Positions 1 to 64,000 of a DNA stretch of 64,000 nt are shown here, in pieces. This DNA is from Alphaproteobacteria bacterium. GTDB lineage: Bacteria; Pseudomonadota; Alphaproteobacteria; UBA6615. Each line of letters opens with the position of its first letter. Positions within the stretch are counted from its first letter, which is position 1. The stretch spans positions 62,001 to 126,000 of the forward strand of contig JBDXCV010000003.1 in assembly GCA_039980135.1 (NCBI GenBank), given 5' to 3'. The notes beneath the pieces are model-generated. The model had not been told where the DNA came from. It worked only from the letters and a program-made list of their open reading frames with translations, and ran no database searches. The translations under genes and the position numbers were made by a program.

Positions 1-229
1 GCCGCACGCCCGGAACGGCCGGCCACTGCTCGGGCCGCGTCGCGGCCGTATCGGGTGTCACGGCCAGCCAGGTGCGCCAGCGGGGATCGCCGCCGAGCCG
101 GCGCGTCACGTCATGCAGGGTCTGTCGATAAAAGGCGAGCGCGGGGCCGTCCCCGATATCGGCGGCGAGGCGCCGTTTGACTGCGCCGCGCCGGGGGGCG
201 CGGGCGAATATGACGAGATGGGGCTTCAT
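1..229 (-). CDS. TIGR04282/DUF2064 family glycosyltransferase, 5' part only (cut by window edge)
   Basis: The first 76 residues are visible and the rest lies beyond the left edge. The protein opens MKPHLVIFARAPRRG and continues with a VKRRLA segment, the nucleotide-sugar-binding start typical of the DUF2064/TIGR04282 family (a GT-A fold related to cofactor guanylyltransferases). Its ATG overlaps the TGA of the next upstream gene by four bases (ATGA), so the two are translationally coupled. The TIGR04282/TIGR04283 pair is often annotated as arsenosugar-biosynthesis glycosyltransferases, but no ArsS or arsenic methyltransferase is visible here, so that role is not supported by this window. Confidence 0.8.
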   Translation of the reverse strand, partial: MKPHLVIFARAPRRGAVKRRLAADIGDGPALAFYRQTLHDVTRRLGGDPRWRTWLAVTPDTAATRPEQWPAVPGVR

Positions 230-906
230 CGGTAGATCCTTGCAATCATCCGTGCCGGTACACCCATGAGATACAGAAACAGGCAGATTAAATTTCGCGA
301 CGGGCGCCGCCAGTAACCGCCATAGCGATACCGCACGGCAGACGTCATAGCGACGGTTTCAAGCCCCACCAATCTGCTTCGGCCCAGCCGCCGCGCGAGG
401 TACACATCCTCCATCAGGGGCTGGTCCGGGTAGCCCCCGAACGCCGTGTATAGATCGCGTGCGATCGCCAGTCCCTGGTCCCCGTAGGGCAGACCCAGCA
501 CCCGGCAGCGCCACGCCGCCATGCGCTCGACCCGGCGCGCACCGGGCGCATCGTCATTCAGCACAAGCCGGAAATACGCAGCTCGGTCACGATGGTTGGC
601 CATGAAACCCGCCAGTTCATCTGCCCAGCCCGCGTCGAGAACCGTGTCGGCATGAACGAACAACAGCCAGTCACCCCGCACGGCCTCGACCCCTGCCGCC
701 AGTTGTGTGCCCCGACCCTTCGCAGCGGCCATGACCCGCGCGCCAAGTCCTTCAGCGACCGCGACCGTGTCATCGTCGGAACCCCCGTCCACGACAACGA
801 CATCAAGATCGAAGACGTCCTGTGTGAGCGCCTCAAGCGTGCGCGCGAGCCCGGCCCCGGCGTTCAGGGTCGGGATGACGACACCGAGCGTCGGTCTACC
901 CGGCAT
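226..906 (-). CDS. TIGR04283-type family 2 glycosyltransferase
   Basis: This is a 226-residue GT-A fold glycosyltransferase. The start was set at MPGRPTLGVVIPTLNAG because the family 2 signature VVIPTLN lies right after it; longer in-frame starts add only low-complexity sequence inside the upstream gene. A VVDGGSDD motif binds the nucleotide, and a FVHADTVLD segment carries the metal-binding DxD-like element. A C-terminal hydrophobic patch (LICLFLYLMG) suggests membrane association. The gene overlaps the preceding MFS gene by 11 bases and the following TIGR04282 gene by four, so all belong to one minus-strand operon. The acceptor is unknown. Confidence 0.85.
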   Translation of the reverse strand: MPGRPTLGVVIPTLNAGAGLARTLEALTQDVFDLDVVVVDGGSDDDTVAVAEGLGARVMAAAKGRGTQLAAGVEAVRGDWLLFVHADTVLDAGWADELAGFMANHRDRAAYFRLVLNDDAPGARRVERMAAWRCRVLGLPYGDQGLAIARDLYTAFGGYPDQPLMEDVYLARRLGRSRLVGLETVAMTSAVRYRYGGYWRRPSRNLICLFLYLMGVPARMIARIYR

Positions 907-2062
907 GGGCCTCTCGTCGCTGCATGAATCGCAACATCCCGAGGACGAATATGGCGAGGAATACCATCGCGCTGCCGAAGAACATGGCGGACGCCGGGTT
1001 GCCGGTTTGATCGACGATCCAGCCTGCAAGAGCCGGACCGACGAACAGGCCCGCATGGTTCCAGGTGTGATAGAGGCCCGTCCCGGTGTTGCGATGTTCG
1101 GCCCGCACCGTCTCGACGGTCAGCGCCATCACATTGCCCGTCGGGATGCCGATGAAGATCGCGGCAAGAACGAACAGGAACAGCGGTGCTTCGACAAAGG
1201 GTATCAGGAGGATCACCACCGCGCTCATGGCAAAACACGTCACCATAACCAGGTTCGGGCGGGCGATTCTTTCCGACAGCCAGCCCCCCAGCGGGATCGA
1301 GAACATGTAAACGAAAGTGGCGTTGGCGATCAGCAAGCCGGCTGCCGTGACATCGAGGCCGCGCATCACCAGCATGGCCGGCCCGAAGGACAGCACCATC
1401 AGATAGCCGGCGTTGTAGAAGACCCAGATGATCCCGGCGAGGGAGACCTTCGCCGCCTCCACCTTCGTGATGGCGAGACGTTGCATCGGTGCCGGGGCAA
1501 TTCGCGCGCCCGGTCGATACAGCATGGCGACCAACAGCATGCCGACAAAGGAACCGATACCCGCCGTCAGGAACACCGCCTGCCAGCCCCAGGCCTCGGC
1601 CATGGCGCCTTGTGTGTAAAGGCCGGCAGCAATGCCGACGGGCCAGCTGTTCATCAGAATCGCCATGGCGGTGACGACTTCCTTGCCCTCGAACAGATCA
1701 CCCACGATCTTGACCATCAGAACGGTGATCACCACGCCGCCCGTGCCGGCGATGATCCGACCGACACTGATGACGGCAAAGTCATCGCCGAGCCACATCA
1801 CGAAGCCGCCCAATCCCATCAACCCGAGGCCGAACAGACAACCCCGGCGTTCGCCGATGCGCTGACCCAGAAAACCTGCCGGGAGCGCCGTGACAACGCC
1901 GAGCAGGCTGAAGAACCCGATCAACGTGCCGATCCTGGTGAAGTCGATGCCCAGGTCCGCGACCAGCAGCGGTGAGACCGACGCCACGGACACGAAGTGA
2001 AAGCCGAGTGCGGAACGCGCCACGAACAATGCGCCGAGGACGACCCATCTGTTGGCGGTCAT
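896..2062 (-). CDS. MFS transporter
   Basis: A 388-residue protein made of about twelve hydrophobic helices, with the interdomain charged loop around residues 185-205 expected for a 12-TM major facilitator. A GFLGQRIGERRG segment after TM2 corresponds to the MFS loop 2-3 motif. It belongs to the inner membrane. It lies 24 bases downstream of the amidohydrolase gene and overlaps the glycosyltransferase gene, so it is probably cotranscribed with both. Import or export of the amidohydrolase substrate is an inference from the neighbourhood; sequence alone does not show the substrate. Confidence 0.85.
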   Translation of the reverse strand: MTANRWVVLGALFVARSALGFHFVSVASVSPLLVADLGIDFTRIGTLIGFFSLLGVVTALPAGFLGQRIGERRGCLFGLGLMGLGGFVMWLGDDFAVISVGRIIAGTGGVVITVLMVKIVGDLFEGKEVVTAMAILMNSWPVGIAAGLYTQGAMAEAWGWQAVFLTAGIGSFVGMLLVAMLYRPGARIAPAPMQRLAITKVEAAKVSLAGIIWVFYNAGYLMVLSFGPAMLVMRGLDVTAAGLLIANATFVYMFSIPLGGWLSERIARPNLVMVTCFAMSAVVILLIPFVEAPLFLFVLAAIFIGIPTGNVMALTVETVRAEHRNTGTGLYHTWNHAGLFVGPALAGWIVDQTGNPASAMFFGSAMVFLAIFVLGMLRFMQRREAHAG

Positions 2063-2085
2063 GATGCCGCGACCCTTATCGCACC

Positions 2086-3453
2086 CTACTCCGCGGCCTT
2101 GAACACCCCGGCGGCATCCAGGATACGGCGGCCGGATTCGGTCAGCTTGCCGAGGGTCTCGCGCAGCGCGGCCTCGGGATAGACCAGCTTGCCGTCACGT
2201 TTCTTCGTCTCGCCGTTGACGAGGACCGTGTCCACGTTGAACGGCGTCGCCATGAACACCAGCGTCTGGACCGGGTCATGCACCGGGCAGGTGTTGAGAT
2301 CGTCGCCACGGGTCAGGATCACATCGGCCTGCTTGCCCGGCGTGAGGGAGCCGATTTTGTCGTCCATGCCCAGCGCGCGGGCGTTGCCGATGGTCGCCCA
2401 TTCGAGCGCCACGCGGGTCTTGAGATGCTCGGGCATGGTCTTGGTCGGCCGCGGCCGCGCATCGGTGTACATGCCGCGTTCAAGTTGCAATGAGAAGCGC
2501 ACCACGGAAAACATATCGCCGGAGATGTTCGATTCCAGATCGATGCCGAAGGACGGCGTCCCGCCCAGCTCCAGTACGCGCCCGGTAACCGGATTGCCAT
2601 GTCCGAAGTTACACTCGCATTCGGGCGCGACCGTGATCGAGCCGCCCCGGTCGATGATCAGCTTGATTTCGTCGTCGGTGAAGTTGGTCGCATGGACGAA
2701 ATCCGCCTCGGGGCCGAGCAGACCGAGTTCATCCAGTCGGACAATGGCGTTCTCGGCAAACAGGGGAATGCCCAGCGCGCCCGTATGGTTCGACCAGCGC
2801 AGCCCCATATCCTTGGCCAGCCGCACATCATGCTCGATGCAATCCCAGACCGAGAAGCCCGGCCCCTGGATGCACATGGCCATGGTGATCAACGCGTCGT
2901 CCGAGGCAAGGCGTCCCTTGCGCAACCGCTCGACCCGTTCGCGCGAATGGGGGACCTCGGAAAACGGCGGCTCGCCCGGCTTCGGCGCCAGCTTGGTCTG
3001 GCCATGGCCATAGACGGCGCGGATGCCCGCCTCTTCCAGGCTGTCGATCGCCGCATCGCTGTGGTCGGTCGTCGCGTTACAATGGTGCCAGTCGAACAGG
3101 GTGGTGGTGCCACAGTTGAGCTGGTTCAGCGCCCCGCAGAGATTGGCCAGCCGGATGTCGTCGGGGGTGAAATGCGCCACCGCCGTCGCGTGCATCAGCT
3201 GGGAATATTCGAACATCGTCCAGTCGGCGACCACCCCGCGCACGCCGGTCTGCCAGGTGTGCTCGTGCATGTTGATCATGCCCGGGCTGACGATCATGTT
3301 CGACGCGTCGATCACCTGCGCGTCGCCGCCATCGATACTCCGGTCCACCTCGACGATCTTGTCATCCTCGATCAGGACATCGCCGCCGCGAATATCCCCG
3401 ATCGCATCGTCCATCGACACGACCCAGCCGCCCTTTATCAATGTGCGCGCCAT
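2086..3453 (-). CDS. Amidohydrolase-superfamily enzyme (SsnA/AtzA/TrzN-like)
   Basis: A 455-residue metal-dependent hydrolase with the N-terminal beta-sandwich (residues 1-58), the MHEH metal motif (His63 and His65), further conserved histidines in NHTGAL and VHATNF, and a GIDLESN segment carrying the catalytic aspartate near residue 304. The C-terminal GSLTPGKQADVIL segment is the usual return to the composite domain. This subtype deaminates or hydrolyses heterocyclic amines (chlorohydrolase, guanine deaminase, SsnA). It is the first gene of the minus-strand unit continuing into the MFS carrier. The substrate cannot be deduced. Confidence 0.88.
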   Translation of the reverse strand: MARTLIKGGWVVSMDDAIGDIRGGDVLIEDDKIVEVDRSIDGGDAQVIDASNMIVSPGMINMHEHTWQTGVRGVVADWTMFEYSQLMHATAVAHFTPDDIRLANLCGALNQLNCGTTTLFDWHHCNATTDHSDAAIDSLEEAGIRAVYGHGQTKLAPKPGEPPFSEVPHSRERVERLRKGRLASDDALITMAMCIQGPGFSVWDCIEHDVRLAKDMGLRWSNHTGALGIPLFAENAIVRLDELGLLGPEADFVHATNFTDDEIKLIIDRGGSITVAPECECNFGHGNPVTGRVLELGGTPSFGIDLESNISGDMFSVVRFSLQLERGMYTDARPRPTKTMPEHLKTRVALEWATIGNARALGMDDKIGSLTPGKQADVILTRGDDLNTCPVHDPVQTLVFMATPFNVDTVLVNGETKKRDGKLVYPEAALRETLGKLTESGRRILDAAGVFKAAE

Positions 3454-3603
3454 GATGTTCTCTCCCCGGAGCCGGATTTGTTACCAGGCGGAAGACTAGC
3501 GCGCCGGGCTCATGCAGGGAAACGCCAGGATCATTCGCACCGTTCGTTGGGCGAACCGGTTTCAGCCCGGCCGCGCGCATCGTACGCAGCACCGGCGCGA
3601 GGA

Positions 3604-3996
3604 CTACTCCTCCGTCTTCCAGCCGCCCTCATTGACGTCGAAGATCACCCCGTCCGGGTCGCGGTACTTGATCTCGTAGAACGCGCCTGCGTCCTTCGCC
3701 TCGCCCATCAGCCAGTTGCCGCCGGCCGCCTCGATCTCGCCCTGCACGGCCTCCACGTCATCGACGATGAAGCCGAAATGATGCACACCAAACTTGTCCG
3801 GGTCGCCGCCCGCGGCCTCTTCGGTCTTGTAGCGCAGCAGTGCGAGATTGACCGTGCCGTCGGTGAGATACACCGCCGTGGCACCGGCATGATCGTTCTC
3901 GCCGACGCGGGTCATGCCCAGCGCGGATTCATAAAACGCCGCGGCCTTCTGCGGGTCGGGCACGGACAGGGCAAAATGCCTGAGTTTTGCGGTCAT
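3604..3996 (-). CDS. VOC-family (glyoxalase/dioxygenase fold) protein
   Basis: A 130-residue protein with two beta-alpha-beta-beta-beta modules. The N-terminal part carries LRHFALSVPDPQKAAAFYES, the middle VHHFGFIVDD with a candidate metal-binding His pair, and the C-terminus YRDPDGVIFDVNE with the conserved Glu ligand. Such proteins act as metal-dependent lyases, isomerases or dioxygenases on small metabolites, or simply bind them. It is followed on the same strand by a cupin gene read from its own start, with a palindromic repeat between the two. Confidence 0.88.
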   Translation of the reverse strand: MTAKLRHFALSVPDPQKAAAFYESALGMTRVGENDHAGATAVYLTDGTVNLALLRYKTEEAAGGDPDKFGVHHFGFIVDDVEAVQGEIEAAGGNWLMGEAKDAGAFYEIKYRDPDGVIFDVNEGGWKTEE

Positions 3997-4019
3997 GTTC
4001 CGACTTTCCTTGTTAGCAT

Positions 4020-4047
4020 TATGGCCGGATCAAGCCCGGGCATCACG
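4020..4047. repeat. Single-unit copy of the palindromic intergenic repeat
   Basis: The core GGCCGGATCAAGCCCGGGCA with the flanking bases matches the inverse of the first half of the repeat at 5501-5573 with about four differences. It lies between the VOC and cupin genes and is probably a degenerate half-copy. Confidence 0.55.
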
Positions 4048-4054
4048 AAGTTTA

Positions 4055-4579
4055 CTACGTACGAGGCTTTGCGCCGACCAGCACGAAGGCGATCGCCGCA
4101 TTCTTGCCCGAACGGTTCGACCAGGCGTGATTGGTGCCGCGCTGGACCAGCACGTCACCGGCCTTGAGCAGGGTCTCGCCCTCCTCCATGACCGCCCACA
4201 TCTCGCCCTCGATCACGATGGCGAAGTCGGTCGTCTGGGTCTCATGCATGCCCGCGGTCTCGGCGTCATCGTCATGGGCCGCCCCGCTGCCCATCTCGTC
4301 GAAGGCCGCGCCGACATCGGCGCCCTTCCAGACTTCATCGGGCGGGAAATCGACCACCCGGAAGATCGTGCCGTTCGGGTCATGGGGCTCGATGGAGTTC
4401 TCGCGGATCGCGGTGTCCGTATCACCGGTGTTGTCGGCAGGCGCGGTCGTCTCCCAGTATTCGTGGAGGAACAGGCCCGGCAGCGGCTCGATCGTCTGGG
4501 GGGCGGCCCCGTCCTTCCAGATGATGGATTTTCCGGCGGCGTTGTGGCCGGTGACCACGCGGCGGAATGTGCGTGCCAT
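4055..4579 (-). CDS. Cupin-domain protein
   Basis: A 174-residue protein with one beta-barrel cupin domain at about residues 85-165. A GMHETQTTDFAIVIEGEMW segment gives cupin motif 1 (reduced to one His and a downstream Glu) and a LKAGDVLVQRGTNHAW segment gives motif 2 with its His. The N-terminal 80 residues resemble the extension found in cupins of aromatic-catabolic clusters. It could be a small metal-dependent dioxygenase, isomerase or sensor. It points toward the VOC and amidohydrolase genes and diverges from the double-YciI gene. Confidence 0.85.
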   Translation of the reverse strand: MARTFRRVVTGHNAAGKSIIWKDGAAPQTIEPLPGLFLHEYWETTAPADNTGDTDTAIRENSIEPHDPNGTIFRVVDFPPDEVWKGADVGAAFDEMGSGAAHDDDAETAGMHETQTTDFAIVIEGEMWAVMEEGETLLKAGDVLVQRGTNHAWSNRSGKNAAIAFVLVGAKPRT

Positions 4580-4744
4580 GATGATGTCCTCCTCCGATTA
4601 CGTTGGCGAATAGCTTAGCCGGGAACGCCAACGGGCGGAACCATTCCACCAGCGCACACCTGACCGCCGGCAAGGAGGGTTGCACCCGGACGCCCGGGCG
4701 GCGACGATACGCCCAACAACATTCATTCAGGGGGAACCAACACC

Positions 4745-5452
4745 ATGTCCGATCCCAACAATCCGTCCGGCGCGCTGCCCGGCGACCCGCGTTACGGCCT
4801 GTCCGAAGCCGAACTCGACGAATATTACCGGACCAAGAGCCCGAGCTGGATCTGCAAGGGCTACTTCAAGGCCGATGGCGGCCTCGCTCTCCGTGAATCG
4901 GCGATGGACGCCCACCAGGCCTATCTCCGGGCCCACCAGAACCAGATTCGTTTTTCCGGCCCGCTGCTGGCCGACGACGGCAAGACACCGGCCGGCGCGA
5001 TGGCGCTGATCGATGCGCCCGACAAGGCGGCGGCTCAGGCATGGATGGACAATGAGGGCTACACACAGGCGGGTGCCTTCGGCGAAATCACGATCACCCG
5101 CTGGTCGTCGTCGATGGAACTGCGCTGGAACGACTATCCGCGCACCGAAGGCTGGGAACAGTTCGTGATCACCGCCATCGATGGCCCCGACGCCGACGAC
5201 AAACGCGCCGCCGTCGCCGAGGCCCATCACAAGTTTCAGGCCTCGGTGATGGATCGCTATGTGGCCCGCGGCCCCATGTTCAACGATGACGGCAGCCAGA
5301 TGATCGGCTCGATGATGATCATGGAATATCCCGACCGCGCGGCCTGCGAAGAATTCTGGAAAGGCGAGCCACTGAACTATGGCGGCGTTTTCGGGGATGT
5401 GACCATCGAGCGCTGGCGCTACGGAATTACCTTGCCGGGGCCGTCTGCCTGA
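4745..5452 (+). CDS. Tandem YciI-like (dimeric alpha-beta barrel) domain protein
   Basis: A 235-residue protein whose two halves repeat the same pattern. In each, a HQAYL- or HHKF-type helix follows the first strand, then come a FSGPLLADDG or ARGPMFNDDG turn, a strand, an AAAQAWMDNE or RAACEEFWKG helix, and a final AGAFGEITITRW or GGVFGDVTIERW strand. This is an internal duplication of a YciI domain, which usually dimerises to make one ferredoxin-like barrel; here both halves are on one chain. YciI proteins are linked to degradation of aromatic and halogenated compounds, but the true reaction is usually unknown. The gene is monocistronic and diverges from the cupin gene. Confidence 0.8.
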   Translation: MSDPNNPSGALPGDPRYGLSEAELDEYYRTKSPSWICKGYFKADGGLALRESAMDAHQAYLRAHQNQIRFSGPLLADDGKTPAGAMALIDAPDKAAAQAWMDNEGYTQAGAFGEITITRWSSSMELRWNDYPRTEGWEQFVITAIDGPDADDKRAAVAEAHHKFQASVMDRYVARGPMFNDDGSQMIGSMMIMEYPDRAACEEFWKGEPLNYGGVFGDVTIERWRYGITLPGPSA

Positions 5453-5500
5453 GGACACTGCGTGTGGGCAGGTTTGAAGCCCGCGCCTCCGTCCCAGTTC

Positions 5501-5573
5501 GTCATGCCCGGACTTGATCCGGGCATCTCGGCACATTCGGAGACAAGATACGCGGGTCAAGCCCGCGCATGAC
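5501..5573. repeat. Two-unit palindromic intergenic repeat (alphaproteobacterial type)
   Basis: Outer inverted ends GTCATGC (5501-5507) and GCATGAC (5567-5573) enclose two smaller palindromes, CCGGACTTGATCCGG (5509-5523) and CGCGGGTCAAGCCCGCG (5551-5567), separated by a short spacer. The composition and the TTGATCC/GGGTCAAG cores match a short repeat common between genes in alphaproteobacterial chromosomes. It lies between the double-YciI gene and the radical SAM gene, and could fold in the transcript. Confidence 0.75.
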
Positions 5574-5696
5574 GGATGTTTGGCAGTTCCGCCGCCATCA
5601 CACGATAAGTTGAGTCCCCGCCGTCGCGGGCGGTCGCTACATAGGCCCATTCAAAGACCCGCTACAGGGCTTGTGAACGGGCGAGCGATCAACGCG

Positions 5697-7139
5697 ATGA
5701 GTTTCCTCGGGACAACTTCCACGCACCGACGACCGGTCGGAGTCGCGCGCCTCTGGCGGCTCGTGCGCACACCTGTCTCCCCCGAGACACGCGCCAGCCT
5801 GGATGCCGCCTGGACGCGGCTCGACCCGCGCTTCCGGACCGCGAACCAGATGTATGGCCGCCATGAAGAAGGCTGCGGCGCGACCATCGGCGTGATGCCG
5901 AAATGCGACTTCGCGTGCCGTGGCTGTTACCTGGGTGCCGACGCCAACCGCACGCCGGCCCTGTCCGTTGAGGACGTGAAGGCGCAGCTCGATCTGCTGC
6001 GCGCCGAGCTCGGCCCCTGGGGCAATGTGCAGCTGACCGATGGCGAGGTCGCCCTGCGTCCGGTCGAAGAGGTGATCGAGATCCTGCGCCACGCCCGCAA
6101 CATCGAGCTGATTCCCATGCTGATGAGCCATGGCGACGGGTTCCTGCGCGACCCGGACCTGCTCAAGCATCTGATGATCGAGGGCGGGCTGGAAGAGCTG
6201 AGCCTGCACATCGATACCACCCAGCGCGGACGCCGCGACCGGGATTTCCGCCACGCCACCCGCGAGGCCGAGTTGATGGCCCTGCGCAAGGAATTCGCGG
6301 CGATGATCCGCCGGGTCCGTCGCGAGACCGGGCGCACGTTGCGGGTCGCGAGTACCGTGACCGTCACCCGAGACAATCTGCCCGAGGTCGGCGATATCGT
6401 GCGCTTCGCCCAGGCCAACGCGGACGTGTTCCGCATGGTCGCGCTCCTGCCCGTCGCCCAGGTGGGCCGCACGGAAGACGGAATCGGCCGCATCACCGCC
6501 GACGCCCTGTGGGCCGAGATCGCGCGCGGGCTTTCGATCGAAGAGACCAACCGCAGCCAGATCACGGCGAACCAGTGGTTCATGGCGCACCCCGATTGCA
6601 GCCGTTTCGTGATCGGCATGACCGCCGCCCTGGGCAGCGGCGACGGCGGCCAACGTTTCGTGCCATTGAGCCCCGAGAGCAGTGCGCGCGACCGGTATTT
6701 TCTGGACCGGTTGTTCGCAAACTTCGCCGGCGCCACATTTCGCGCCGACCGGCCGGCGGAGGCCGCCGCACGATTGTTTGGCATGTTCATCCGCGCGCCG
6801 CGTTTTTTCCTGTGGGACATGCCCGTGACGGCCTGGGGCTGGGCCCGGCGATTCGACCCGGAACGGCCGATACGCTTTGCGCTGCGCGTCCTGACCGGCC
6901 GGATTCGGCTGCATCGCTTTTCCGTCGTCGCCCACCATTTCATGAGCGCCGACGAACTCGACACACCCAACGGACGCGCGCGCATCGACCAATGTGCGTT
7001 CCAGGTACCGATCGACGGGGAACTGCGGTCCATGTGCGAGGTCAACGGTGCGGGCCTGCGCGATCAATTCTATGCCGGCCTGGCCCGGAAACACGCCACC
7101 CGACCGTCCGACGATGATGCCCTCGATCCCGCCGCCTGA
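5697..7139 (+). CDS. Radical SAM protein
   Basis: A 480-residue protein with a CX3CX2C cluster motif (Cys70, Cys74 and Cys77, in PKCDFACRGCYLG), the ligands for a 4Fe-4S cluster that cleaves S-adenosylmethionine. A QLTDGEVALRP segment at the position of the usual GGEP motif contacts SAM. The N-terminal region ends in an RTANQMYGRHEEGCGAT stretch, and the C-terminal third carries further Cys residues (DQCAFQV, SMCEVNG) that might bind an auxiliary cluster. The ATG at 5697 was preferred over a GTG at 5673. It overlaps the DUF547 gene by 26 bases. Substrate unknown. Confidence 0.85.
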   Translation: MSFLGTTSTHRRPVGVARLWRLVRTPVSPETRASLDAAWTRLDPRFRTANQMYGRHEEGCGATIGVMPKCDFACRGCYLGADANRTPALSVEDVKAQLDLLRAELGPWGNVQLTDGEVALRPVEEVIEILRHARNIELIPMLMSHGDGFLRDPDLLKHLMIEGGLEELSLHIDTTQRGRRDRDFRHATREAELMALRKEFAAMIRRVRRETGRTLRVASTVTVTRDNLPEVGDIVRFAQANADVFRMVALLPVAQVGRTEDGIGRITADALWAEIARGLSIEETNRSQITANQWFMAHPDCSRFVIGMTAALGSGDGGQRFVPLSPESSARDRYFLDRLFANFAGATFRADRPAEAAARLFGMFIRAPRFFLWDMPVTAWGWARRFDPERPIRFALRVLTGRIRLHRFSVVAHHFMSADELDTPNGRARIDQCAFQVPIDGELRSMCEVNGAGLRDQFYAGLARKHATRPSDDDALDPAA

Positions 7140-7872
7140 CACCTGGCGCTGGCTGCTGCGCCTGTTCGGCCCGCCCCGGATCACGATGCGCGAATTCTAT
7201 GGCGATCGTTCCGGCAAAGACACGTTCGATCACGGCGCGCTGGACGATCTTCTCCGGCGCTGCGTGGATGACGGGGGGTTCGTCGACTATGCGGGCCTTG
7301 CCCGCTACGCGGGCCTGCTCGACGGCTACCTGTCGCGCATTGCCATTGTCGATTTTGACAGCCTTTCGCGCGACGAAAAACTCGCGCTCCTGATCAACAC
7401 CTACAACGCCGCCACGTTGCGTCTGATTCTCGACCACATGCCGATCGCCTCGATCCAGGACATTCCGGCCAAGGCGCGCTGGAAGGCCCGGCGCTGGACC
7501 GTGGGCGGGCGGACTCTGAGTCTGGCCGACATCGAGAACCAGGAACTCCGCGCAAGGTTCGACGAACCACGCATTCACTTCGCGATCAACTGCGCCAGCG
7601 TCGGCTGCCCCAGGTTGCGCAACGGCGCGTTCACCGGCGCGGCAATCGATGCCGAGCTCGCCGCGCACACGCGCATTATCCATGCCGACGCACGCTGGTT
7701 GCACAGAACGCCCGACGGATTCCACCTGACCAGAATCTATCGCTGGTACGAAGGAGATTTCATTCAATCCGCCGGTACCGCGGAGAAATACGCCGCCCGG
7801 TTCGCACCCGAGATCAGAAAAATACCCTGCCGGGGCTGGCTCCCCTATGACTGGTCGCTCAACGCCGCGTGA
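7114..7872 (+). CDS. DUF547 family protein
   Basis: A 252-residue protein with the DUF547 hallmarks: a LLINTYNAATLRLIL helix, a LSLADIEN segment, and IHFAINCASVGCPRLRNG containing the conserved Cys. These are absent from known enzymes but widespread in bacteria. The start lies within the end of the radical SAM gene (adjacent ATGs at 7114 and 7117), so the two genes are almost certainly coupled and probably work together. No signal peptide is evident. Function unknown. Confidence 0.82.
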   Translation: MMPSIPPPDTWRWLLRLFGPPRITMREFYGDRSGKDTFDHGALDDLLRRCVDDGGFVDYAGLARYAGLLDGYLSRIAIVDFDSLSRDEKLALLINTYNAATLRLILDHMPIASIQDIPAKARWKARRWTVGGRTLSLADIENQELRARFDEPRIHFAINCASVGCPRLRNGAFTGAAIDAELAAHTRIIHADARWLHRTPDGFHLTRIYRWYEGDFIQSAGTAEKYAARFAPEIRKIPCRGWLPYDWSLNAA

Positions 7873-7965
7873 TCGTCCACCAACGCGCGCTGGACGCCAT
7901 CCGCCCGCCAAGACTAAGGTAGCCGAAAGCGTATCCGGACAACGTTCCGGAATGGGGGAGCCCCA

Positions 7966-8631
7966 ATGTCAGATTGTGTGATCGTCATAGCGGACGACCA
8001 TCCGCTGGTGCGTGATGCACTCAAGCAAACCATCGCGCAGGATATGTCCGATGCCCGTTTCCATGAGGCCGCGAGCCTGGCGGAAGCGGCGGAGACGATC
8101 CGCCGCGAGGGCGCGCCCGATCTTCTTTTGCTCGACCTGCACATGCCGGGAATGCGTGGATTCACCGGACTTGTCTATCTGCGTTCCGAGTTTCCGGAAG
8201 TGCCCATCGCGATGATTTCGGCCAGCACGGATCCGCGCATCATGCGCCAGGCGGTTGATTATGGCGCCGCCGGCTTCATTCCCAAATCCGCGCCCATGGA
8301 CGCGATCCGCGGCGCGGTACGCGATATCATCGCCGGCAACAGCTGGTTGCCGTCGGGGATAAACGACCTGCCCGACACGTCGGATGAGGACGCGCAACTC
8401 GCCACCCGCCTCGCGGCGCTCACGCCCCAACAGCTGCGCGTGCTGGGAATGCTGTCGGACGGCAAGCTGAACAAGCAGATCGCATTCGACCTCGAAATTT
8501 CGGAAGCGACGGTCAAGTCGCATGTCTCGGCCATCCTCCAGAAGCTGGACGTCAATAGCCGCACCCAGGCCGTCATTCTTGCCGGTCGCCTCAATGTCGA
8601 AGACCCCGCCCGCGACGTACCCGCCGGCTAA
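7966..8631 (+). CDS. LuxR-type (NarL/FixJ) response regulator
   Basis: A 221-residue two-domain regulator. The receiver domain has the acidic pair Asp10/Asp11, phosphoacceptor Asp57 in LLLLDLHM and Lys107 in FIPKSAP. The C-terminal helix-turn-helix domain (LTPQQLRVLGML through SEATVKSHVSAILQKL) is a LuxR DNA-binding domain. A GGGGGAG ribosome-binding site precedes the ATG. The gene ends 22 bases from the end of the convergent hybrid kinase gene, so this regulator is the likely output partner of that kinase, as in other SSS-kinase/LuxR pairs; the pairing is inferred from position. Confidence 0.93.
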   Translation: MSDCVIVIADDHPLVRDALKQTIAQDMSDARFHEAASLAEAAETIRREGAPDLLLLDLHMPGMRGFTGLVYLRSEFPEVPIAMISASTDPRIMRQAVDYGAAGFIPKSAPMDAIRGAVRDIIAGNSWLPSGINDLPDTSDEDAQLATRLAALTPQQLRVLGMLSDGKLNKQIAFDLEISEATVKSHVSAILQKLDVNSRTQAVILAGRLNVEDPARDVPAG

Positions 8632-8653
8632 GACATTCGCGCCAATCGGAAAA

Positions 8654-11600
8654 TCAGGAGGCCTGACGGCGTACGGTAGCGCGCTGCGCCAGCATACGCG
8701 TCATCAGGGCCCGCAGCGCCGCCGGCTTGACCGGCTTGCCCAGCACCACCTGCCCACGGCGCCCGGCTTCCTCGCGCAGCTCTTCCGACGGGTCGGCGGT
8801 GATGATGATCGCGGGGATCACGCGCTCGAACACGCCGCAGACCTCGGTGATCACGTCGGGACCCTTTTCCTCCTCAGCGAGGTGATAGTCCGCCACGATC
8901 AGGTCGGGCGCGTCGCCACCCAGGACATGTCGCCATTCGCTGCCCGCCGCGGCGGTGCGTACATCGCAGTCCCAGCCGCCCAGCAACGCCGCCATCCCAT
9001 CGCGTACATCGGCATTGTCGTCGATACACAACACCACGGCACCCGCCAGTTCTCCGGCACGGACCACCGGGCGCGACGCCGCGGCATCGGCGTCCGTCGA
9101 TGCCGTGCCGCGCGGCACCGTCACCGAAAAGACCGAGCCGTTGTCGCGCCTGCTGCGCAGCTCGATCGTGTGACCCAGAATGCGCGCGATCCGCTCAACG
9201 ATGGCAAGCCCCAGCCCCAGGCCCTTATCGTCGGTCTCGCCATGAGGCAGACGCTGGAACTCCTGGAACACCGCGTCGCGCATGTCCTCGGGGATCCCCG
9301 GCCCGGTGTCCCAGACCTCCAGCTTCACCCGCTCGCCTGCGCTCCGGCAGCCAATCAGCACGCGCCCGCCCGTCGGGGTGTAGCGGATCGCATTGGACAG
9401 GAGGTTCTGCAGGATGCGCCGCAACTGGCGCCGGTCGCTCCGCACTATCCGCTTCGACGCAACGACCCGCAGATTGATGTCCCGCTCCTCGGCGAAGGGG
9501 GCGAACTCTGTCCCCAGTGCCCGAAGCAGTTCATCGACGTTGAAATCCTCGATCAGCGGCGCCACACCACCCGCATCGAGCTTGGAAATATCCAGCAGGC
9601 CGGAGAGCAAATCCTCGACCGAACGCAGGGACGTATCGACGCGCGCCACCAGCTCGGCATTCTCATGCTCGATCGGCTTTTCAGCCAGTGACGACAGGAA
9701 CAGACGGGCGGCATTCAGCGGCTGCAGCAGGTCATGGCTGGCCGCCGCCAGAAACCGCGTTTTGCCGAGGTTGGCCTGCTGCGCGGCATCCGAGGCGCGG
9801 CGCAATTGCTCGTTCAGATCCATCAGGTCGCGGGTGCGTTCGTCGACGCGTTGCTCCAGGTCACGCTTGGCGTCTTCCAGTTCGGCCGCGGCCTGCACGC
9901 GATCGGTCAGGTCCATCAGGCTCACCGCAACGCCGCCGGCCGGCATCGGGCTGGTGCGCACTTCGAGAACGGTCCCGTCGTGGAGACGGCGCTCGTAGGT
10001 CGCGGGCTCGCGCTGGTGGTACTGCGCCAGCAAATCGTTGACGATCGTCTCGACCTCACCGGGCCCATACTCGCCCTGTTCCGCGGAGTATCGAATGATG
10101 GCCTCGACCGGCACGCCGACCCGGCCGTATTTTTCCGGCAAGCCGAGATAATCCCGGAACCGTTCATTGAGCCATGCGAGACGCAGATCCTCATCGAACA
10201 CGGCGATGCCCTGGCGCATATTCTCCATGGTCATCTGTAGCAATTCGCGATTGTACTGGATGGCGGCCGACGCATCGTCGAGCAACGACATGGCGCTTTC
10301 CATGTCGATATCCTCGCGCTCGAGCGACAACGCGATCACCAGTCGCGCAGACGACGCGCCGATCGCGCTGGCGAGCAACCGCTCGGAGAATCGCAACACG
10401 CCCGCATCGACCGGATCGTCGAGCGACAGTGCCGGCTGACGTTCGGCGAGATACTGGGTAAAGGCTCGCCCCGACACGGCCGTCCCGAGATAGCGGCCGG
10501 TGATGTCTTCCAGGTCGCGATTCGTCAACGCCCCCTTATACGCCCGCGGCCGGGCGGTGCGTTCCGCCCCCATGACCTCGACAAACGCACGCGCCTGACC
10601 ACGCTCGACCACACTCGGTCGGCTGGCCAGAGAAAGAATGACGAAAAGCGCGATGTTGGCCGCCAGGCTCCAGAACACGCCGTGGGACAGCGGGTCCCCG
10701 AACTCGCCGCCGAACAATGCCTGCGGTCGCAACGCGGCAACACCTGCCGGGCCGGCCGTGAGCAGCGTTTCAGGGAACCATGAACTGCCCGCGAATGTCG
10801 GCAACAGCAGCGTGTAGACCCACACCGCGCTGCCCGCAAGAATGCCCGCAAGCGCGCCGACGCGGGTCGCCCGGGCCCAGAAAATACCGCCGAAGATCGC
10901 GGGTGCAAACTGCGCCACGCCGGCGAAGGATATCAGCCCGATCGACGCCAGCGCCTGCCCGTCACCCGCCACCCGGTAATAGGCAAAGGCCAGGAGAAGG
11001 ATGGCGGTCATCGCAATCCGGCGAACATTCAGCAGGGTCGCGCCCACATCGACATCGCTGCGCGCGCCCCCATGCCAGTAGCGCAGGTAGAGCGGCGTGA
11101 AGACGTCGTTCGAGATCATCGTCGCCAGCGCCACGGTGGCCACGATGACCATGCCCGTGGCCGCCGACAGACCGCCGATGAACACGAGCAGGGTGAGGAT
11201 TTCCTGCTGCGCGAGCATCGGGAGGGCCAGGACAAAGGTGTCGGCATCGACCCCGCCGCTGCCGCCGCCTTCAAACAGAAGCAGCCCGGCCATTGCGATC
11301 GGAATGACGAAGATGTTGATCAAGACGAGATAGGCCGGGAACATCCAGGCGGCCTTCCTGAGCTCGCTCTCGTCCGCATTCTCGACCACCGCCACATGGA
11401 ACTGGCGGGGCAGGCAGATGATCGCCATCAACGACAGGAGCGTGATCGTGACCCATTTGGATCCGTTGATGTCGACGGTGAACCGTGCGGCGATGCTGTC
11501 CACCGCCCCCGCGCGCGCGGCCAGATCGCCGAACCCGTCGAACATCCAGTAGGTGACGAAGATTCCGACGGCGAGGAACGCCACCAGCTTGACGATCGAT

Positions 11601-12211
11601 TCAAACGCGATGGCCAGCATCATCCCCTGATGATGCCCGGTCGCGTCAATATTACGAGTGCCGAACATGATCGAGAACACGGCCATCAGCAGCGCCACCA
11701 CGAGCGCCGTGTCGGCCCACCAGGCGGTGCCCGCCACCCCGGCCGGCATGATGATGTCGGGATAGCTGACCAGCACATTGAAACTGGTCGAGACCGCCTT
11801 CAGCTGCAACGCGATATAGGGAAGAATCCCGACCACGACGATCACGGTCACGACTGCCGCGAGCAGCTGGCTCTTGCCGAACCGGGCGGCGATGAAGTCG
11901 GCGATCGTGGTGATGTTCTCAGCCTTGCCGATCCGCACGATCTTGCGCAGCACGAAGTAACCCGCCGTGAACAGCAGGATCGGGCCGAGATAGACCGGGA
12001 TGAAGTCATAGCCGGAACTCGAGGCCAGCCCGACGCTGCCGTAGAAGGTCCAGGATGTGCAGTAGACCGCGAGCGAAAGTGCATAGATCACGGGCTTGGC
12101 GCGGATGCGCGAGCCGTGGCGCTGCGCCGTACGGTCGCCCCAGGACGCGATCGCGAAAAGCACGCCGATATACATCAGCGACGCAACAAGGATGGTCCAT
12201 TTGGTCAGCAT
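8654..12211 (-). CDS. Hybrid histidine kinase with N-terminal sodium:solute symporter domain
   Basis: About 1185 residues. Residues 1 to about 540 form a sodium/solute symporter-like (SSS) domain with many membrane helices. A PAS domain (QNREL-type start, then MRQGIAVFDEDLRLAWLNERF) follows, then a coiled segment, a HisKA domain with phosphoacceptor His in LAAASHDLLQPLNAARLFL, an HATPase_c domain (NLLSNAIRYTP, DTGPGIPE, GLGLGLAI) and a C-terminal receiver (VVLCIDDNADVRDG, LIVADYHL, LGKPVK). This architecture is that of CbrA and NahK/ErcS-type kinases. The start at MLTKWTILVASLMYIG was chosen because it begins the first membrane helix. It converges on the LuxR regulator gene. Confidence 0.92.
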   Translation of the reverse strand: MLTKWTILVASLMYIGVLFAIASWGDRTAQRHGSRIRAKPVIYALSLAVYCTSWTFYGSVGLASSSGYDFIPVYLGPILLFTAGYFVLRKIVRIGKAENITTIADFIAARFGKSQLLAAVVTVIVVVGILPYIALQLKAVSTSFNVLVSYPDIIMPAGVAGTAWWADTALVVALLMAVFSIMFGTRNIDATGHHQGMMLAIAFESIVKLVAFLAVGIFVTYWMFDGFGDLAARAGAVDSIAARFTVDINGSKWVTITLLSLMAIICLPRQFHVAVVENADESELRKAAWMFPAYLVLINIFVIPIAMAGLLLFEGGGSGGVDADTFVLALPMLAQQEILTLLVFIGGLSAATGMVIVATVALATMISNDVFTPLYLRYWHGGARSDVDVGATLLNVRRIAMTAILLLAFAYYRVAGDGQALASIGLISFAGVAQFAPAIFGGIFWARATRVGALAGILAGSAVWVYTLLLPTFAGSSWFPETLLTAGPAGVAALRPQALFGGEFGDPLSHGVFWSLAANIALFVILSLASRPSVVERGQARAFVEVMGAERTARPRAYKGALTNRDLEDITGRYLGTAVSGRAFTQYLAERQPALSLDDPVDAGVLRFSERLLASAIGASSARLVIALSLEREDIDMESAMSLLDDASAAIQYNRELLQMTMENMRQGIAVFDEDLRLAWLNERFRDYLGLPEKYGRVGVPVEAIIRYSAEQGEYGPGEVETIVNDLLAQYHQREPATYERRLHDGTVLEVRTSPMPAGGVAVSLMDLTDRVQAAAELEDAKRDLEQRVDERTRDLMDLNEQLRRASDAAQQANLGKTRFLAAASHDLLQPLNAARLFLSSLAEKPIEHENAELVARVDTSLRSVEDLLSGLLDISKLDAGGVAPLIEDFNVDELLRALGTEFAPFAEERDINLRVVASKRIVRSDRRQLRRILQNLLSNAIRYTPTGGRVLIGCRSAGERVKLEVWDTGPGIPEDMRDAVFQEFQRLPHGETDDKGLGLGLAIVERIARILGHTIELRSRRDNGSVFSVTVPRGTASTDADAAASRPVVRAGELAGAVVLCIDDNADVRDGMAALLGGWDCDVRTAAAGSEWRHVLGGDAPDLIVADYHLAEEEKGPDVITEVCGVFERVIPAIIITADPSEELREEAGRRGQVVLGKPVKPAALRALMTRMLAQRATVRRQAS

Positions 12212-12327
12212 TGGCTCGCCGTACCCGCGCAATCCAGCCGGTCGTCACGACCGGCCCGGGCGCGAAACCTAGCACAAAAGGCCGGATATGAAGCCCAAGC
12301 CAAACACGGATAGAGGAATATGCAGAC

Positions 12328-12356
12328 AAAAAAAGTGCAGGGACGAGCCCTGCACT
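12328..12356 (-). terminator. Rho-independent terminator
   Basis: Perfect stem AGTGCAGGG (12334-12342) with CCCTGCACT (12348-12356), 5-nt loop, and a run of T on the minus strand at 12334-12328. It ends transcripts from the cyclase gene or from the small-RNA candidate before they reach the hybrid kinase gene. Confidence 0.85.
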
Positions 12357-12445
12357 AAATAACCCCATGACGGGGTCGGGGGAACGGAGGAACTTGTTGG
12401 CGTTGCAGCATGAACTGCGCAACCGCCTCCGAACCCTTACTCAAC
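12328..12445 (-). ncRNA. Candidate structured small RNA ending in a Rho-independent terminator
   Basis: Read on the minus strand this gap can form three successive hairpins: a long one closing GGAGGCG with CGCC and CCTCC arms around a TTCATG loop, a CCCC-GTCAT-GGGG hairpin, and a perfect 9-bp terminator stem followed by seven T. The single-stranded stretch between hairpins carries a CCTCCG motif that could pair with ribosome-binding sites, as in several alphaproteobacterial small RNAs. No clear promoter was found, so it may instead be the 3' end of the cyclase mRNA. I do not match it to a named RNA family. Confidence 0.35.
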
Positions 12446-12501
12446 CCGCCCGGCGCCCCGGGGTCTATTAGACATTCGTTGCAGGCCGCCCGCCGACAAC
12501 C

Positions 12502-13299
12502 TCAATCCAGGAATGCCACCACACGGGCCGGCGCCGCGCTGGTGCCGACCAGCCGGATCGGGAAGAAGGCGACCATGTAACCGGTGGGGGGCAGGGCCGC
12601 GAGGTTGTCGAGCTGCTGCACGATGAACGCCTCGCGCTCACGCACCGCGAAATGCCCGTCCCAAATCTCGGACTTGTCGCCGGTCTCCTCGAACGCCTTC
12701 TTCATCACCGGGAACGGCCGGTCCCAGCCCATCGCATCCGTGCCGAGCACCCGCGCGCCCTCGCCGGTCAAGAACACCGTGCCGTCGCGGGTCATGCCCG
12801 GATAGGTCCAGAACTCCGGGTCCTTCATGCCGTAGCGTTCCTGGCCGGTACGCAGCATTACCGCGTCGCCCTCCTCGATCGGCCGCCCGACGGCGTCGAT
12901 CGCCGCCTGCAGATCATCGATGGAGAATGCCGTGTTCGGTTTCGCATAGGGCCGCATGTCCAGCACCATGCCCGGGCAGAACAGCTCCTGCACATCGATC
13001 TCGTGAATCTTGCGGGCGGGCTTGCCCTCGATGGTGTTGCCGCTGTGATAGGGCGCGTCCACATGGGTCGAACAATGGGTGTTCATGTCGTTGAGCATTT
13101 CCTCGCCCCAGCCCTCACCGTCGGGCAGATGCTCGACCCCACAGCCGAAGAATCCGATCATCCGTTCGCGGCCCAGGTCCTCGGGGCGGTGATAGGTGAT
13201 CTTGGGTCCGAAAATACTTGCCAGTCCCTGTATTTCCTCGGGCACGAGCTCGCGATTTTTGGTGTCGATGGGCCGGGTGAGATCGATGAGTCGGGGCAT
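12502..13299 (-). CDS. Cyclase-family metal hydrolase (kynurenine-formamidase-like)
   Basis: A 265-residue protein of the cyclase/KynB-like fold. The diagnostic HxTHxDxPxH-type motif is present as CSTHVDAPYH (His79, Asp81 and His85), which binds the metal. The rest aligns with actinorhodin cyclase-like hydrolases, which open or close small amide or lactone rings. The start was placed at MPRLIDLTRP, where the conserved LIDLT opening of the family lies, with an AGGAG-like site just upstream. It stands alone and diverges from the acyltransferase gene. Substrate unknown. Confidence 0.87.
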   Translation of the reverse strand: MPRLIDLTRPIDTKNRELVPEEIQGLASIFGPKITYHRPEDLGRERMIGFFGCGVEHLPDGEGWGEEMLNDMNTHCSTHVDAPYHSGNTIEGKPARKIHEIDVQELFCPGMVLDMRPYAKPNTAFSIDDLQAAIDAVGRPIEEGDAVMLRTGQERYGMKDPEFWTYPGMTRDGTVFLTGEGARVLGTDAMGWDRPFPVMKKAFEETGDKSEIWDGHFAVREREAFIVQQLDNLAALPPTGYMVAFFPIRLVGTSAAPARVVAFLD

Positions 13300-13463
13300 G
13301 TTCGGGTTCTCCTGCGTTGGCCCACAGGTTAGCCAAAGTCCGCACCGGTGTCGCGGCGCGACCGTCATAACGAACAACAAAGGCCTAGGATGAGACCCGG
13401 CAAAGATTTCTGGGCAATCATAACGCTGTGCTACACCCGGCTTTCCAACGAAGGTACCGCGAC

Positions 13464-14516
13464 GTGACAGCCGCCACACAACGGCACGACAACAATTTCG
13501 ACCTGCTGCGGATGCTGTTCGCCTATGCGGTTGTGTTCACCCATGTGCGCGAACTATCCGGCGGCACGTCCGAATTTTTCCTGTTCAGTTCATCCGGTTG
13601 GGGTGTTGACGGGTTCTTTCTGATCAGCGGGTTTCTGGTGTTCCGCAGCTGGCAGAACCAACCGCATTTCGGGGCCTATGGCCTGAAGCGCCTGTTCCGA
13701 ATCTATCCCGCCTACATCACGGTCATCGCCGTACAATGCGCCATTCTCGTCGCCCTGCAATGGGATGACATTCGGATACCGGAAGTCCTGCGCTATCTCG
13801 CGGCAAATGCCCTGTTTCTCAATTTTCTGGCCCCGACGGTCGGCGATATCTTCGCCGAGCTGCCGTTTAATGCGGCCAATGGCGCCCTCTGGACACTGAA
13901 AATCGAGGTCGCCTTCTATGTTCTGATGCCGGCCGCCGTCATCGTCGCGCGGCGGTTCCTGCCCATTATTCTGCTCATCGCCATCATCGTCTCCTTTGCC
14001 TACTACGTAACTCTGCTCGATTTGGAACAGACACGTCTGGCCAATCAATTGCCGGGGAAAACCCGGTTGTTCGCGCTCGGCATGCTTCTCGCAATCTATG
14101 GGCACCGGATCCCGATCTGGGCCTACGCCATTGCTGCCGTGGCGGCCCTGGGCGCGTTGCAATTGGGGACTACCGGCTTTCTGTCCATCGATATCGCGAT
14201 CCGCGATCTGCTGTTGGCGGCGGGCATCATGGCCGTCGCCTTCGCGACCCCACACCCGCCGTTGCCCACCGACATTTCCTTCGCGGTGTATCTGGTCCAC
14301 TTCCCGTTGATTCAGCTCGCACTCGTCGCTGGCCTCGCAAGCACGATACCCGCCTGGGCGTTCCTGCTGGCAGTGCTCGCTGCGGCAACATTGTTGGCGC
14401 TGGCTCTGGCCTTGCTGGTCGAACGACCGATGCTTGCAATCGGGACCGCATGGGCCAGAGCCGCCGGACAGGCAGGCGCAACGCTGATCCATGACCGCAC
14501 TTTCCGCGCACCATGA
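13464..14516 (+). CDS. Acyltransferase 3 family (OafA/YrhL-like) membrane O-acyltransferase
   Basis: About 350 residues and ten membrane helices, beginning NNFDLLRMLFAYAVVFTHV, where the Arg and the His of the family signature are present. Such proteins move acyl (often acetyl) groups across the membrane onto sugars. A GTG at 13464 was preferred, with GAAGG nine bases upstream; an alternative GTG lies at 13428. Its stop overlaps the ATG of the SGNH gene by four bases, so the two act as a unit, probably modifying an exported polysaccharide or O-antigen. Confidence 0.85.
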   Translation: MTAATQRHDNNFDLLRMLFAYAVVFTHVRELSGGTSEFFLFSSSGWGVDGFFLISGFLVFRSWQNQPHFGAYGLKRLFRIYPAYITVIAVQCAILVALQWDDIRIPEVLRYLAANALFLNFLAPTVGDIFAELPFNAANGALWTLKIEVAFYVLMPAAVIVARRFLPIILLIAIIVSFAYYVTLLDLEQTRLANQLPGKTRLFALGMLLAIYGHRIPIWAYAIAAVAALGALQLGTTGFLSIDIAIRDLLLAAGIMAVAFATPHPPLPTDISFAVYLVHFPLIQLALVAGLASTIPAWAFLLAVLAAATLLALALALLVERPMLAIGTAWARAAGQAGATLIHDRTFRAP

Positions 14517-15709
14517 TTAAGCCTGTGCATCTTCGAACCGGGCTCGCGGCCGGTGCAATCCTTCTGGGCATGGTCATACCAGGCGCAAAGGCCCAGACAC
14601 CAACCCCGACGGAAGCCTCACCAAACCCGTTTGTGTCGGCGGGCGCGGCGGTCGCGCCGGATGCGGACGGGCGCTACGATTTGGGTGCCCTAGGCTATCG
14701 CCCGACGCGCGTCGCAGCCCGAAAGGCCGCGGACAGTTTTCGAGTTTTGTTCATCGGTGACTCCTATATCTACGGCATCACCACAGATGATCACACGGTT
14801 CCGTCTCTGCTCGAAAATAGGCTGAACACCGCCATCGCGGATCGCGACATCGAGATCATCAATCTGGGGGTCCCCTCCGTTGGGTTTCCCGAATACATCG
14901 CCATCTACAAATTCTGGTCCGGACGCCTCGAGCATGACGCCGTGATCTTCAACATTCACGCCGGCACCGACTGGATCGACCTTCGACACTCAGTTCCGTA
15001 CCAGCAGCTGGGAGACGCACTGGTCGATGCGCCCGATCTGTTGGTTGCGCCCGGCGTGATCGCTGCACAGAACCCGGGCCCACCGGCGAAGTTACATGGC
15101 GAATCTGATTTCGCGCCCGCGATTCCGGCCGACGACCGTTACGAAAGCCAGGTCCAGTTCAACGACACGGCATTTCTCACCATCATGCTGGCTTGGGGCA
15201 AGAGCTACATGGCCGCACGGCTGGACGATCTCAAACGCGGATATGAATGGGCCAGGAGGCTGGTCAGGTTCGCAGACGGGCTCGCGCGGTCGGGCACCGA
15301 AACCCTGCTGGTCATCGCCCCCTCGCCCCTCGCGGCATCGTCCGAGTGGCGCCAGCGTGTGGCAACCGCCTCATCCATCGAACCCACCGGTATCGATCCC
15401 GCACTGCCGGGCGCGCTGTTGCAGCGCATGGCGACACGAGATGGACTGTCCGTGCCGCTCCTCGACCTGACCGGCTGCCTGGCCCGACAGGACAGACCCG
15501 ACGCACCGATTTTCTATGGCACTAACGGCCATTGGGGCGTCGACGGGAACGCAGCGGCGGCCGAAATCCTGTCGGCCGCCGTGCGGCAACGCTGGTTTGG
15601 CAAGGCCGTAACTGCCGTACCCGGTGCATGCAATGCCAACGAACTAACGCCGCGCGAGATCAGCATCCATGACAGCTATCTGGACCAGCTCGACCAGGAA
15701 TCACGATAG
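14513..15709 (+). CDS. Secreted SGNH-fold protein (AlgX/AlgJ-like)
   Basis: A 398-residue protein with an N-terminal signal peptide or anchor (hydrophobic LAAGAILLGMVIPG, cleavage near AKA). The SGNH block I is FIGDSYIYG with the nucleophilic Ser, and the last block is TNGHWGVDG with the catalytic His. The Asp expected two residues before that His (DxHW in AlgJ relatives) is Asn here, so activity may be weak or different. It is translationally coupled to the membrane acyltransferase; together they could transfer and place or remove O-acetyl groups in the periplasm. Confidence 0.75.
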   Translation: MIKPVHLRTGLAAGAILLGMVIPGAKAQTPTPTEASPNPFVSAGAAVAPDADGRYDLGALGYRPTRVAARKAADSFRVLFIGDSYIYGITTDDHTVPSLLENRLNTAIADRDIEIINLGVPSVGFPEYIAIYKFWSGRLEHDAVIFNIHAGTDWIDLRHSVPYQQLGDALVDAPDLLVAPGVIAAQNPGPPAKLHGESDFAPAIPADDRYESQVQFNDTAFLTIMLAWGKSYMAARLDDLKRGYEWARRLVRFADGLARSGTETLLVIAPSPLAASSEWRQRVATASSIEPTGIDPALPGALLQRMATRDGLSVPLLDLTGCLARQDRPDAPIFYGTNGHWGVDGNAAAAEILSAAVRQRWFGKAVTAVPGACNANELTPREISIHDSYLDQLDQESR

Positions 15710-15761
15710 CAACGCACCGCGTCACAATCGACACACGTCAGGGAAATTTCCCGGTCCATGG

Positions 15762-15799
15762 AAAAAGCCCGTCCGCCCGCAAAGCAGGGGAACGGGCTT
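15762..15799 (-). terminator. Rho-independent terminator, possibly bidirectional
   Basis: Stem AAGCCCGT (15765-15772) with ACGGGCTT (15792-15799) and five T on the minus strand at 15766-15762. It lies between the convergent SGNH gene and VOC gene and best fits the end of the VOC transcript. Confidence 0.75.
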
Positions 15800-15826
15800 C
15801 CATGAAATTTTCTGGTGCAAACGCGC

Positions 15827-16201
15827 CTAGCGATGCAGCCCGCAGATCTTGTTGCCCGAGGGATCTAGCAGGTAGGCGAGATAGACCTGACCGGCCGCCC
15901 CCTCGCGCCAGCCCGGCGGGTCCTCGACACTCGTGCCGCCGTTGGCCAGGCCGGCGGCGTGCCACGCATCCGCCTGCTCCGGGTTCTCGCATTTGAAACC
16001 GATGGTGCCACCATTCGCACCCGTCGCCGGTTTCCCGTCGATCGGCACCGAAATGGCGAATACGCCCGTGTCGGTGCGATAGAACAACCGCCCCTTGGGG
16101 TCCATCGTGCCTTCCGGCACACCCAAGGTGCCGAGCACCGCGTCATAGAATTTCTTCGCCACGGCGAGGTCATCCCCGCCGATCATGATATGTGAAAACA
16201 T
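15827..16201 (-). CDS. VOC-family protein (small glyoxalase-fold)
   Basis: A 124-residue single VOC domain starting MFSHIMIGGDDLAVAKKFYD, then a strand-rich middle, and ending VYLAYLLDPSGNKICGLHR. The first His (His4) and the C-terminal region fit the metal-binding positions of the bleomycin-resistance/glyoxalase group, but the usual Glu ligand near the end is not evident. It is probably a monocistronic gene with a terminator downstream. Substrate unknown. Confidence 0.87.
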   Translation of the reverse strand: MFSHIMIGGDDLAVAKKFYDAVLGTLGVPEGTMDPKGRLFYRTDTGVFAISVPIDGKPATGANGGTIGFKCENPEQADAWHAAGLANGGTSVEDPPGWREGAAGQVYLAYLLDPSGNKICGLHR

Positions 16202-16327
16202 TGCTTCCTCCTCCGCTCACGCGCGTGAGCCATCAAGTGTCGTTGCCGGATGAAGCTAAAGCTTATTGCGCCGGCCGCCTAGCATGCGATGGAGGCCGGT
16301 CTCATATCGACCGTGACGCCGACGCGC

Positions 16328-16717
16328 CTAGCGTCGAACCGCCGTCGCCTCGATCTCGACCCGGCCATTCGGGATCGCCAGAAACGTGACGCCGACGGTC
16401 GAACGCGCCGGATAGGGCGCGGCCACGTAGCTCGAATAGACATCGTTCATGGCGCGCAGGTCGCCCAGATCAGTGAGGAAAATCGTCACCTTGACGATGT
16501 CGCCATGATCCAGCCCCTCAGAGGCCAGAAGGTGCCCGATATTTTCCATGATCACCCGGGTCTGTGCCGCCGCGTCCATGTCCGCCGGGATGCCGTCCAC
16601 GTCCGGGTCGTAGGCCATCTGGCCGCTCAGGATGACCTGGTCCCCCACCGCCACACCGCCGGTGAGGGCCGCGCGGTCGGGTTTCTTCACGTCGGGTGAT
16701 GAGACTGTTTTGCGCAC
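16328..16717 (-). CDS. RidA/YjgF family protein
   Basis: About 129 residues of the RidA fold: VILSGQMAYDP, TRVIMENIGHLLASEG, DIVKVTIFLTDLGDL and a final PYPARSTVGVTFLAIPNGRVEIEATAVRR part. The Arg in the YPARS motif, which binds the carboxylate of imine or enamine substrates, and the catalytic-site Glu of the VEIEA segment are kept. RidA proteins hydrolyse reactive 2-aminoacrylate-like intermediates. A GTG at 16717 preceded by AGGGAGA with a 6-base gap was chosen over the longer ATG start. Confidence 0.88.
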   Translation of the reverse strand: MRKTVSSPDVKKPDRAALTGGVAVGDQVILSGQMAYDPDVDGIPADMDAAAQTRVIMENIGHLLASEGLDHGDIVKVTIFLTDLGDLRAMNDVYSSYVAAPYPARSTVGVTFLAIPNGRVEIEATAVRR

Positions 16718-16803
16718 TGAATTTCTCCCTGATGTCCGTGCCCGGTATCGCAACCAAGCCGGTTTTTCCCCTACCAGGTGGTTGTCCTTTTTCCGTCAGC
16801 CAA

Positions 16804-17202
16804 TCAAACGTCTGAAATTTTCTCCCACCACAAGGTGCGTCGCTCCACCGGCTGGTCGCCGTATGCCTGCAGGGGCGGCTGCAGGATCATGAGCCCGTCC
16901 TCGAATGTCACATCGCGGATTTGCTCGGTCCCCATGCGTGCGGGATCGGAGCAGGAGTCCACCCTGGTGATGAGCGTTTTGCCGTCGAAGGTGAATGGAC
17001 CCGCGTAGCAGGAGTAGTCGCGCGTCTCGCCGTCAGGTATTTCCGGCCGCGCATCCGTGATCATGGCGGACATGCGCCCGTCCGCGGTGAGAACCGCACG
17101 CCCGATGACGTTGTCACCGCCGAAAGGCGGCGCGATCTGTTCGCCATTGGCGTCAACCGCCGCGACACGAACGAGCATCCAGGTTCCGATGTGTTTGGTC
17201 AC
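16804..17202 (-). CDS. Lipocalin-like domain protein
   Basis: About 132 residues, starting VTKHIGTWMLVRVAAVDANGE, with the conserved GTW opening of the small cytoplasmic lipocalin-like barrel (Lipocalin_5 type). Beta strands alternate through GRAVLTADGRMSAMI and CYAGPFTFDGKTLITRVD, and the protein ends with RRTLWWEK. These barrels are known mostly as accessory proteins near catabolic genes; a ligand is unknown. A GTG at 17202 was used; a longer start adds 16 basic residues. Confidence 0.72.
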   Translation of the reverse strand: MTKHIGTWMLVRVAAVDANGEQIAPPFGGDNVIGRAVLTADGRMSAMITDARPEIPDGETRDYSCYAGPFTFDGKTLITRVDSCSDPARMGTEQIRDVTFEDGLMILQPPLQAYGDQPVERRTLWWEKISDV

Positions 17203-17406
17203 TTTCAAGATTCCCGTGTTGCCACCTCGAATACGTCGAGGCGCCCTCACGGTAGGCCGTTTCGTTTCACCGGATCAATATGGCCGGGGTTCGCGTTCAA
17301 CGGGAATAAGTACATTTCGGACAGCCGCAGCAATGTTCGCAATTATCCGGTTGCGGTCCGCCCGGGGGACGCGTCATTCAACGCGCCGTCATTCGGCGCA
17401 TGTCGC

Positions 17407-18072
17407 CTAGACCGCGGCCAGCCCGACCATTTCGGGCACCATCTCCGGGATGATAAGTTCCGCCTGCGTGGCGCCGACAACCTCATCGATGCTCACGCCC
17501 GGCGCCCGTTCCTTAAGTATCAGCCCGTCGTTGCTCGGCTCAATGACCGCCAGTTCTGTCACGATCAGACTGACCGGGCGCAGCGCGGTCAATGGCAGTT
17601 CACTCTCCTGAACGATTTTTGGCGCACCTTTCGCGGTGTGGACCATGGCCACGATGACCCGCTGTGCACCGGTCACCAGGTCCATCGCACCGCCCATGCC
17701 GGGGACCAACTTACCAGGCACCATCCAGTTGGCGAGCCGCCCCTGACCGTCAACCTGCAGCCCGCCCAAGACGGTCATGTCGAGATGACCGCCGCGGATC
17801 AGGCCGAAGGAGAATGTGCTGTCGATCGACGCCGCGCCGGGCACCGCGGTCACGAAGCTGCCGCCGGCATCGGTCAGGTTGGGGTCCTCCATCCCTTCCG
17901 GCGGCCGAGCGCCCATACCGACGACGCCGTTTTCCGATTGAAAGAACACCGACATTTCGGCGGGCAAGTAGTTGGCGACCAGACACGGCAGGCCGATCCC
18001 CAGATTTACCAGGGTTCCGGGGCGAACTTCCCTGGCGACCCGGCGGGCGATAAGTTCCTTGGCGTCCATCAT
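17407..18072 (-). CDS. CoA transferase subunit B (3-oxoacid/acetate CoA-transferase beta)
   Basis: A 221-residue class I CoA transferase beta subunit. The catalytic glutamate is Glu47 in FFQSENGVVGMG, which forms the glutamyl-CoA thioester. GIGLPCLVANYLP and the later GAMDLVTGA segment match the AtoA/ScoB group. Its ATG overlaps the TGA of the alpha-subunit gene by four bases. With the alpha subunit it moves CoA between short acyl or oxoacyl acids; the acid is not determined. The 204 bases from its end to the lipocalin gene hold no gene that I can support. Confidence 0.92.
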   Translation of the reverse strand: MMDAKELIARRVAREVRPGTLVNLGIGLPCLVANYLPAEMSVFFQSENGVVGMGARPPEGMEDPNLTDAGGSFVTAVPGAASIDSTFSFGLIRGGHLDMTVLGGLQVDGQGRLANWMVPGKLVPGMGGAMDLVTGAQRVIVAMVHTAKGAPKIVQESELPLTALRPVSLIVTELAVIEPSNDGLILKERAPGVSIDEVVGATQAELIIPEMVPEMVGLAAV

Positions 18073-18722
18073 GCGGCCCTTTCGAGGAGGTGGTCGACCA
18101 GCACACCCGGCGTCTTGACCGCATCCGGCGTGATCATGCCGACCGGGACGATTTCCTGGGCCTCGACAATCACGGTGTCCGCCGCCATCGCCATGACCGG
18201 GTTTAGATTTTGCGCCGTCAGCGAGTAGGACAGATTACCCACATAGTCGGCGCTTTTCGCATGAATGAGCGCGAAGTCGGCGCGCAACGGCTTTTCCAGG
18301 AGAAACGTTTCCCCGTCGATATCAACGGTTTGTTTATCGTCCTCGACCGGGGTGCCCAGGCCGGTTTTTGTCAACACGCCGCCCAGTCCGAACCCGCCGG
18401 CACGAATGCATTCGACCAATGTGCCCTGCGGCACCAGCTCGACCTCGATCTCGCGATCGATCATCTGCCGTTGCGTTTCCGGATTGAGGCCGATGTGGGA
18501 CGTGATGACTTTCGCCACCTTGCGGGCGCTGATCAGCTTGCCGACGCCACGGTCGGGCCACGATGTGTCATTGCTGATGATTGTAAGCCCGGTTCGATCC
18601 GACTCGACCAGGGCGTCGATCAGCCGGAGCGGCGCACCGACCCCCATGAAGCCGCCGATCATCAGGCACGCGCCGTCGGGAACCATACCGATGAATTCGG
18701 TCAATCCAATGGCCTGTTTCAT
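18069..18722 (-). CDS. CoA transferase subunit A (3-oxoacid/acetate CoA-transferase alpha)
   Basis: A 217-residue alpha subunit beginning MKQAIGLTEFIGMVPDG. The loop LMIGGFMGVGAP is the CoA-binding glycine-rich turn of AtoD/ScoA, and TIISNDTSWPDRGVGKLI and the ADFALIHAKSADYVGNLSY segments are also characteristic. It is the first gene of a two-gene operon with the beta subunit. The tRNA-Ala terminator lies upstream, so it has its own promoter in the 190 bases between. Confidence 0.92.
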   Translation of the reverse strand: MKQAIGLTEFIGMVPDGACLMIGGFMGVGAPLRLIDALVESDRTGLTIISNDTSWPDRGVGKLISARKVAKVITSHIGLNPETQRQMIDREIEVELVPQGTLVECIRAGGFGLGGVLTKTGLGTPVEDDKQTVDIDGETFLLEKPLRADFALIHAKSADYVGNLSYSLTAQNLNPVMAMAADTVIVEAQEIVPVGMITPDAVKTPGVLVDHLLERAA

Positions 18723-18911
18723 GTTGTCCCCGTCCCCGATCACCATTGAATCATCTTGTGCACAGGGCCAATTGCCGTGCAACCGTCGGGACACCGTGAT
18801 GCCGGACGCCTACGACGTGCAATCGGAAGATGAGGTGCTTCGGCTTGAATGCTGAAATTGCCAACCAGCGACGTGCATTCTGCGATCAGTCAAATGGCAA
18901 TATCTGGCAAT

Positions 18912-18952
18912 GCCGAAAAAGCAATCGGCGGGTCGGTTTCCCAACCCGCCGA
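18912..18952 (-). terminator. Rho-independent terminator of the tRNA-Ala gene
   Basis: Perfect 9-bp stem TCGGCGGGT (18925-18933) and ACCCGCCGA (18944-18952), followed on the minus strand by TTGC and a run of five T. Confidence 0.75.
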
Positions 18953-18979
18953 TAAAGCGTTGGCTTCAAAAGCCTAATT

Positions 18980-19055
<76 letters not shown>

Positions 19056-19146
19056 CTCAAATACTGGTGCGTCCGGCCTTTCGACCGGGCGGCGGGAAGA
19101 TACTGGACCCGCCGATCAACGCAAGTGGTTTCTCGGATCGACGCGC

Positions 19147-19506
19147 CTAATCGTCGTCGCTGTCCTTCTTGACCACGACCACGGGCTCGTCGTCATCATC
19201 ATCATCGTCGAGATCGGGCGCGAGCGCATCATCGTCATCATCGTCGTCATCGACTTCCACGTCGCTGATCAGCGCCGCCACCTCATCATCATCGTCGTCC
19301 GACTTCGCCGCCGGCTTGGCCGCATCGTCGTTCGCCGGAGCCGGCGCATCCGGCTCGGCCGGGCGATTGCGCCGCGGGCGGAAGATCGCTTCCGGATCGA
19401 AGACCGTCTCGCAACTCGGGCAGACGATCGGAGAATTCTGCATGTCATAGAAGCGCGCGCCGCATGACAAGCATGCCCGCTTAACGCCCCATTCGGGTTT
19501 TGCCAC
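19147..19506 (-). CDS. TIGR02300 (FYDLN acid) family zinc-ribbon protein
   Basis: A 119-residue protein starting at a GTG with GGAGGG seven bases upstream. The N-terminus has a zinc ribbon (CLSC and CPSC) around the family FYD motif (here FYDMQN). The C-terminal half is a linker of Ala, Pro and Asp ending in long aspartate tracts encoded by GAT/GAC repeats (about 19185-19320). The family lies next to aroA in many alphaproteobacteria; function unknown. The acidic tail suggests binding to a basic partner such as a nucleoid protein or ribosome, but that is a guess. Confidence 0.9.
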   Translation of the reverse strand: MAKPEWGVKRACLSCGARFYDMQNSPIVCPSCETVFDPEAIFRPRRNRPAEPDAPAPANDDAAKPAAKSDDDDDEVAALISDVEVDDDDDDDDALAPDLDDDDDDDEPVVVVKKDSDDD

Positions 19507-19696
19507 TGGGTACCCTCCGGTGTGTGTCGGAGGCGCCGTGTGCCACGAACGACACGGCCTGTCAAAAGCAAATCCGCAACACATCGTCACTTTGTCGCAA
19601 CACCGGGCCGCCAGACATGTGTCCGATCCACACCAGCTTCGTGGCCGGACAACGAAACTTGTGCTAATCGGTCGCCGCCCGGACAAGAACGAAGCC

Positions 19697-21079
19697 ATGA
19701 TCGACAACACCCCATCCACTTCCCCATCCCCCGCCGCGCCCGCCGCACCAAGACCCGCAACCGCGCGCCGTGGCGCGGCCCTCGCGGGCCGGGTGCGCGT
19801 GCCGGGCGACAAGTCGATCTCCCACCGCACGCTGATGCTCGGGGCGCTCGCCGTTGGGACGACCCGCGCGGAAGGCCTGCTCGAGGGCGAGGATGTGCTG
19901 GCCACGGCGGCGGCGCTGCGCCGCATGGGTGTCGGCATCACGCGCAACGATGATGGCGTTTGGCAGATTGACGGCGTCGGCGTCGGCGGCCTGCATCCGC
20001 CCGACGACGTGCTGGACCTGGGCAACTCCGGCACCGCGGCCCGGCTGCTTTGCGGTCTGCTGGCCGGCCATGATTTCACCGCCATCCTGACCGGCGACGA
20101 TTCCCTGCGCGCCCGGCCCATGGGCAGGGTCATCGCGCCGCTCACCGAGATGGGGGTGCAGACGGCATCGCGCGACGGCGGCCGGATGCCCCTGTCGATC
20201 ACGGGCACCAACGATCTCCTGCCCATCGAGTATGTGTTGCCTGTGCCGTCTGCCCAGGTGAAGTCGGCCGTCCTCCTGGCGGGGCTTCATGCACCGGGGA
20301 AGACGAGCGTTGTCGAAGCCGTGGCGACCCGGGACCACACCGAGCGGATGCTCGCCCATATGGGTGCCGAGCTGGAGATCACCGAGACCGATGCGGGCCG
20401 CCGGATCACGATCACCGGCCAGCCCGAGCTCAACCCGGCAGAGATCGGCGTCCCGGCCGACCCCAGTTCGGCCGCCTTCCCTGCCGTCGCCGCCGCGATC
20501 GTGCCGGGCTCGGATGTCTATCTGCCGGCGGTCGGCATGAACCCGGCGCGCATCGGCCTGTTCGACACGCTGGCGGAGATGGGGGCGGATATTTCCCGCG
20601 AGAACCCACGTGACGCCGGGGGCGAGCCCGTCGCCGATCTGCATGTTCGCGCGGGATCATTGAAAAGCGTCATCGTGCCGGGATCACGTGCGCCGTCAAT
20701 GATCGACGAATACCCGGTACTGGCCGCGGCTGCCGCCTGCGCGGCAGGCACCACCGTGTTCGAGGGTGTCGGCGAGTTGCGGGTCAAGGAAAGCGACCGC
20801 CTGGCCGCGGTCGAGGCCGGCCTCGCCGCGTGCGGCGTGGCCGTCTGGTCGGAAGAAGACCGGCTCGTGATCCAGGGATGCGACGGCCCGCCACCCGGCG
20901 GCGGCGAGATTGCCGCCAACCTCGACCACCGGATCGCGATGAGCTTCCTCGTGCTCGGCCTGGCCACGGAAAACCCCGTCACGATCGACGATGTCCGCAC
21001 CGTCGAGACCAGCTTCCCCGGTTTTATCGAGACCATGCGCGGCCTCGGCGCGGACATCGCGGAAGACAGCGCCACATGA
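19697..21079 (+). CDS. aroA: 3-phosphoshikimate 1-carboxyvinyltransferase (EPSP synthase)
   Basis: A 460-residue EPSP synthase adding enolpyruvate from PEP to shikimate 3-phosphate in aromatic amino acid synthesis. Motifs seen: GDKSISHR (residues 37-44), SAQVKSAVLLAG, RDHTE (212-216), a ESDR-like segment, and LDHRIAMSFLVLGL. The sequence resembles class II (CP4-like) enzymes, but the fourth class II motif NxTR is NPAR (282-285) and the position of CP4 Ala100 is Gly112 in GNSGTAARL. The short N-terminal Pro/Ala leader is not conserved. It overlaps cmk (ATGA). Confidence 0.97.
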   Translation: MIDNTPSTSPSPAAPAAPRPATARRGAALAGRVRVPGDKSISHRTLMLGALAVGTTRAEGLLEGEDVLATAAALRRMGVGITRNDDGVWQIDGVGVGGLHPPDDVLDLGNSGTAARLLCGLLAGHDFTAILTGDDSLRARPMGRVIAPLTEMGVQTASRDGGRMPLSITGTNDLLPIEYVLPVPSAQVKSAVLLAGLHAPGKTSVVEAVATRDHTERMLAHMGAELEITETDAGRRITITGQPELNPAEIGVPADPSSAAFPAVAAAIVPGSDVYLPAVGMNPARIGLFDTLAEMGADISRENPRDAGGEPVADLHVRAGSLKSVIVPGSRAPSMIDEYPVLAAAAACAAGTTVFEGVGELRVKESDRLAAVEAGLAACGVAVWSEEDRLVIQGCDGPPPGGGEIAANLDHRIAMSFLVLGLATENPVTIDDVRTVETSFPGFIETMRGLGADIAEDSAT

Positions 21080-21708
21080 TCATCGCCATCGACGGCCCGG
21101 CCGCCGCCGGCAAGGGCACGCTGGCAAAGCGGCTCGCGGCGCATTTCGATTTCGCCTTCCTCGATACCGGCCGCCTTTACCGCGCCGTCGGCTATCTGGT
21201 TTTGGATGCGGGCGGCGACCCGTCAAACCGGGCCGATGCCGTACGCGCGGCGAAAGCGCTCGACCCGGCAAAGCTGGAATCGGTCGATCTGCACACGGAA
21301 ACCGTCGCCGATGCGGCCTCCCAGGTCGCGGCGATTCCCGATGTGCGCAAGGTGCTGCTCGACTTTCAGCGGGACTTCGCCCGGACCCCCCCCGGCGGCA
21401 AGGCCGGGGCGGTTCTGGACGGGCGCGACATCGGTTCCGTTGTCTGCCCGAACGCCGATGTGAAACTCTTCGTCACGGCCCGCCCCGAAATCCGGGCGGA
21501 AAGGCGGCATAAAGAGTTGCAGGAAAAGGGCTTAGAGAGTACATATCCCGCCGTCCTGGCCGAGATAGAAGCGCGTGACGAGCGCGATCGCACTCGAGAG
21601 GTCTCCCCATTGCTGGCGGGAGACGCACGCGAGATCGATACCTCAGATAAATCGCCCGATGCCGTCTTCGAAGAGACGCGGGCCTATATCGAGGATCTGT
21701 CGACTTAA
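21076..21708 (+). CDS. cmk: Cytidylate kinase
   Basis: A 210-residue (d)CMP kinase supplying CDP for RNA, DNA and lipid synthesis. The P-loop is DGPAAAGKGT at residues 6-15, followed by LDTGRLYRAVG (phosphate- and CMP-binding), VLDGRDIGSVV, and the lid region with the DERDRTREVSPL segment. It overlaps the aroA stop by four bases and is followed by rpsA after a 132-base leader; this is the standard alphaproteobacterial order. Confidence 0.97.
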   Translation: MIIAIDGPAAAGKGTLAKRLAAHFDFAFLDTGRLYRAVGYLVLDAGGDPSNRADAVRAAKALDPAKLESVDLHTETVADAASQVAAIPDVRKVLLDFQRDFARTPPGGKAGAVLDGRDIGSVVCPNADVKLFVTARPEIRAERRHKELQEKGLESTYPAVLAEIEARDERDRTREVSPLLAGDAREIDTSDKSPDAVFEETRAYIEDLST

Positions 21709-21840
21709 CCTCGGCCGGGTTGTTTGCGTATCCAGCACCGTTTCCATGTCCGGACTGGCCGGACAGACGGGTGGGTATGAAAGACCGCCGGAACCAACCG
21801 GTTGGCATGAAAAGTATGAACCGAAAGGACGTATCGTCCC

Positions 21841-23700
21841 ATGACCGATACCGCAGCGGCGCCTGAGAGCGCCGCCATGAGCGAGGATTTTGCCGCTCTT
21901 CTCGAAGAAAGCTTCGAAAACAATTCAAACCTCGAACGCACGGTTGTCAAAGGCACCGTTGTCTCGGTCGAGAGCGATTTTGCGCTCATCGATGTCGGCC
22001 TCAAATCCGAAGGCCGGGTGCCGCTCAAGGAATTCGCCCCGCCCGGCGCCCCCGCCGAACTCGATGTCGGCGACAAGGTCGAGGTCTATGTAGAACGCTA
22101 CGAAGACGTCAACGGCGAAGTTGTCCTGTCGCGCGAGAAGGCACGCCGGGAAGAGGCCTGGGAAAAGCTCGAGGAAGCGTTCGAGCAGACCGAACGGGTC
22201 ACCGGCACGATCTTCGGGCGCGTCAAGGGCGGCTTTACGGTCGATCTGTCGGGCGCCGTCGCGTTCCTGCCGGGCAGCCAGGTGGACATCCGCCCCGTGC
22301 GCGACGTCTCGCCGCTGATGGGCACCCCGCAACCCTTCATGATCCTCAAGATGGACCGGGCCCGCGGCAACATCGTCGTCTCGCGTCGCGCCGTTCTCGA
22401 AGAGACCCGCGCCGCCGAACGTACCGAGCTGGTCGCGAACCTCAAGGAAGGCCAGGTCCTCCAGGGCGTCGTCAAGAACATCACCGATTACGGCGCGTTC
22501 GTCGATCTCGGCGGTGTCGACGGCCTGCTCCATGTTACCGACATTTCGTGGCGCCGGATCAATCATCCGTCCGAAGCGCTGCAGGTCGGCCAGACCGTTC
22601 AGGTCCAGGTCGTCCGGTTCAACCCGGAAACCCAGCGTATCTCCCTCGGCATGAAGCAGCTCGAGGCGGATCCGTGGGATGATGTGGAACTGAAGTATCC
22701 GGTCAGCGCCCGTTTCACCGGCCGCGTGACCAACATCACCGACTATGGCGCCTTCGTCGAGCTGGAGCCGGGCATCGAAGGCCTGGTCCACGTCTCGGAG
22801 ATGAGCTGGACGAAGAAGAACGTCCATCCGGGCAAGATCGTTTCGACGAGCCAGGAAGTCGACGTCATGGTCCTCGACGTGGACCCGCAGAAACGCCGCA
22901 TTTCGCTCGGTCTCAAGCAGACCCAGGAAAATCCGTGGGACGAGTTCGCGGTCAAGTTCCCGGGCGGTACGGAGATCGACGGCGAAGTTCGCAACATCAC
23001 CGAGTTCGGTCTGTTCGTCGGCCTGCCGGGCGACATCGACGGCATGGTCCATCTTTCGGACATCTCGTGGGAGAAGACCGGCGAGGAAGCGCTCGAGGAC
23101 TTTACCAAGGGCGATATGGTCAAGGTCAAGATCCTCGAGGTCGACACCGACAAGGAACGCATCTCACTGGGCATCAAGCAGCTGTCCAGCGATCCGTTCG
23201 CCGAATCGCTCGGCAACATCCGCAAGGGTGAAGTCGTGACCGCCACCGTCTCGGAAGTGAATGACGGCGGCATCGAGGTCACCACCTCGGGCGGCCTGGT
23301 GGCGTTCATCCGACGCTCCGATCTCTCGCGTGACCGCTCCGAGCAGCGGCCGGACCGCTTCGCGGTCGGCGAAAAGGTCGATGCCAAGGTGACCAACATC
23401 GACGCGTCGAGCCGACGTATCTCGATGTCGATCAAGGCCAACGAGATCGCCGAAGAAAAGACGGCGATGGCGCAGTTCGGCTCGTCCGACAGCGGCGCCT
23501 CGCTGGGTGACATTCTCGGGGCGGCCATCCGCGAAAAGCAGCAGGAAACCCAGGAAATGATCGGCGACACGCCGGCGCCTGAAGCTGCGGCACCCGCGGA
23601 AGAGGAAGCGGCCGACGCGGCTGCGGCACCGGAAGCTGCGGCCGAAGAGGCCGAAGCGACCGAGGCCACGGAAGAAGAGGAAGGCGCGGCGAAGTCGTAA
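21841..23700 (+). CDS. rpsA: 30S ribosomal protein S1
   Basis: A 619-residue S1 protein with six S1 (OB-fold) repeats, seen as successive GxVxxITDYGAFVDL-type or related cores (about residues 40, 128, 213, 298, 384 and 470). The last two bind mRNA less canonically. It ends in a 60-residue Ala/Glu tail (APAEEEAADAAAAPEA and similar) longer than usual for the family. It helps load mRNA on the 30S subunit. The 132-base leader before the ATG contains a small CCGGA hairpin; S1 leaders are often autoregulated, but no known motif is assigned. Confidence 0.97.
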   Translation: MTDTAAAPESAAMSEDFAALLEESFENNSNLERTVVKGTVVSVESDFALIDVGLKSEGRVPLKEFAPPGAPAELDVGDKVEVYVERYEDVNGEVVLSREKARREEAWEKLEEAFEQTERVTGTIFGRVKGGFTVDLSGAVAFLPGSQVDIRPVRDVSPLMGTPQPFMILKMDRARGNIVVSRRAVLEETRAAERTELVANLKEGQVLQGVVKNITDYGAFVDLGGVDGLLHVTDISWRRINHPSEALQVGQTVQVQVVRFNPETQRISLGMKQLEADPWDDVELKYPVSARFTGRVTNITDYGAFVELEPGIEGLVHVSEMSWTKKNVHPGKIVSTSQEVDVMVLDVDPQKRRISLGLKQTQENPWDEFAVKFPGGTEIDGEVRNITEFGLFVGLPGDIDGMVHLSDISWEKTGEEALEDFTKGDMVKVKILEVDTDKERISLGIKQLSSDPFAESLGNIRKGEVVTATVSEVNDGGIEVTTSGGLVAFIRRSDLSRDRSEQRPDRFAVGEKVDAKVTNIDASSRRISMSIKANEIAEEKTAMAQFGSSDSGASLGDILGAAIREKQQETQEMIGDTPAPEAAAPAEEEAADAAAAPEAAAEEAEATEATEEEEGAAKS

Positions 23701-23724
23701 GGCTTCCGCGCCTGACTGGCCGCC

Positions 23725-24636
23725 ATGTCCTACGATCCGGACGCCCTGCTTGACCGCCGCCGGCTGAAGCGCCGGCTGCGTGTCTGGCAGGCCGTCACCC
23801 TGCTGGTCGTTATCGTCGCCACCCTGGCCTATCTCCAGGCCGAAGGCGCGCTGGTGCGCGGCGAGCGGATCGTGCGCATCCATGTCGAAGGGGTGATCGT
23901 CCGCGACGGCGCCCGCAGCCGGGCGCTGGCCCGGCTGGCCGAGAGTGACGACGTGCGCGGCTTGATCGTGCATATCGACAGCCCCGGTGGCAGCGTCGTC
24001 GGCGGTGAAGATTTGTACAACGACCTGCGCGCCGTCGCGCAAGCCAAGCCGGTCGCCGCCGTGATGGGGACCGTGGCGACCTCGGCCGCGTATATGACGG
24101 CCATCGCCTCCGACCGCGTCTTCGCCCGCGAAGGCACGATCACCGGTTCGATCGGGGTGATTCTTCAAACCGCCAATGTGAGCGAACTGCTCGGGCGGAT
24201 CGGCGTTGAGCCCATCACCATCAAATCGAGCGAGCTGAAAGGCGTGCCGTCACCCGTCGAACCGCTGACCCCGGAAGGCCGCGCTGCCACGCAACAGGTC
24301 GTGCTCGATCTTTATGATTTCTTCGTCGATCTGGTGATCGCACGCCGCCCGATCGATGCGGAAGACGTGCGCCTACTGGCCGATGGCCGGGTGTTCTCCG
24401 GACGCCAGGCCGTCGATAACAATCTGATCGATGCGATCGGCGGCGAGGCGGCGGCAATCGGCTGGATGGTCCGCGAACGCGATCTTCCCGACGGACTGCC
24501 GGTGGAAACCGTGCGGACCGGTAGAGACGAAGACGGTTTCCTGGAGAAAATCTCCGGGCTTGCAGGAAAATCGTTGTTTTCCAATGCATTAACACTTGAC
24601 GGTCTGGTTTCGCTTTGGCAACCTTCGGCCCGCTGA
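23725..24636 (+). CDS. sppA: Signal peptide peptidase SppA (S49, short form)
   Basis: A 303-residue membrane protease that cleaves leftover signal peptides. A single transmembrane segment occupies residues 22-37. Ser120 in GTVATSAAYM and Lys172 in KSSELKGVPSP form the serine/lysine dyad, and the HIDSPGGSVVGGEDLY segment (83-98) binds substrate. This is the short, single-domain form that works as an oligomer. It follows rpsA by 24 bases. Confidence 0.93.
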   Translation: MSYDPDALLDRRRLKRRLRVWQAVTLLVVIVATLAYLQAEGALVRGERIVRIHVEGVIVRDGARSRALARLAESDDVRGLIVHIDSPGGSVVGGEDLYNDLRAVAQAKPVAAVMGTVATSAAYMTAIASDRVFAREGTITGSIGVILQTANVSELLGRIGVEPITIKSSELKGVPSPVEPLTPEGRAATQQVVLDLYDFFVDLVIARRPIDAEDVRLLADGRVFSGRQAVDNNLIDAIGGEAAAIGWMVRERDLPDGLPVETVRTGRDEDGFLEKISGLAGKSLFSNALTLDGLVSLWQPSAR

Positions 24637-24709
24637 CGTGAATTGAACGGCGGCTGAGCCTTCGGGGGAAGGCGAATATTCGGGACTGGCGATTCCCGGG
24701 GGGAACAGA

Positions 24710-24991
24710 ATGACCAAGTCGGAATTGATACAGCGCCTGGCCGAGCGCAACCCGCACCTGCTGCAACGCGACGCGGAACGTATCGTGGCAACAATTCTCG
24801 AAGAGATCACCGCCGCACTCGCGCGCGGCGATCGGGTGGAATTACGCGGTTTCGGTGCGTTTTCCGTCAAGCAACGGGCCGCCAGAACCGGCCGGAATCC
24901 GCGTACCGGTGCGGCCGTGGACGTGGACGCCAAGGTCGTTCCCTATTTCAAGACCGGCAAGGAATTGCGCGAACGCCTCAACGGCGAGTAA
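24710..24991 (+). CDS. ihfB: Integration host factor subunit beta
   Basis: A 93-residue HU/IHF protein: [26 protein letters not shown], then [26 protein letters not shown] with the beta-arm that intercalates with Pro to bend DNA, and a C-terminal [17 protein letters not shown] helix. It pairs with IhfA. A GGGGGG-containing ribosome-binding site lies just upstream of the ATG. Its position after sppA and before lapA is typical. Confidence 0.97.
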
Positions 24992-25155
24992 CCGGCGCGA
25001 AAGATGTTGGCCGGAAACGCGGCCTTCAACATTCATTCACATGACGAATGGGGTAAAGTCGGCCATATCGATTGGCACGGGTTCTCGTCATGCCCGGTCA
25101 ACGCCAATGTTTCAAACAACCGGCTCGAACTCATGACCGACCATAGGGATACATT

Positions 25156-25476
25156 GTGAACCGCTTGCGCTGGCTGATAACCATTCCGGTCGCGATCATC
25201 GTGGTCGTCCTCGCCGTCAACAATCGGGGCGACGCCAGTCTCAATCTCTGGCCTCTCGATCTGATCATCACATGGCCGCTGTTCGCGTTCGTGTTCATCG
25301 GGGCCGGGGCGGGATTCGTCCTCGGCGCAGCGCTGATGTGGATCACCTCTGCCCCAACCCGCAGACGTGCGCGCGAACGGGCGAGCAGAATTCGCGAACT
25401 CGAACGCGCGGCAGCCGATAGCGAGCGCGCGAGCGTGCCCGCGCCCGTCGGCCAGCTGCCGGCGCAGACGGACTAG
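25156..25476 (+). CDS. lapA: LapA-domain (DUF1049) inner-membrane protein
   Basis: A 106-residue protein with two membrane helices (residues 6-22 and about 38-65) separated by a VNNRGDASLNLWPLDL turn, then an Arg- and Glu-rich cytoplasmic tail. It matches the LapA/YciS domain; in E. coli LapA and LapB tune lipopolysaccharide synthesis by the LpxC-FtsH route. LapB is not in this window. The start is a GTG preceded by AGGGA. Only the domain, not the full E. coli operon, supports the name. Confidence 0.85.
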   Translation: MNRLRWLITIPVAIIVVVLAVNNRGDASLNLWPLDLIITWPLFAFVFIGAGAGFVLGAALMWITSAPTRRRARERASRIRELERAAADSERASVPAPVGQLPAQTD

Positions 25477-25483
25477 TCCGGAC

Positions 25484-26446
25484 TTGCAGACCATCGACCC
25501 GGCAACCGTCGACGCGTTGCTTGATGCCCCGAGTCTGGTGGCGGCGCTGCATGCGGCATTCCGGGACGGGGCCGTCACGCCGGTCCGCCATCACCACAAC
25601 ATTCCCATGGGCACCCGCGACGACGCGACCCTGCTGCTCATGCCGGCATGGGACAACGAGGCACCCCCGCGTCACATCGGGGTCAAGACCGTCACCGTCC
25701 ACCCGGACAATCCGACCCGGAGCCCGGCGGCCCCGCAACCCTCCGTACAGGGCGCCTATCTTCTGCTGGACGGGCAAACCGGCGCCCCGCGCGCGCTCAT
25801 CGACGGCCCCGCCCTGACCGCGCGACGCACCGCCGCGGCATCCGCGCTGGCCTCACGATTTCTGTCGCGACCGGATTCGCACCGCCTCGTCATGATCGGG
25901 ACGGGTCGACTCGCGCCGGACCTGATCCTGGCCCATTGCGCCGAGCGCCCGATCGACCAGGTCCTCGTTTGGGGACGCGACACGGACAAGGCGGCGGGTC
26001 TCGCGCGCCGGATGTCCGGTCATGGTTTCGCGGTCGCCGCCTGCGACGATCTGGAGGGTGCAATCACCAACGCCGATATCGTGAGCTGTGCGACCACCTC
26101 ACGAACGCCGGTGTTCCGGGGCGAATGGCTGTCTCCCGGCACCCATGTCGATCTGGTCGGCGGCTTTCGCCCCGACATGCGCGAGGCCGACGACACCGCG
26201 ATCATGCGGGCGCGGATTTTTGTCGATACCCGCGCGGGTGCGATGGCCGAGGCCGGGGATATCACGCAACCCCTGGCCGCCGAGATGATCGCGGCGGATG
26301 ACATCCTCGCGGAGTTCTCCGAATTGTGCCGGGACGAACATGTCGGGAGGGCGTCGGTCGGCGAGATCACGCTGTTCAAATCCGTCGGAACAGCGCTCGA
26401 GGACCTCGCGGCTGCGGAACTTCTAATCGACCGGCTGGCGCCATGA
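25484..26446 (+). CDS. Ornithine cyclodeaminase / mu-crystallin family protein
   Basis: About 320 residues, from a TTG at 25484 (no ATG fits). Motifs: HIGVKTVTVHPDN (substrate Lys and Arg region), VQGAYLLLDGQTGAPRALIDG, TARRTAAASALASRFL, and the NAD-binding VMIGTGRLAPDLI with GxGxxA-like turn. The family includes ornithine cyclodeaminase, alanine dehydrogenase, ketimine reductase and lysine cyclodeaminase. The start is seven bases after lapA, and the stop overlaps the AGE-family gene by four bases. The exact substrate is not shown. Confidence 0.85.
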   Translation: MQTIDPATVDALLDAPSLVAALHAAFRDGAVTPVRHHHNIPMGTRDDATLLLMPAWDNEAPPRHIGVKTVTVHPDNPTRSPAAPQPSVQGAYLLLDGQTGAPRALIDGPALTARRTAAASALASRFLSRPDSHRLVMIGTGRLAPDLILAHCAERPIDQVLVWGRDTDKAAGLARRMSGHGFAVAACDDLEGAITNADIVSCATTSRTPVFRGEWLSPGTHVDLVGGFRPDMREADDTAIMRARIFVDTRAGAMAEAGDITQPLAAEMIAADDILAEFSELCRDEHVGRASVGEITLFKSVGTALEDLAAAELLIDRLAP

Positions 26447-27642
26447 GCATCGACGCGGCCCATATCCATGAATGGCTTAGCCGACAGGCCCTGCCGCTCT
26501 GGTCCCATGCCGGATTCGATGACGCGGCCGGCGGCTTCGTCGAGTGCCTGACCCTCGACGGCAAACCCCTCATCGATCAGGCCAAACGAATGCGCGTCCA
26601 GGCCCGGCAGATCTATGTGTACAGCCACGCCCACCTGCTCGGCTGGACCCCGCCTGCCGGCGGCCCGAGCGCGATCGATGTGGCCCGCGGCGGCTTCGAA
26701 TTCCTCACCCGCCACTACTGGCGCAGAGACGGCGGTGGCTTCATCTTCTCCGCCGCCTGTGACGGCAGCCCGGCCGATACCCGGATCGAGGCCTATGAGC
26801 AGGCCTTCGCGCTATTCGCATTCGCCTGGTACCACCGCGCAAGCGCCGATTCCGAAGCGTTGGCCTGGGCCACACGCACCCTCGACTATCTCGACGAAAG
26901 CCTTGCCGACCCCATCCATGGCGGATATTTCGAGAACCCGGCGCACGACCTACCGCGCCGCCAGAACCCCCACATGCATCTGCTGGAAGCGTTGCTGGCA
27001 CTACACGGGGCCACCGCCGACACGGCCTATCTCGACCGTGCGCGTCTTATCATCGAGCTGTTCCGGACCCGTTTCGTCGACCCGGCGACCGGCACCCTGG
27101 GCGAATTCTTCGAGACCGACTGGTCGCCCGCGCCCGGCACGGCGGGCCAGATCACCGAACCCGGACATCATTTCGAATGGGTTTGGCTACTGCGGCGCTA
27201 CTCCGAAGCAAGCGGCGAGAGTACGCGCACAGAGGCAGACGCGCTGTACGCGTTCGCCATGGCCCATGGCTGCGACCATGCGCCGGGGGCCGCCCAGGGC
27301 CTGGCGTTTGATTCGGTCCTGCGCAGCGGCACGGATGCGCGGCTCGGTCACGGCACGCCGCTCGACGACAACAAGCGCCTGTGGGTCCAGACCGAGGCCA
27401 TCAAGGCGCAGCTGGCGCGGCTCGAGGACGGCGCCGATCCCGACGCCGCGGCGCATCTCGAAATGCTGCTGGCGCGACTGTTCGGGCTATATCTCGCGAT
27501 CGGACACGGCAACTGGCAGGACCATCTGGACGCCGGCGGCGGCGCAATCGCCGAAACCGCACCCGCATCGAGCTTCTACCACCTGTTTCTGTGCCTCACC
27601 GAGGTGTTGCGTGTGCGTGACCGGCGAACGGACCTCTGCTAG
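26443..27642 (+). CDS. AGE-family epimerase/isomerase
   Basis: A 399-residue alpha/alpha-barrel protein of the N-acylglucosamine 2-epimerase family, which also holds mannose isomerases and cellobiose epimerase. Signature segments include ARQIYVYSHAHLLGW, QAFALFAFAWYHRA, a GGYFENPAHD-like loop, NPHMHLLEALLALHG, and EPGHHFEWVWLL with the active-site His. It overlaps the ornithine cyclodeaminase-like gene (ATGA), so they share one unit, though the pathway is unknown; sugar-amine metabolism is a plausible but unproven link. Confidence 0.87.
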   Translation: MSIDAAHIHEWLSRQALPLWSHAGFDDAAGGFVECLTLDGKPLIDQAKRMRVQARQIYVYSHAHLLGWTPPAGGPSAIDVARGGFEFLTRHYWRRDGGGFIFSAACDGSPADTRIEAYEQAFALFAFAWYHRASADSEALAWATRTLDYLDESLADPIHGGYFENPAHDLPRRQNPHMHLLEALLALHGATADTAYLDRARLIIELFRTRFVDPATGTLGEFFETDWSPAPGTAGQITEPGHHFEWVWLLRRYSEASGESTRTEADALYAFAMAHGCDHAPGAAQGLAFDSVLRSGTDARLGHGTPLDDNKRLWVQTEAIKAQLARLEDGADPDAAAHLEMLLARLFGLYLAIGHGNWQDHLDAGGGAIAETAPASSFYHLFLCLTEVLRVRDRRTDLC

Positions 27643-27655
27643 AAGCTGCGCTGTC

Positions 27656-28381
27656 ATGACAAATCTTCCGCAATTGCCGGCAAATCCCGTGTTCGCGTCC
27701 CTCGACACAACCGATCTGGAACAGGCCGTCGCATGGGCCGAGATGCTGCGCGGGCATGTCGGCGGGGTGAAGGCGGGGCTCGAGTTCTTCTCGGCCAACG
27801 GGGCCGAAGGGGTGCGGCGGATCATCGATCTGGGCCAGCCTTTCTTTCTCGACCTCAAATTCCACGACATTCCCAATACGGTGGCCGGAGCGGTGCGCGC
27901 CGTCGCCGGTCTTGGGGCCGCGATCGTCAACGTCCATGCCGCGGGCGGCCCCGCGATGCTGGCGGCCGCGCGCGAGGCGGCCGAGCAGGCCGGCGGCGCG
28001 CAACGGCCGCTGGTGATCGCCGTCACCGTGCTGACAAGCCTCGATGATTCGGACCTGGTGGCGGTTGGCCAGTCCGTTCCGGCCCGCGATCAGGTTGTGC
28101 GCCTGGCACAGCTCGCCCAGTCCGAGGGGCTTGACGGGGTGGTGTGTTCCCCGGCCGAGATCACCGCCATTCGCGCCGCCTGCGGGCCCGCATTCAAGTT
28201 GATCGTGCCGGGCATTCGCCCCACCTGGGCCGCGACCGGCGACCAGAAGCGGTTCACCACGCCCGCCCAGGCGCGCGACGACGGCGCCGACGTGCTGGTC
28301 ATCGGCCGCCCGATCACCCGTGCCGACGATCCCGCCGCCGCGGCCGCACGGATCGCCGGCGAGCTGGGGCTGGCGGAATGA
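27656..28381 (+). CDS. pyrF: Orotidine 5'-phosphate decarboxylase
   Basis: A 241-residue TIM-barrel enzyme that makes UMP from OMP. The catalytic DxKxxD motif is Asp66, Lys68, Asp71 in FLDLKFHDIPNT. VKAGLEFF near the start and GVVCSPAEI plus LIVPGIRP in the second half match the phosphate-binding site. It is followed by trpF with an ATGA overlap, as in many alphaproteobacteria. Confidence 0.96.
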   Translation: MTNLPQLPANPVFASLDTTDLEQAVAWAEMLRGHVGGVKAGLEFFSANGAEGVRRIIDLGQPFFLDLKFHDIPNTVAGAVRAVAGLGAAIVNVHAAGGPAMLAAAREAAEQAGGAQRPLVIAVTVLTSLDDSDLVAVGQSVPARDQVVRLAQLAQSEGLDGVVCSPAEITAIRAACGPAFKLIVPGIRPTWAATGDQKRFTTPAQARDDGADVLVIGRPITRADDPAAAAARIAGELGLAE

Positions 28382-29025
28382 GCGTGACCGCCAAGATTTG
28401 CGGCATCAATGACGAGACTGCAATGCGCACGGCCATCGAGGCCGGCGCCCGGTTTGTCGGACTGGTCTTCTATCCGCCGAGCCCGCGCGCGCTCGATCCC
28501 GACACGGCCGCAACGCTGGCGGCACTCGTTCCCGACGGGGTGACCCGGGTCGGGCTGTTCGTCGACCCCGACGACACTCTGCTCGAAAAGGTACTGGCCA
28601 GAGTGCCCCTCGACCTGGTTCAGCTGCATGGGGACGAAAGCCCCGAGCGCTGCCGCGAAATACGCCAGGGCACAGGCCTGCCTGTCATGAAGGTGATCAA
28701 AGTCGCGAATGCCGCCGACATCGAGAGCGCCCACGCCTATACCGGCGCGGTCGACTGGCTGATGTTCGACGCCAAGGCGCCGAAGGAAATGACAAATGCC
28801 CTGCCCGGCGGCAACGCGCTGGCCTTCGACTGGACCCTGTTGTCGGCCCATCAATGGCCCGTGCCCTGGATGCTCGCGGGCGGGCTCAGCGCCGACAACA
28901 TAACCGAGGCCGTGCGTGCGTCGGGCGCCGCCATCGTCGATGTCTCTTCGGGCGTGGAGGTCGCCCCGGGCCGCAAGGACCCGGACCGGATCAGGACGTT
29001 TCTCGAGGAGGTGGGAAGCCTGTGA
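28378..29025 (+). CDS. trpF: Phosphoribosylanthranilate isomerase
   Basis: A 215-residue TIM-barrel enzyme in tryptophan synthesis. VTAKICGIND carries the catalytic Cys, RFVGLVFYPPSPR the phosphate-side loop, and VDWLMFDA the catalytic Asp region; LAGGLSADNI is the phosphate gripper. It overlaps pyrF by four bases. It is followed by trpB after 46 bases with what looks like an internal promoter. Confidence 0.96.
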   Translation: MSVTAKICGINDETAMRTAIEAGARFVGLVFYPPSPRALDPDTAATLAALVPDGVTRVGLFVDPDDTLLEKVLARVPLDLVQLHGDESPERCREIRQGTGLPVMKVIKVANAADIESAHAYTGAVDWLMFDAKAPKEMTNALPGGNALAFDWTLLSAHQWPVPWMLAGGLSADNITEAVRASGAAIVDVSSGVEVAPGRKDPDRIRTFLEEVGSL

Positions 29026-29034
29026 CGGGTTTCC

Positions 29035-29063
29035 TGTTGAGCATGCCAACAACGATGTATAAG
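29035..29063 (+). promoter_or_regulatory. Candidate internal promoter for trpB
   Basis: TGTTGA (29035-29040), 17-base spacer, TATAAG (29058-29063). The predicted start of transcription is about base 29070, only two bases before the trpB ATG, so a transcript from here would be leaderless. No Shine-Dalgarno sequence is visible in the same interval. Confidence 0.4.
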
Positions 29064-29071
29064 CAGCCACG

Positions 29072-30286
29072 ATGAGCGCGGAACCCAACAGCTACCAGAA
29101 CGGCCCCGACGAACACGGGCATTTCGGCATCTTCGGCGGCCGGTTCGTTGCCGAAACGCTGATGCCGCTGATTCTCGAGGTCGAGCAGGCCTATGCGGCC
29201 GCCAAGGCCGATCCGGGCTTTCAGGCCGAGCTGGACGAGTATCTGGCCCACTATGTGGGCCGGCCGAGCCCGCTGTATTTCGCCGAGCGTATCACCGAGC
29301 ATTTCGGCGGCGCGAAGATCTATTTCAAGCGCGACGAGCTGAACCACACAGGCGCCCACAAGATCAACAATTGCATGGGCCAGATCCTGCTCGCCCGGCG
29401 CATGGGCAAGAAGCGGATCATCGCCGAGACCGGTGCGGGCCAGCATGGGGTTGCGACGGCGACCGTCTGCGCGCGCTTCGGCCTGGAGTGCGTGGTCTAT
29501 ATGGGCGCCACCGACATCGAGCGCCAGGCGCCGAATGTGTTCCGCATGAAGCTGCTGGGCGCCGAGGTCATTCCGGTCACCAGCGGCACCGCGACCCTCA
29601 AGGACGCGATGAACGACGCGCTGCGCGACTGGGTGGCGAATGTCGATGATACCTATTATCTGATCGGCACGGTCGCCGGCCCACACCCCTATCCGGCGAT
29701 GGTGCGGGATTTCCAGAAAATCATCGGTGAAGAGACCAGGGCACAGATGCAGGCCGCGGAAGGCCGTCTGCCGGATTCCCTCGTTGCCTGCATCGGCGGC
29801 GGCTCGAATGCGATGGGCCTGTTCTACCCTTTCCTCGACGACACGGATGTCCGCATCATCGGCGTCGAGGCGGCCGGCCACGGCATCGAGACCGGCGAAC
29901 ATGCCGCGTCATTGACCGGCGGACGCCCGGGTGTGCTGCACGGCAACCGGACCTTCCTGCTGCAGGACGACGACGGCCAGATTCTCGACGCCCACTCGAT
30001 CTCCGCCGGGCTCGATTATCCCGGCATCGGACCGGAACATGCCTGGCTGCATGAACTGGGCCGGGTCGAATATGTCTCCGTCACCGACCAGGAGGCCCTC
30101 GACGCCTTCCAGCTATGTTCGCGCCTGGAAGGCATCATTCCCGCACTCGAGCCGTCCCATGCGCTGGCCCATGTGGGCAAGATCGCCGCCGATCTGCCCG
30201 CCGACCACCTGATGGTCATGAACATGTGCGGGCGCGGCGACAAGGACGTGTTCACCATCGCCGACGCACTCGGAGTCGAGCTGTGA
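29072..30286 (+). CDS. trpB: Tryptophan synthase beta chain
   Basis: A 404-residue PLP enzyme. The PLP Lys is Lys97 in [10 protein letters not shown], and GGGSNAMG forms the phosphate-binding site. [14 protein letters not shown] and the C-terminal [11 protein letters not shown] segment are conserved. It joins indole with serine. It shares a four-base overlap (GTGA) with trpA, which begins with GTG. There is no Shine-Dalgarno sequence upstream; see the promoter entry. Confidence 0.98.
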
Positions 30287-31146
30287 ACCGGGGCGAGACC
30301 AGCGGCCGCATCGAGGCGCGGTTCGAGAAGCTCGCGGGCGAAGGCCGCGCGGCGTTTGTTCCGTTCATCATGGCCGCAGACCCCGACCTCGAGACCAGCT
30401 TCGATATCCTCCAGGGGCTGCCCGCAGCGGGGGCGGACCTGATCGAGCTGGGTGTGATGTATTCCGACCCCATGGCCGACGGGCCGGCGATCCAGGCGGC
30501 GGGCCTGCGCGCCAAGGCCGGCGGCGCACGCCTCGACCGGACATTGGACATGGTCCGGCGCTTCCGCACCGGGGACGCCGGCGACAACGACACCCCGATC
30601 ATCCTGATGGGCTACTACAACCCCATATATATCTACGGCGTCGACAGATTCCTCGCCGACGCGCGTGAGGCCGGTGTCGACGGGCTGATCGTGGTCGACC
30701 TGCCGCCCGAGGAAGATGTCGAGCTGTGTCTCCCGGCGCTGGCCACGGGCATGCATTTCATCCGCCTTGCGACCCCCACAACCAACGACGCGCGGCTGCC
30801 CGCCGTGATCGCGAACACCTCGGGCTTCGTCTACTACGTCGCGATTGCCGGTATCACGGGCACGAAATCGGCCGATGCGGCGGAGATTCAGGCCTCGGTC
30901 GAGCGCTTGAAGCGCCATACGGATCTGCCGGTCGCCGTGGGGTTTGGCATCAAAACCCCGGATCAGGCCGCCGCGGTCGCGGCGATTGCCGACGCCGCCG
31001 TTGTCGGATCGGCCATCGTACAAATGGTCGCGGACAATCTGGATTCAAACGGCAAGGCAAAACCGGAACTGGTGACCAACGTGCTCGAACTCACCCGATC
31101 CCTTGCGGAGGGTGTGCGCGGCGCAGCCCGCAAGGCGGCGCAATGA
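30283..31146 (+). CDS. trpA: Tryptophan synthase alpha chain
   Basis: A 287-residue TIM-barrel subunit splitting indole-3-glycerol phosphate. The catalytic pair corresponds to the Glu in [16 protein letters not shown] and the downstream Asp of the same segment. [13 protein letters not shown] and [13 protein letters not shown] are also hallmarks. It starts with GTG inside the trpB stop (GTGA overlap), so the two are coupled. Confidence 0.97.
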
Positions 31147-31165
31147 CCACGCAAGCGGGGGTCCG

Positions 31166-32122
31166 ATGAGCTGGTTGAACGAATTCGTCCGCCCGAAGAT
31201 TCGCGCGCTTGTCGGAAAGAAGGACGTCCCGGACAATCTCTGGCACAAATGCCCATCCTGCGAGCAGATGCTGTTCCACCGCGAACTCAGCGACAATCTG
31301 CATGTCTGCCATGCCTGCGGACATCATCTCCGTCTCGCCGCCAAGACCCGCATGAGCTTCCTGTTCGACGACGGGGAATTCACCCGGGTCGAATTCCAGG
31401 CCGTTACACCCGACCCGCTGAAGTTCCGGGACAGCCGCCGCTACGCCGACCGCCTGAAGGATGCGCAGAACAAGTCCGGCGAGAAAGAGGCGATCGTCAT
31501 CGGCCATGGCACGATCGGCGGCCAACGCGCCGTCATCGCCGCCTTTGATTTCGGCTTCATGGGCGGTTCCATGGGCCAGGCCGTCGGCGAAGGTTTGCTG
31601 ACGGCCGCGCGTGAAGCCATCGCCCAGGACGCGGCATTGATCGCCATCCCCGCATCGGGCGGCGCGCGGATGCAGGAAGGCATGCTCAGCCTGATCCAGA
31701 TGCCGCGTACCGTGCTGGCGGTCGAACAGGTGCGCGAGGCCGGCCTGCCCTACATCGTCATCCTCACGGACCCGACCACGGGCGGCGTATCCGCATCCTT
31801 CGCGATGCTCGGAGACATCCAGATCGCCGAGCCCGGTGCCACCATCGGCTTCGCCGGCAAGCGCGTCATCAAGGACACAATCCGCGAAGAACTGCCCGAA
31901 GGCTTCCAGACGGCGGAATCCCTGCGCGAGCACGGGATGGTCGACATGGTCGTGCCGCGCGGCGAAATGCAGGCCACGATTGCACAGGTTCTGAACCTGC
32001 TGCGCGAGGGCCGCGGCGCTGCGGACGGTGACGCGTCGGGCGGCGAGCCGGCTCCCATCGCCCTGACCGCCCCGGCGCCCGGCGACAAACCTGCTGCCGC
32101 CAGTCCGGCAGATGGTGACTAG
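31166..32122 (+). CDS. accD: Acetyl-CoA carboxylase carboxyltransferase subunit beta
   Basis: A 318-residue subunit that transfers carboxyl from biotin to acetyl-CoA. The zinc ribbon uses Cys29, Cys32, Cys48 and Cys51. Later segments such as GFMGGSMG and IPASGGARMQEG form the oxyanion and CoA site. The C-terminus (after about 290) is a low-complexity Ala/Pro/Asp tail. It overlaps folC by 11 bases, as in the typical alphaproteobacterial trpA-accD-folC order. Confidence 0.97.
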   Translation: MSWLNEFVRPKIRALVGKKDVPDNLWHKCPSCEQMLFHRELSDNLHVCHACGHHLRLAAKTRMSFLFDDGEFTRVEFQAVTPDPLKFRDSRRYADRLKDAQNKSGEKEAIVIGHGTIGGQRAVIAAFDFGFMGGSMGQAVGEGLLTAAREAIAQDAALIAIPASGGARMQEGMLSLIQMPRTVLAVEQVREAGLPYIVILTDPTTGGVSASFAMLGDIQIAEPGATIGFAGKRVIKDTIREELPEGFQTAESLREHGMVDMVVPRGEMQATIAQVLNLLREGRGAADGDASGGEPAPIALTAPAPGDKPAAASPADGD

Positions 32123-33440
32123 CGCCACCGACGCCGCCGAGAGCGACGCGCGCGCGATTGCCGCAATCCTCGCGCGCTTCGTCAAATACCATCCCGACCG
32201 CATCGACCTGTCCCTCGACCGGATGCACCGGCTGCTGTCGGATTTGGGCAACCCCCACGACAATCTGCCGCCAGCCATCCATATCGCCGGCACCAACGGC
32301 AAGGGCTCGACAACCGCGTTCCTCGACGCCGCCCTGACGGCCGCCGGCCTGCGAGTCAGCGCCTACACCTCGCCGCAACTCGTGCGCTACGCCGAACGCT
32401 ACCGGATCGCCGGAGAGATCATCTCCGATGCGGATTTGAGGGCGCTGTTCGAGGAAATCGACGAGCGCAACGCCGGTCGGCCCATCACCGAATTCGAGAT
32501 CACCACCGCCGCGGCCTTCCTCGCCATGGCACGCAAACAAGCCGATATTATCCTTCTCGAAACCGGGCTGGGCGGGCGCTTCGACGCCACGAACGTGGTC
32601 TCGCAACCCGCCGCGACCATCATTACCCCGGTCGGCTATGACCATATGGAGTTCCTCGGCGACACCCTGGCCGCGATCGCGGGCGAGAAGGCCGCCATCC
32701 AGAAACCCGATGTGCCTTCCATTGTGGCCCCCCAGGCCCCCGAGGCCGCGGCGGTCATTCATGCGTTCGCGGAGGCCGTCGGAGCGCCGCTGTATCGCGC
32801 CGGTCTTGAATGGCAACTGCAGGCCATGGCGGATGGCGGTGGACGCTACATCCGCGGTGAGAAACAGTGGCACCTGCCCCGGCCCGGCCTGCCGGGACGC
32901 CACCAACTCGACAATGCCGCGCTTGCCGCCGCCTGCCTCGATGTATGCGGGTTCCCCGGCATCGACCAGGGCGCCATAAAGACGGGCATCGCCCGGGCGC
33001 GCTGGCCGGGCCGGATGCAGCGGCTCACCTCGGGTCCGCTCGTCAGATCGATGCCGACAGGCAGCGAGATCTGGCTCGACGCGGCACACAACCCGATGGG
33101 CGCCGCTGCCCTGGCAGACGCTCTGGACGAACTCCAGGCGCATGACCCACGCCCGCAGCATCTGGTTTTCGCCATGCTGGAAGACAAGGATGTCGTCGAA
33201 TTCCTGGCGCCTTTCACCCCACGCATCGTCGGCGCCACCGCTGTCCCCATCGACGATGATCCTCGCGCCATGTCGGTGCGTGAACTGGTCGCCGCAGCGG
33301 AAAGCGCGGGTGTGATCGTGCAGTCCGCCCCGAGCGTCGCGGATGCCTTGTCCCGGATCCCCCGCAGCCCCACACCGGCGCGCGTCCTCGTCACGGGGTC
33401 TCATCTCCTGGTCGGTGCGGCATTGCGCGCGAACAGCTGA
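32112..33440 (+). CDS. folC: Folylpolyglutamate synthase / dihydrofolate synthase
   Basis: A 442-residue Mur-ligase-type enzyme adding glutamate to folates. The ATP-binding GTNGKGSTTAF is at residues 60-70, and YTSPQLVRYAERYRI, ETGLGGRFDATNV and WLDAAHNPMGA are family signatures. The protein ends with a loosely conserved domain. The start overlaps accD. Confidence 0.96.
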   Translation: MVTSATDAAESDARAIAAILARFVKYHPDRIDLSLDRMHRLLSDLGNPHDNLPPAIHIAGTNGKGSTTAFLDAALTAAGLRVSAYTSPQLVRYAERYRIAGEIISDADLRALFEEIDERNAGRPITEFEITTAAAFLAMARKQADIILLETGLGGRFDATNVVSQPAATIITPVGYDHMEFLGDTLAAIAGEKAAIQKPDVPSIVAPQAPEAAAVIHAFAEAVGAPLYRAGLEWQLQAMADGGGRYIRGEKQWHLPRPGLPGRHQLDNAALAAACLDVCGFPGIDQGAIKTGIARARWPGRMQRLTSGPLVRSMPTGSEIWLDAAHNPMGAAALADALDELQAHDPRPQHLVFAMLEDKDVVEFLAPFTPRIVGATAVPIDDDPRAMSVRELVAAAESAGVIVQSAPSVADALSRIPRSPTPARVLVTGSHLLVGAALRANS

Positions 33441-33535
33441 TACCGGGTGGACCGGATGTTGGACCGGATGCGGGGCCGGCAGTATTGTGACAGACGGATC
33501 ACGAACGCGGATCTACCGTCAGGAGCGCCAGGCGC

Positions 33536-34612
33536 ATGACCACACCGATGCTTGAAGACATGCTCGAACGGGGCGACCGCGCGCCGAATTTCTTCCTGCC
33601 CGATCAGCGCGACATCGTCATCAACCTGAACGACAAGGCGCGCGGCGGGCCGCTTTTCGTCCTGCTTTACCCGACGCAGAAAGATCCCGGCGCGCTGGGT
33701 GAACTGCAGGCGATGTTCAAGGCCGCGCCCGCCATGCTGGAGGCCGGTGCACATCTGTTCGCGATCAGCGCCGATCCGATGCCGCTGGTGCAGAAGATCG
33801 CGGGGGAAATCAATCCGGGGTTTTTCCTGTTGTCCGACGCCGACAAGAAGGTCGCGACCCGTTTCGGGGCCCGTGGAAAACTGGTCGGGTTTGTCTTCGG
33901 CCCCGACCAGAAATGCCGCACCGTCCTGCGGCCCGGCGACACGCCGATCGCCGAACGGGCGGCGGCCGAGATCGCCGCCATGGATGCCCCGGTCCCGACC
34001 CCGGCGCAACTGCACCCGCCAATCCTGGTTATCCCCGAAGTGTTCTCGCCATCCTTTTGCCAATGGCTGATCGAACAGTTCGAGACGCGGGGCAATGAGC
34101 CTTCCGGCACATTGCGCATGGAAGAGGGCAAGATGGTCCACATCACCGACGGTGAGACCAAGCGGCGGCGCGATCATCACGTGGTCGACAAGGATCTGCT
34201 CGAGGCAATCGGCAGCCGGATCGAGCGCCGTGTGCTTCCGGAGATTAGGAATGCCTTCCATAGCGACATTCGGTTCGTCGAGGAGTTCAAGATCGTTCGC
34301 TACGATGCCGATGTCGGCGGGTTTTTCCGGCCCCATCGCGACAACACCACGCTCGGCACCGCCCATCGCCGCTTCGCGATGACCCTCAACCTCAACACCG
34401 AGGATCATGAGGGCGGCGAACTGCGGTTCCCGGAATATGGTCAGGCCAGCTATCGACCGGCAACCGGCGAAGCGGCGATCTTCTCGTGCAACCTGCTGCA
34501 CGAGGCAACCGACGTGACCAGCGGCCAGCGCTACACCCTGCTGTCTTTCATGTATGACGAGAGCGGTCGTCAGTTCCTGGAACGCTACCGCGACAAGGGA
34601 CAGGCCAGCTAG
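33536..34612 (+). CDS. Fusion of a peroxiredoxin-fold domain and a 2-oxoglutarate/Fe(II) dioxygenase domain
   Basis: A 358-residue two-domain protein. Residues 10-150 have the AhpC/TSA fold (DRAPNFFLPDQ opening, LFVLLYPTQKDP strand) but the catalytic PxxxTxxC is P46xxxD50xxA53, so both the Thr and the peroxidatic Cys are absent. Residues 160-345 form a prolyl-hydroxylase-like double-stranded helix with the iron triad His267, Asp269 (PHRDN) and His322 (LLHEATDV) and 2-oxoglutarate Arg332 (GQRYTLL). It should be an active dioxygenase with a non-enzymatic thioredoxin-fold part. It lies between folC and a terminator; the substrate is unknown. Confidence 0.85.
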   Translation: MTTPMLEDMLERGDRAPNFFLPDQRDIVINLNDKARGGPLFVLLYPTQKDPGALGELQAMFKAAPAMLEAGAHLFAISADPMPLVQKIAGEINPGFFLLSDADKKVATRFGARGKLVGFVFGPDQKCRTVLRPGDTPIAERAAAEIAAMDAPVPTPAQLHPPILVIPEVFSPSFCQWLIEQFETRGNEPSGTLRMEEGKMVHITDGETKRRRDHHVVDKDLLEAIGSRIERRVLPEIRNAFHSDIRFVEEFKIVRYDADVGGFFRPHRDNTTLGTAHRRFAMTLNLNTEDHEGGELRFPEYGQASYRPATGEAAIFSCNLLHEATDVTSGQRYTLLSFMYDESGRQFLERYRDKGQAS

Positions 34613-34645
34613 ATTCCGGCGACGGTTCCGCCCGCGCGGCCAAAG

Positions 34646-34674
34646 AAAAACCCCGCCAACGGGGCGGGGTTTTT
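34646..34674. terminator. Bidirectional Rho-independent terminator
   Basis: Stem ACCCCGCC (34650-34657) with GGCGGGGT (34663-34670), flanked by A-run on the left and T-run on the right. It lies between the convergent dioxygenase-fusion gene and trxA and can serve both. Confidence 0.9.
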
Positions 34675-34693
34675 GATCTCGTATCCGAGGCCT

Positions 34694-35014
34694 CTAGAGA
34701 ACGGACTCGACCCAGTCGTAAATCTGGCTTTTCGGCAGGCTGCCGACCTTCATCGAGGCCACCTGGCCGTCCTTGAAGAGCAGCAATGTCGGAATGCCGC
34801 GGACACCGTATTTCGACGGGGTCATCGGATTGTCGTCGATGTTCAACTTCGCAACGACGACATCGCCATCCTTGTCGTTGGCGAGCTCTTCCAGAGTCGG
34901 GCCGATCTGCTTGCAGGGGCCGCACCATTCAGCCCAGAAATCAACCAGAACAGGCTTGTCCGACTGCAGAACGTCGGCTTCGAAGGAATCGTCCGTGATT
35001 TGTTTGGAGGGCAT
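34694..35014 (-). CDS. trxA: Thioredoxin
   Basis: A 106-residue thioredoxin. The active site is WCGPC (Cys31, Cys34) in [12 protein letters not shown], with the cis-proline in GIPTLLLF. The start [10 protein letters not shown] fits the usual N-terminus. It is downstream of addA on the same strand (113 bases between), which is the normal order. Confidence 0.96.
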
Positions 35015-35127
35015 GCTCAATCCTTTTTCAGCAGTCCGGGCGCGCCCGCGCCTCGGTATGACTTTGGTTGGCCATGAAACTAGGTTCACTTGGTTGCGTC
35101 GTCAAGAATTCGGACTTCACCGAACGA

Positions 35128-38100
35128 TCACACAGGCGTGCGGCCGGCCGGTGCGTACGGATCGAGCAGCGCGTTCGGCAACGCCATCAGACGCGGCGCA
35201 TCGGTCCAGAGCAGGAAGGCGTCGACTGCGCGATCAGGCCAGGTTTGCCGGATAACATGCCGGTAAGCCGCCATCTGGCGCAGATAAATCGGGGCCACAT
35301 CCGATGCATTCGCGGGCGGCGGGCGATTCGACTTGTAGTCGACGATCGCGACCCGGTCGTCGGAAATCACGAGCCGATCGATTTGCCCGGAAATCACAAA
35401 AATTGTGCCGTCCGGTGCGGTCGCGGTTCCCGTGATCGACAGCTCGGCCAGGCTTTCCGGACCAAACAAATGGGCAAACTCGGCCGATTCCAGAACAGCC
35501 ATCACCTCGGTCACAAGCGCGGCCTGGGCGGCGGGCTCAAGCGCCAGCCCGGGTCGCGCGAGATAGCGCTGCGCCGAATCACGCCGCATATCCGGCGCCA
35601 GCGCAGGCAACCATTGCAGCAATCGGTGCAGGATATTCCCTCGCGCGAAACGCGCACCGTCATCCTCTGGCCCGACGGGCGCGCGCACCGGCGGGTCTTC
35701 ACCCGGATCGGACGGGGCCAGCGGCCGCGGCGGTGTCGGTTCGGGCGGTGCGGGCTGGCCCATCCAGATTGGCGGTACGGCGGTCGGTCTGTCAGCGCCC
35801 GTCCGGGCCTGTTTGACCTCGCCGCGCTGCGGTGCCGACAGGCGCAGAACCGGTGTCTCCTCGGTCGCGATGGATGCCAAAACAGGTTCTTCGACCGCCC
35901 GCGCCACGGGTGCCAGCGCCGGGCGCACAAGATCATACCAGGAACCCTCGGCGGGCGCGTTCCAGCCGCAGATATAAAGGCGTTCCTCGGCGCGGGTCAT
36001 GGCCACATACAGAAGCCGGCGATATTCCTCATCGCGTCGTGCGCGCACCCGCTCACGCAACGCCTGAGCCTTTGCATCGGCATCATCGGCCCGCGGCAGC
36101 CAGAGGAAATACGGCCCCTTTTCGTCCTCATCCCACAATATATTCGGCAGCATGCGCGGCAGGCGCGTCGTGTCGGGCAGGAAAACAATCGGCGCTTCCA
36201 GGCCTTTGGCACCGTGTACGGTCATCACGCGCACCGCACCACTGGTCTGGTCGAGATCGCGTTTGACCTCTGCCTGCCCCGCCGCGACCCAATGCAAAAA
36301 CCCCTGAAGGGTGGGCGCATGGCTGCGCTCATAGGCCAGGGCGAGAGAAAGAAACTCATCGATCGGATCCGCCGCATCGGCCCCCAGGCGCGCAAACAGC
36401 CGCGCGCGGCCGCCGCGCGCCAGCGCACCGGCATACAGTTCGTAGGGGCGCTCGAAATCGACCCGCCCCAGCAGATCGGAGAGCAGGTCATGCGCCTCAC
36501 CAAACAGGGCGTGGGCGTCTCGGTTCTGCACCAGCGTCCGCCAGAGACTGACCTCGCCCCGGTCATGGGCAAGCTTGAACAGGAGATCCTCGTCGAAACC
36601 GATCAGCGGGCTCTTGAGCAGGGTCGCGAGGGTCAAATCATCCTCGGGCAGCAACAGGAACGCGCCCAGCGCAAGCAGATCCATCACCGCGATCTGCTCA
36701 CTGAGGACCATGCGGTCGACCCCGGCAACCGGCACGTTACGGGCCTTGAACGCCCGCACGAGAGCCTCGACGAAGTCGCCGCGCTGGCGCACGAGAACCA
36801 TGATATCGCCGGCCGCGATCGGGCGTCCCTGGCTCTCGAGTATCTCGCCGGAGGCCAACCAGTCGGCCGTGCATGTCGCGATCAGATCGGCCAGTTGCTC
36901 CATCGCGCCGGCACGGGTGACCGGATCGACGGGTGGCTTCCAGGGTTCGGGGTCGTCCAGCTTGTCGACCACGAGCGGCGGCCAGAGCTCGACCCGACCC
37001 GCCGCCATGCTGCGCAACGGAGTGTGCTGTACGGGCGTGTCGGGATCGACCACGCCGGCCCCGGCTCGCGGTTCCGCGAAGACCCGGTCGACCGCCTCAA
37101 GCACCGGCCGCGCCGAACGGAACGAAAAGTCGAGCGCGACATTGTTCCATGCCCGTCGCGCATCCCCGGCGCGGGTCTCGAGAAACCTGCGGACTGCGTC
37201 GAAGCGGCTTGGGTCGGCGCCCTGGAAACCGTAGATCGACTGCTTCGCATCCCCGACTGCAAAAACGCTGCGCGCGGGCAGGCCGGCGGCTTCGGCGGCT
37301 TCTTCGCCGGCCCCCATGCCCGCAAAGAATTCTTCGACCAGAGCCAGCACGACATCCCACTGCTCGGGATTGGTGTCCTGCGCCTCGTCGATCAGCACAT
37401 GATCGATACCGCCATCCAGCTTGAACAGGACCCAGGCCGCCGCACCGTCACCGCGCAGCAGGGCGCGGGTGCGCGCGATCAGGTCGTCATAGTCCAGCCG
37501 GCCGCTTGATGCCTTGCGCGCCTCGTATCGCGAGACGAGCTCCGCGGCGAGCCGGACCAGCGCGCTGTTCGCCTGATAGAGATCGGCCTTCCGCAGCATC
37601 TCGTGGACCGCCAGCAGCCGTTCGCCTTCGGCCCGCACGACCGCCTCGACGTCGGGATTCTTCTGCTTGACCGGCTTGGTCGCAAGGCGCGCGCGCAGCT
37701 CTCCTTCTTTCGTCAGATAGGCCAACGCATAGGCATCGAATCCCTCGACGCGCGCCGCGGTGACGCCGGCCAGCCAGTCACCCATCAGCTGCGCGCGTTC
37801 CTTGTCTGTTTTCGAACCCCCGGCGAGCGCGCCTGCCGCATGGCGCAGCGCGGCACCGTCAAACGAACCTTCCGCGCATGCACCGGCAAGCACCTCGACC
37901 GGATCGGTATCGGGTGTCACATCGAGAATCTCGGCAATCCGTGCGCACACACCGTCGAGGCCGCCGAATGTCTGCAACATCTCGGCAAAGGGCGCCCGGG
38001 CGCGGGAAATCTCGTTGAGAAGATCGGGAAACCTTGTTTCATGCACACGGCCGGCCACGTTCGCGACGGCCAGACCCAGGTCGCCGTCATCCATATGCGC

Positions 38101-38619
38101 GCTGGCCAGCAGTGCCGCCTTGGCATCCTCCAGCAACTCGCCCGCGTCGCGTTCCTCCATCACCTGGAAATGGGGCACCACGCCTGCCTCCAGCGGGAAC
38201 CGCCGCAACACCGACTGACAGAAGGCGTGGATCGTCATGATCTTCATGCCGCCCGGGGCTTCGAGCACCTGCGCGAACAATTGCCGCGCGCGGCGGGCCG
38301 CGTCGTCCGGCGGCGGCGCCCCCAGCAAATCTGCCAGCCGCGCCGCGAGCATGTCGTCGTCGAGGACCGCCCAGTCTCCCAGCTCGGCATTTATTCGCCG
38401 CGCCATTTCCGCCGCCGCGGCCTTGGTAAAGGTCAGGCAGAGCACCCGTTGCGGCGCCACGCCCGCCAGCAACAGCCGTAACACCCGGTCACGCAGGACC
38501 CGGGTCTTGCCCGCGCCGGCCGACGCGGACACCCATGCGCTGACTTCGGCATTCGCGCCATCGCGCTGCCGCGCGCTGACCCGTTCGAGCAATTCGGGGT
38601 CGAAATCCGTGAGGCTCAT
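35128..38619 (-). CDS. addA: Double-strand break repair helicase/nuclease AddA
   Basis: A 1163-residue UvrD-like helicase with a C-terminal RecB-type nuclease. Walker A is SASAGAGKTR near residue 38; VLIDEAQDTNPEQWDV is motif II; VFAVGDAKQSIYGFQGAD is motif III; VMTVHGAKGLEAPIVFL and later YVAMTRAEERLYI are motifs V and VI. The nuclease ends with GQIDRLVISDDRVAIVDYKS, holding the Asp and Lys of the catalytic motif. With AddB it resects DNA ends for RecA. It overlaps addB by four bases. Confidence 0.95.
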   Translation of the reverse strand: MSLTDFDPELLERVSARQRDGANAEVSAWVSASAGAGKTRVLRDRVLRLLLAGVAPQRVLCLTFTKAAAAEMARRINAELGDWAVLDDDMLAARLADLLGAPPPDDAARRARQLFAQVLEAPGGMKIMTIHAFCQSVLRRFPLEAGVVPHFQVMEERDAGELLEDAKAALLASAHMDDGDLGLAVANVAGRVHETRFPDLLNEISRARAPFAEMLQTFGGLDGVCARIAEILDVTPDTDPVEVLAGACAEGSFDGAALRHAAGALAGGSKTDKERAQLMGDWLAGVTAARVEGFDAYALAYLTKEGELRARLATKPVKQKNPDVEAVVRAEGERLLAVHEMLRKADLYQANSALVRLAAELVSRYEARKASSGRLDYDDLIARTRALLRGDGAAAWVLFKLDGGIDHVLIDEAQDTNPEQWDVVLALVEEFFAGMGAGEEAAEAAGLPARSVFAVGDAKQSIYGFQGADPSRFDAVRRFLETRAGDARRAWNNVALDFSFRSARPVLEAVDRVFAEPRAGAGVVDPDTPVQHTPLRSMAAGRVELWPPLVVDKLDDPEPWKPPVDPVTRAGAMEQLADLIATCTADWLASGEILESQGRPIAAGDIMVLVRQRGDFVEALVRAFKARNVPVAGVDRMVLSEQIAVMDLLALGAFLLLPEDDLTLATLLKSPLIGFDEDLLFKLAHDRGEVSLWRTLVQNRDAHALFGEAHDLLSDLLGRVDFERPYELYAGALARGGRARLFARLGADAADPIDEFLSLALAYERSHAPTLQGFLHWVAAGQAEVKRDLDQTSGAVRVMTVHGAKGLEAPIVFLPDTTRLPRMLPNILWDEDEKGPYFLWLPRADDADAKAQALRERVRARRDEEYRRLLYVAMTRAEERLYICGWNAPAEGSWYDLVRPALAPVARAVEEPVLASIATEETPVLRLSAPQRGEVKQARTGADRPTAVPPIWMGQPAPPEPTPPRPLAPSDPGEDPPVRAPVGPEDDGARFARGNILHRLLQWLPALAPDMRRDSAQRYLARPGLALEPAAQAALVTEVMAVLESAEFAHLFGPESLAELSITGTATAPDGTIFVISGQIDRLVISDDRVAIVDYKSNRPPPANASDVAPIYLRQMAAYRHVIRQTWPDRAVDAFLLWTDAPRLMALPNALLDPYAPAGRTPV

Positions 38620-41600
38620 TCGTCCGCCTCCCCGCTCGCCCATTCCTTGACCCGCGCCAGATGCTCATAGTCAGAATAGGCCGGCGCGCGATCGGGGCGC
38701 GGGCGCGCCTCATACACGGTTTCCGGGTCGTCAAACCGGGTGACAAGCGCCTTGACCCCGTCCAGGGCCTCGGCGGCGGTTTGCGCAGGGTCATCGGCCG
38801 CATCACGCACCTGACCCGGCTCACGCCCGCCCGACAGGCGCCAGAAGGCCAGCTCCTCGACCGGTTTGGCCGGAATGCCCGGAAAGCCGCCCTGGGACAC
38901 CATTGCCGCCTCCAGCGGCAGCTGCGGCGCAAATCCGGCCTGCACCTCGCGTTTGGTCGGCGGCGCGCCGGTCTTGAAGTCGATAACGGCGATCCCACCA
39001 CCGACCAGTTCGTCGATCCGGTCGGCACGCGCCGTCAGGCGAAACCGACCGCCGGGGGCGTCAAACTCAATCGCGCCGCTGACTTCCATATGGGTCGCCT
39101 CCAGACGGGCCCGGCGCCCGGCCTCAACCGTCAATACCCAATCGGCAATACGCAGGAATCGCGGCCACCAAAAGGTCCAGACCGCGGGCACGCTGCGATA
39201 GGGCGCGAGTGCGGCCTCACCATGTGCGTGCAGCCGGTCACCCGCGTCTGCCGGTAGCGGGCCCGGCGGCAAGTCCGCCAGGAATACATCCAGAATATCG
39301 TGGATCAGCGAGCCATAGATCGCCGCATCGGCATTCTGGTCGAGGGGTGGCAGGGCGCGCAGTTTGAGAATCTCACGGGCATAGATCCCATACGGGTCAC
39401 GCATCCAGGTCTCGATCTGGGTGACCGACAATCTTCGCGGGCGAGCCGCGACGGGCGGCGACGGCCGCGGGCGCACCGCCAGCGACACCGCGTCCGCATC
39501 CTGTCGCTCACCGGGACCATCCAGCGCGTGCCACCAATCGCGATAGGCCTGCGCGCGGGTCTCGGCGTCGGGGTCGGTCCGGAGGTCCAGCGCGCGCGTC
39601 GCGACATCGAGCCGGGTCAGCCAGCGCGACGGCATGCTCGGGGCGCCGTCCACCCGCGCCGACCGGGTGAGGACGACGTCTCCCGCGCAAAATGCCTGAG
39701 CGAAATCATGCGCACTCAATCCAATCCGGCGCTCGGGAGACGGCAGCCCGAAATCGGCACGCATCGTCCGCCCCATCCACGGGTCCACGGACGGGTCCGG
39801 CGGCCAGCTCCCTTCGTTCAGACTGCCCAGAACGGTCACGTCGAAATGCTGTAACCGCGCCTCCAACGGCCCGAGAATGGCCAGGCGCGGATGCGCCCCG
39901 AATCGGGGCCGCACCATGCGTCCGGCCAGCAGCGAATCGAACAGGGCCGGATAGCGCCCCGGGGGTATCGGTCCGAGACCGTCGCCGGCCTCCAACAATT
40001 CAGAAACAAAAGTCGCGAGCGCCTCCCCGGCATCACCGCTCCATAGCCGGGCGGCCCCGGTCATCTCGTCGCTCGCGGCCAGCGCCTCGCAGAACGCGAT
40101 ATGCGCGCGCACATAGTCCGGCAGCATCACCGCCGGCGCGCGCTGTAGCGCCGCAACCGGCGCCCCGATGTGGGCAATCCTGTCGATCAACGCGAGAACG
40201 CCGTCATAGTCTTGCGGATCGGCGTTATCGCGCGCGGCGAGTCCTTCCGCCGCGCGGTCGAGCGCATGCGACTGACGCGTTTGCGCAGCCGACCGCAGGC
40301 CATCGAATCCGCTCGCCGGGCGCGGGCCGCGCAAGACCAGACGCTCCAGCTCCCGGGCCATTGCCCGAAATTCCGCCGGTGATCGTCCGAAAGCTGCCAG
40401 GGGATGTTTCAGCAACGACAGGAGCGGCACAGGCGCCAGGTCCTCATGCAGCGCCCGAACTGCCAGCCGAAGGAAGATACCGGGAGGTGTTTCCGCCAGC
40501 GGTGTGCCGGCGCTGTCATCGATATCGACGCTCCAACGGCCCAAGATCGACGCCACCCGGCGCGCGAGTCCCCGATCGGGCGTGATCAACGCAGCGGTAC
40601 GGCCCTCGGTCTCCAGCGCCTCGCGCAAGACAAGCGCAATGATGCCGGCCTCCTCATGCGGTTCCTGTGCTTCAATCTGTACGACACCCTGCAATGCTTC
40701 GGGTGCGATGCTCCCGCGCTCCTCACGCCAGGCCCGGGTCGTAGCTGCCGGACGCAAGGCTTCGCCGACCAGGCGTTCGCGCGCCGGGCCCGACCCGCGT
40801 GCCGGCGCCGTGGCGGGCCATTCCGCGACATCCATCCGGTCCGCCTCCAACCGCTGCAGCAATTGCCGCAATCCGAACTGGGGATGGCCGGAATCCAAGC
40901 TGGCCCAACTGTCCGCGTCGAGCATTCGATCGAGACCCGGCAGCACGACATATCCCGACGGCAGCCCTGCCACCGTCGCAAGCAGGTCCGCCGTCGCGGG
41001 AATGCTGCCCGTACTCCCGGCGGCGATAATCGGGTCACGCGGCGGATTACGACGCCACGCCGCACCCCGTGCATGCAACAGGCGGTTGCGGCGTTCCGCC
41101 GGGTCAATCGCGCCCTCCCCAGCCAGCACCGCCGGCCATGTCTCGGTGAGAATTTTCAGGAAGCCGAGCGTCTCCTGCCAATGGGCGGCATAGGCATCGG
41201 GAACCAGGTTTTCGAGCGCATCGAAATCGAGCCGCTCTGTTTGCACCTGATCCAGCAATCGACCAAGCTCGCCGGCCAGCTCGATCGCGTGATCGACCGA
41301 CAGTTCCTGGGATTGGCCGAGCGGCCGCGCCTGCAGCAGCCGCGCCAACAATATCCGCCTTCGCAGTTCCGGCACCGCGGGCGGCACCTCGGCATCGACC
41401 TCAAGCAGGGCCGCCGGCTCCCCGGTCAGCAGCATCTCGTCTTCGTCGATATCGCCGATCGGAATCAATCGCGGCAACACCAGAGGGGCGCCATCGGTCA
41501 GGCGCAAAAAAGCATCCTGCATCGCACGGCAGGCCCGCCGGGTCGGCAACAGGATCGTCGTTCGTGCCAGCGCCAGAGGATCGTCATCGGCAACCGACGC

Positions 41601-41720
41601 GGACAGGATTCTGGATGTCAGCTCCGCGAGAAACGGCCGGTGCGCTGCGATCGAATAGAGCCCCGGCGCCGGCAACGCGCCAGACCCGGCCGTGGTCGCC
41701 TCGCGCGCGGGCCCGGTCAT
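38616..41720 (-). CDS. addB: Double-strand break repair protein AddB
   Basis: A 1034-residue partner of AddA. Its N-terminal helicase-like part has no Walker A lysine motif (TILLPTRRACRAMQDAF at that place), as in alphaproteobacterial AddB. The C-terminal nuclease carries FRLTARADRIDEL and IAVIDFKTG, the RecB-nuclease Asp/Lys motif. No Cys cluster for the 4Fe-4S group of the Bacillus protein is seen. The ATG at 41720 overlaps tsaE by four bases; a longer start would run into tsaE. Confidence 0.92.
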   Translation of the reverse strand: MTGPAREATTAGSGALPAPGLYSIAAHRPFLAELTSRILSASVADDDPLALARTTILLPTRRACRAMQDAFLRLTDGAPLVLPRLIPIGDIDEDEMLLTGEPAALLEVDAEVPPAVPELRRRILLARLLQARPLGQSQELSVDHAIELAGELGRLLDQVQTERLDFDALENLVPDAYAAHWQETLGFLKILTETWPAVLAGEGAIDPAERRNRLLHARGAAWRRNPPRDPIIAAGSTGSIPATADLLATVAGLPSGYVVLPGLDRMLDADSWASLDSGHPQFGLRQLLQRLEADRMDVAEWPATAPARGSGPARERLVGEALRPAATTRAWREERGSIAPEALQGVVQIEAQEPHEEAGIIALVLREALETEGRTAALITPDRGLARRVASILGRWSVDIDDSAGTPLAETPPGIFLRLAVRALHEDLAPVPLLSLLKHPLAAFGRSPAEFRAMARELERLVLRGPRPASGFDGLRSAAQTRQSHALDRAAEGLAARDNADPQDYDGVLALIDRIAHIGAPVAALQRAPAVMLPDYVRAHIAFCEALAASDEMTGAARLWSGDAGEALATFVSELLEAGDGLGPIPPGRYPALFDSLLAGRMVRPRFGAHPRLAILGPLEARLQHFDVTVLGSLNEGSWPPDPSVDPWMGRTMRADFGLPSPERRIGLSAHDFAQAFCAGDVVLTRSARVDGAPSMPSRWLTRLDVATRALDLRTDPDAETRAQAYRDWWHALDGPGERQDADAVSLAVRPRPSPPVAARPRRLSVTQIETWMRDPYGIYAREILKLRALPPLDQNADAAIYGSLIHDILDVFLADLPPGPLPADAGDRLHAHGEAALAPYRSVPAVWTFWWPRFLRIADWVLTVEAGRRARLEATHMEVSGAIEFDAPGGRFRLTARADRIDELVGGGIAVIDFKTGAPPTKREVQAGFAPQLPLEAAMVSQGGFPGIPAKPVEELAFWRLSGGREPGQVRDAADDPAQTAAEALDGVKALVTRFDDPETVYEARPRPDRAPAYSDYEHLARVKEWASGEADE

Positions 41721-42226
41721 GGGTGCAGGTCGTGCAGCCGTTCCGCCCACGCCCGCGGCCCCGAAAGCCGTGCGACCCGCGTTTGCCCGGATGCCGCGTA
41801 GTCGAGCTGGACATCCAGCCGCGTTGCCGGCAGATCGGCACCCAGCCGTTCCGCCCATTCGAGCAGGACGATTCCCTCTGCCCGCGCGTCGTCGAAGCCG
41901 AGCTCAACGACCTCATCGGGATGGCCGATGCGATAGAGATCGAAATGCCAGACGGGAACCGGGTCGGTCTCATAGTGCTGCACGAGCGTGAAGGTCGGGC
42001 TCGGCACCGGACCGCCATAACCCAGCCCACCGATCAATCCACGCGCCAGCGTGGTCTTGCCCGCACCGAGATCGCCCGCCAGCGCGAGCAGGTCGCCACG
42101 GCGCAGGTGTGGCGCCAGCGCCGCCCCCAGCGCCACGGTGGACGCCGCATCAGGCAGATCGAAGCGCCGGGCATATCCGTCCGCGCCCGCCCGGTTCGGC
42201 TCGAGCGCCGACCCCTGGGCGTTCAT
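41717..42226 (-). CDS. tsaE: tRNA threonylcarbamoyladenosine biosynthesis ATPase TsaE
   Basis: A 169-residue P-loop ATPase needed for t6A37 of tRNA together with TsaB and TsaD. Walker A is GDLGAGKTT (residues 51-59); SPTFTLVQHYE and the VWHFDLYRIG segment follow, and ILLEWAERL is the conserved C-terminal signature. It sits between divL (ATGA overlap) and addB (ATGA overlap). In many alphaproteobacteria the genes for the sugar kinase AmgK and the nucleotidyltransferase MurU lie between tsaE and addB; both are missing here. Confidence 0.95.
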   Translation of the reverse strand: MNAQGSALEPNRAGADGYARRFDLPDAASTVALGAALAPHLRRGDLLALAGDLGAGKTTLARGLIGGLGYGGPVPSPTFTLVQHYETDPVPVWHFDLYRIGHPDEVVELGFDDARAEGIVLLEWAERLGADLPATRLDVQLDYAASGQTRVARLSGPRAWAERLHDLHP

Positions 42227-44613
42227 ACCGCCTCTTCCGCGGTATCAGGAGCCGTCGACCGACGTGGCAGACGGCAAACGATGGCGGTGCCCTCATCGGG
42301 CGCCGATTCGATCGCGACATCACCGCCGTGCAGTTCGACGAAACTCTTCACCAGGCTCAACCCGAGCCCGGCACCCACGCCCGATTGCCGCCCACGCGGC
42401 CGGTTGCCGCGCTCGAATTTTTCCAGCACCCGTTCGCGCTCATCGACGTGAATCCCGACCCCGGTATCCGAGACCCGAAACTCGATATCCTCGTCGAGGC
42501 TTATCGACGACAGGGTGATCACACCGCGATCTGGCGTAAACTTGATGGCGTTGCTGACCAGATTGAACAGCACCTGCTTCAGGCGCCGTTCGTCGGCATA
42601 CATCGATCCGATATCCGTAGCACAATCGAGAACCAGTTTCTGCTCCTTGCCCCGTGCGCGCTCGCGATTCAGCGCAAACACGCCGGCAATCATCGTGTGA
42701 ATATCGAACTGGACCCTGTCGAGCGTCATATACCCGGCCTCGATCGTCGCCAGATCGAGGATGTCGTTGATCAATTCGAGCAAGGCCTCGCTGGCCTCGA
42801 GAATGCCACCGATATACTCGCTTTGCCGCTCATTCAGCGGACCGAACATGTCGCCATTCAGCACTTCGGCAAATCCGATGATCGTGTTCAGAGGCGTGCG
42901 CAGCTCGTAGGAGACATTCGCCACGAACTCCGACTTCAACCGGTCGGCCTCCTCAAGCGCCTCGTTGCGTTCGCGCAACGCCCGTTCGACCCGGTTCGAA
43001 TCCGAGACGTCAAAATAGGTCATCAGCATCATGCCGTCGGGCAACGGCACGCCGGTATACTGGATGACCGTGCCGTTGGCGCGCTCATGGGTTCCGGAAA
43101 CCGGCTCGCGCGACATCAGCCGACCGATGATTTCCTTCCGGCGCTCATCCCAGGCGGCCTCATCATCGACCGCGTAGAAGTGCCGCGCCTTGTCGACCAG
43201 GTCGGATATCTGCGGTTCTCCCGCAAGGTCGGCCTCGCTGAACTGCCAGATGCGGCTGTAGGCCGAATTGCAGAGTTTGAGGCGCCCATCGGGGCCGACC
43301 AGCGCGACACCCTCATAGAGGTTATCCAGGGTCCGGCGCTGGACTTCGATGAGCGTGTTGTACTGCGCCTCCATCGTCAGGCGATCCGTCACATCCTCAT
43401 AGGTGAACATCAGGCCACCCAGCGGATGCGGCGAGACGCGCTTGAACAAGGTCTTGCCATCCGGCAGATGGACCAGAGTCTCGGTCGGCGCGATGAGGGA
43501 TGTGAACAGTGCGACCTGCTCCTGCTTGTAGGCGCGGAAATCGACCTCTTCGGACACAAGCCGGCGGTCGCGCAGCGTCTCGAGCTCGTCACCGAGCGTC
43601 GGTTCGCTATCGAGCCACCCGGGATCGGCGTCCCACAGGCGGGCATAGGCGCTGTTGTAGAATTTCAATCGCGTGTCCGAGCCATAGATCGCCACCGCAA
43701 CGGCGAGGTTCTCGAGCACGTCGCTCTGGGCCGCGACATGACTCGACAGCTCCTCCTGCACCTCTTCCAACTGGGTAAAATCGACCGCGTAGCCGATCAC
43801 ACCCATTTCGCCGGCGGACACCTCGTTGAACTCCAGCAGCCGGCGCGCGCCGTCGATCACCACATGCCGGCTTTCCGACTGCGGGGTCCCGGTCGACTGC
43901 GCGCGGGCGGCGATCTGTGCCTCGACATTGGTTTCCAGATCCTCAAGCTCTGACGGTCGCGTCTCGCCGTCATCGGAATCCGGACTGATGGCCTCCACAT
44001 AGGCGCGGTTGACCTGGGCCAGCGACAGGTCGCGGCTTCGTCGCCAGACCATGATCGGCAACGCATCCAGCATGGCCCGATAGCCGTCTCTCTCGACCTG
44101 GGCTGCCGTCAGCTGGATGGCGGTATCGGACTGGATGGCCGTCTCGTTGGTCACGTCGGCAACCCACAACACGTCGAGCGGCACGTCGCGCGCGCGACGC
44201 CCGTCGATCCGCAATGCCTGACCCGCATCAATTGTCAGCATCGTCAGGGAGAAGCCCTCGCCGCGCGTCTGGAGTCCCTCGACCAGCCGCGTGATCCGCT
44301 GGCGGTCGGCCTCGCCAAACTTTGCCAGAAACGCATCGAAGCCCGCGCGGCCGTCATCGAGCATCGCGGCCAGGCCGTCGGAAATGACGGGGTCGCCCCC
44401 GTCGAGCCAGGTCACGAAACCGCCGGGAACGGTGGCGAGCGTCGCGCCGAGGCGGGAGCGCGATGCCTCGGCATCACGCATTCTGCGGCCACCCGAGTAC
44501 CGGCCGAGCGCATAGCCGACGACAGCGGAAGCACCCGCGATCGCGGCAATCACCAGAATCAGTACATGTATCGACACGCGCTGCAATCTCGCACAGTCAT
44601 ACCGGCCGGCCAT
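42223..44613 (-). CDS. divL: DivL-type PAS-domain pseudo-histidine kinase (Tyr at the phosphoacceptor site)
   Basis: A 796-residue protein: an N-terminal membrane segment (about residues 16-35), successive PAS domains (about 55-540), a coiled-coil linker, then HisKA and HATPase_c. In the H-box the phosphoacceptor His is Tyr569 (codon TAC at 42909-42907) in NVSYELRTPLNTIIGFAEVL, the hallmark of DivL, which in Caulobacter binds phosphorylated DivK and steers the CckA kinase in cell-cycle control. The ATPase part keeps NLVSNAIKFTPD and the GAGLGLSL box. The start is uncertain; a GTG at 44577 would remove 12 residues. It overlaps tsaE and lies downstream of ahcY. Confidence 0.9.
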   Translation of the reverse strand: MAGRYDCARLQRVSIHVLILVIAAIAGASAVVGYALGRYSGGRRMRDAEASRSRLGATLATVPGGFVTWLDGGDPVISDGLAAMLDDGRAGFDAFLAKFGEADRQRITRLVEGLQTRGEGFSLTMLTIDAGQALRIDGRRARDVPLDVLWVADVTNETAIQSDTAIQLTAAQVERDGYRAMLDALPIMVWRRSRDLSLAQVNRAYVEAISPDSDDGETRPSELEDLETNVEAQIAARAQSTGTPQSESRHVVIDGARRLLEFNEVSAGEMGVIGYAVDFTQLEEVQEELSSHVAAQSDVLENLAVAVAIYGSDTRLKFYNSAYARLWDADPGWLDSEPTLGDELETLRDRRLVSEEVDFRAYKQEQVALFTSLIAPTETLVHLPDGKTLFKRVSPHPLGGLMFTYEDVTDRLTMEAQYNTLIEVQRRTLDNLYEGVALVGPDGRLKLCNSAYSRIWQFSEADLAGEPQISDLVDKARHFYAVDDEAAWDERRKEIIGRLMSREPVSGTHERANGTVIQYTGVPLPDGMMLMTYFDVSDSNRVERALRERNEALEEADRLKSEFVANVSYELRTPLNTIIGFAEVLNGDMFGPLNERQSEYIGGILEASEALLELINDILDLATIEAGYMTLDRVQFDIHTMIAGVFALNRERARGKEQKLVLDCATDIGSMYADERRLKQVLFNLVSNAIKFTPDRGVITLSSISLDEDIEFRVSDTGVGIHVDERERVLEKFERGNRPRGRQSGVGAGLGLSLVKSFVELHGGDVAIESAPDEGTAIVCRLPRRSTAPDTAEEAV

Positions 44614-44730
44614 GTGACCGGCGCGGCGCCCCGAATCGGGCGGAACGATCGGAGTCTAGTGACTTGTCTGCCCGGAATGAACCGCTTCCTTGCCAACCCG
44701 GTTCCTTTCCGCCGATGCAGCGGCCGCCGG

Positions 44731-46158
44731 TTAGTAGCGATAGGCCTCGGGCTTGTAGGGGCCGGAAACCGGAATACCGAGATACTCGGACTGCTTGTCC
44801 GTCAGCGCTGTCAGGTTTGCCCCGACCTTGGCCAGATGCAGAGTGGCGACCTTCTCGTCGAGATGCTTCGGCAGCACATATACGTCCTTGCCGTACTTCC
44901 CGTCGCTGTTGTTGTTCCACAGCTCGATCTGCGCCAGCACCTGGTTGGTGAAGGACATGCTCATCACGAAACTCGGATGGCCCGTGGCATTGCCGAGATT
45001 CACGAGACGCCCTTCCGACAGAAGTATCATTTTCTTGCCGTCGGGGAACTCGATCTCATCGACCTGAGGTTTGATATTCTGCCATTTGAAATTACGCAGC
45101 CCGCCGACCTGGATCTCCGAATCGAAGTGGCCGATGTTGCACACGATCGCCCGGTCCTTCATCGCCCGCATATGGTCGACGGTGATGACATCCACATTGC
45201 CCGTCGCGGTGCAGAAGATGTCGCCGACAGCCGCACCCTCTTCCATCGTGACGACTTCGTAGCCTTCCATCGCTGCCTGCAGGGCGCAGATGGGGTCAAT
45301 TTCCGTCACCAATACGCGGCAGCCGGCGTTGCGCAAGGATTCGGCAGAACCCTTGCCCACTTCGCCATACCCGGCAACCACGGCGACCTTGCCCGACATC
45401 ATCACATCGGTACCGCGGCGGATACCGTCCACCAGGCTCTCGCGACAGCCATACAGATTGTCGAACTTCGACTTGGTCACGGAATCATTGACGTTGATCG
45501 CGGGGAACAGGAGCGTGCCCGCTTTCGCCATGTCATAGAGGCGGTGAACCCCGGTGGTCGTTTCTTCCGTCACGCCCTTGAGGCTCTCCGCGACCTTCGA
45601 GTACCACCCCGGCTGTTCGGCGAGGCGCTGCTTGATCGAGGCATAAGCCGCCTCTTCTTCCTCATTCTCCGGATTGTCGAGTACCGAAGGATCGGTCTCC
45701 GCCTGTTTGCCCAGATGGATCAGCAACGTCGCATCACCACCATCGTCCAGGATCATGTTGGGGACTCCGCCATCAGCCCAGTCGAAGATCCGGTGGGCAT
45801 AGTCCCAATATTCCTCGAGCGTCTCACCCTTGGTCGCGAAGACGGGCGTCCCGGTCGCGGCAATCGCGGCGGCGGCATGGTCTTGCGTCGAATAGATGTT
45901 GCAGGACGCCCAGCGAACATCGGCGCCCAGCGCCTGCAGGGTCTCGATGAGTACGGCCGTCTGGATGGTCATGTGCAGCGAGCCGGCGATGCGGGCGCCC
46001 GCGAGCGGCTTGGACTTGCCATATTCATCGCGCAGCGCCATCAGGCCCGGCATTTCGACTTCGGCGAGATCGAGCTCTTTTCGGCCCCAGTCGGCCAGCG
46101 AAATATCAGCGACGATGTAATCGCCGTCGCCGGCGGGTGATTCGACAGCGGAAGACAT
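44731..46158 (-). CDS. ahcY: Adenosylhomocysteinase
   Basis: A 475-residue NAD-dependent enzyme that breaks S-adenosylhomocysteine into adenosine and homocysteine. [17 protein letters not shown] and [11 protein letters not shown] are substrate-side motifs; [19 protein letters not shown] is the NAD site; [14 protein letters not shown]-type segment follows. The protein ends KPEAYRY with the conserved cofactor-binding Lys and Tyr. GGAGAG precedes the ATG. It begins a minus-strand run through divL, tsaE, addB, addA and trxA, and diverges from the first porin gene. Confidence 0.97.
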
Positions 46159-46210
46159 GCATTCTCTCCAGTTGAATTCGTTCGACGGGTACGCCCGTCT
46201 GCGAGCGCGC

Positions 46211-46239
46211 ATATAGCAGAGCAACCGGGTGCGCCACAA
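46211..46239 (-). promoter_or_regulatory. Candidate ahcY promoter
   Basis: Read on the minus strand: TTGTGG (46239-46234), 17-base spacer, CTATAT (46216-46211). It would give a leader of about 45 bases before the ahcY start. No SAH or SAM riboswitch was recognised in this leader. Confidence 0.4.
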
Positions 46240-46369
46240 CCGACGGTCGGGCAACACCATCCCCGTCTGTGAGGCCGCCCACCATGCCCGGTCGCCAAAC
46301 TTTTGCCTGAATGCTACGCATCGGCAGTAAGCCGCCTACCGATAAATTCATCGACGTGATGAAATCTTC

Positions 46370-46398
46370 TTGTAGGCCTCATGAAACCCGCCTGTAAC
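46370..46398 (+). promoter_or_regulatory. Candidate promoter of the first porin gene
   Basis: TTGTAG (46370-46375), 17-base spacer, TGTAAC (46393-46398), giving a leader of about 90 bases with a GGAGG ribosome-binding site just before the ATG. The 336-base gap 46159-46494 holds this and the ahcY promoter and no gene that I can support. Confidence 0.4.
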
Positions 46399-46494
46399 CG
46401 TTGGCCGCTACAACCGCTTCCGACAAAACAAACAGGCTGCAAACGCGATGCGGTATCACAACCACGCCTGCACCGCTTTGGAGGTAATTGAGCG

Positions 46495-47631
46495 ATGTTT
46501 AAGAAAGTTCTTCTTGGGGGCAGCGCGCTCGCAAGCGTTGCAGTTCTGGCCCTGCCTACGCATGCAGGTCAGGTCGGATCCAAGGATGCGATGAGTGTCA
46601 CCCTCGGAGGCGAGTTCCGATTCAACATCGGCTTCATCGATCAGGATGTCTCCGCGATGCGCGGTCGTGGCTACCAATTCCTCGTTGACGATTCCGAGAT
46701 CAAGATCAAGGCCAGCAATACCGCAGACAATGGCATCAAATATGGCGTTGGCGTCGAGCTGAATGCCGGCGCCGGCGACACATCGGCTGCGGATGAGGCC
46801 TATGCCTATCTCGACAGCGACAGCTGGGGCCGCGTCGAAATGGGCGACCAGGACGATGTGACCGATCGCATGCACATCGCCGCGCACAACATTCTGGTCG
46901 GACGGGCCGGCGCGGACGGCGATCCCGCTGACTTCATCGGCTTCGGCACCGGCAGCGGCATCTCGGCACCGGGTGTCGATTCGACCAGCGATGACACCAA
47001 GATCAGCTACTTCTCGCCGCGTTTCTTCAGCTTCCGGGTCGGCGCGTCGCTGACCCCCGATTCGGGCGCAACCTCCGGTGGCGCCGCAACAGCGGATTCC
47101 GACGCCGACGGTAATTTCGAGAACGTCCTCGGCCTTGCCGCAAACTATTCGGGCAATTTCGACGACGTCGCCATCGAAGTCGGCATTATCGGCGAGTTCG
47201 GCGACAGCGAAACCGCAGGCGGCGCCGCGACCGAGGGTGAAATCGAGACCATCGGTGTGGGTGCGACTGTCGAGTTCGCCGGATTTGGCATCGGTGCCGA
47301 GTATGTGGACTTCGCCGAAAAGGGCGTCGCGGAGGCGACCCGCACCGCCGGCGGCGACGCGGGCAGCTACTACCAGCTCGGTGTGGCGTACAAGACCGGC
47401 CCCTGGGGCGTCAGCCTCGGCTGGTTCGACAGCTCGGTGTCCAACCCAACGGGCAGCGGCGGCGACACGGACATCAACATTCTCTCCTTCGATGCCTCTT
47501 ACGACGTGGCACCCGGCTGGGAACTGATGGCGTCTCTCCACTTGGCCGAAGGTGACAATATCAACGCGACGGCGATTGAAGTGGACAACGACGGCACCGC
47601 TTTCGTGATCAGCAACCAGTTCGATTTCTAG
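46495..47631 (+). CDS. Outer-membrane porin (first of a tandem pair)
   Basis: A 378-residue porin. A signal peptide (MFKKVLLGGSALASVAVLALPTH, cleaved near HAG) precedes mature sequence GQVGSKDAMSVTLGG. The rest shows alternating strands and Asp/Gly-rich loops typical of a 16-strand beta-barrel, ending ISNQFDF with the C-terminal Phe for BAM assembly. It has the same length as the second porin and shares most of its motifs, so it is a tandem duplication. Both are probably abundant general porins; selectivity is unknown. Confidence 0.92.
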   Translation: MFKKVLLGGSALASVAVLALPTHAGQVGSKDAMSVTLGGEFRFNIGFIDQDVSAMRGRGYQFLVDDSEIKIKASNTADNGIKYGVGVELNAGAGDTSAADEAYAYLDSDSWGRVEMGDQDDVTDRMHIAAHNILVGRAGADGDPADFIGFGTGSGISAPGVDSTSDDTKISYFSPRFFSFRVGASLTPDSGATSGGAATADSDADGNFENVLGLAANYSGNFDDVAIEVGIIGEFGDSETAGGAATEGEIETIGVGATVEFAGFGIGAEYVDFAEKGVAEATRTAGGDAGSYYQLGVAYKTGPWGVSLGWFDSSVSNPTGSGGDTDINILSFDASYDVAPGWELMASLHLAEGDNINATAIEVDNDGTAFVISNQFDF

Positions 47632-47948
47632 CCCAACACAATATTTGGATTCCCTTGATCCAACCTCCCGCGCGGCACTCCTGTTGGGTACCGTGTTTGG
47701 TTTGGGATGGCTTGCATAAATATTGGGCACAGTTGCTTAAACATCATGCAAGTCGTTCTTATAATTGATGTATTTCTGCAACATCGCCGAAAAATAGCGC
47801 TGACAAACGCTGTTCGAGATTGCAGTCCGGACACATCCGAATAGGATGGCCGCACTTCCACTGCAGATAATCAATAAGCAAAATCCCAGCGACGTGGAGG
47901 ACGCAACGCAGAGAAATTGGACCCGGCGCGGTCCGGCAGATACATAAC

Positions 47949-47976
47949 TTGTATCTGAGAACTGTGATGTTATAAC
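47949..47976 (+). promoter_or_regulatory. Candidate promoter of the second porin gene
   Basis: TTGTAT (47949-47954), 16-base spacer, TATAAC (47971-47976), giving a short leader before the ATG at about 48024. The 392-base interporin gap (47632-48023) has AT-rich stretches but no gene that I can support, so the two porins are likely to be transcribed separately. Confidence 0.5.
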
Positions 47977-48023
47977 GTTCACGCGCATGAGGCGCGGGCC
48001 ACCACATGTTGGAGATTATTTTC

Positions 48024-49160
48024 ATGAACAAGAAATCACTTTGGCTGAGCACGAGTGCGCTCGTCGGCGCAGCCATGATCGCGACCCCGTCCATGGCGGG
48101 CCAGGTCGGATCGAAGGACGCCCTCAGCGTGACGCTGGGCGGTGAATTCCGCTTCCAGGTCGGTTTCGTCGACCAGGATGTCTCGGCCACCGCCGGTCGC
48201 GGCTACCAGTTCAAGGTCGACGAGTCCGAGATCAACATCGGTGCCGCCGCCACGGCCGACAACGGCCTGAAGTACGGCGTCAACATCGAGCTGAATGCCG
48301 GTGCCGGCGACGCGTCCGCCGCCGATGAGGCCTGGGCGTTCGTCGACAGTGACAATTGGGGCCGGGTCGAAATGGGTGACCAGGACGACGCCACCGATCG
48401 CATCTTTGTCGAGAGTGATGACGTACTCGTCGGCCGGGCCGGTCCCGACGGCGACGTGGCCGACTTTATCGCCTTCGGCACCGGCGGCGGCGTCGCCGCC
48501 ACCGGCAACACCTCCACGGGCGATGCCACGAAGCTGACCTATTTCACGCCGCGCTTCGCGGGCTTCCAGCTCGGTGGGTCGCTGACCCCGGATTCGGGTG
48601 AGACCTCGGGCGGCCCGGCCACAGCCGACGCCGACAATGATGGCGACTTCGAGAACGTGTTCGGCATCGGCGCCAACTATGAAGGCAAGTTTGACGACGT
48701 GTCCTTCGTCGTCAGCCTGACCGGTGAGTTCGGCGACAGCGAAACCGCTGCCGGTGCGGACACCGAGGGTGAGCTGGAGACGATCGCCGTCGGTGCGACC
48801 GTCAACTTCGCTGGTTTCGGTCTTGGCGCGGGTTATGTTGACTTCGCCGAAGCGGGCCAGACTGCGGCAGCCATGGCGGGTGGTGCGGATTCCGGTTCGT
48901 ATTACACGATCGGCGGCTCGTACACGACGGGCCCGTGGGGTGTGAGCCTGAACTGGTTCGAAAGCACCAAGAGCAACACCACCGGCATCAGTGACACCGA
49001 CATCCAGATCGTTTCGCTGGACGTCGCCTACGCCGTGGCGCCGGGCTGGGAGATCAACGTCTCGGCCAATACCGTTTCGGCCGACAACATCAACGCAACG
49101 GCCGTCGCGGTGAACAATGACGGTTCCGTCCTGATCATCTCGAACCAGTTTGATTTCTAG
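48024..49160 (+). CDS. Outer-membrane porin (second of a tandem pair)
   Basis: A 378-residue paralogue of the upstream porin. The signal peptide MNKKSLWLSTSALVGAAMIA ends near SMAG, and the mature protein starts GQVGSKDALSVTLGG. Strands and loops follow the first copy throughout, and it ends ISNQFDF. Differences gather in extracellular loops, such as EAGQTAAAMAGGADSG in one copy against KGVAEATRTAGGDAGS in the other, which suggests different selectivity or phage-escape pressure. The start MNKKS was preferred to an upstream in-frame MLEIIF. Confidence 0.93.
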   Translation: MNKKSLWLSTSALVGAAMIATPSMAGQVGSKDALSVTLGGEFRFQVGFVDQDVSATAGRGYQFKVDESEINIGAAATADNGLKYGVNIELNAGAGDASAADEAWAFVDSDNWGRVEMGDQDDATDRIFVESDDVLVGRAGPDGDVADFIAFGTGGGVAATGNTSTGDATKLTYFTPRFAGFQLGGSLTPDSGETSGGPATADADNDGDFENVFGIGANYEGKFDDVSFVVSLTGEFGDSETAAGADTEGELETIAVGATVNFAGFGLGAGYVDFAEAGQTAAAMAGGADSGSYYTIGGSYTTGPWGVSLNWFESTKSNTTGISDTDIQIVSLDVAYAVAPGWEINVSANTVSADNINATAVAVNNDGSVLIISNQFDF

Positions 49161-49185
49161 TCTCTGAAAGACAGGATTTCAGGAG

Positions 49186-49215
49186 AACGGCGCCTCGTCA
49201 TCGGGGCGCCGTTTT
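49186..49215 (+). terminator. Rho-independent terminator of the second porin gene
   Basis: Stem ACGGCGCC (49187-49194) with GGCGCCGT (49205-49212) and a following T run. It separates the porin from the convergent HPr gene. Confidence 0.85.
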
Positions 49216-49494
49216 CTATTCCTCCCCGAACCCGTCCGAGACCAGCGCCACCAGCGCATCGAGTGCCGCGCGCGCATCGACCCCCGATGCGCCGATCGTG
49301 ATCCGCGAGCCCGGCGCCGCGGCCAGCATCATCAACCCCATGATCGACGTGCCGGGCACCTTCGAACCGTCTTTCTCAACGAAAATATCGGCGTTGAAGG
49401 TCTCCGCCAGTCGCACAAATTGCGCGGCCGCACGCGCATGCAGCCCGCGGGCGTTGGTGATCTCGACCACCTCTGAAAGCGGGTCCGCCGCCAT
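49216..49494 (-). CDS. ptsH: Phosphocarrier protein HPr
   Basis: A 92-residue HPr. The phosphoryl His is His19 in ARGLHARAA, and the HprK-type regulatory serine is Ser50 in PGTSIMGLMML. It is the last gene of a minus-strand run hprK-rapZ-EIIA-HPr, encoding the regulatory PTS of alphaproteobacteria, which lacks sugar permeases and instead signals carbon or nitrogen status. Enzyme I (PtsP) is outside the window. Confidence 0.96.
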   Translation of the reverse strand: MAADPLSEVVEITNARGLHARAAAQFVRLAETFNADIFVEKDGSKVPGTSIMGLMMLAAAPGSRITIGASGVDARAALDALVALVSDGFGEE

Positions 49495-49499
49495 GCTTT

Positions 49500-49919
49500 C
49501 TACGCCGGCTTCGTGCTCAGCAGCGCCGACGCGACGCTGATGTATTTTCGGCCTGCCGTTTGTGCCGCCTCGACAAGCGCCGGAAATTCCAGATCATCGC
49601 GTGCCTGCGCCAGCTTGATCAGCATGGGCAGGTTGAGCCCGGCAATTACTTCGACAGGCCCGCCGTCAATCTTGGAATCCATCACCGAAATCGCCAGATT
49701 TGACGGCGTCCCGCCAAACATGTCCGTCAGGATCACGACCCCCATACCCCGTGCGACCCGCGTGGCAGCATCGACAATATCTTTCCTGCGTTGTTCCATG
49801 TCGTCATCGGCGTCGATGCAGACCGCCTCAATCTGTTCCTGCGGTCCGACGACATGTTCGAGGGCAGCAGCGAATTCTGCGGCCAGCCGGCCATGGGTCA
49901 CGAGCACTAATCCGATCAT
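49500..49919 (-). CDS. PTS EIIA component, mannose/fructose family
   Basis: A 139-residue EIIA of the ManX type. The phosphorylated His is His9 in MIGLVLVTHG; VVILTDMFGGTPSNLA is the conserved domain signature. It takes phosphate from HPr. No cognate EIIB/C is near, so it is probably a regulatory component, as in other alphaproteobacteria. It starts inside the rapZ stop (ATGA) and is six bases from HPr. Confidence 0.94.
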   Translation of the reverse strand: MIGLVLVTHGRLAAEFAAALEHVVGPQEQIEAVCIDADDDMEQRRKDIVDAATRVARGMGVVILTDMFGGTPSNLAISVMDSKIDGGPVEVIAGLNLPMLIKLAQARDDLEFPALVEAAQTAGRKYISVASALLSTKPA

Positions 49920-50860
49920 CTGGGGTCCTGGTCCGCGTTGAGGTCAAAAGACAATTCCCGGTGGCGCAGTTCGACATGGGTCATGCGTTCGGCAATCCAG
50001 TCGCGCAGGCGTTCGGCCACATAGACCGAACGGTGGCGTCCCCCGGTGCATCCGATCGCAATCGTCAGGTAGCTCTTGCCCTCTTCGTTGAAACGCGGAA
50101 GCAGGAGCGCCAGCAGGTCCGTCAGACGCGTAAAAAACCCGTCGAAATCCGGATCCGCCGCGACATGGGCACCGACCCCGTCATCCCGTCCGGTCAGCGG
50201 GCGGAGCGCCGGTTCATAGTGCGGATTACGCAGGAAACGAACATCGATGACCATATCGGCGTCCCGCGGCACACCGTTACGGTACGAAAAGGACGTGACC
50301 AGCACATTCGCCTCGCCCGTCGCCGCACCCATCATGCGGTCACGCAACAATCGCGCGAACTCGTGAATATTCGAGTGACTGGTGTCGATAATAAAATCTG
50401 CCGCCTCGCGTAGCGGCGCCAACAGCCGCCGCTCGGCGGCGATGCCGTCGGCGAGTGGCCGGTCGCTGGCCATGGGATGCACCCGGCGGGTTTCGGTGTA
50501 GCGCCGCTCGATCACATCATTGGCGCTGTCGAGGAAAAGCATCTCGACCGGGATATCAACCGCCGCCCGCAGGGCCGCGATTTCCTGCGCAAACCTGTCT
50601 GCGTTGAAGTCCCGTGTGCGCACATCGATCCCGATCGCCAGGCCACGGCCGGCGGCGGGGCCCTGACGCACCAGGGTCGCCATCAAGCGGACGGGTAAAT
50701 TATCGACGGCCTCGCAATCCATGTCCTCGAGTGCCTTGAGCGCGGTTGTCCGTCCCGCACCCGACAGACCCGTGACCACCAGCACCCGGCCCGCCAATGA
50801 CAAGGGCGCGACGGCGCTCTCATCCGCGTCATGTTTCTCGCTCTGGTTCGGTCCGGACAT
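49916..50860 (-). CDS. rapZ: RNase adapter protein RapZ
   Basis: A 314-residue nucleotide-binding protein. The Walker A is GLSGAGRTT (residues 31-39), with Arg instead of the usual Lys, a variant also common in alphaproteobacterial relatives. LKALEDMDCEAVDNLPVRLM, GIDVRTRDF and the C-terminal IGCTGGRHRSVYVAERL are family signatures. In enterics it guides GlmZ to RNase E; the alphaproteobacterial role is less clear. It lies between hprK and the EIIA gene. Confidence 0.95.
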   Translation of the reverse strand: MSGPNQSEKHDADESAVAPLSLAGRVLVVTGLSGAGRTTALKALEDMDCEAVDNLPVRLMATLVRQGPAAGRGLAIGIDVRTRDFNADRFAQEIAALRAAVDIPVEMLFLDSANDVIERRYTETRRVHPMASDRPLADGIAAERRLLAPLREAADFIIDTSHSNIHEFARLLRDRMMGAATGEANVLVTSFSYRNGVPRDADMVIDVRFLRNPHYEPALRPLTGRDDGVGAHVAADPDFDGFFTRLTDLLALLLPRFNEEGKSYLTIAIGCTGGRHRSVYVAERLRDWIAERMTHVELRHRELSFDLNADQDPR

Positions 50861-50874
50861 GTCGGCTCAACAGC

Positions 50875-51339
50875 TCAGTTTCGCGCGCCGACTATACCGT
50901 GACGCACGGCCACAACGCCAAGCCGAAGCTTGGCGGGTGTCGACACTTCGAACGGCGCCACGGCGAGCAATTGCAGCTCGACACCCGCGAGACATGTGAA
51001 TCGCGGTTCGGGATGGCGCGCCACCAGCTCGGGCGCCACGAGATCACAGACCAGCATGACCGGGACCGTATCCAGATATGGCAAGTCCACTATGCCCACA
51101 CCGCGCACTTCGATCTTGCCCGCAAGCGACCGCGGCGCATTTGCCATCACCACGCCGTCGACGCTGCGCAGTTCCGTCTGGTCATCGGCCACCAATCGTG
51201 CCCCGCCGTCGATCAGGCGAAGTGCGAGGTCCGATTTGCCGGCACCGGACGAGCCGCGCAACAGCAAACCCGCCCAGCCACCGCCGGCATCGGGCAGCGC
51301 CACACAGGTCGCGTGAACACGAATATTACATTCCGTCAT
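50875..51339 (-). CDS. hprK: HPr kinase/phosphorylase, short C-terminal form
   Basis: A 154-residue protein with only the kinase/phosphorylase domain, the usual alphaproteobacterial length. Walker A is RGSSGAGKSDLALRLI near residues 28-42, then ADDQTEL, and IEVRGVGIVDLPYL with the HprK signature. It phosphorylates Ser50 of HPr. It heads the minus-strand PTS unit. In most alphaproteobacteria its neighbour upstream is the ChvG kinase gene; here that place is taken by the accessory block. Confidence 0.93.
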   Translation of the reverse strand: MTECNIRVHATCVALPDAGGGWAGLLLRGSSGAGKSDLALRLIDGGARLVADDQTELRSVDGVVMANAPRSLAGKIEVRGVGIVDLPYLDTVPVMLVCDLVAPELVARHPEPRFTCLAGVELQLLAVAPFEVSTPAKLRLGVVAVRHGIVGARN

Positions 51340-51536
51340 GGTTCCTGCCCCGGCTCCGCTGCGCACCATGCGCAATCCGTTCTAGCGCGCCCTTGCACAG
51401 GTCTCCACAAGCGCGTGTGAGTTTTGCCCCGGCGGAACAGCCGGGCGCCGCCACACATGCTATATCAACAACGCAGCAGGGCCGGTGACCGGTCGGACAA
51501 CCATGTTTGGAAATGCGCGCAGCGGAGAGAATCGAA

Positions 51537-52658
51537 ATGAGCGACGAGAAGAAAACTATCGGCCTGGCAGTCATCGGCTGCGGCACGATCGGCCGCATTC
51601 GTGCGGAGTTTGCACGCGACTATCCGGGCATCGGCTGGCTCGGTCTTTGCGACATCAAGGACGATCTGCGCGCCAAGCTCGCCGCCGACACGAATGCCGA
51701 CTTCCACACCGCCAGTTTCGAGGAACTGATCAAGCGACCCGAAGTCGACGCTGTGATCATCGCGACGGACGAGAATCATCACATGGCCCCGACCATCATG
51801 TCGGCGGAAGCGGGCCACGCGCTGTTCATCGAGAAACCGCTGGCGACGGACGCGCGTGAATCTCTCGCTGTCCTCCAATCGATCGAAGCCAACGGCGTCG
51901 ATGCCGTGGTCGGCTATACCCAGCGGTTCCGCCGCCGGTTCCTGACGGTCAAGGAGCGGCTCGTCACCGGCCAGATCGGCGAAGTCACCGGCGTCGTGAC
52001 CCGCGCAATCATGAACCGCATGGTCCCCATCGCCACGGTGGCCCGCACGAACCAGCGCGAGAACCTGACGCCGATGGTCGTGTCGGGCACCCATGCGCTC
52101 GACATGTGCATGTGGCTGATGGAGGGCAAGACCCCGGTCTCGCTCTATGCCCAGTCCAACGACAAGGCGATGGCGCAATACGGCACCAAGGATTCCACCT
52201 TCGGCATCTTCACTATGGATGACGGCACCATGTTCTCGATGAACATCTCCTGGGCGGCACCTGTCATCTGGCCGGGCGCCGTCTACGGGCTGGAGATTGG
52301 CATCATCGGCGACAAGGGCGTGATCGATATCGAGGATACCCACCGCGACTTGATCATCGCCTCCGAGATCCCCCAGGGTGCGGGCTACGCGCCGGACGGG
52401 TTCACCCCGGAATTCCAGCGCCATGTGGATTTCATGACCAGCTACCCGCCGGGAGACATCTATAACGGCCAGCTCTGGGGTCCGATGCGCGAGGAGACCT
52501 TCTCCTGGTATCAGCGCCTGTGCGCCGGCCTCGATACGCCCCACGCCACGGCCCAGGACGGCCACCGCAACCTCATGCTGACCATGGCCATGGACAAGTC
52601 CTCGAAGCTCGGCGAACGAATCGACCTGCCGCTCGAAATCGACGACTATTACGACTGA
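51537..52658 (+). CDS. Gfo/Idh/MocA family oxidoreductase (first copy)
   Basis: A 373-residue NAD(P)-dependent dehydrogenase. The Rossmann motif is IGCGTIG (residues 13-19), and Lys100 in FIEKPLA is the catalytic lysine of the EKP motif. GYTQRFRRRFLTVKERL and the C-terminal SMNISWAAPV segment match the substrate domain. The start at 51537 follows GGAGAG. It resembles the dehydrogenase at 61873-62931 in several blocks, so the two are paralogues at opposite ends of the accessory block. Members oxidise or reduce sugars, inositols and related polyols. Confidence 0.9.
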   Translation: MSDEKKTIGLAVIGCGTIGRIRAEFARDYPGIGWLGLCDIKDDLRAKLAADTNADFHTASFEELIKRPEVDAVIIATDENHHMAPTIMSAEAGHALFIEKPLATDARESLAVLQSIEANGVDAVVGYTQRFRRRFLTVKERLVTGQIGEVTGVVTRAIMNRMVPIATVARTNQRENLTPMVVSGTHALDMCMWLMEGKTPVSLYAQSNDKAMAQYGTKDSTFGIFTMDDGTMFSMNISWAAPVIWPGAVYGLEIGIIGDKGVIDIEDTHRDLIIASEIPQGAGYAPDGFTPEFQRHVDFMTSYPPGDIYNGQLWGPMREETFSWYQRLCAGLDTPHATAQDGHRNLMLTMAMDKSSKLGERIDLPLEIDDYYD

Positions 52659-52700
52659 CGCGCGCCGGGCGCGCACGGTCATGCAACGAGGGGATAAACC

Positions 52701-53096
52701 ATGTCGGATACGCTAACCTGGGAGCATATGCTCGAGCGGACAAGCGCGGGCCCGATGCTCGGCAAACCGCTTTTCGTCGTATTCACCTACCCGGCCGACG
52801 GCATGGGGCCGATCCAGGAAAACATCAAGGAGCATCTCGCCTATCAGCGGATGCTCGAGGATACCGGCGTGATGTTCGCCGCCGGCCCGATGGGCGATCG
52901 CGGCGGCGAGACATGGTCGGGCTCCGGCATGGTCGTGATCCGCGCGGAGAACTTCGCCGAGGCCGAGAAAATCGCGGCCACCGATCCGATGCATGCCGCC
53001 GGCGCGCGCAATTTCCATGTGCAACCCTGGATCGTCAATGAAGGCACGATCACGGTAAAAGTCGGCTTCGCCTCGGGTTCGCGCGAGATCGACTAA
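52701..53096 (+). CDS. YciI-family protein
   Basis: A 131-residue protein with a YciI-like barrel: PLFVVFTYPADG, EHLAYQRMLEDTGVMFAAGPMGD, an AENFAEAEKIAATDPMHAAGARNF helix with the conserved Asp and His of the family, and a NFHVQPWIVNEG strand. The ends carry unrelated extensions. It lies 42 bases after the first dehydrogenase and probably shares its transcript. Confidence 0.85.
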   Translation: MSDTLTWEHMLERTSAGPMLGKPLFVVFTYPADGMGPIQENIKEHLAYQRMLEDTGVMFAAGPMGDRGGETWSGSGMVVIRAENFAEAEKIAATDPMHAAGARNFHVQPWIVNEGTITVKVGFASGSREID

Positions 53097-53228
53097 ACGC
53101 CTTGGCAACCGGGCTCTCGATTGACGCCCACACAACCGACAACGTATTAAAAAGGGCTGGCGTCACGCGTTTCCCCCAACAGGGAGCCCCCGTTTCCGCG
53201 CGACCACAGCGGGGAGGCGGAACGGCAC

Positions 53229-54020
53229 ATGGCAAAGAAGGCCAAGTCCGAAATCAAGGCAAAGCCGGCTACAGCCAAGCCGGGCAAAACCAGGGCGCCA
53301 CGTCTAAAACGGGCGCCGGGCAAACCGCTCTACGCCCAGGTCGAGGAGGTCATCCGCCGCCGGCTGATCGACAATTACTGGAAACCTGGCGATGTGCTGC
53401 CGAGCGAGTTCGATCTCGCGCGCGAATTGTCCGTGAGCCAGGGCACGGTCCGCAAGGCGCTCAACGACATGGTGGCCGAGAATCTTCTCGAACGCCGCCA
53501 GGGTCGCGGGACCTTCGTCTCCGAATATACCGAGCGGCGCGCCCTGTTCTTGTATTTCAACTTGATCGGCCCCGACGGAGAACGGGCCATGCCGGTAAGC
53601 CGCGTTCTCGCCTGCGAGCAACGCCCGGCGACCGAGCATGAGCGCGATCGTCTGCTGCTCAGTCCGGGCGCGAATGTGATCGCGCTCCATCGGGTGCGCT
53701 CGCTGGACAACGATCCCGCGATCGTCGAGCGCCTCACGCTGCCCCAGGAGCTTTTCCCGGGCCTGGGCGGTGACGCGAAGCTGCCGGAGAATCTCTATCG
53801 CTTTTTCCAGGGCGAGTATGGTGTCACGGTTGCCAAGGCCGATGAATCCGTGCGTGCCGTGGCGGCCGACCCGCTGGAGGCCCAGCTTCTGGGGGTGATG
53901 CCCGACGCGCCCCTCCTCGAGATTGACCGGGTCGCCGTGACCATCGACGGACGCCCGATCGAATGGCGGGTCAGCCGCTGCAACACCACCAACTACAGTT
54001 ACGTCGCCGAACGGGGCTGA
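53229..54020 (+). CDS. GntR-family regulator, HutC type (UTRA ligand domain)
   Basis: A 263-residue regulator with a Lys/Ala-rich N-terminal tail (1-30), a winged-helix DNA-binding domain (33-98; WKPGDVLPSEFDLARELSVS and TVRKALNDMVAENLL) and a C-terminal UTRA domain (about 112-260). UTRA domains bind small molecules such as histidine-derived, phosphonate or sugar effectors. The only regulator gene in the accessory block, so it is the best candidate to bind the palindromes at 59583-59598 and 62986-62999. Confidence 0.92.
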   Translation: MAKKAKSEIKAKPATAKPGKTRAPRLKRAPGKPLYAQVEEVIRRRLIDNYWKPGDVLPSEFDLARELSVSQGTVRKALNDMVAENLLERRQGRGTFVSEYTERRALFLYFNLIGPDGERAMPVSRVLACEQRPATEHERDRLLLSPGANVIALHRVRSLDNDPAIVERLTLPQELFPGLGGDAKLPENLYRFFQGEYGVTVAKADESVRAVAADPLEAQLLGVMPDAPLLEIDRVAVTIDGRPIEWRVSRCNTTNYSYVAERG

Positions 54021-54053
54021 CCGGCCCCGGCACAAACCAATCGGAGAAAAATC

Positions 54054-54941
54054 ATGACCACACCGGAAATCGGTGTCATCGGGCTCGGCAATATGGGCCG
54101 GGGAATCGCCGACAATTTCGCCAAGGCCGGTCACGCGACCGCCGTTTGGGACGTCAGCGCGGACGCGCGCGCCCCGTTCGAGGCGCGTTCGGACATAATT
54201 GTCATGTCGCCGGGCGAGATGGCCGCAGCAGGCGCCATGATGGTCTATGTGGTCCCCGCCACGCCGGAAATCGAGAGTTCCTTCGAAGGCCCCGACGGGG
54301 TGCTTGCCATGACCGGCGAAGGCACCATCATTTTCGACCTGACCACGTCCTTTCCCGAAGACACCGAGCGGATCGCAGCCCGCGCGGCCGAACACGGCAT
54401 CACCTATCTGGATGCGGCGATGAGCGGCGGGGCCACGGGTGCGGATGCCGGCGCGCTGACCCTGATGGTCGGCGGCGACGAAGCCACGTTCGAGGCCTGC
54501 CGTCCGAAGCTCGACGCGATCGCCGACAATCTTTTCTATCTGGGGGATGTGGGTTCGGGTCATGCCATGAAACTGATCCACAACATGGTGGTCCATGCGG
54601 TCTTCCTGACCACCTGCGAGGCCGGCCGCATGGCGGAGCGCGCCGGACTCAAGCTCGCGGACATGATCGACGTGTTCAATGTTTCGAACGCGCGCAGCTA
54701 CGCGACGGAGGCACGCTTCCCGAAGCATATCCTGTCGGAGAAGTGGGACGCGCGCTCGCGGGTATACAATCTGAACAAGGATCTGGGGATGGCCGTGCGC
54801 TTGGCCGAGAGTCTCGGCATGGACGCGCGCTACGCGAAGGAGACCAGCGCGTTCCTCAACAAGGCCATCGACCGCGGCATGGCGGAAGATGATTACAGCC
54901 TGCTATATCCGGTCTTCGACGAGATCCGCGAGACAGAATAA
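54054..54941 (+). CDS. NAD(P)-dependent beta-hydroxyacid dehydrogenase (3-hydroxyisobutyrate dehydrogenase-like)
   Basis: A 295-residue protein: Rossmann motif GLGNMG (10-15), AAMSGGATGADAGALTLMVGG (substrate side), and catalytic Lys173 in GSGHAMKLIHN. It is close to the 3-hydroxyisobutyrate/tartronate semialdehyde reductase group. It follows the GntR gene by 33 bases and is probably cotranscribed. It converges with the TRAP-type gene, with 22 bases between them. Substrate unknown, likely a 3-hydroxy acid. Confidence 0.9.
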   Translation: MTTPEIGVIGLGNMGRGIADNFAKAGHATAVWDVSADARAPFEARSDIIVMSPGEMAAAGAMMVYVVPATPEIESSFEGPDGVLAMTGEGTIIFDLTTSFPEDTERIAARAAEHGITYLDAAMSGGATGADAGALTLMVGGDEATFEACRPKLDAIADNLFYLGDVGSGHAMKLIHNMVVHAVFLTTCEAGRMAERAGLKLADMIDVFNVSNARSYATEARFPKHILSEKWDARSRVYNLNKDLGMAVRLAESLGMDARYAKETSAFLNKAIDRGMAEDDYSLLYPVFDEIRETE

Positions 54942-54963
54942 CGGCCAGGCCGATCAGCCGCCG

Positions 54964-55887
54964 CTATCCCTGCGGCAGATACTCGAACAGATCGTCGCGG
55001 AAACGCCGCATCGTGCGCTCGGTGACCGGGCGCACCGCTTCGACGAAGGCCGCGCGCTCGTCTTCGGACAAGTCGATAAGCTCGTTACCGGCGTCGGCCA
55101 GCTTGACCGCGATCTCCTCGTCGTCGCCCGCCGCGAAACCGCGCTGGGCCGGCGTCGCCGCCGCCAATGCCGCCTCGACCGCCGCCCTGACGTCATCGGG
55201 CCAGCCATCCCAGGTCGCCTTGTGGGCGAGCACCACGCACGGACCGAAGAAATGCCCCGACCGTGTGATCCAGCGATGCTGCTCGTGGATCGCGAAATTG
55301 AAGGTGTTGGTCAGCGGGTTCTCCTGCGCATCGACCGTGCCGTCCGCACACGCGCCCGGCAGGTCGGCCACATCGAGGGGCACCGGTTCGAAGCCCATGG
55401 CCGCGAAACTCTCCTGCTGCAATTCGCTGAACAGCGTGCGGATCTTGAGACCCTCGCAGTCTTCGGGCGTGTGGATCGGCCGGATGCCGTTCGAGAAATG
55501 CCGGAAGCCGTTGTCCCACCAGGCGACGATGCGGAAGTCCGCCGCCTCGGCCATCTTGTCCATGATCAGCCGGCCCAGGGGGCCATCGAGCATTGCATAG
55601 GCCTGCACCCGGTCGCGGATCAGGAAGGGCAGATCGAACAGCGCGATCTCCGGCACCTTGTCGGCCAGATAGCTCGACGAGAAATAACAGAGCGTGGTCT
55701 CGCCGGTCGCCACCATGTCGAGCAGGTCGGCCGCCTTGCGGCCCTGCTCGGTCACGTTGAGGACATGCTCGAATGCGACCCGGTCGCCGAGCGACGCGGA
55801 CAGGCTTTCGGCAAACACCCCGACCGCCCGGTTGTGCACCGAGCGTGGCCCCTGATAGCCGGAAAAACAGATCTCGAACTCAGCCAT
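54964..55887 (-). CDS. TRAP/DctP-type substrate-binding protein lacking a signal peptide
   Basis: A 307-residue protein with the DctP fold: EGLKIRTLFSELQQESFAAMG, ADGTVDAQENPLTNTF and an RFFGPCVVLAHKATW-like segment with the conserved Arg and Asn ligand region. The N-terminus is MAEFEICFSGYQGP, directly the first strand, with no hydrophobic leader, and the preceding gene ends five bases upstream, so no signal-bearing start exists. No DctQ or DctM gene is in the window. It may act in the cytoplasm as a ligand sensor or have lost function. Confidence 0.82.
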   Translation of the reverse strand: MAEFEICFSGYQGPRSVHNRAVGVFAESLSASLGDRVAFEHVLNVTEQGRKAADLLDMVATGETTLCYFSSSYLADKVPEIALFDLPFLIRDRVQAYAMLDGPLGRLIMDKMAEAADFRIVAWWDNGFRHFSNGIRPIHTPEDCEGLKIRTLFSELQQESFAAMGFEPVPLDVADLPGACADGTVDAQENPLTNTFNFAIHEQHRWITRSGHFFGPCVVLAHKATWDGWPDDVRAAVEAALAAATPAQRGFAAGDDEEIAVKLADAGNELIDLSEDERAAFVEAVRPVTERTMRRFRDDLFEYLPQG

Positions 55888-55892
55888 GGTGC

Positions 55893-56651
55893 CTATTCCG
55901 CCGCTTCTTCAACCGGTGGCCAAATACGCTCACCCACAGTTGGCGATCCGGGCGTGTGCATCGTGTAGCGGATGACACGGCCGGTCCATTCATTCTCGTC
56001 GAGTGCGAGGGCTTCATGGGGCTCCTCGAAATTCTCGAGTCGGGCCTGGAGCGAGGTGAATTCATACATCACCGAGTATTTGGCCCAGCCGGCGAGCGAG
56101 ACCATCACCCGCGCGGCGATGCAGCCCGGCATCCGCGCCATGGCGGGCAGGCGATACTGCGCGTACCACTGGCCGACATCAAACTCATCGGCGAGTGTCT
56201 TCGTGCGGAAGCTGCCCATCTGGATCGCCGGCCCCGGGGTCGTGCCCGCCGGGCGCAGTCCCATTTCCGGGCCGTCGATGCGCGCGAAAGTCGAGAATAT
56301 GCACGGGCGTATACCCTGGCGCAGATCGAGCATCTTGCGCGCCTCACCGGTTAACGCATTCTGGTCGTCGATTACGCTCGTCGGGGCGAGAAGCGTCCAG
56401 GGTTCCGCCGCACCGGCCAGCATTAGGAACTGAGTGCCGGTACCGACACCCTCTATGCCTTCTGATTTGGGGAAATTGTCGCGGACCTTTTGCATGTCGG
56501 CGCCGCCGCCCTGGTTTTCATAATGGGCGACCCAATTCAGGCCGGGTTTCGCCTGCAATGCGGGAAGATAGTCGCTGTGGAGCCAGTCGAGATATTCGTC
56601 GCGGCCATCGTCCGGCAGGTCATACCAGGTTGCCCAAATTCCACGGTCCAT
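55893..56651 (-). CDS. Duplicated dimeric alpha-beta-barrel (EthD/Dabb-like) protein
   Basis: A 252-residue protein I do not recognise as a named family. Two similar halves are visible: one begins GIWATWYDLPDDGRDEYLDW and the other begins MGSFRTKTLADEFDVGQWYA. In each, a strand is followed by a W-containing helix and an LPALQAKPG or LPAMARMPG turn. This looks like a duplicated ferredoxin-like barrel of the EthD/stress-response type. It is in the minus-strand unit between an MBL-fold gene and the TRAP-type gene. Function unknown. Confidence 0.65.
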   Translation of the reverse strand: MDRGIWATWYDLPDDGRDEYLDWLHSDYLPALQAKPGLNWVAHYENQGGGADMQKVRDNFPKSEGIEGVGTGTQFLMLAGAAEPWTLLAPTSVIDDQNALTGEARKMLDLRQGIRPCIFSTFARIDGPEMGLRPAGTTPGPAIQMGSFRTKTLADEFDVGQWYAQYRLPAMARMPGCIAARVMVSLAGWAKYSVMYEFTSLQARLENFEEPHEALALDENEWTGRVIRYTMHTPGSPTVGERIWPPVEEAAE

Positions 56652-56665
56652 CAGTTCAAACTCCT

Positions 56666-57487
56666 TCAGGTAACTTCAGGTTGATCGACATTGCTTATGT
56701 GACGGACGCTCAGTTCCGGGTCACCCTCGGCGATCAGCCCATCGCGCACTTTCGGCATGGTCAGGGCAAGATCGGTGACAGGCAACCCATGGGTCGGGGC
56801 GATGGTCTCGACACCCAGTTCGTCCAGCAATGCCTCGAGTTGATCGACATAGATGCGCATGTCGGTGGTGGTCGTCCAGTAAAGCGCGCGCTCGGCAAAT
56901 ACGGCAAGCACATCTTCGAGATCGAGCGACGTCGCCTCCTCGGCGACCAGGCCGCAATGACCATCCTGATGATAATGGCTGTAGGCGAGGCCATCGCCGG
57001 GAAACAGGCAATTCGCGCCCGTGTCGAAACCCCAGAGCGTGGTTCGCAGGTCTCTGATGACGGGCTCGACGGCGACGAGCTTCCGGCCGCCGAGGTCGAT
57101 CTCGTCGCCAACTTCCATCGACACCAGCCGGTCGGCATGCTGTGGAAACGCCAGGTGATAGTCCGCCACATCGCCATGCACGGTGATGTCGGGCCAGTTC
57201 TGAAACACCCGGCCGAGTCCACCCGAATGGGGGGTCTCCTGGTGGGTGACGAAAAGATATTTGAGCGGCGGGCGATCGGCCGTCAGAAGCTCGATCATCT
57301 GGCGCTCGATGGCAGGAAAGTCCTTCGGATGCCCCGTTTCGATCAACATCGAGGCGTCGTCGCCACACAGCAGGAAGGCGGCGTTGTATGAGTGATAGGA
57401 TTTTCCCTTGTGAAACTGCTCGAGGCAGTCCCCCAACCAGAACACGCCCCTCGCAATCTCGCGCGGCAACGGGTTTTCAATGTCCAT
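56666..57487 (-). CDS. Metallo-beta-lactamase-fold protein with flavodiiron-like metal motif
   Basis: A 273-residue MBL-fold protein. The metal loop is VTHQETPHSGG, with His82, Glu84 and His87; the HxExDH of flavodiiron proteins has Pro86 in place of Asp. LFPGDGLAY carries Asp165 as the bridging ligand, and APTHGLPV the C-terminal His. This fits a di-iron or reduced-metal oxidoreductase-like site rather than a classical zinc hydrolase. There is no flavodoxin domain, so it is a stand-alone domain. Its 3' neighbour is the duplicated barrel gene, its 5' neighbour a second MBL-fold gene. Confidence 0.8.
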   Translation of the reverse strand: MDIENPLPREIARGVFWLGDCLEQFHKGKSYHSYNAAFLLCGDDASMLIETGHPKDFPAIERQMIELLTADRPPLKYLFVTHQETPHSGGLGRVFQNWPDITVHGDVADYHLAFPQHADRLVSMEVGDEIDLGGRKLVAVEPVIRDLRTTLWGFDTGANCLFPGDGLAYSHYHQDGHCGLVAEEATSLDLEDVLAVFAERALYWTTTTDMRIYVDQLEALLDELGVETIAPTHGLPVTDLALTMPKVRDGLIAEGDPELSVRHISNVDQPEVT

Positions 57488-57498
57488 GACGGGTCTGC

Positions 57499-58371
57499 CT
57501 ATCTCACAAGACCGCGCGGCACATAGGCCGGCGCGACCCTGGTACGGTCGAGCTGATCGAGAACATCGTCAAGCACCTGGAACTGCCGATCAACATGCCG
57601 GCGTCCACGCAGAATCGTGCCGTACCCCGGCGCGATATTCTCTATCTCGAAGCGGTCATACACATCCGCCACGGCCTTGCGGATGGGCGTCAGGTTGCCG
57701 CCCTCGATCCACCAATAGCGCGTGTTCAGAAGGAACGATCGCACGAACGAATAATTCGTAACATCATCCGTGTCATTGTCGCCGAGCAACCAGGGGCCAT
57801 CCTCACGGTCACGCCACAAATGACTGAACATGTCCGACGAGAAGAGGGTCTTCGATGCCGCATCGTAGATCCACCGGGTGCTGATCAAGCGGATCGGCGC
57901 ATTCAGAACATCAACCTTCCGACCGGGACTCAGCGCAACCTGCGAATGGTCACCGCGCTCGATGATCGTGGTCTTGAGGATCGGATTGCGTTCCTCACCC
58001 CGCAGGGTTTCGAACTCGATCCATTCTTCGATATCCGGAACGTTGGAGAAACACTCGACAACATTGAAACGCCTGGCGATGGCCATCGCATTGGACACCG
58101 ACATGAATTCGTTGATGCGCAGGGGAAACAGGGAGAGCGGCGCATCCGGCTCGACCAGACTGCCGAGTTGTTCGAGAATCTCCGTCTCATGCGCGGTATA
58201 GCCTGTGTCGAGCAACATCGACCGGCCATCCGCCTTCAGGAGATAGCAGTTGGAGACCGAGTAGCCGCGTGCGGAATCCGGATAGGCGCTGATGCGCCCG
58301 TTCAGTTCGAACGCGTTTTGCAACGCATAGACGCTGCCGGGACTAAGCTCCGTAATACCGCTGAATGCCAT
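57499..58371 (-). CDS. Metallo-beta-lactamase-fold protein with most metal ligands replaced
   Basis: A 290-residue MBL-fold protein starting MAFSGITELSPGSVYALQNA, chosen where the first strand begins. The fold is clear (YLLKADGRSMLLDTGY near residue 43-58 and LFSSDMFSHLW at 177-187), but the HxHxDH loop is FPLRINEFMSVSN (82-94), with no His, and the C-terminal His is Tyr250 (APGYGTI). Asp180 remains. It is therefore probably a non-catalytic or altered-metal protein. It is the first gene of the minus-strand unit of four and has an inverted repeat upstream. Confidence 0.75.
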   Translation of the reverse strand: MAFSGITELSPGSVYALQNAFELNGRISAYPDSARGYSVSNCYLLKADGRSMLLDTGYTAHETEILEQLGSLVEPDAPLSLFPLRINEFMSVSNAMAIARRFNVVECFSNVPDIEEWIEFETLRGEERNPILKTTIIERGDHSQVALSPGRKVDVLNAPIRLISTRWIYDAASKTLFSSDMFSHLWRDREDGPWLLGDNDTDDVTNYSFVRSFLLNTRYWWIEGGNLTPIRKAVADVYDRFEIENIAPGYGTILRGRRHVDRQFQVLDDVLDQLDRTRVAPAYVPRGLVR

Positions 58372-58419
58372 GGCCTGTAGTCTTGTCGAATCTCTCGTGA
58401 TCACCGGCCACGACAGATG

Positions 58420-58435
58420 CACATGTGACCATGTG
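58420..58435. promoter_or_regulatory. Inverted repeat upstream of the MBL-fold operon
   Basis: CACATG-TGAC-CATGTG (58420-58425 and 58430-58435), a perfect 6-bp inverted repeat with a 4-base spacer, about 50 bases before the ATG of the first MBL-fold gene. It differs from the GTCTTATA palindromes, so a second regulator may act here. No matching regulator is identified. Confidence 0.4.
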
Positions 58436-58481
58436 GTTCATACCAAATCCAGCGCGCGCACCCAAACGGGGTTGAACAACG

Positions 58482-58513
58482 AAAAAGGCGGCGGCCCGAA
58501 AGAGACCGCCGCC
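58482..58513 (-). terminator. Rho-independent terminator of the TTT binding-protein transcript
   Basis: Stem GGCGGCGG (58487-58494) with CCGCCGCC (58506-58513) and five T on the minus strand at 58486-58482. It lies 27 bases after the binding-protein stop. Confidence 0.85.
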
Positions 58514-58540
58514 CATCGTCCGGAAATCCGGAAAGCCTAA

Positions 58541-59500
58541 TCAGCCGCTGGTCATGCTTTCGACGAGCGCCTTGTAGTCCTTGCTCTGTTCAACGCGGAC
58601 CTTCTCATAATCGTCACCCGACATGAGATTGGAATCCTCGCCCAGGCGCGAAATCAGGCGCTGGTAGGTCTTGTCTTCCTGCAGGGCGACAAAGGCCTCA
58701 CGGAGCTTGGCGAGCCGGTCGGCAGGGATGCCGCGCGGCGCCATGACGATCCGGTGCATCTCACCGATCTCACCCGGGTAGCCGAGCGAGGCGAATGTCG
58801 GCGGGCTGCCGAGCGTCGGTTCGTCGAGCACACAGCCCAGCGTGCGAACCTTGTCGCCCTGTCCGAGGATCGTCGAGGGGAACTGGAAGGTCACGTCCGC
58901 ATCACCCGCCAGCAATGCACGCAGCGAAGGACCGCCACCGCGATACGGCGTCATGTTGACCTGCACCTTGGCCCAGTTGAACAGCTGCGCGGCCGGCACC
59001 ATGGTCGCGCCCCACTGACCCGAATGGGAGAGCTCGACCTTGCCCGGATTCTGCTTGCCAAACTCGAACAGCGACTGCAGCGACTTAAACTGGGAATCGG
59101 ACCGCACGATGGCGCACATCCGAGCCGAGTTGGTCCGCGCGACGGTCACGAAATCCTCGGTCGTCTTGTACGGCAGCTCTTTCACATGCTGTTGCAGCTG
59201 GTCATAGAAGTTGTGGGTGAACAGCAAGGTGTACCCATCGGCCGGCGCACTCGCCGCCGCGGCCGTGCCCGTCTGCCCGCTCGCACCCGGCACGAGCTTC
59301 ACGATGACGGCCTGGCCGAGATACTGCGGCAGGATCGACGTGAGCACACGCGCATTCAGATCATGCGAACCACCAGCGCCAAGCGGCAGGATCATCGTGA
59401 TCGGCTTGTTCGGAAAATTGTCTTGCGCCAAGGCACTGCTGACACCCACACCGAGCATCAGGGCACCCAGGGCCACTGATTTCATAAATGTTCTACGCAT
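58541..59500 (-). CDS. Tripartite tricarboxylate transporter (TTT) substrate-binding protein
   Basis: A 319-residue Bug-family periplasmic protein (TctC type). The signal peptide spans residues 1-24 with cleavage near ALAQD. Then come FPNKPITMILPLGAGGSHDLNAR, VKLVPGASGQTGTAAAASA and LLAGDADVTFQFPSTI, all characteristic of the family. It binds small carboxylates and feeds TctA/TctB. GGAGGATC lies just before the ATG. It has its own candidate promoter and operator upstream, then follows tctA by about 150 bases. Confidence 0.93.
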   Translation of the reverse strand: MRRTFMKSVALGALMLGVGVSSALAQDNFPNKPITMILPLGAGGSHDLNARVLTSILPQYLGQAVIVKLVPGASGQTGTAAAASAPADGYTLLFTHNFYDQLQQHVKELPYKTTEDFVTVARTNSARMCAIVRSDSQFKSLQSLFEFGKQNPGKVELSHSGQWGATMVPAAQLFNWAKVQVNMTPYRGGGPSLRALLAGDADVTFQFPSTILGQGDKVRTLGCVLDEPTLGSPPTFASLGYPGEIGEMHRIVMAPRGIPADRLAKLREAFVALQEDKTYQRLISRLGEDSNLMSGDDYEKVRVEQSKDYKALVESMTSG

Positions 59501-59577
59501 ATGATCCTCCCTTGGGACTGCGTGGTTTGTTGGAACCGGGTCCGATGTTCTATCGGTATTGGCAAGATTCACCCGGG

Positions 59578-59606
59578 GAAATACTCTTGTATAAGACTAT
59601 CGACAA
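59578..59606 (-). promoter_or_regulatory. Candidate promoter with palindromic operator for the TTT binding-protein gene
   Basis: Minus strand: TTGTCG (59606-59601), 17-base spacer, TATTTC (59583-59578). The spacer holds AGTCTTATACAAGA, the complement of TCTTGTATAAGACT at 59585-59598, a near-palindrome. A repressor bound here would block RNA polymerase. It matches the palindrome before the second Gfo/Idh/MocA gene (62986-62999). Confidence 0.5.
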
Positions 59607-59654
59607 GACAGCATTGCGCGCAGGACATGTCAAGGAACCGCCGGCGCCAATCAG

Positions 59655-61190
59655 TTATTCCGGGGGCGCCAATGCACTCGCCTCGCGCTGCAACTTGCTC
59701 GACCGCCGCCACAGATACCAGGCGATCACCGGTGTCAGGATAATAATCACCAACGTGATCGGCCGTTCGAACGCGATGTAACCGAACAGATCGCCGCGTG
59801 ACAGGCTAAGGGTTTGCCCCACCGCACGTTCGATCTCCGGCCCCAGGATAAAGGCCATTGCCAGCGGCGCGACATCGAAACGGAACTTGCGCAAGACATA
59901 GCCGATCACGCCGAAAGCCCCGAGAATATAGAGGTCCGTCGGGTTGTTGCGGACCGCGAACACACCGGCGAAGGCAAACATGATGGTCAACGGCATCAGG
60001 ATCGATTTCGGGATGCGCACCACCCGCGCGAAGGCCGGAATCGTCAAATAGCCGACGATCACAAACAGGACATTTGCCAGCAGCATCGCCAGCAGTATGG
60101 CGAACACCTGCGGGCCCTGCTCGACCATCAACTCCGGCCCCGGACGCATGCCGACGGCGACGAAGGCACCCAGTAAAATTGCCGTGATGTTGTCGCCGGG
60201 AATGCCGAAGGTGAGCATGGGCACCAGGGTCGGCCCGTTGACCGCATTGTTCGCCGCCTCTGCCGCCGCGACCCCGTCCAGCTCGCCCTTGCCGTAACGC
60301 TCGGGATGTTTGGACGCGTTCTTCGCGGCCGCGTAACCAACAAACGCGGCGACCACCTGTCCGACACCGGGGATCATGCCGATGCTCGTGCCAATGACGG
60401 TCGAACGCGCGATCGTGCGCCCGCTGGCCTTGAATTCGGACCATTTCAACCGCTCGCCTTCGAGCGCCTTGGCGCCGGCCTTGATATAGGTGGCGGCGCG
60501 TTTCTCGATGGACAGCAACAGCTCGGAAAGCGCGAACAGGCCAATCAGCATCGGCAGCAAGCCAATCCCCGAGCGCAGCTCGAAGATCCCGAAGTCGAAC
60601 CGGGCCAGCGCGCCGATCGGATCCTGCCCGATCATCGCGACAAACAGGCCGATGCCCATCACCAGAAGGCCCTTCACGAAGGCACCGGAACCCGTCGCGG
60701 AGATGACAATCAGGCTGAGGAACAACACCGCGGCCAGTTCGGGCGGGCCGATGGCCAGCGCGATCAACGCGATGGGCACAATCGCGAAAATGGTCACGAG
60801 ATCGCTCGTGAAATCACCGGCCACAGACGAGAACAGCGCCATCTCGAGCGCCTTGCGGCCCTTGCCCTGTCGGGTCAGAGCCGGCCCGTCGAATGTCGTC
60901 GCGACTGCCGCACCGGTGCCGGGCATCGAGACCAGGATCGCCGGTACGCTGCCGCCGTATATGCCGCCCTTATAGATGCCCAGCAGGAACGGAATACCGA
61001 AGATCGGTGGCAAGAAAAACACGATGGGCAGCAGGATCGCCATCGCGGTCAGGGTTGTCAGGCCCGGAAGCGCCCCGACGAACATGCCCAGCAGCAGGCC
61101 GCCAATCATGTAGAGAACCGTCAGCAGGAACGTGTCGGGATTGAACAGAATTCCCGCGCCCTGAACCAGTGAACCAAATAACTCTTCCAT
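59655..61190 (-). CDS. tctA: Tripartite tricarboxylate transporter, TctA large membrane subunit
   Basis: A 511-residue membrane protein with about twelve helices. GLLLGMFVGALPGLTTLTAM near residue 33, LLGIYKGGIYGGSVPAILVS near 90, and the repeated GIGMIPGVGQVVAAFVGY and LTFGIPGDNITAILLGAF segments are the TctA signatures and its inverted-repeat halves. It imports the carboxylate presented by the binding protein, using a cation gradient. It lies in the tctB-tctA order. Confidence 0.95.
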   Translation of the reverse strand: MEELFGSLVQGAGILFNPDTFLLTVLYMIGGLLLGMFVGALPGLTTLTAMAILLPIVFFLPPIFGIPFLLGIYKGGIYGGSVPAILVSMPGTGAAVATTFDGPALTRQGKGRKALEMALFSSVAGDFTSDLVTIFAIVPIALIALAIGPPELAAVLFLSLIVISATGSGAFVKGLLVMGIGLFVAMIGQDPIGALARFDFGIFELRSGIGLLPMLIGLFALSELLLSIEKRAATYIKAGAKALEGERLKWSEFKASGRTIARSTVIGTSIGMIPGVGQVVAAFVGYAAAKNASKHPERYGKGELDGVAAAEAANNAVNGPTLVPMLTFGIPGDNITAILLGAFVAVGMRPGPELMVEQGPQVFAILLAMLLANVLFVIVGYLTIPAFARVVRIPKSILMPLTIMFAFAGVFAVRNNPTDLYILGAFGVIGYVLRKFRFDVAPLAMAFILGPEIERAVGQTLSLSRGDLFGYIAFERPITLVIIILTPVIAWYLWRRSSKLQREASALAPPE

Positions 61191-61234
61191 AACGGATTAG
61201 CCTTTTATCGACCGGCCGTGGGTGCACGACATCG

Positions 61235-61759
61235 TTAGAACCATAGAAAATCTGGGAAGAACGGATCCTGCGGCAGGACCACCTTCAACCAGACCCGCAA
61301 GACATTGAAGAACAGCAGCGGCACCCCCGCGCTTACCAGGAGACCGAGCCAGATATTTCGGTTTCCGTAGAAGGTCGAGAGAACCAACAGCAAAATGAAT
61401 GACGAGATCACAAAACCGAGCCACGGCATGAGCAGGGCCATGACGATGAACCCGCCGATTGTGAACAACACACTCATGACCGCTTCGCCATCGAGCGCGG
61501 CCATGTGGTTGTCTTCAACGAGGGTCCGCGCCCGCCAGATCAGCCACACGCCCACGATCAGGAAAAACACGGCGACCATGCGGGGGAAGAAATCGGGATC
61601 GAGGCCGGAGGGTTTTTGCCCGAACAACAGGCGCGGCCGCTCGACCTGATCCGGCGTGATGATGAACAACACCACGCCAAAAACGATTGCGAACACGCCG
61701 AACGCGGTGTTGAAATTCATCCAGCCGCGCGGTGCCGGCTGATCATTTACATCCGTCAT
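61235..61759 (-). CDS. tctB: Tripartite tricarboxylate transporter, TctB small membrane subunit
   Basis: A 174-residue protein with four membrane helices, matching TctB in size and place. The first helix is FNTAFGVFAIVFGVVLFI, and a SGLDPDFFPRMVAVFFL segment precedes the second. The C-terminus is short. It follows the second Gfo/Idh/MocA gene by 113 bases and precedes tctA by 44. Confidence 0.88.
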   Translation of the reverse strand: MTDVNDQPAPRGWMNFNTAFGVFAIVFGVVLFIITPDQVERPRLLFGQKPSGLDPDFFPRMVAVFFLIVGVWLIWRARTLVEDNHMAALDGEAVMSVLFTIGGFIVMALLMPWLGFVISSFILLLVLSTFYGNRNIWLGLLVSAGVPLLFFNVLRVWLKVVLPQDPFFPDFLWF

Positions 61760-61872
61760 CCCGTTCTCCGTTCACCCGGCACAAGGCCGGCGTCAGTTCG
61801 CGAAGGGCGTCGGCTAACGATCAACCGCAACTGCCGAAGCGCATTTTGCTCCGGCACCTTCGTGCAGGCGAC

Positions 61873-62931
61873 TTATTCGGCGGCCAGTGGATTCGACGTG
61901 TCGTTGCGCGGCAGTGAAACCGGCTCGCCCCGCTCGGCCGAGAGATCGGCGGCGGTGTAGACATCCATCACCTCGCGCGCCTCGGAAGGTGTCACCATCA
62001 CCGGGCGGTCATAGACAATCGCCTCAATGAAGTAGTCCGTCTCCGCCTTCATCGGGCCGGCGAAAACATGATCGACGGGCTCACCGGGCATGGTCGACAT
62101 CGGATACTGGATGCCGTCCTTGACCGTGTTGAACTGTACTTCCTTGTGGGTGTCGTCGATGGTCAGCGCGCCATCCGTGCCGACGACCTCAATCCAGCAC
62201 TGGGAATAGTTCTTGTAGCCCAGCGGCAGGATCCAGCCGGCACCGACCGTGATGGTGGTGCCGTCGTCCATGGTCACCATGATCCATTGATGGTCGGGCG
62301 TGTCGCTGTTCTTGCTGAACAGCTTGCCGGACTGCTGCGAGTACACCCGGACGGGTTTGCGCGGACGCAGGCACCAGAGCAGGAAATCAAGATCATGGGT
62401 CGCCTCCATGGCGGCCGGTGACATCTTCGTGCGTCCGGTGATCTTGTCACCCAGCTCGCGGGTCACGTTGCGGCTGACCAGACAGGTCACCGGCTCGCCG
62501 ATCGATCCGTCTTTCAGCGCCTTGTGAACATAGGCGAATTTCGGCTTGAAGCGCTGGGAGTAACCAACCGACAGCTTCAGGTTCTTCTTCTCGGCCAGGC
62601 TGATGACCTCATCGGCCTCTTCCATGGTCGAGGATATGGGCTTCTCGACGAAGACATGCTTTCCGGCCAGGAGCGAATCCCGGATCATCGGATAGTGGGT
62701 TGTTTCCGGCGTCGCCGAGATGAAGATGGCATCCACCGAATCCTTCGCCAGGATCTGATGATAATCATCGGTCGTCGATGTCGGATTGGTCTCACCCGCA
62801 ACGACCGCGAGCCGTTCGCCGTCAATCTCGGCCAAGTGTAGTTCGTTCACATGGGGGTTGATCGCGCATGCATTTGCACGAATACCACCGCACCAGCCCG
62901 GGCCGATTACGCCCACATTAATCTGTTTCAT
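61873..62931 (-). CDS. Gfo/Idh/MocA family oxidoreductase (second copy)
   Basis: A 352-residue dehydrogenase: NVGVIGPGWCGG Rossmann turn and Lys97 in FVEKPIS of the EKP motif; GYSQRFKPKFAYVHKAL and the HDLDFLLWCLRPR segment place it with the family. It is the first gene of the minus-strand unit with tctB and tctA and is preceded by a perfect 14-base palindrome. It is paralogous to the copy at 51537-52658. Confidence 0.92.
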   Translation of the reverse strand: MKQINVGVIGPGWCGGIRANACAINPHVNELHLAEIDGERLAVVAGETNPTSTTDDYHQILAKDSVDAIFISATPETTHYPMIRDSLLAGKHVFVEKPISSTMEEADEVISLAEKKNLKLSVGYSQRFKPKFAYVHKALKDGSIGEPVTCLVSRNVTRELGDKITGRTKMSPAAMEATHDLDFLLWCLRPRKPVRVYSQQSGKLFSKNSDTPDHQWIMVTMDDGTTITVGAGWILPLGYKNYSQCWIEVVGTDGALTIDDTHKEVQFNTVKDGIQYPMSTMPGEPVDHVFAGPMKAETDYFIEAIVYDRPVMVTPSEAREVMDVYTAADLSAERGEPVSLPRNDTSNPLAAE

Positions 62932-62985
62932 GTTTCATCCCTGATACGCAGTGACCGGGGCACCGAGAACATAATTTGGGACCCA

Positions 62986-62999
62986 GTCTTATATAAGAC
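62986..62999. promoter_or_regulatory. Perfect palindromic operator upstream of the dehydrogenase-TTT unit
   Basis: GTCTTATATAAGAC (62986-62999) equals its own reverse complement. It lies 55 bases before the ATG of the second Gfo/Idh/MocA gene. It shares GTCTTATAYAAGA with the site at 59583-59598, and such CTTATAAG-type sites fit the HutC group of GntR regulators. Confidence 0.6.
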
Positions 63000-63082
63000 A
63001 ACGGCACAGTAGCCGCGCGACCGAAAATACACAAGTTGGCAAACAAGATGATAGGGCGAATTTCGCGCGGACCGTCCGGTCT

Positions 63083-64000
63083 CTAGGCGGCGGCAGGAAA
63101 CTCGACCACGAACCGGGCACCGGTGACCGGCCCGTCCGGGCGCCGGAGATTCTCGGCCCAGACCCGTCCGCCGGCCGCCTCTACGATCTGGCGTGAGATC
63201 GACAGGCCCAGGCCCGAATGGGTGCCGAATTTCTGGCTTTCCCCATCGGGACCCTCGGTCGGCCGGTCGGAATAGAACCTCTTGAAGATCGATTCCAGGT
63301 TCGCCTCGGGAATACCGGGTCCCTGGTCATCGACCGTCACCGTGATCAGGTCTCCGCCACGCCGCACGCGCCGGTCCGCCGCGACGATGATCTTGCCGTC
63401 CCGCGGGCTGAAGGATTGTGCGTTGGCAATGATGTTGCGGAATACCTGGCCGAGCCGGTCCTCAAACGCGCAGACCGACAGATCCACCCCCGGCTCGAGA
63501 TCGAGCACGATATCGGCGCTCGATGTTGCCGTCTGGATATCGACGAGCGCCTCCAGCGCCACACGCAAATCGATGATCGTCGGCGGGTCGCGGCTCAGTT
63601 CGGCATCCAGCCGCGAGGCATCCGAAATATCGCTGATTAGCCGGTCGAGGCGCGCGACATCGTCGAGGATGATCGACATCAACTTTTTCTGCTGCTCAGG
63701 GTCCTCGACGCGCGCGACGGTCTCGACGGCGCTGCGCAATGATGTCAGGGGGTTCTTGATCTCATGGGCGACATCGGCAGCGAATCGCTCGATCGCATCC
63801 ATGCGTTGCCAAAGCGCCTCGGTCATGGCCCGCAGGTCGCGGCCCAGGTCTCCGATCTCGTCACGCCGGCTGGCAAAGTCCGGCATGGCCACGTCCCGGC
63901 CCGACCCGCTGCGTACCCGCTGCGCCGCCAGGGCCAGCCGGCGCAACGGTCGGGCAATGGTCGCCGCCAGATACACCGACAGCAGGATCGTGACGGCGAA
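63083..64000 (-). CDS. chvG: ChvG/ExoS-type sensor histidine kinase (C-terminal part; start beyond window)
   Basis: The 3' part, about 305 residues, of a sensor kinase running off the right edge. A membrane helix (FAVTILLSVYLAATIA) leads into a HAMP domain, then HisKA with phosphoacceptor His in FAADVAHEIKNPLTSL (codon at 63766-63764), and HATPase_c with the NIIANAQSFSPRDG, DDQGPGIPE and GLGLSISRQI boxes. FAADVAHE-KNPLTSLRSAVET is the ChvG-type H-box. Its usual partner ChvI and the stimulus domain lie outside. In other alphaproteobacteria hprK is next to it. Confidence 0.85.
   Translation of the reverse strand, partial: FAVTILLSVYLAATIARPLRRLALAAQRVRSGSGRDVAMPDFASRRDEIGDLGRDLRAMTEALWQRMDAIERFAADVAHEIKNPLTSLRSAVETVARVEDPEQQKKLMSIILDDVARLDRLISDISDASRLDAELSRDPPTIIDLRVALEALVDIQTATSSADIVLDLEPGVDLSVCAFEDRLGQVFRNIIANAQSFSPRDGKIIVAADRRVRRGGDLITVTVDDQGPGIPEANLESIFKRFYSDRPTEGPDGESQKFGTHSGLGLSISRQIVEAAGGRVWAENLRRPDGPVTGARFVVEFPAAA

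Follow-up and report, generated by a model that had tools for sequence, protein, structure and literature searches.

To our knowledge, substrates have been identified for only a small number of protein hydroxylases in bacteria, and PPHD, which acts on EF-Tu, is one example. Among the enzymes closest to the protein described here, PPHD is given EF-Tu as its substrate (PMC5701443, PMC7864055), and one protein of the PKHD type has been proposed to act on an imported siderophore conjugate (PMC12004943). The DNA that we analyzed, called the window throughout, is a stretch of 64,000 nucleotides from an alphaproteobacterium of the GTDB lineage UBA6615 (GCA_039980135.1, contig JBDXCV010000003.1, positions 62,001 to 126,000 of the forward strand); all coordinates below are window positions. 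On its forward strand an open reading frame at 33536..34612 encodes a protein of 358 amino acids, which an earlier note had described as a peroxiredoxin fold joined to a 2OG-Fe(II) dioxygenase, with the peroxidatic cysteine lost. That description was confirmed by Pfam, by matches of the predicted structure, and by alignment with PrxQ proteins, and the residue numbers given with it (P46, D50, A53, H267, D269, H322, and R332) match the translation exactly.

Results

For the family comparisons we used an alignment of 84 rows, consisting of the window protein and the 83 rows left by an 88% identity filter; it was used whole for structure prediction with AlphaFold2, the Pfam scan of members, the family tree, the profile search, and the NF003974 scan. 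With this alignment as input, AlphaFold2 returned a model of the fusion protein with pLDDT 95.1 and pTM 0.90. The N-terminal domain comprises residues 9-151 (33560..33988, forward strand). Pfam placed AhpC-TSA at residues 13-119 (E = 1e-12) and Redoxin at residues 12-113 (E = 4e-6), both exceeding the curated cut-off, and comparison of modeled residues 9-151 with the PrxQ/Bcp protein 5epf gave Z 20.9 and rmsd 1.8 over 143 residues, indicating a peroxiredoxin/thioredoxin fold. The PxxxTxxC motif with its peroxidatic Cys is absent, the residues present being P46, D50, and A53 (33671-33694, forward strand). In an alignment with five stand-alone PrxQ sequences, including one from the window's own genome, the fusion protein has Asp in the column of the Thr, Ala in that of the peroxidatic Cys, and Leu in that of the Arg. 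The catalytic Arg is therefore lost together with the Cys, a loss that the earlier note did not contain. The Arg column, filled by Arg in all five stand-alone PrxQ proteins and in 8 of the 84 family rows, is surrounded by gaps, which makes it less certain than the Thr and Cys columns; the loop preceding this Arg is shorter in the window protein than in stand-alone PrxQ. The PrxQ from the window's own genome, encoded elsewhere in it, has YPKDSTPGCT, so the fusion protein coexists with a canonical PrxQ. The same genome also carries, on contig C11 near 5751 (L014), a tandem pair of closely similar open frames with PYCxAELYAxRDI; the pair resembles a duplicated AhpC/TSA-type redoxin gene.

Residue conservation was assessed in 94 distinct full-length members, the set left after removal of 17 partial open reading frames, some of them stand-alone peroxiredoxins, and of near-identical duplicates. 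The window protein has cysteines at positions 127, 175, and 318 only, and no Cys of the N-terminal domain is conserved among the 94 members: Cys occurs at position 53 in three of them, two of which are near orthologues from one genus, and at position 127 in one. None of the 94 combines Thr50 with Cys53. Within the clade of the window protein, represented by 17 genomes, position 53 is Ala in 12, Cys in two, and another residue in three, so the supposition that Ala53 might be constant did not hold. The earlier note had also allowed that orthologues might keep the Cys, in which case Ala53 would be an isolated substitution or a sequence error. This is borne out only in part: two of the 17 clade members do have Cys53; they come from a single genus, are about 67% identical, and lack the Thr, still having Asp at its position. 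Sequence error and isolated substitution are both ruled out by the family-wide conservation. In the family tree the window clade comprises 12 rows and has good support. Within it the seven nearest Ala rows have the Cys53 row as their sister, and Ala returns in the row that branches next; from this branching, gain of the Cys would be the simplest account of its origin, and late retention would also fit the surrounding YPxxxDPG stretch.

The C-terminal domain comprises residues 160-345 (34013..34570, forward strand), and Pfam placed 2OG-FeII_Oxy_3 at residues 252-339 (E = 2e-13, exceeding the curated cut-off). The C-terminal part of the model matched algal P4H 3gze with Z 19.0 and rmsd 2.9 over 175 aligned residues, PPHD 4iw3 with Z 19.0 and rmsd 3.3 over 184, and the PKHD protein 3dkq with Z 18.8 and rmsd 2.7 over 164. 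The model and these matches indicate a P4H-type fold and the double-stranded beta-helix of the 2OG-Fe(II) superfamily. The iron ligands His267 and Asp269 lie in the triplet H267-R268-D269 (34334..34342, forward strand), all three residues of which are present in 94 of 94 full-length members, as is Tyr256. The third ligand, His322 (34499..34501, forward strand), was found in 92 of the 93 members with a residue at that position, and Arg332 (34529..34531, forward strand), the presumed ligand of the 2OG carboxylate, in 93 of 93. The earlier statement that the iron triad and Arg332 are intact was thus borne out, these residues being kept in 92-94 of the 94 distinct full-length members. Two cysteines of this domain are conserved as well: Cys175 (34058..34060, forward strand) is invariant (94/94) and aligns with a Val of the PKHD protein 3dkq, and Cys318 (34487..34489, forward strand), four residues before His322, is nearly so (89/93) and is not Cys in either 3dkq or LH3.

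The structural neighbors of the C-terminal domain with known peptide or protein substrates include PPHD (4iw3), whose substrate is EF-Tu, PHD2, which acts on HIF, and algal P4H, and it is on such neighbors that the proposal of a protein or peptide substrate is based. The oxygenase might instead use a small molecule, a siderophore or other metabolite, as in the role proposed for PKHD proteins of the PiuC/YbiX type, with the peroxiredoxin-fold domain merely stabilizing it. A small-molecule substrate is possible because the C-terminal domain is nearest to PKHD proteins in sequence, its closest sequence relative in the PDB being one of them, and because one PKHD protein has the proposed siderophore role. 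The NCBIfam model NF003974 (Fe2+-dependent dioxygenase) matches 84 of 84 members; however, the window protein scores 32.2 bits against it, far below the PKHD equivalog cut-off of 143, and other PRK05467 models score lower still on this protein. Gene neighborhoods, which we fetched for 60 places, a subset of all matches, bear on the same question. A fusion relative on a Niveispirillum plasmid (L156, 6551-7633) adjoins ECF sigma and FecR genes, with a TonB-dependent receptor nearby. Searches with single-sequence queries, which could miss diverged receptors, found homologues of the TonB receptor, ECF, and FecR together in 1 of the 60 neighborhoods, apparently that of the Niveispirillum plasmid itself, and with this count an iron-uptake system was rejected as the family's partner. 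On balance we regard a small-molecule substrate as unlikely, though deserving more weight than the other alternatives taken up below.

Searches with the window protein (E up to 1e-10) gave matches in 19 of 24 genomes of the order, two of the 19 being short fragments (G400 and G393), in 84 of the 385 genomes sampled from the class, where the matches listed are at most five scored candidates of each genome and some align in the oxygenase part only, and in 24 of 398 genomes of the phylum. The four matches of the phylum sample from outside the class are stand-alone peroxiredoxins, with open frames of 157-169 amino acids. A profile search of 274 genomes from another class of the phylum found clear fusions in L157 and L158 and a diverged one in L159; among the matches listed, most others covered the peroxiredoxin part only. 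Within the 84-row alignment Pfam found 2OG-FeII_Oxy_3 in 77 members and AhpC-TSA in 59. The family profile also detected fusion relatives on plasmids of Rhizobium leguminosarum (WP_012760540.1, 459 bits) and Niveispirillum (WP_102115373.1, 438 bits), both publicly named '2OG-Fe(II) oxygenase'. A plasmid origin was considered and set aside, six plasmid records having matched, with the fusion family demonstrated in two, as was a phage origin, two phage records having matched in the oxygenase part only. The search for the same fusion elsewhere, suggested in the earlier note, thus showed that it recurs in many related bacteria and is not isolated. We concluded that the fusion defines a genuine, widely distributed family, most of whose members are alphaproteobacterial.

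Some genomes have two or more fusion paralogues (L071, G636:C42; L135/L136, G003:C61), the L071 pair lying head to tail, and one genome (G122) has at least five matches. A few members are split in two frames or have an in-frame stop (L049/L006 in G387, L043, and L019), and these are perhaps pseudogenes or errors of draft assembly.

Such members, for example L049 with one TAG, are what could be cited for regarding the fusion as a decaying gene or as an artefact of annotation or assembly. Against this, each of the 94 distinct full-length members is encoded by one open frame, the catalytic residues are conserved, the two-domain model is confident, and dN/dS is low in both parts. Compared with the 94%-identical orthologue L002, dN/dS was about 0.06 (0.039/0.63) in the N-terminal part and about 0.02 (0.009/0.542) in the C-terminal part; dN/dS was computable in both parts for 1 of 11 clade pairs, so the selection estimate is that of a single pair. 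Both parts are under purifying selection, the N-terminal part evolving faster than the C-terminal part, yet constrained. For the window gene itself the open frames, conservation, dN/dS, and model refute decay and artefact, and we give this explanation a negligible chance.

The gene order in the window is trpF-trpB-trpA, recognized by Pfam as PRAI, PALP, and Trp_syntA, then accD-folC-fusion gene, followed on the opposite strand by trxA and addA; accD, folC, trxA, and addA are presumed identities, the names coming from the earlier note and from recognition. The folC gene (32112..33440, forward strand) is directly upstream and co-directional in all 16 clade loci that show what precedes the fusion gene, whereas the 17th locus, L001, begins at that gene; in 12 clade loci measured, the distance from the folC stop to the first aligned residue is 29-180 nt. 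On the other side, a pattern scan found a terminator-like inverted repeat at 34650..34665, present on both strands, between the fusion gene on the forward strand and the convergent trxA on the reverse strand. The trxA gene comes next in 13 of the 16 clade loci with a visible far side and not in L100, L101, and L104, the first two of which are the loci of the Cys53 orthologues. Outside the clade, trxA adjoins the fusion gene in 1 of 49 neighborhoods, that of the distant relative L109, where genes for a phosphoesterase, a HAD hydrolase, and a methyltransferase take the place of folC on the other side. In the other 48 of these 49, out of the 60 neighborhoods fetched, no homologue of accD, folC, trxA, or addA was found. 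We concluded that the stable neighbor within the clade is folC, not trxA. No partner gene common to the family was found, clustering of neighboring open reading frames outside the clade giving only small groups of at most nine loci; groups overlapping the fusion gene itself were set aside.

The earlier note had placed the gene between folC and trxA and had seen in this a link to thioredoxin. The position is correct; as a functional clue the link is weak, since trxA converges on the gene from beyond terminator-like repeats and some orthologues have no trxA next to them, and adjacency was therefore rejected as an argument for trxA as a functional partner. The same observations bear on whether the N-terminal domain is redox-active still, through thioredoxin binding, peroxide sensing, or thiol switching by C175/C318 or other cysteines. 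The conservation of C175 and C318, neither of which is Cys in the aligned 3dkq, the frequency of trxA as the next gene in the clade, its recurrence beside L109, and the two orthologues with Cys53 are in keeping with such activity. It is opposed by the lack of any conserved Cys in the N-terminal domain, by the arrangement of trxA and the failure to detect it in most neighborhoods, and by the fact that the Cys53 orthologues are themselves without an adjacent trxA. We consider retained redox activity improbable, more so than a small-molecule substrate.

Discussion

Computation established both folds, in a confident model, the loss of the peroxiredoxin Thr, Cys, and Arg, the retention of the iron triad and Arg332, the conservation of these features, and purifying selection. 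Our preferred reading, to which we assign a probability of roughly 0.6, is that the protein belongs to a family, found mostly in alphaproteobacteria, whose PrxQ-like domain has become a pseudoenzyme and is retained, as a structural element or for recruitment, by a 2OG-Fe(II) oxygenase of P4H/PHD/PKHD type. By analogy with its structural neighbors, the protein is most likely a peptide or protein hydroxylase of this type with a non-catalytic docking domain of peroxiredoxin fold. The C-terminal domain, judged from its residues and model, would bind Fe(II) and 2-oxoglutarate and would then hydroxylate a protein or peptide on one of its side chains, while the pseudo-peroxiredoxin domain would position the substrate or hold a partner, without thiol chemistry. 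Of the earlier suggestions for the redox domain, that of a non-catalytic binding module fits a peroxiredoxin fold that lacks the peroxidase residues and is kept family-wide under purifying selection. A more speculative version, which we think has a small chance of being right, is that the hydroxylase targets proteins of the thioredoxin system or proteins that bind peroxiredoxins by way of the dead peroxiredoxin arm, or is redox-gated through C175/C318, and so belongs to an undescribed bacterial pathway of hydroxylation linked to oxygen and redox state.

No publication on this fusion came up in the literature searched, the scope of which excluded most subscription papers, a possibly relevant 2010 survey of peptide-modifying dioxygenases among them. 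The components are already known; what appears to be new, judged from sequence, is the stable pairing of a pseudo-peroxiredoxin with a 2OG oxygenase throughout a family, together with two highly conserved cysteines in the oxygenase domain at positions where the aligned PKHD protein has other residues. That the fusion has lasted in many alphaproteobacterial families with its peroxidase site erased suggests a pseudoenzyme module selected for a non-catalytic role. A family with a putative docking domain built in could serve as a handle for finding another substrate of a bacterial hydroxylase. If the target were to lie in the thiol-redox machinery, oxygen-dependent hydroxylation would be joined to redox control in bacteria.

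Comparison with known systems places the protein as follows. It resembles PrxQ/Bcp proteins (M. tuberculosis BcpB, 5epf; S. solfataricus Bcp1, 3drn) in sequence and over the whole N-terminal fold, but differs from them in lacking the Thr, the peroxidatic Cys, and the catalytic Arg, in its shorter loop before the Arg, and in the fused oxygenase. With prolyl 4-hydroxylases (P. putida PPHD, 4iw3 and 4j25; algal P4H, 3gze; human PHD2) it shares the C-terminal fold, the HxD...H ligands, and the C-terminal Arg, whereas identity in structural alignments is about 14-18% and the N-terminal domain of peroxiredoxin fold is an addition. The PKHD-type proteins YbiX, PiuC, and CciO and the protein 3dkq are the nearest relatives of the C-terminal domain by sequence, with HxDN and GGEL stretches in common, but the window protein falls below their NCBIfam cut-off and does not share the TonB-receptor neighborhood. 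WP_012760540.1 of Rhizobium leguminosarum and WP_102115373.1 of Niveispirillum are, by profile, members of the same two-domain family; they differ from the window gene in genomic setting, and their public name omits the peroxiredoxin-fold domain.

Follow-up and report, generated by a model that had tools for sequence, protein, structure and literature searches.

A run of four minus-strand genes (58371-54964) in the window, i.e. the whole stretch of 64,000 nucleotides analysed (C3:62001-126000), encodes two MBL-fold proteins (MBL1 and MBL2), a barrel protein and a DctP-type solute-binding protein without a signal peptide. MBL1–MBL2 and barrel–DctP could be two functional pairs of one organic-acid catabolism island, an explanation to which about even confidence is given.

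Layout of the Island

Both the place and the strand of the four open reading frames were confirmed as given in the first-pass annotation. The gaps between the genes are 11 (MBL1/MBL2), 14 (MBL2/barrel) and 5 bases (barrel/DctP), within the 5-15 bases reported there. A complete TctBAC set (TctA, TctB and TctC, identified by Pfam; 58541-61759, minus strand), which the first-pass annotation overlooked, is located directly upstream of MBL1. The run and the genes around it make up a putative carboxylate-catabolism island, which probably imports and oxidises an organic acid. The features are listed below.

61873..62931, minus: Gfo/Idh/MocA-type dehydrogenase (domain matches)
61235..61759, minus: TctB small permease (PF07331, 69.8 bits)
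59655..61190, minus: TctA permease (PF01970, 435 bits)
58541..59509, minus: TctC, receptor of tripartite tricarboxylate transporter (PF03401, 110.6 bits)
58486..58514, minus: terminator-like stem of 12 pairs (9 GC) between tctC and MBL1
57499..58371, minus: MBL1, MBL-fold paralogue (21-row alignment, hhalign and profile search)
56666..57487, minus: MBL2, flavodiiron-type MBL domain without flavodoxin (Pfam, profile and alignment)
55893..56651, minus: barrel protein, probably a duplicated ferredoxin-like (dimeric alpha/beta barrel) domain (sub-cut-off ABM and DUF4286)
54964..55887, minus: DctP-type (TRAP) solute-binding protein without signal peptide (PF03480)
54054..54941, plus: 3-hydroxyisobutyrate-dehydrogenase (HIBDH)-type beta-hydroxyacid dehydrogenase, convergent to DctP
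53229..54020, plus: GntR/UTRA regulator (domain match)
52701..53096, plus: YciI-domain protein (PF03795, 44 bits)
51507..52658, plus: Gfo/Idh/MocA-type dehydrogenase, second copy (domain match)

The stem at 58486-58514 suggests that MBL1-MBL2-barrel-DctP start a new transcript. It is by far the strongest product of a hairpin scan that was near chance overall (9 found vs. 6.8 expected).

The MBL1–MBL2 Pair

MBL2 (273 aa) passes the Lactamase_B (PF00753) cut-off of 22.7 with 34.0 bits, and its profile matches FprA (2ohh; E 2.3e-21), which indicates sequence kinship with the flavodiiron MBL domain. It carries the motif H82-Q-E84-T-P86-H87. Residues H82, E84, P86, H87, R145-D146, D165 and H233 are invariant in the 21 aligned rows and fit the flavodiiron ligand positions apart from the changes D to P and H to D, the set being H-x-E-x-P-H, D, D, H in place of the flavodiiron H-x-E-x-D-H, H, D, H. 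The predicted metal ligands are H82, E84, D146, D165, H87 and H233, and iron would be likelier than zinc, because the predicted site is carboxylate-rich. No flavodoxin fusion was found in MBL2 by Pfam, the MBL match stopping at about residue 240 of 273; NCBIfam gave a marginal match to flavodoxin (PRK05723, 12.7 bits vs. a cut-off of 204). The MBL hydrolase motif H-x-H-x-D-H is absent from both MBL1 and MBL2 in the alignments. The PHROGs search returned no match. A PADLOC candidate for MBL2, Avs1a (E 5e-4, 60 residues), was marginal and was rejected as general MBL similarity.

In MBL1, R85-x-x-E88 replaces H-x-E-x-P-H, and the motif-2 histidine is missing in 21/21 aligned rows. D55 and D180 are kept, and Y250 stands where the last motif has a histidine. 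The altered metal loops described in the first-pass annotation, one retaining H-x-E-x-P-H and the other lacking histidine, are those of MBL2 and MBL1, respectively. The Lactamase_B match of MBL1 (17.2 bits) is under the 22.7 cut-off, and a single-sequence PDB search gave one chance-level line. Its profile matches rubredoxin:oxygen oxidoreductase (E 1.2e-4), and hhalign against MBL2 gives a probability of 99.1. The fold assignment rests on profile comparison, since the AlphaFold2 model (12 rows) has a pLDDT of 35.5.

MBL1 and MBL2 are adjacent in 22/22 loci, which come from one alphaproteobacterial family and from Nitrospinota-type MAGs. The same is true of 7 plasmid pairs with one partner degenerate, and the spacing across pairs is mostly 2-11 bases, or the genes overlap. 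Homologous pairs were found in Rhodococcus, Arthrobacter, Agrobacterium, Roseomonas, Paracoccus and haloarchaea, with H-x-[ED]-x-P-H intact in both members in the haloarchaeal and Paracoccus pairs. A 100/100 branch of the tree separates all sampled pair proteins (44/44) from four flavodiiron proteins. In the same tree, MBL1 and MBL2 form one clade each (100/100 each) with broadly similar inner orders. The H-x-E-x-P-H histidines of MBL1 were apparently lost once. Co-occurrence, spacing and tree order point to a possible MBL1/MBL2 heteromer, adjacency being no proof of a complex.

The pair moves as a unit relative to TctBAC, lying upstream of it in loci L026 and L027 and downstream in the window. 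TTT or TctC genes neighbour the pair in the window, Roseomonas, Halalkalicoccus, Natrinema salinisoli and Halocatena. Other neighbours belong to the aldolase/lyase families HpcH/HpaI, PEP mutase/ICL, DHDPS and 3-isopropylmalate dehydratase, and hydrolases or flavin monooxygenases adjoin the pair in further lineages; the reading covered loci of the pair. In Nitrospinota-type loci, the pair is situated beside housekeeping-like genes (dnaX-like and recR-like, judged by reading the sequences). A single substrate class for the pair is uncertain, because neighbourhoods differ so much between lineages. The open papers yielded no account of such a paired MBL family, which is weak evidence.

Alternatively, the pair could perform oxygen chemistry, which is considered a rather unlikely explanation. 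MBL2 would then be a flavodiiron-derived diiron oxidase, oxygenase or O2/NO-binding protein, and MBL1 its structural or electron-delivery partner, on the model of cyanobacterial Flv1/Flv3 and Flv2/Flv4, reported heterodimers that join a canonical and a non-canonical flavodiiron protein (PMC4390876). Among solved structures, flavodiiron proteins and an oxygen-binding diiron protein are the closest relatives, and according to a survey, carboxylate-rich sites in MBL oxidoreductases are associated with Fe (PMC7785958). Several pairs also have flavin monooxygenases or luciferase-like oxidoreductases close by. However, neither MBL1 nor MBL2 has a flavodoxin domain, no rubredoxin or reductase gene is common to the clusters read, and two canonical iron ligands are altered (D to P, H to D).

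The Barrel Protein and the Signal-Less DctP

The first-pass description of the barrel protein as a duplicated alpha-beta barrel is plausible, but unproven. Its halves match by hhalign with E 0.078 over 20 columns, at the motifs WLHxxYLPxxxxxPG and WYAQYRLPxxxxMPG. Matches to ABM (E 0.083, 13.9 bits, cut-off 23.1) and DUF4286 (E 0.054, 19.7 bits, cut-off 25.8) are both below the cut-off. The profile has no relative in PDB, the plasmids gave no match, and the protein is rare outside the host family. Its AlphaFold2 model (4 rows) has a pLDDT of 35.5.

The PF03480 match of DctP (193.1 bits against a cut-off of 23.4) begins at residue 13 of 307. An in-frame stop lies 8 codons before the start, with no alternative start codon, and no hydrophobic stretch was found by a hydropathy screen (not SignalP), which upholds the earlier claim of a protein without an export signal. 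The absence of DctM nearby, also claimed earlier, holds for the whole window, which contains 0/26 of the DctM matches of the genome. No convincing signal peptide is present in in-family relatives with the start in view, vs. 7/7 complete out-of-family matches with one. Judged by this sequence comparison, the lack of a signal marks a lineage-specific subfamily of DctP. R150 (in GLKIRT) is aligned with 4nq8, is invariant across the aligned rows, and presumably occupies the position of SiaP Arg147, judged by the motif. The conserved Arg of TRAP solute-binding proteins has a carboxylate-binding role (PMC4646407). No description of signal-less DctP proteins was found in open papers, which again is weak evidence.

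An improbable alternative is that the signal-less DctP no longer binds a ligand and is the decaying remnant of a TRAP transporter that has been lost. In its favour are the lack of DctM in the window, the ancestry of the DctP fold in transport, and one in-frame TAG in three copies of a second signal-less DctP clade. Nevertheless, 21/24 family genomes hold DctP matches, the frames are mostly full-length, and the binding Arg is invariant in aligned rows.

Two Modules in One Island

The neighbours recur elsewhere: the exact run MBL1-MBL2-barrel-DctP is also found in L045. The run has an extra gene before DctP in L028, and apparently also in L043, contains TctBAC in L027 and lacks the barrel gene in L044. 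A single four-part system, as proposed in the first-pass annotation, finds no support, the MBL pair and barrel–DctP occurring independently. The MBL pair occurs without a nearby barrel or DctP gene in seven family loci and in the Nitrospinota-type loci and plasmids read; barrel–DctP occurs without adjoining MBL genes in seven family genomes. The barrel gene adjoins DctP, or is separated from it by one gene, in 12/12 island loci holding both. The first-pass suggestion of a role other than transport has to be weighed against the complete TctBAC set next to the run in the window. TctBAC or TctA+TctC is present in 7/15 island loci, and TctBAC was not seen in 7/15. As judged from gene order, the run is two separate modules in one island, barrel–DctP belonging to the island core.

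A joint intracellular system of the four genes for sensing or scaffolding, in which DctP would be the ligand sensor, is very unlikely. In its favour, DctP is predicted to be cytosolic and keeps the carboxylate-binding Arg, the genes lie together both in the window and in L045, and cytosolic proteins of other function match SBP families (PMC9602780). Against it, the two pairs separate, searches of the four window proteins gave no output or signalling domain at the E-values used, and the island already has a GntR regulator; no finding here points specifically to such a system.

In the two-pair explanation, MBL1–MBL2 would be a two-gene unit whose products, each a flavodiiron-type MBL domain, form a soluble heteromer. 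MBL2 would hold the metal site, and MBL1, the metal-less partner, could stabilise MBL2 or complete its substrate pocket. The acid could be imported (in the window by TctABC) and then oxidised by the HIBDH-type enzyme and both Gfo/Idh/MocA enzymes, and the MBL pair would act on an intermediate of a carboxylate. The first guess at the reaction is lactone or ester hydrolysis ahead of aldolase or dehydrogenase steps; it is weakened because the motif-2 Asp used by MBL hydrolases is lost. The signal-less DctP could bind the acid, or a carboxylate-bearing product, in the cytosol.

A joint reading, tentatively proposed, combines an undescribed heteromeric metalloenzyme family with an intracellular signal-less DctP. 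The family would span Bacteria and haloarchaea, would be flavodiiron-related, would use H-x-[ED]-x-P-H, D, D, H as a new set of ligands, and would include a partner turned pseudoenzyme in one branch. The DctP subfamily would be a carboxylate carrier or an enzyme subunit derived from a transporter receptor.

Comparison with Known Systems

Flavodiiron proteins (FprA, ROO, NorV) share the MBL domain with H-x-E-x-(D/P)-H. The pair differs from them in lacking flavodoxin and flavin-reductase domains, in the replacement of the motif Asp by Pro and of the next His ligand by Asp in MBL2, in having catabolic operon partners, and in extending to haloarchaea, where the motif is present in both members. 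Oxygen-binding diiron proteins (ODP, PF19583) are MBL-only flavodiiron relatives, which both window MBLs match weakly (23.8 and 23.4, under the cut-off of 27.2); the window proteins differ in their paired genes and altered motif.

CPSF73/CPSF100, INTS11/INTS9 and long tRNase Z combine an active and an inactive MBL domain. For yeast Trz1, the combination is described in PMC7785958. These are RNA nucleases with extra domains, and they were not among the sequence matches. If the proposal is true, MBL pairs could serve as small soluble prokaryotic models of such active/inactive partnerships, both stages (both motifs intact; one degenerate) surviving in living lineages.

The window DctP shares the whole PF03480 domain and the carboxylate-binding Arg with DctP of TRAP transporters, but it has no signal peptide and no nearby DctM, and is encoded with the barrel protein beside TctBAC. 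If true, a cytosolic TRAP receptor fold would clearly illustrate how a transport protein can switch compartment. In marine bacteria and haloarchaea, the annotation of organic-acid catabolic clusters would gain from both; the genes are at present labelled 'MBL fold metallo-hydrolase', 'hypothetical protein' and 'TRAP transporter substrate-binding protein'. Tripartite tricarboxylate transporter clusters resemble the island in TctC, TctB and TctA with dehydrogenases and a GntR regulator; to these the window adds the predicted cytosolic DctP and the barrel protein, and, in some genomes, the MBL pair is added.

Gene Order and Island Composition

The four-gene run MBL1-MBL2-barrel-DctP reported in the first-pass annotation was borne out, with intergenic gaps of 11, 14 and 5 bases.

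57499-58371, minus strand, MBL1 (metallo-beta-lactamase-fold paralogue without the motif-2 His)
56666-57487, minus strand, MBL2 (partner with H-x-E-x-P-H)
55893-56651, minus strand, barrel-like protein (probable duplicated alpha/beta barrel)
54964-55887, minus strand, DctP-type protein

Ahead of these genes, the same strand carries a tctB-tctA-tctC transporter (TctBAC) and a Gfo/Idh/MocA dehydrogenase, with a strong terminator-like hairpin between tctC and MBL1. The convergent group opposite the run includes Gfo/Idh/MocA, YciI, GntR and a HIBDH-type dehydrogenase. This putative carboxylate-catabolism island is bordered by a HAMP/HisKA sensor kinase, which on reading we take to be ChvG-like, on one side and by hprK-rapZ on the other, a region noted at 49916-63976 of the window (genes that as a rule would stand in a set order). 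The kinase or hprK-rapZ side is again present at the island edge in L044, L045 and further family genomes.

The barrel and DctP genes are both present in 12 of the 15 island loci compared; L044 has DctP without the barrel, and L026 and L046 stop after and before the barrel, respectively. The MBL pair lies inside eight of the 15 islands and is missing from seven. Six host-family genomes carry it elsewhere, instead of or besides the island (L036-L042), and in genome G008 it was not found anywhere. Relative to TctBAC, the pair is upstream in L026 and L027 and downstream in the window. The run in the window is therefore one arrangement of two independent units, and the proposal that all four genes form one intracellular sensing or scaffolding system was not upheld.

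TctBAC, or TctA with TctC, occurs in the window and in L026, L027, L104, L109, L113 and L118; it was not seen in island loci L028, L043, L044, L045, L103, L105 and L111, and L046 is too short at its end to judge. A carboxymuconolactone decarboxylase-family gene is situated between barrel and DctP in L103 (8620-9285, Pfam) and L028 (10550-11215, likeness by reading). Contig C9 of the window's own genome (L106 8294-9094) encodes a barrel paralogue (36% identity) amid short-chain dehydrogenases and a zinc alcohol dehydrogenase; no DctP was found beside it.

Location of DctP

DctP of the window has a single start codon, with a stop 8 codons upstream. No in-family relative whose start could be seen has a convincing signal peptide. 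The weakest such case is L096, from a second signal-less clade, whose possible upstream start is moderately hydrophobic. Signal peptides are present in the canonical DctP copies of the same genome (L001, L006) and in 7 of 8 out-of-family matches, the remaining one being incomplete at its start. R150 of DctP falls within the GLKIRT motif of TRAP receptors. In the window's own genome, the second signal-less clade (contig C15, L107 5808-9885) follows directly on a TAXI receptor gene and a gene for a fused DctM permease; it occurs in other family genomes too, and three copies carry one in-frame TAG. In L114 (1992-8529) a signal-less DctP is adjoined directly by AllG/AllH-type oxamate carbamoyltransferase genes and an amino-acid-kinase family gene. 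In a survey (PMC9602780), SBP families also match cytosolic proteins of other function, so an SBP fold in the cytosol would not by itself be a novelty.

Distribution and Neighbours of the MBL Pair

The part worth follow-up is the MBL pair. MBL1 is present in 14 of 24 host-family genomes, and in 4 of 385 genomes of a class-wide draw (all four from the host family); MAGs labelled Nitrospinota, and other MAGs, carry it as well. Across these groups MBL2 follows MBL1 in 22 of 22 loci, a count that takes in MBL2 copies cut by a contig end. Plasmid records supplied seven further pairs with a degenerate partner, annotated as 'hypothetical protein' or not at all, from Rhodococcus, Arthrobacter (two pairs), Agrobacterium and Roseomonas (three records; the second R. 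marmotae pair was assigned by gene order and annotation alone). In one strain of Roseomonas marmotae, two plasmids (L050, L132) share a TctC/MBL2/MBL1 stretch, with transposase genes adjoining it. Both Arthrobacter pairs lie within one stretch of plasmid L049 (8128-13804), together with isochorismatase, a polysaccharide deacetylase family gene and an oligopeptide-type ABC transporter (the latter read from sequence). H-x-[ED]-x-P-H is found in both pair members in Paracoccus and haloarchaea (Halalkalicoccus, Natrinema, Halocatena and Halobaculum, the H. halobium pair being known from annotation only).

TctC or complete TTT (tripartite tricarboxylate transporter) genes adjoin the pair in the window, Roseomonas, Halalkalicoccus, Natrinema salinisoli and Halocatena. 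In N. zhouii, the transporter close to the pair is of the TAXI-TRAP type. Neighbours elsewhere include lyase/aldolase-type proteins (HpcH/HpaI aldolase, PEP mutase/ICL, DHDPS, 3-isopropylmalate dehydratase), mandelate racemase/MLE, FAA hydrolase, alpha/beta hydrolase and carboxymuconolactone decarboxylase-family proteins, as well as flavin monooxygenases, cyclase and isochorismatase. Such families recur in carboxylic and aromatic acid degradation, which is why a catabolic role of the pair is proposed. In Nitrospinota-type loci the neighbours resemble housekeeping genes.

Putative Function and Relation to Flavodiiron Proteins

MBL2 belongs to the metallo-beta-lactamase superfamily (Pfam), and MBL1 falls under the Pfam cut-off for it. 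Profile-profile comparison identifies the two as paralogues (228 columns aligned, probability 99.1). MBL2 most resembles the flavodiiron MBL domain (phmmer E 4.7e-10; profile E 2.3e-21), and the MBL1 profile also retrieves the flavodiiron group. In a 48-protein tree, all pair members separate from four flavodiiron proteins at 100/100, and MBL1 and MBL2 each form one clade, with weak support at deeper forks and long end branches in places. Because of this topology, the motif-2 His looks to have been lost once, on the MBL1 branch.

The MBL2 site is conserved: H82, E84, P86, H87, R145, D146, D165 and H233 are invariant in 21 rows. In 21 rows of MBL1, the first His of the loop is replaced by Arg and the second is absent, R85 and D180 are invariant, E88 is almost so, and the last-motif His is Tyr in most rows and retained in the Rhodococcus copy (APGHG). 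MBL1 and MBL2 could form a soluble heteromeric metalloenzyme, our favoured model, which we hold to be about as likely as not; the sequences show the pairing and the conserved site, and from these the complex, its metal and its reaction are inferred. The strongest rival is that the pair performs oxygen chemistry, for which cyanobacterial flavodiiron heterodimers, with canonical ligands missing from one partner, offer a precedent (PMC4390876). As for the heteromeric metalloenzyme, its putative site in MBL2 differs from that of flavodiiron proteins, where the motif is H-x-E-x-D-H: MBL2 has Pro for that Asp, and in the alignments the next flavodiiron His ligand corresponds to D146.
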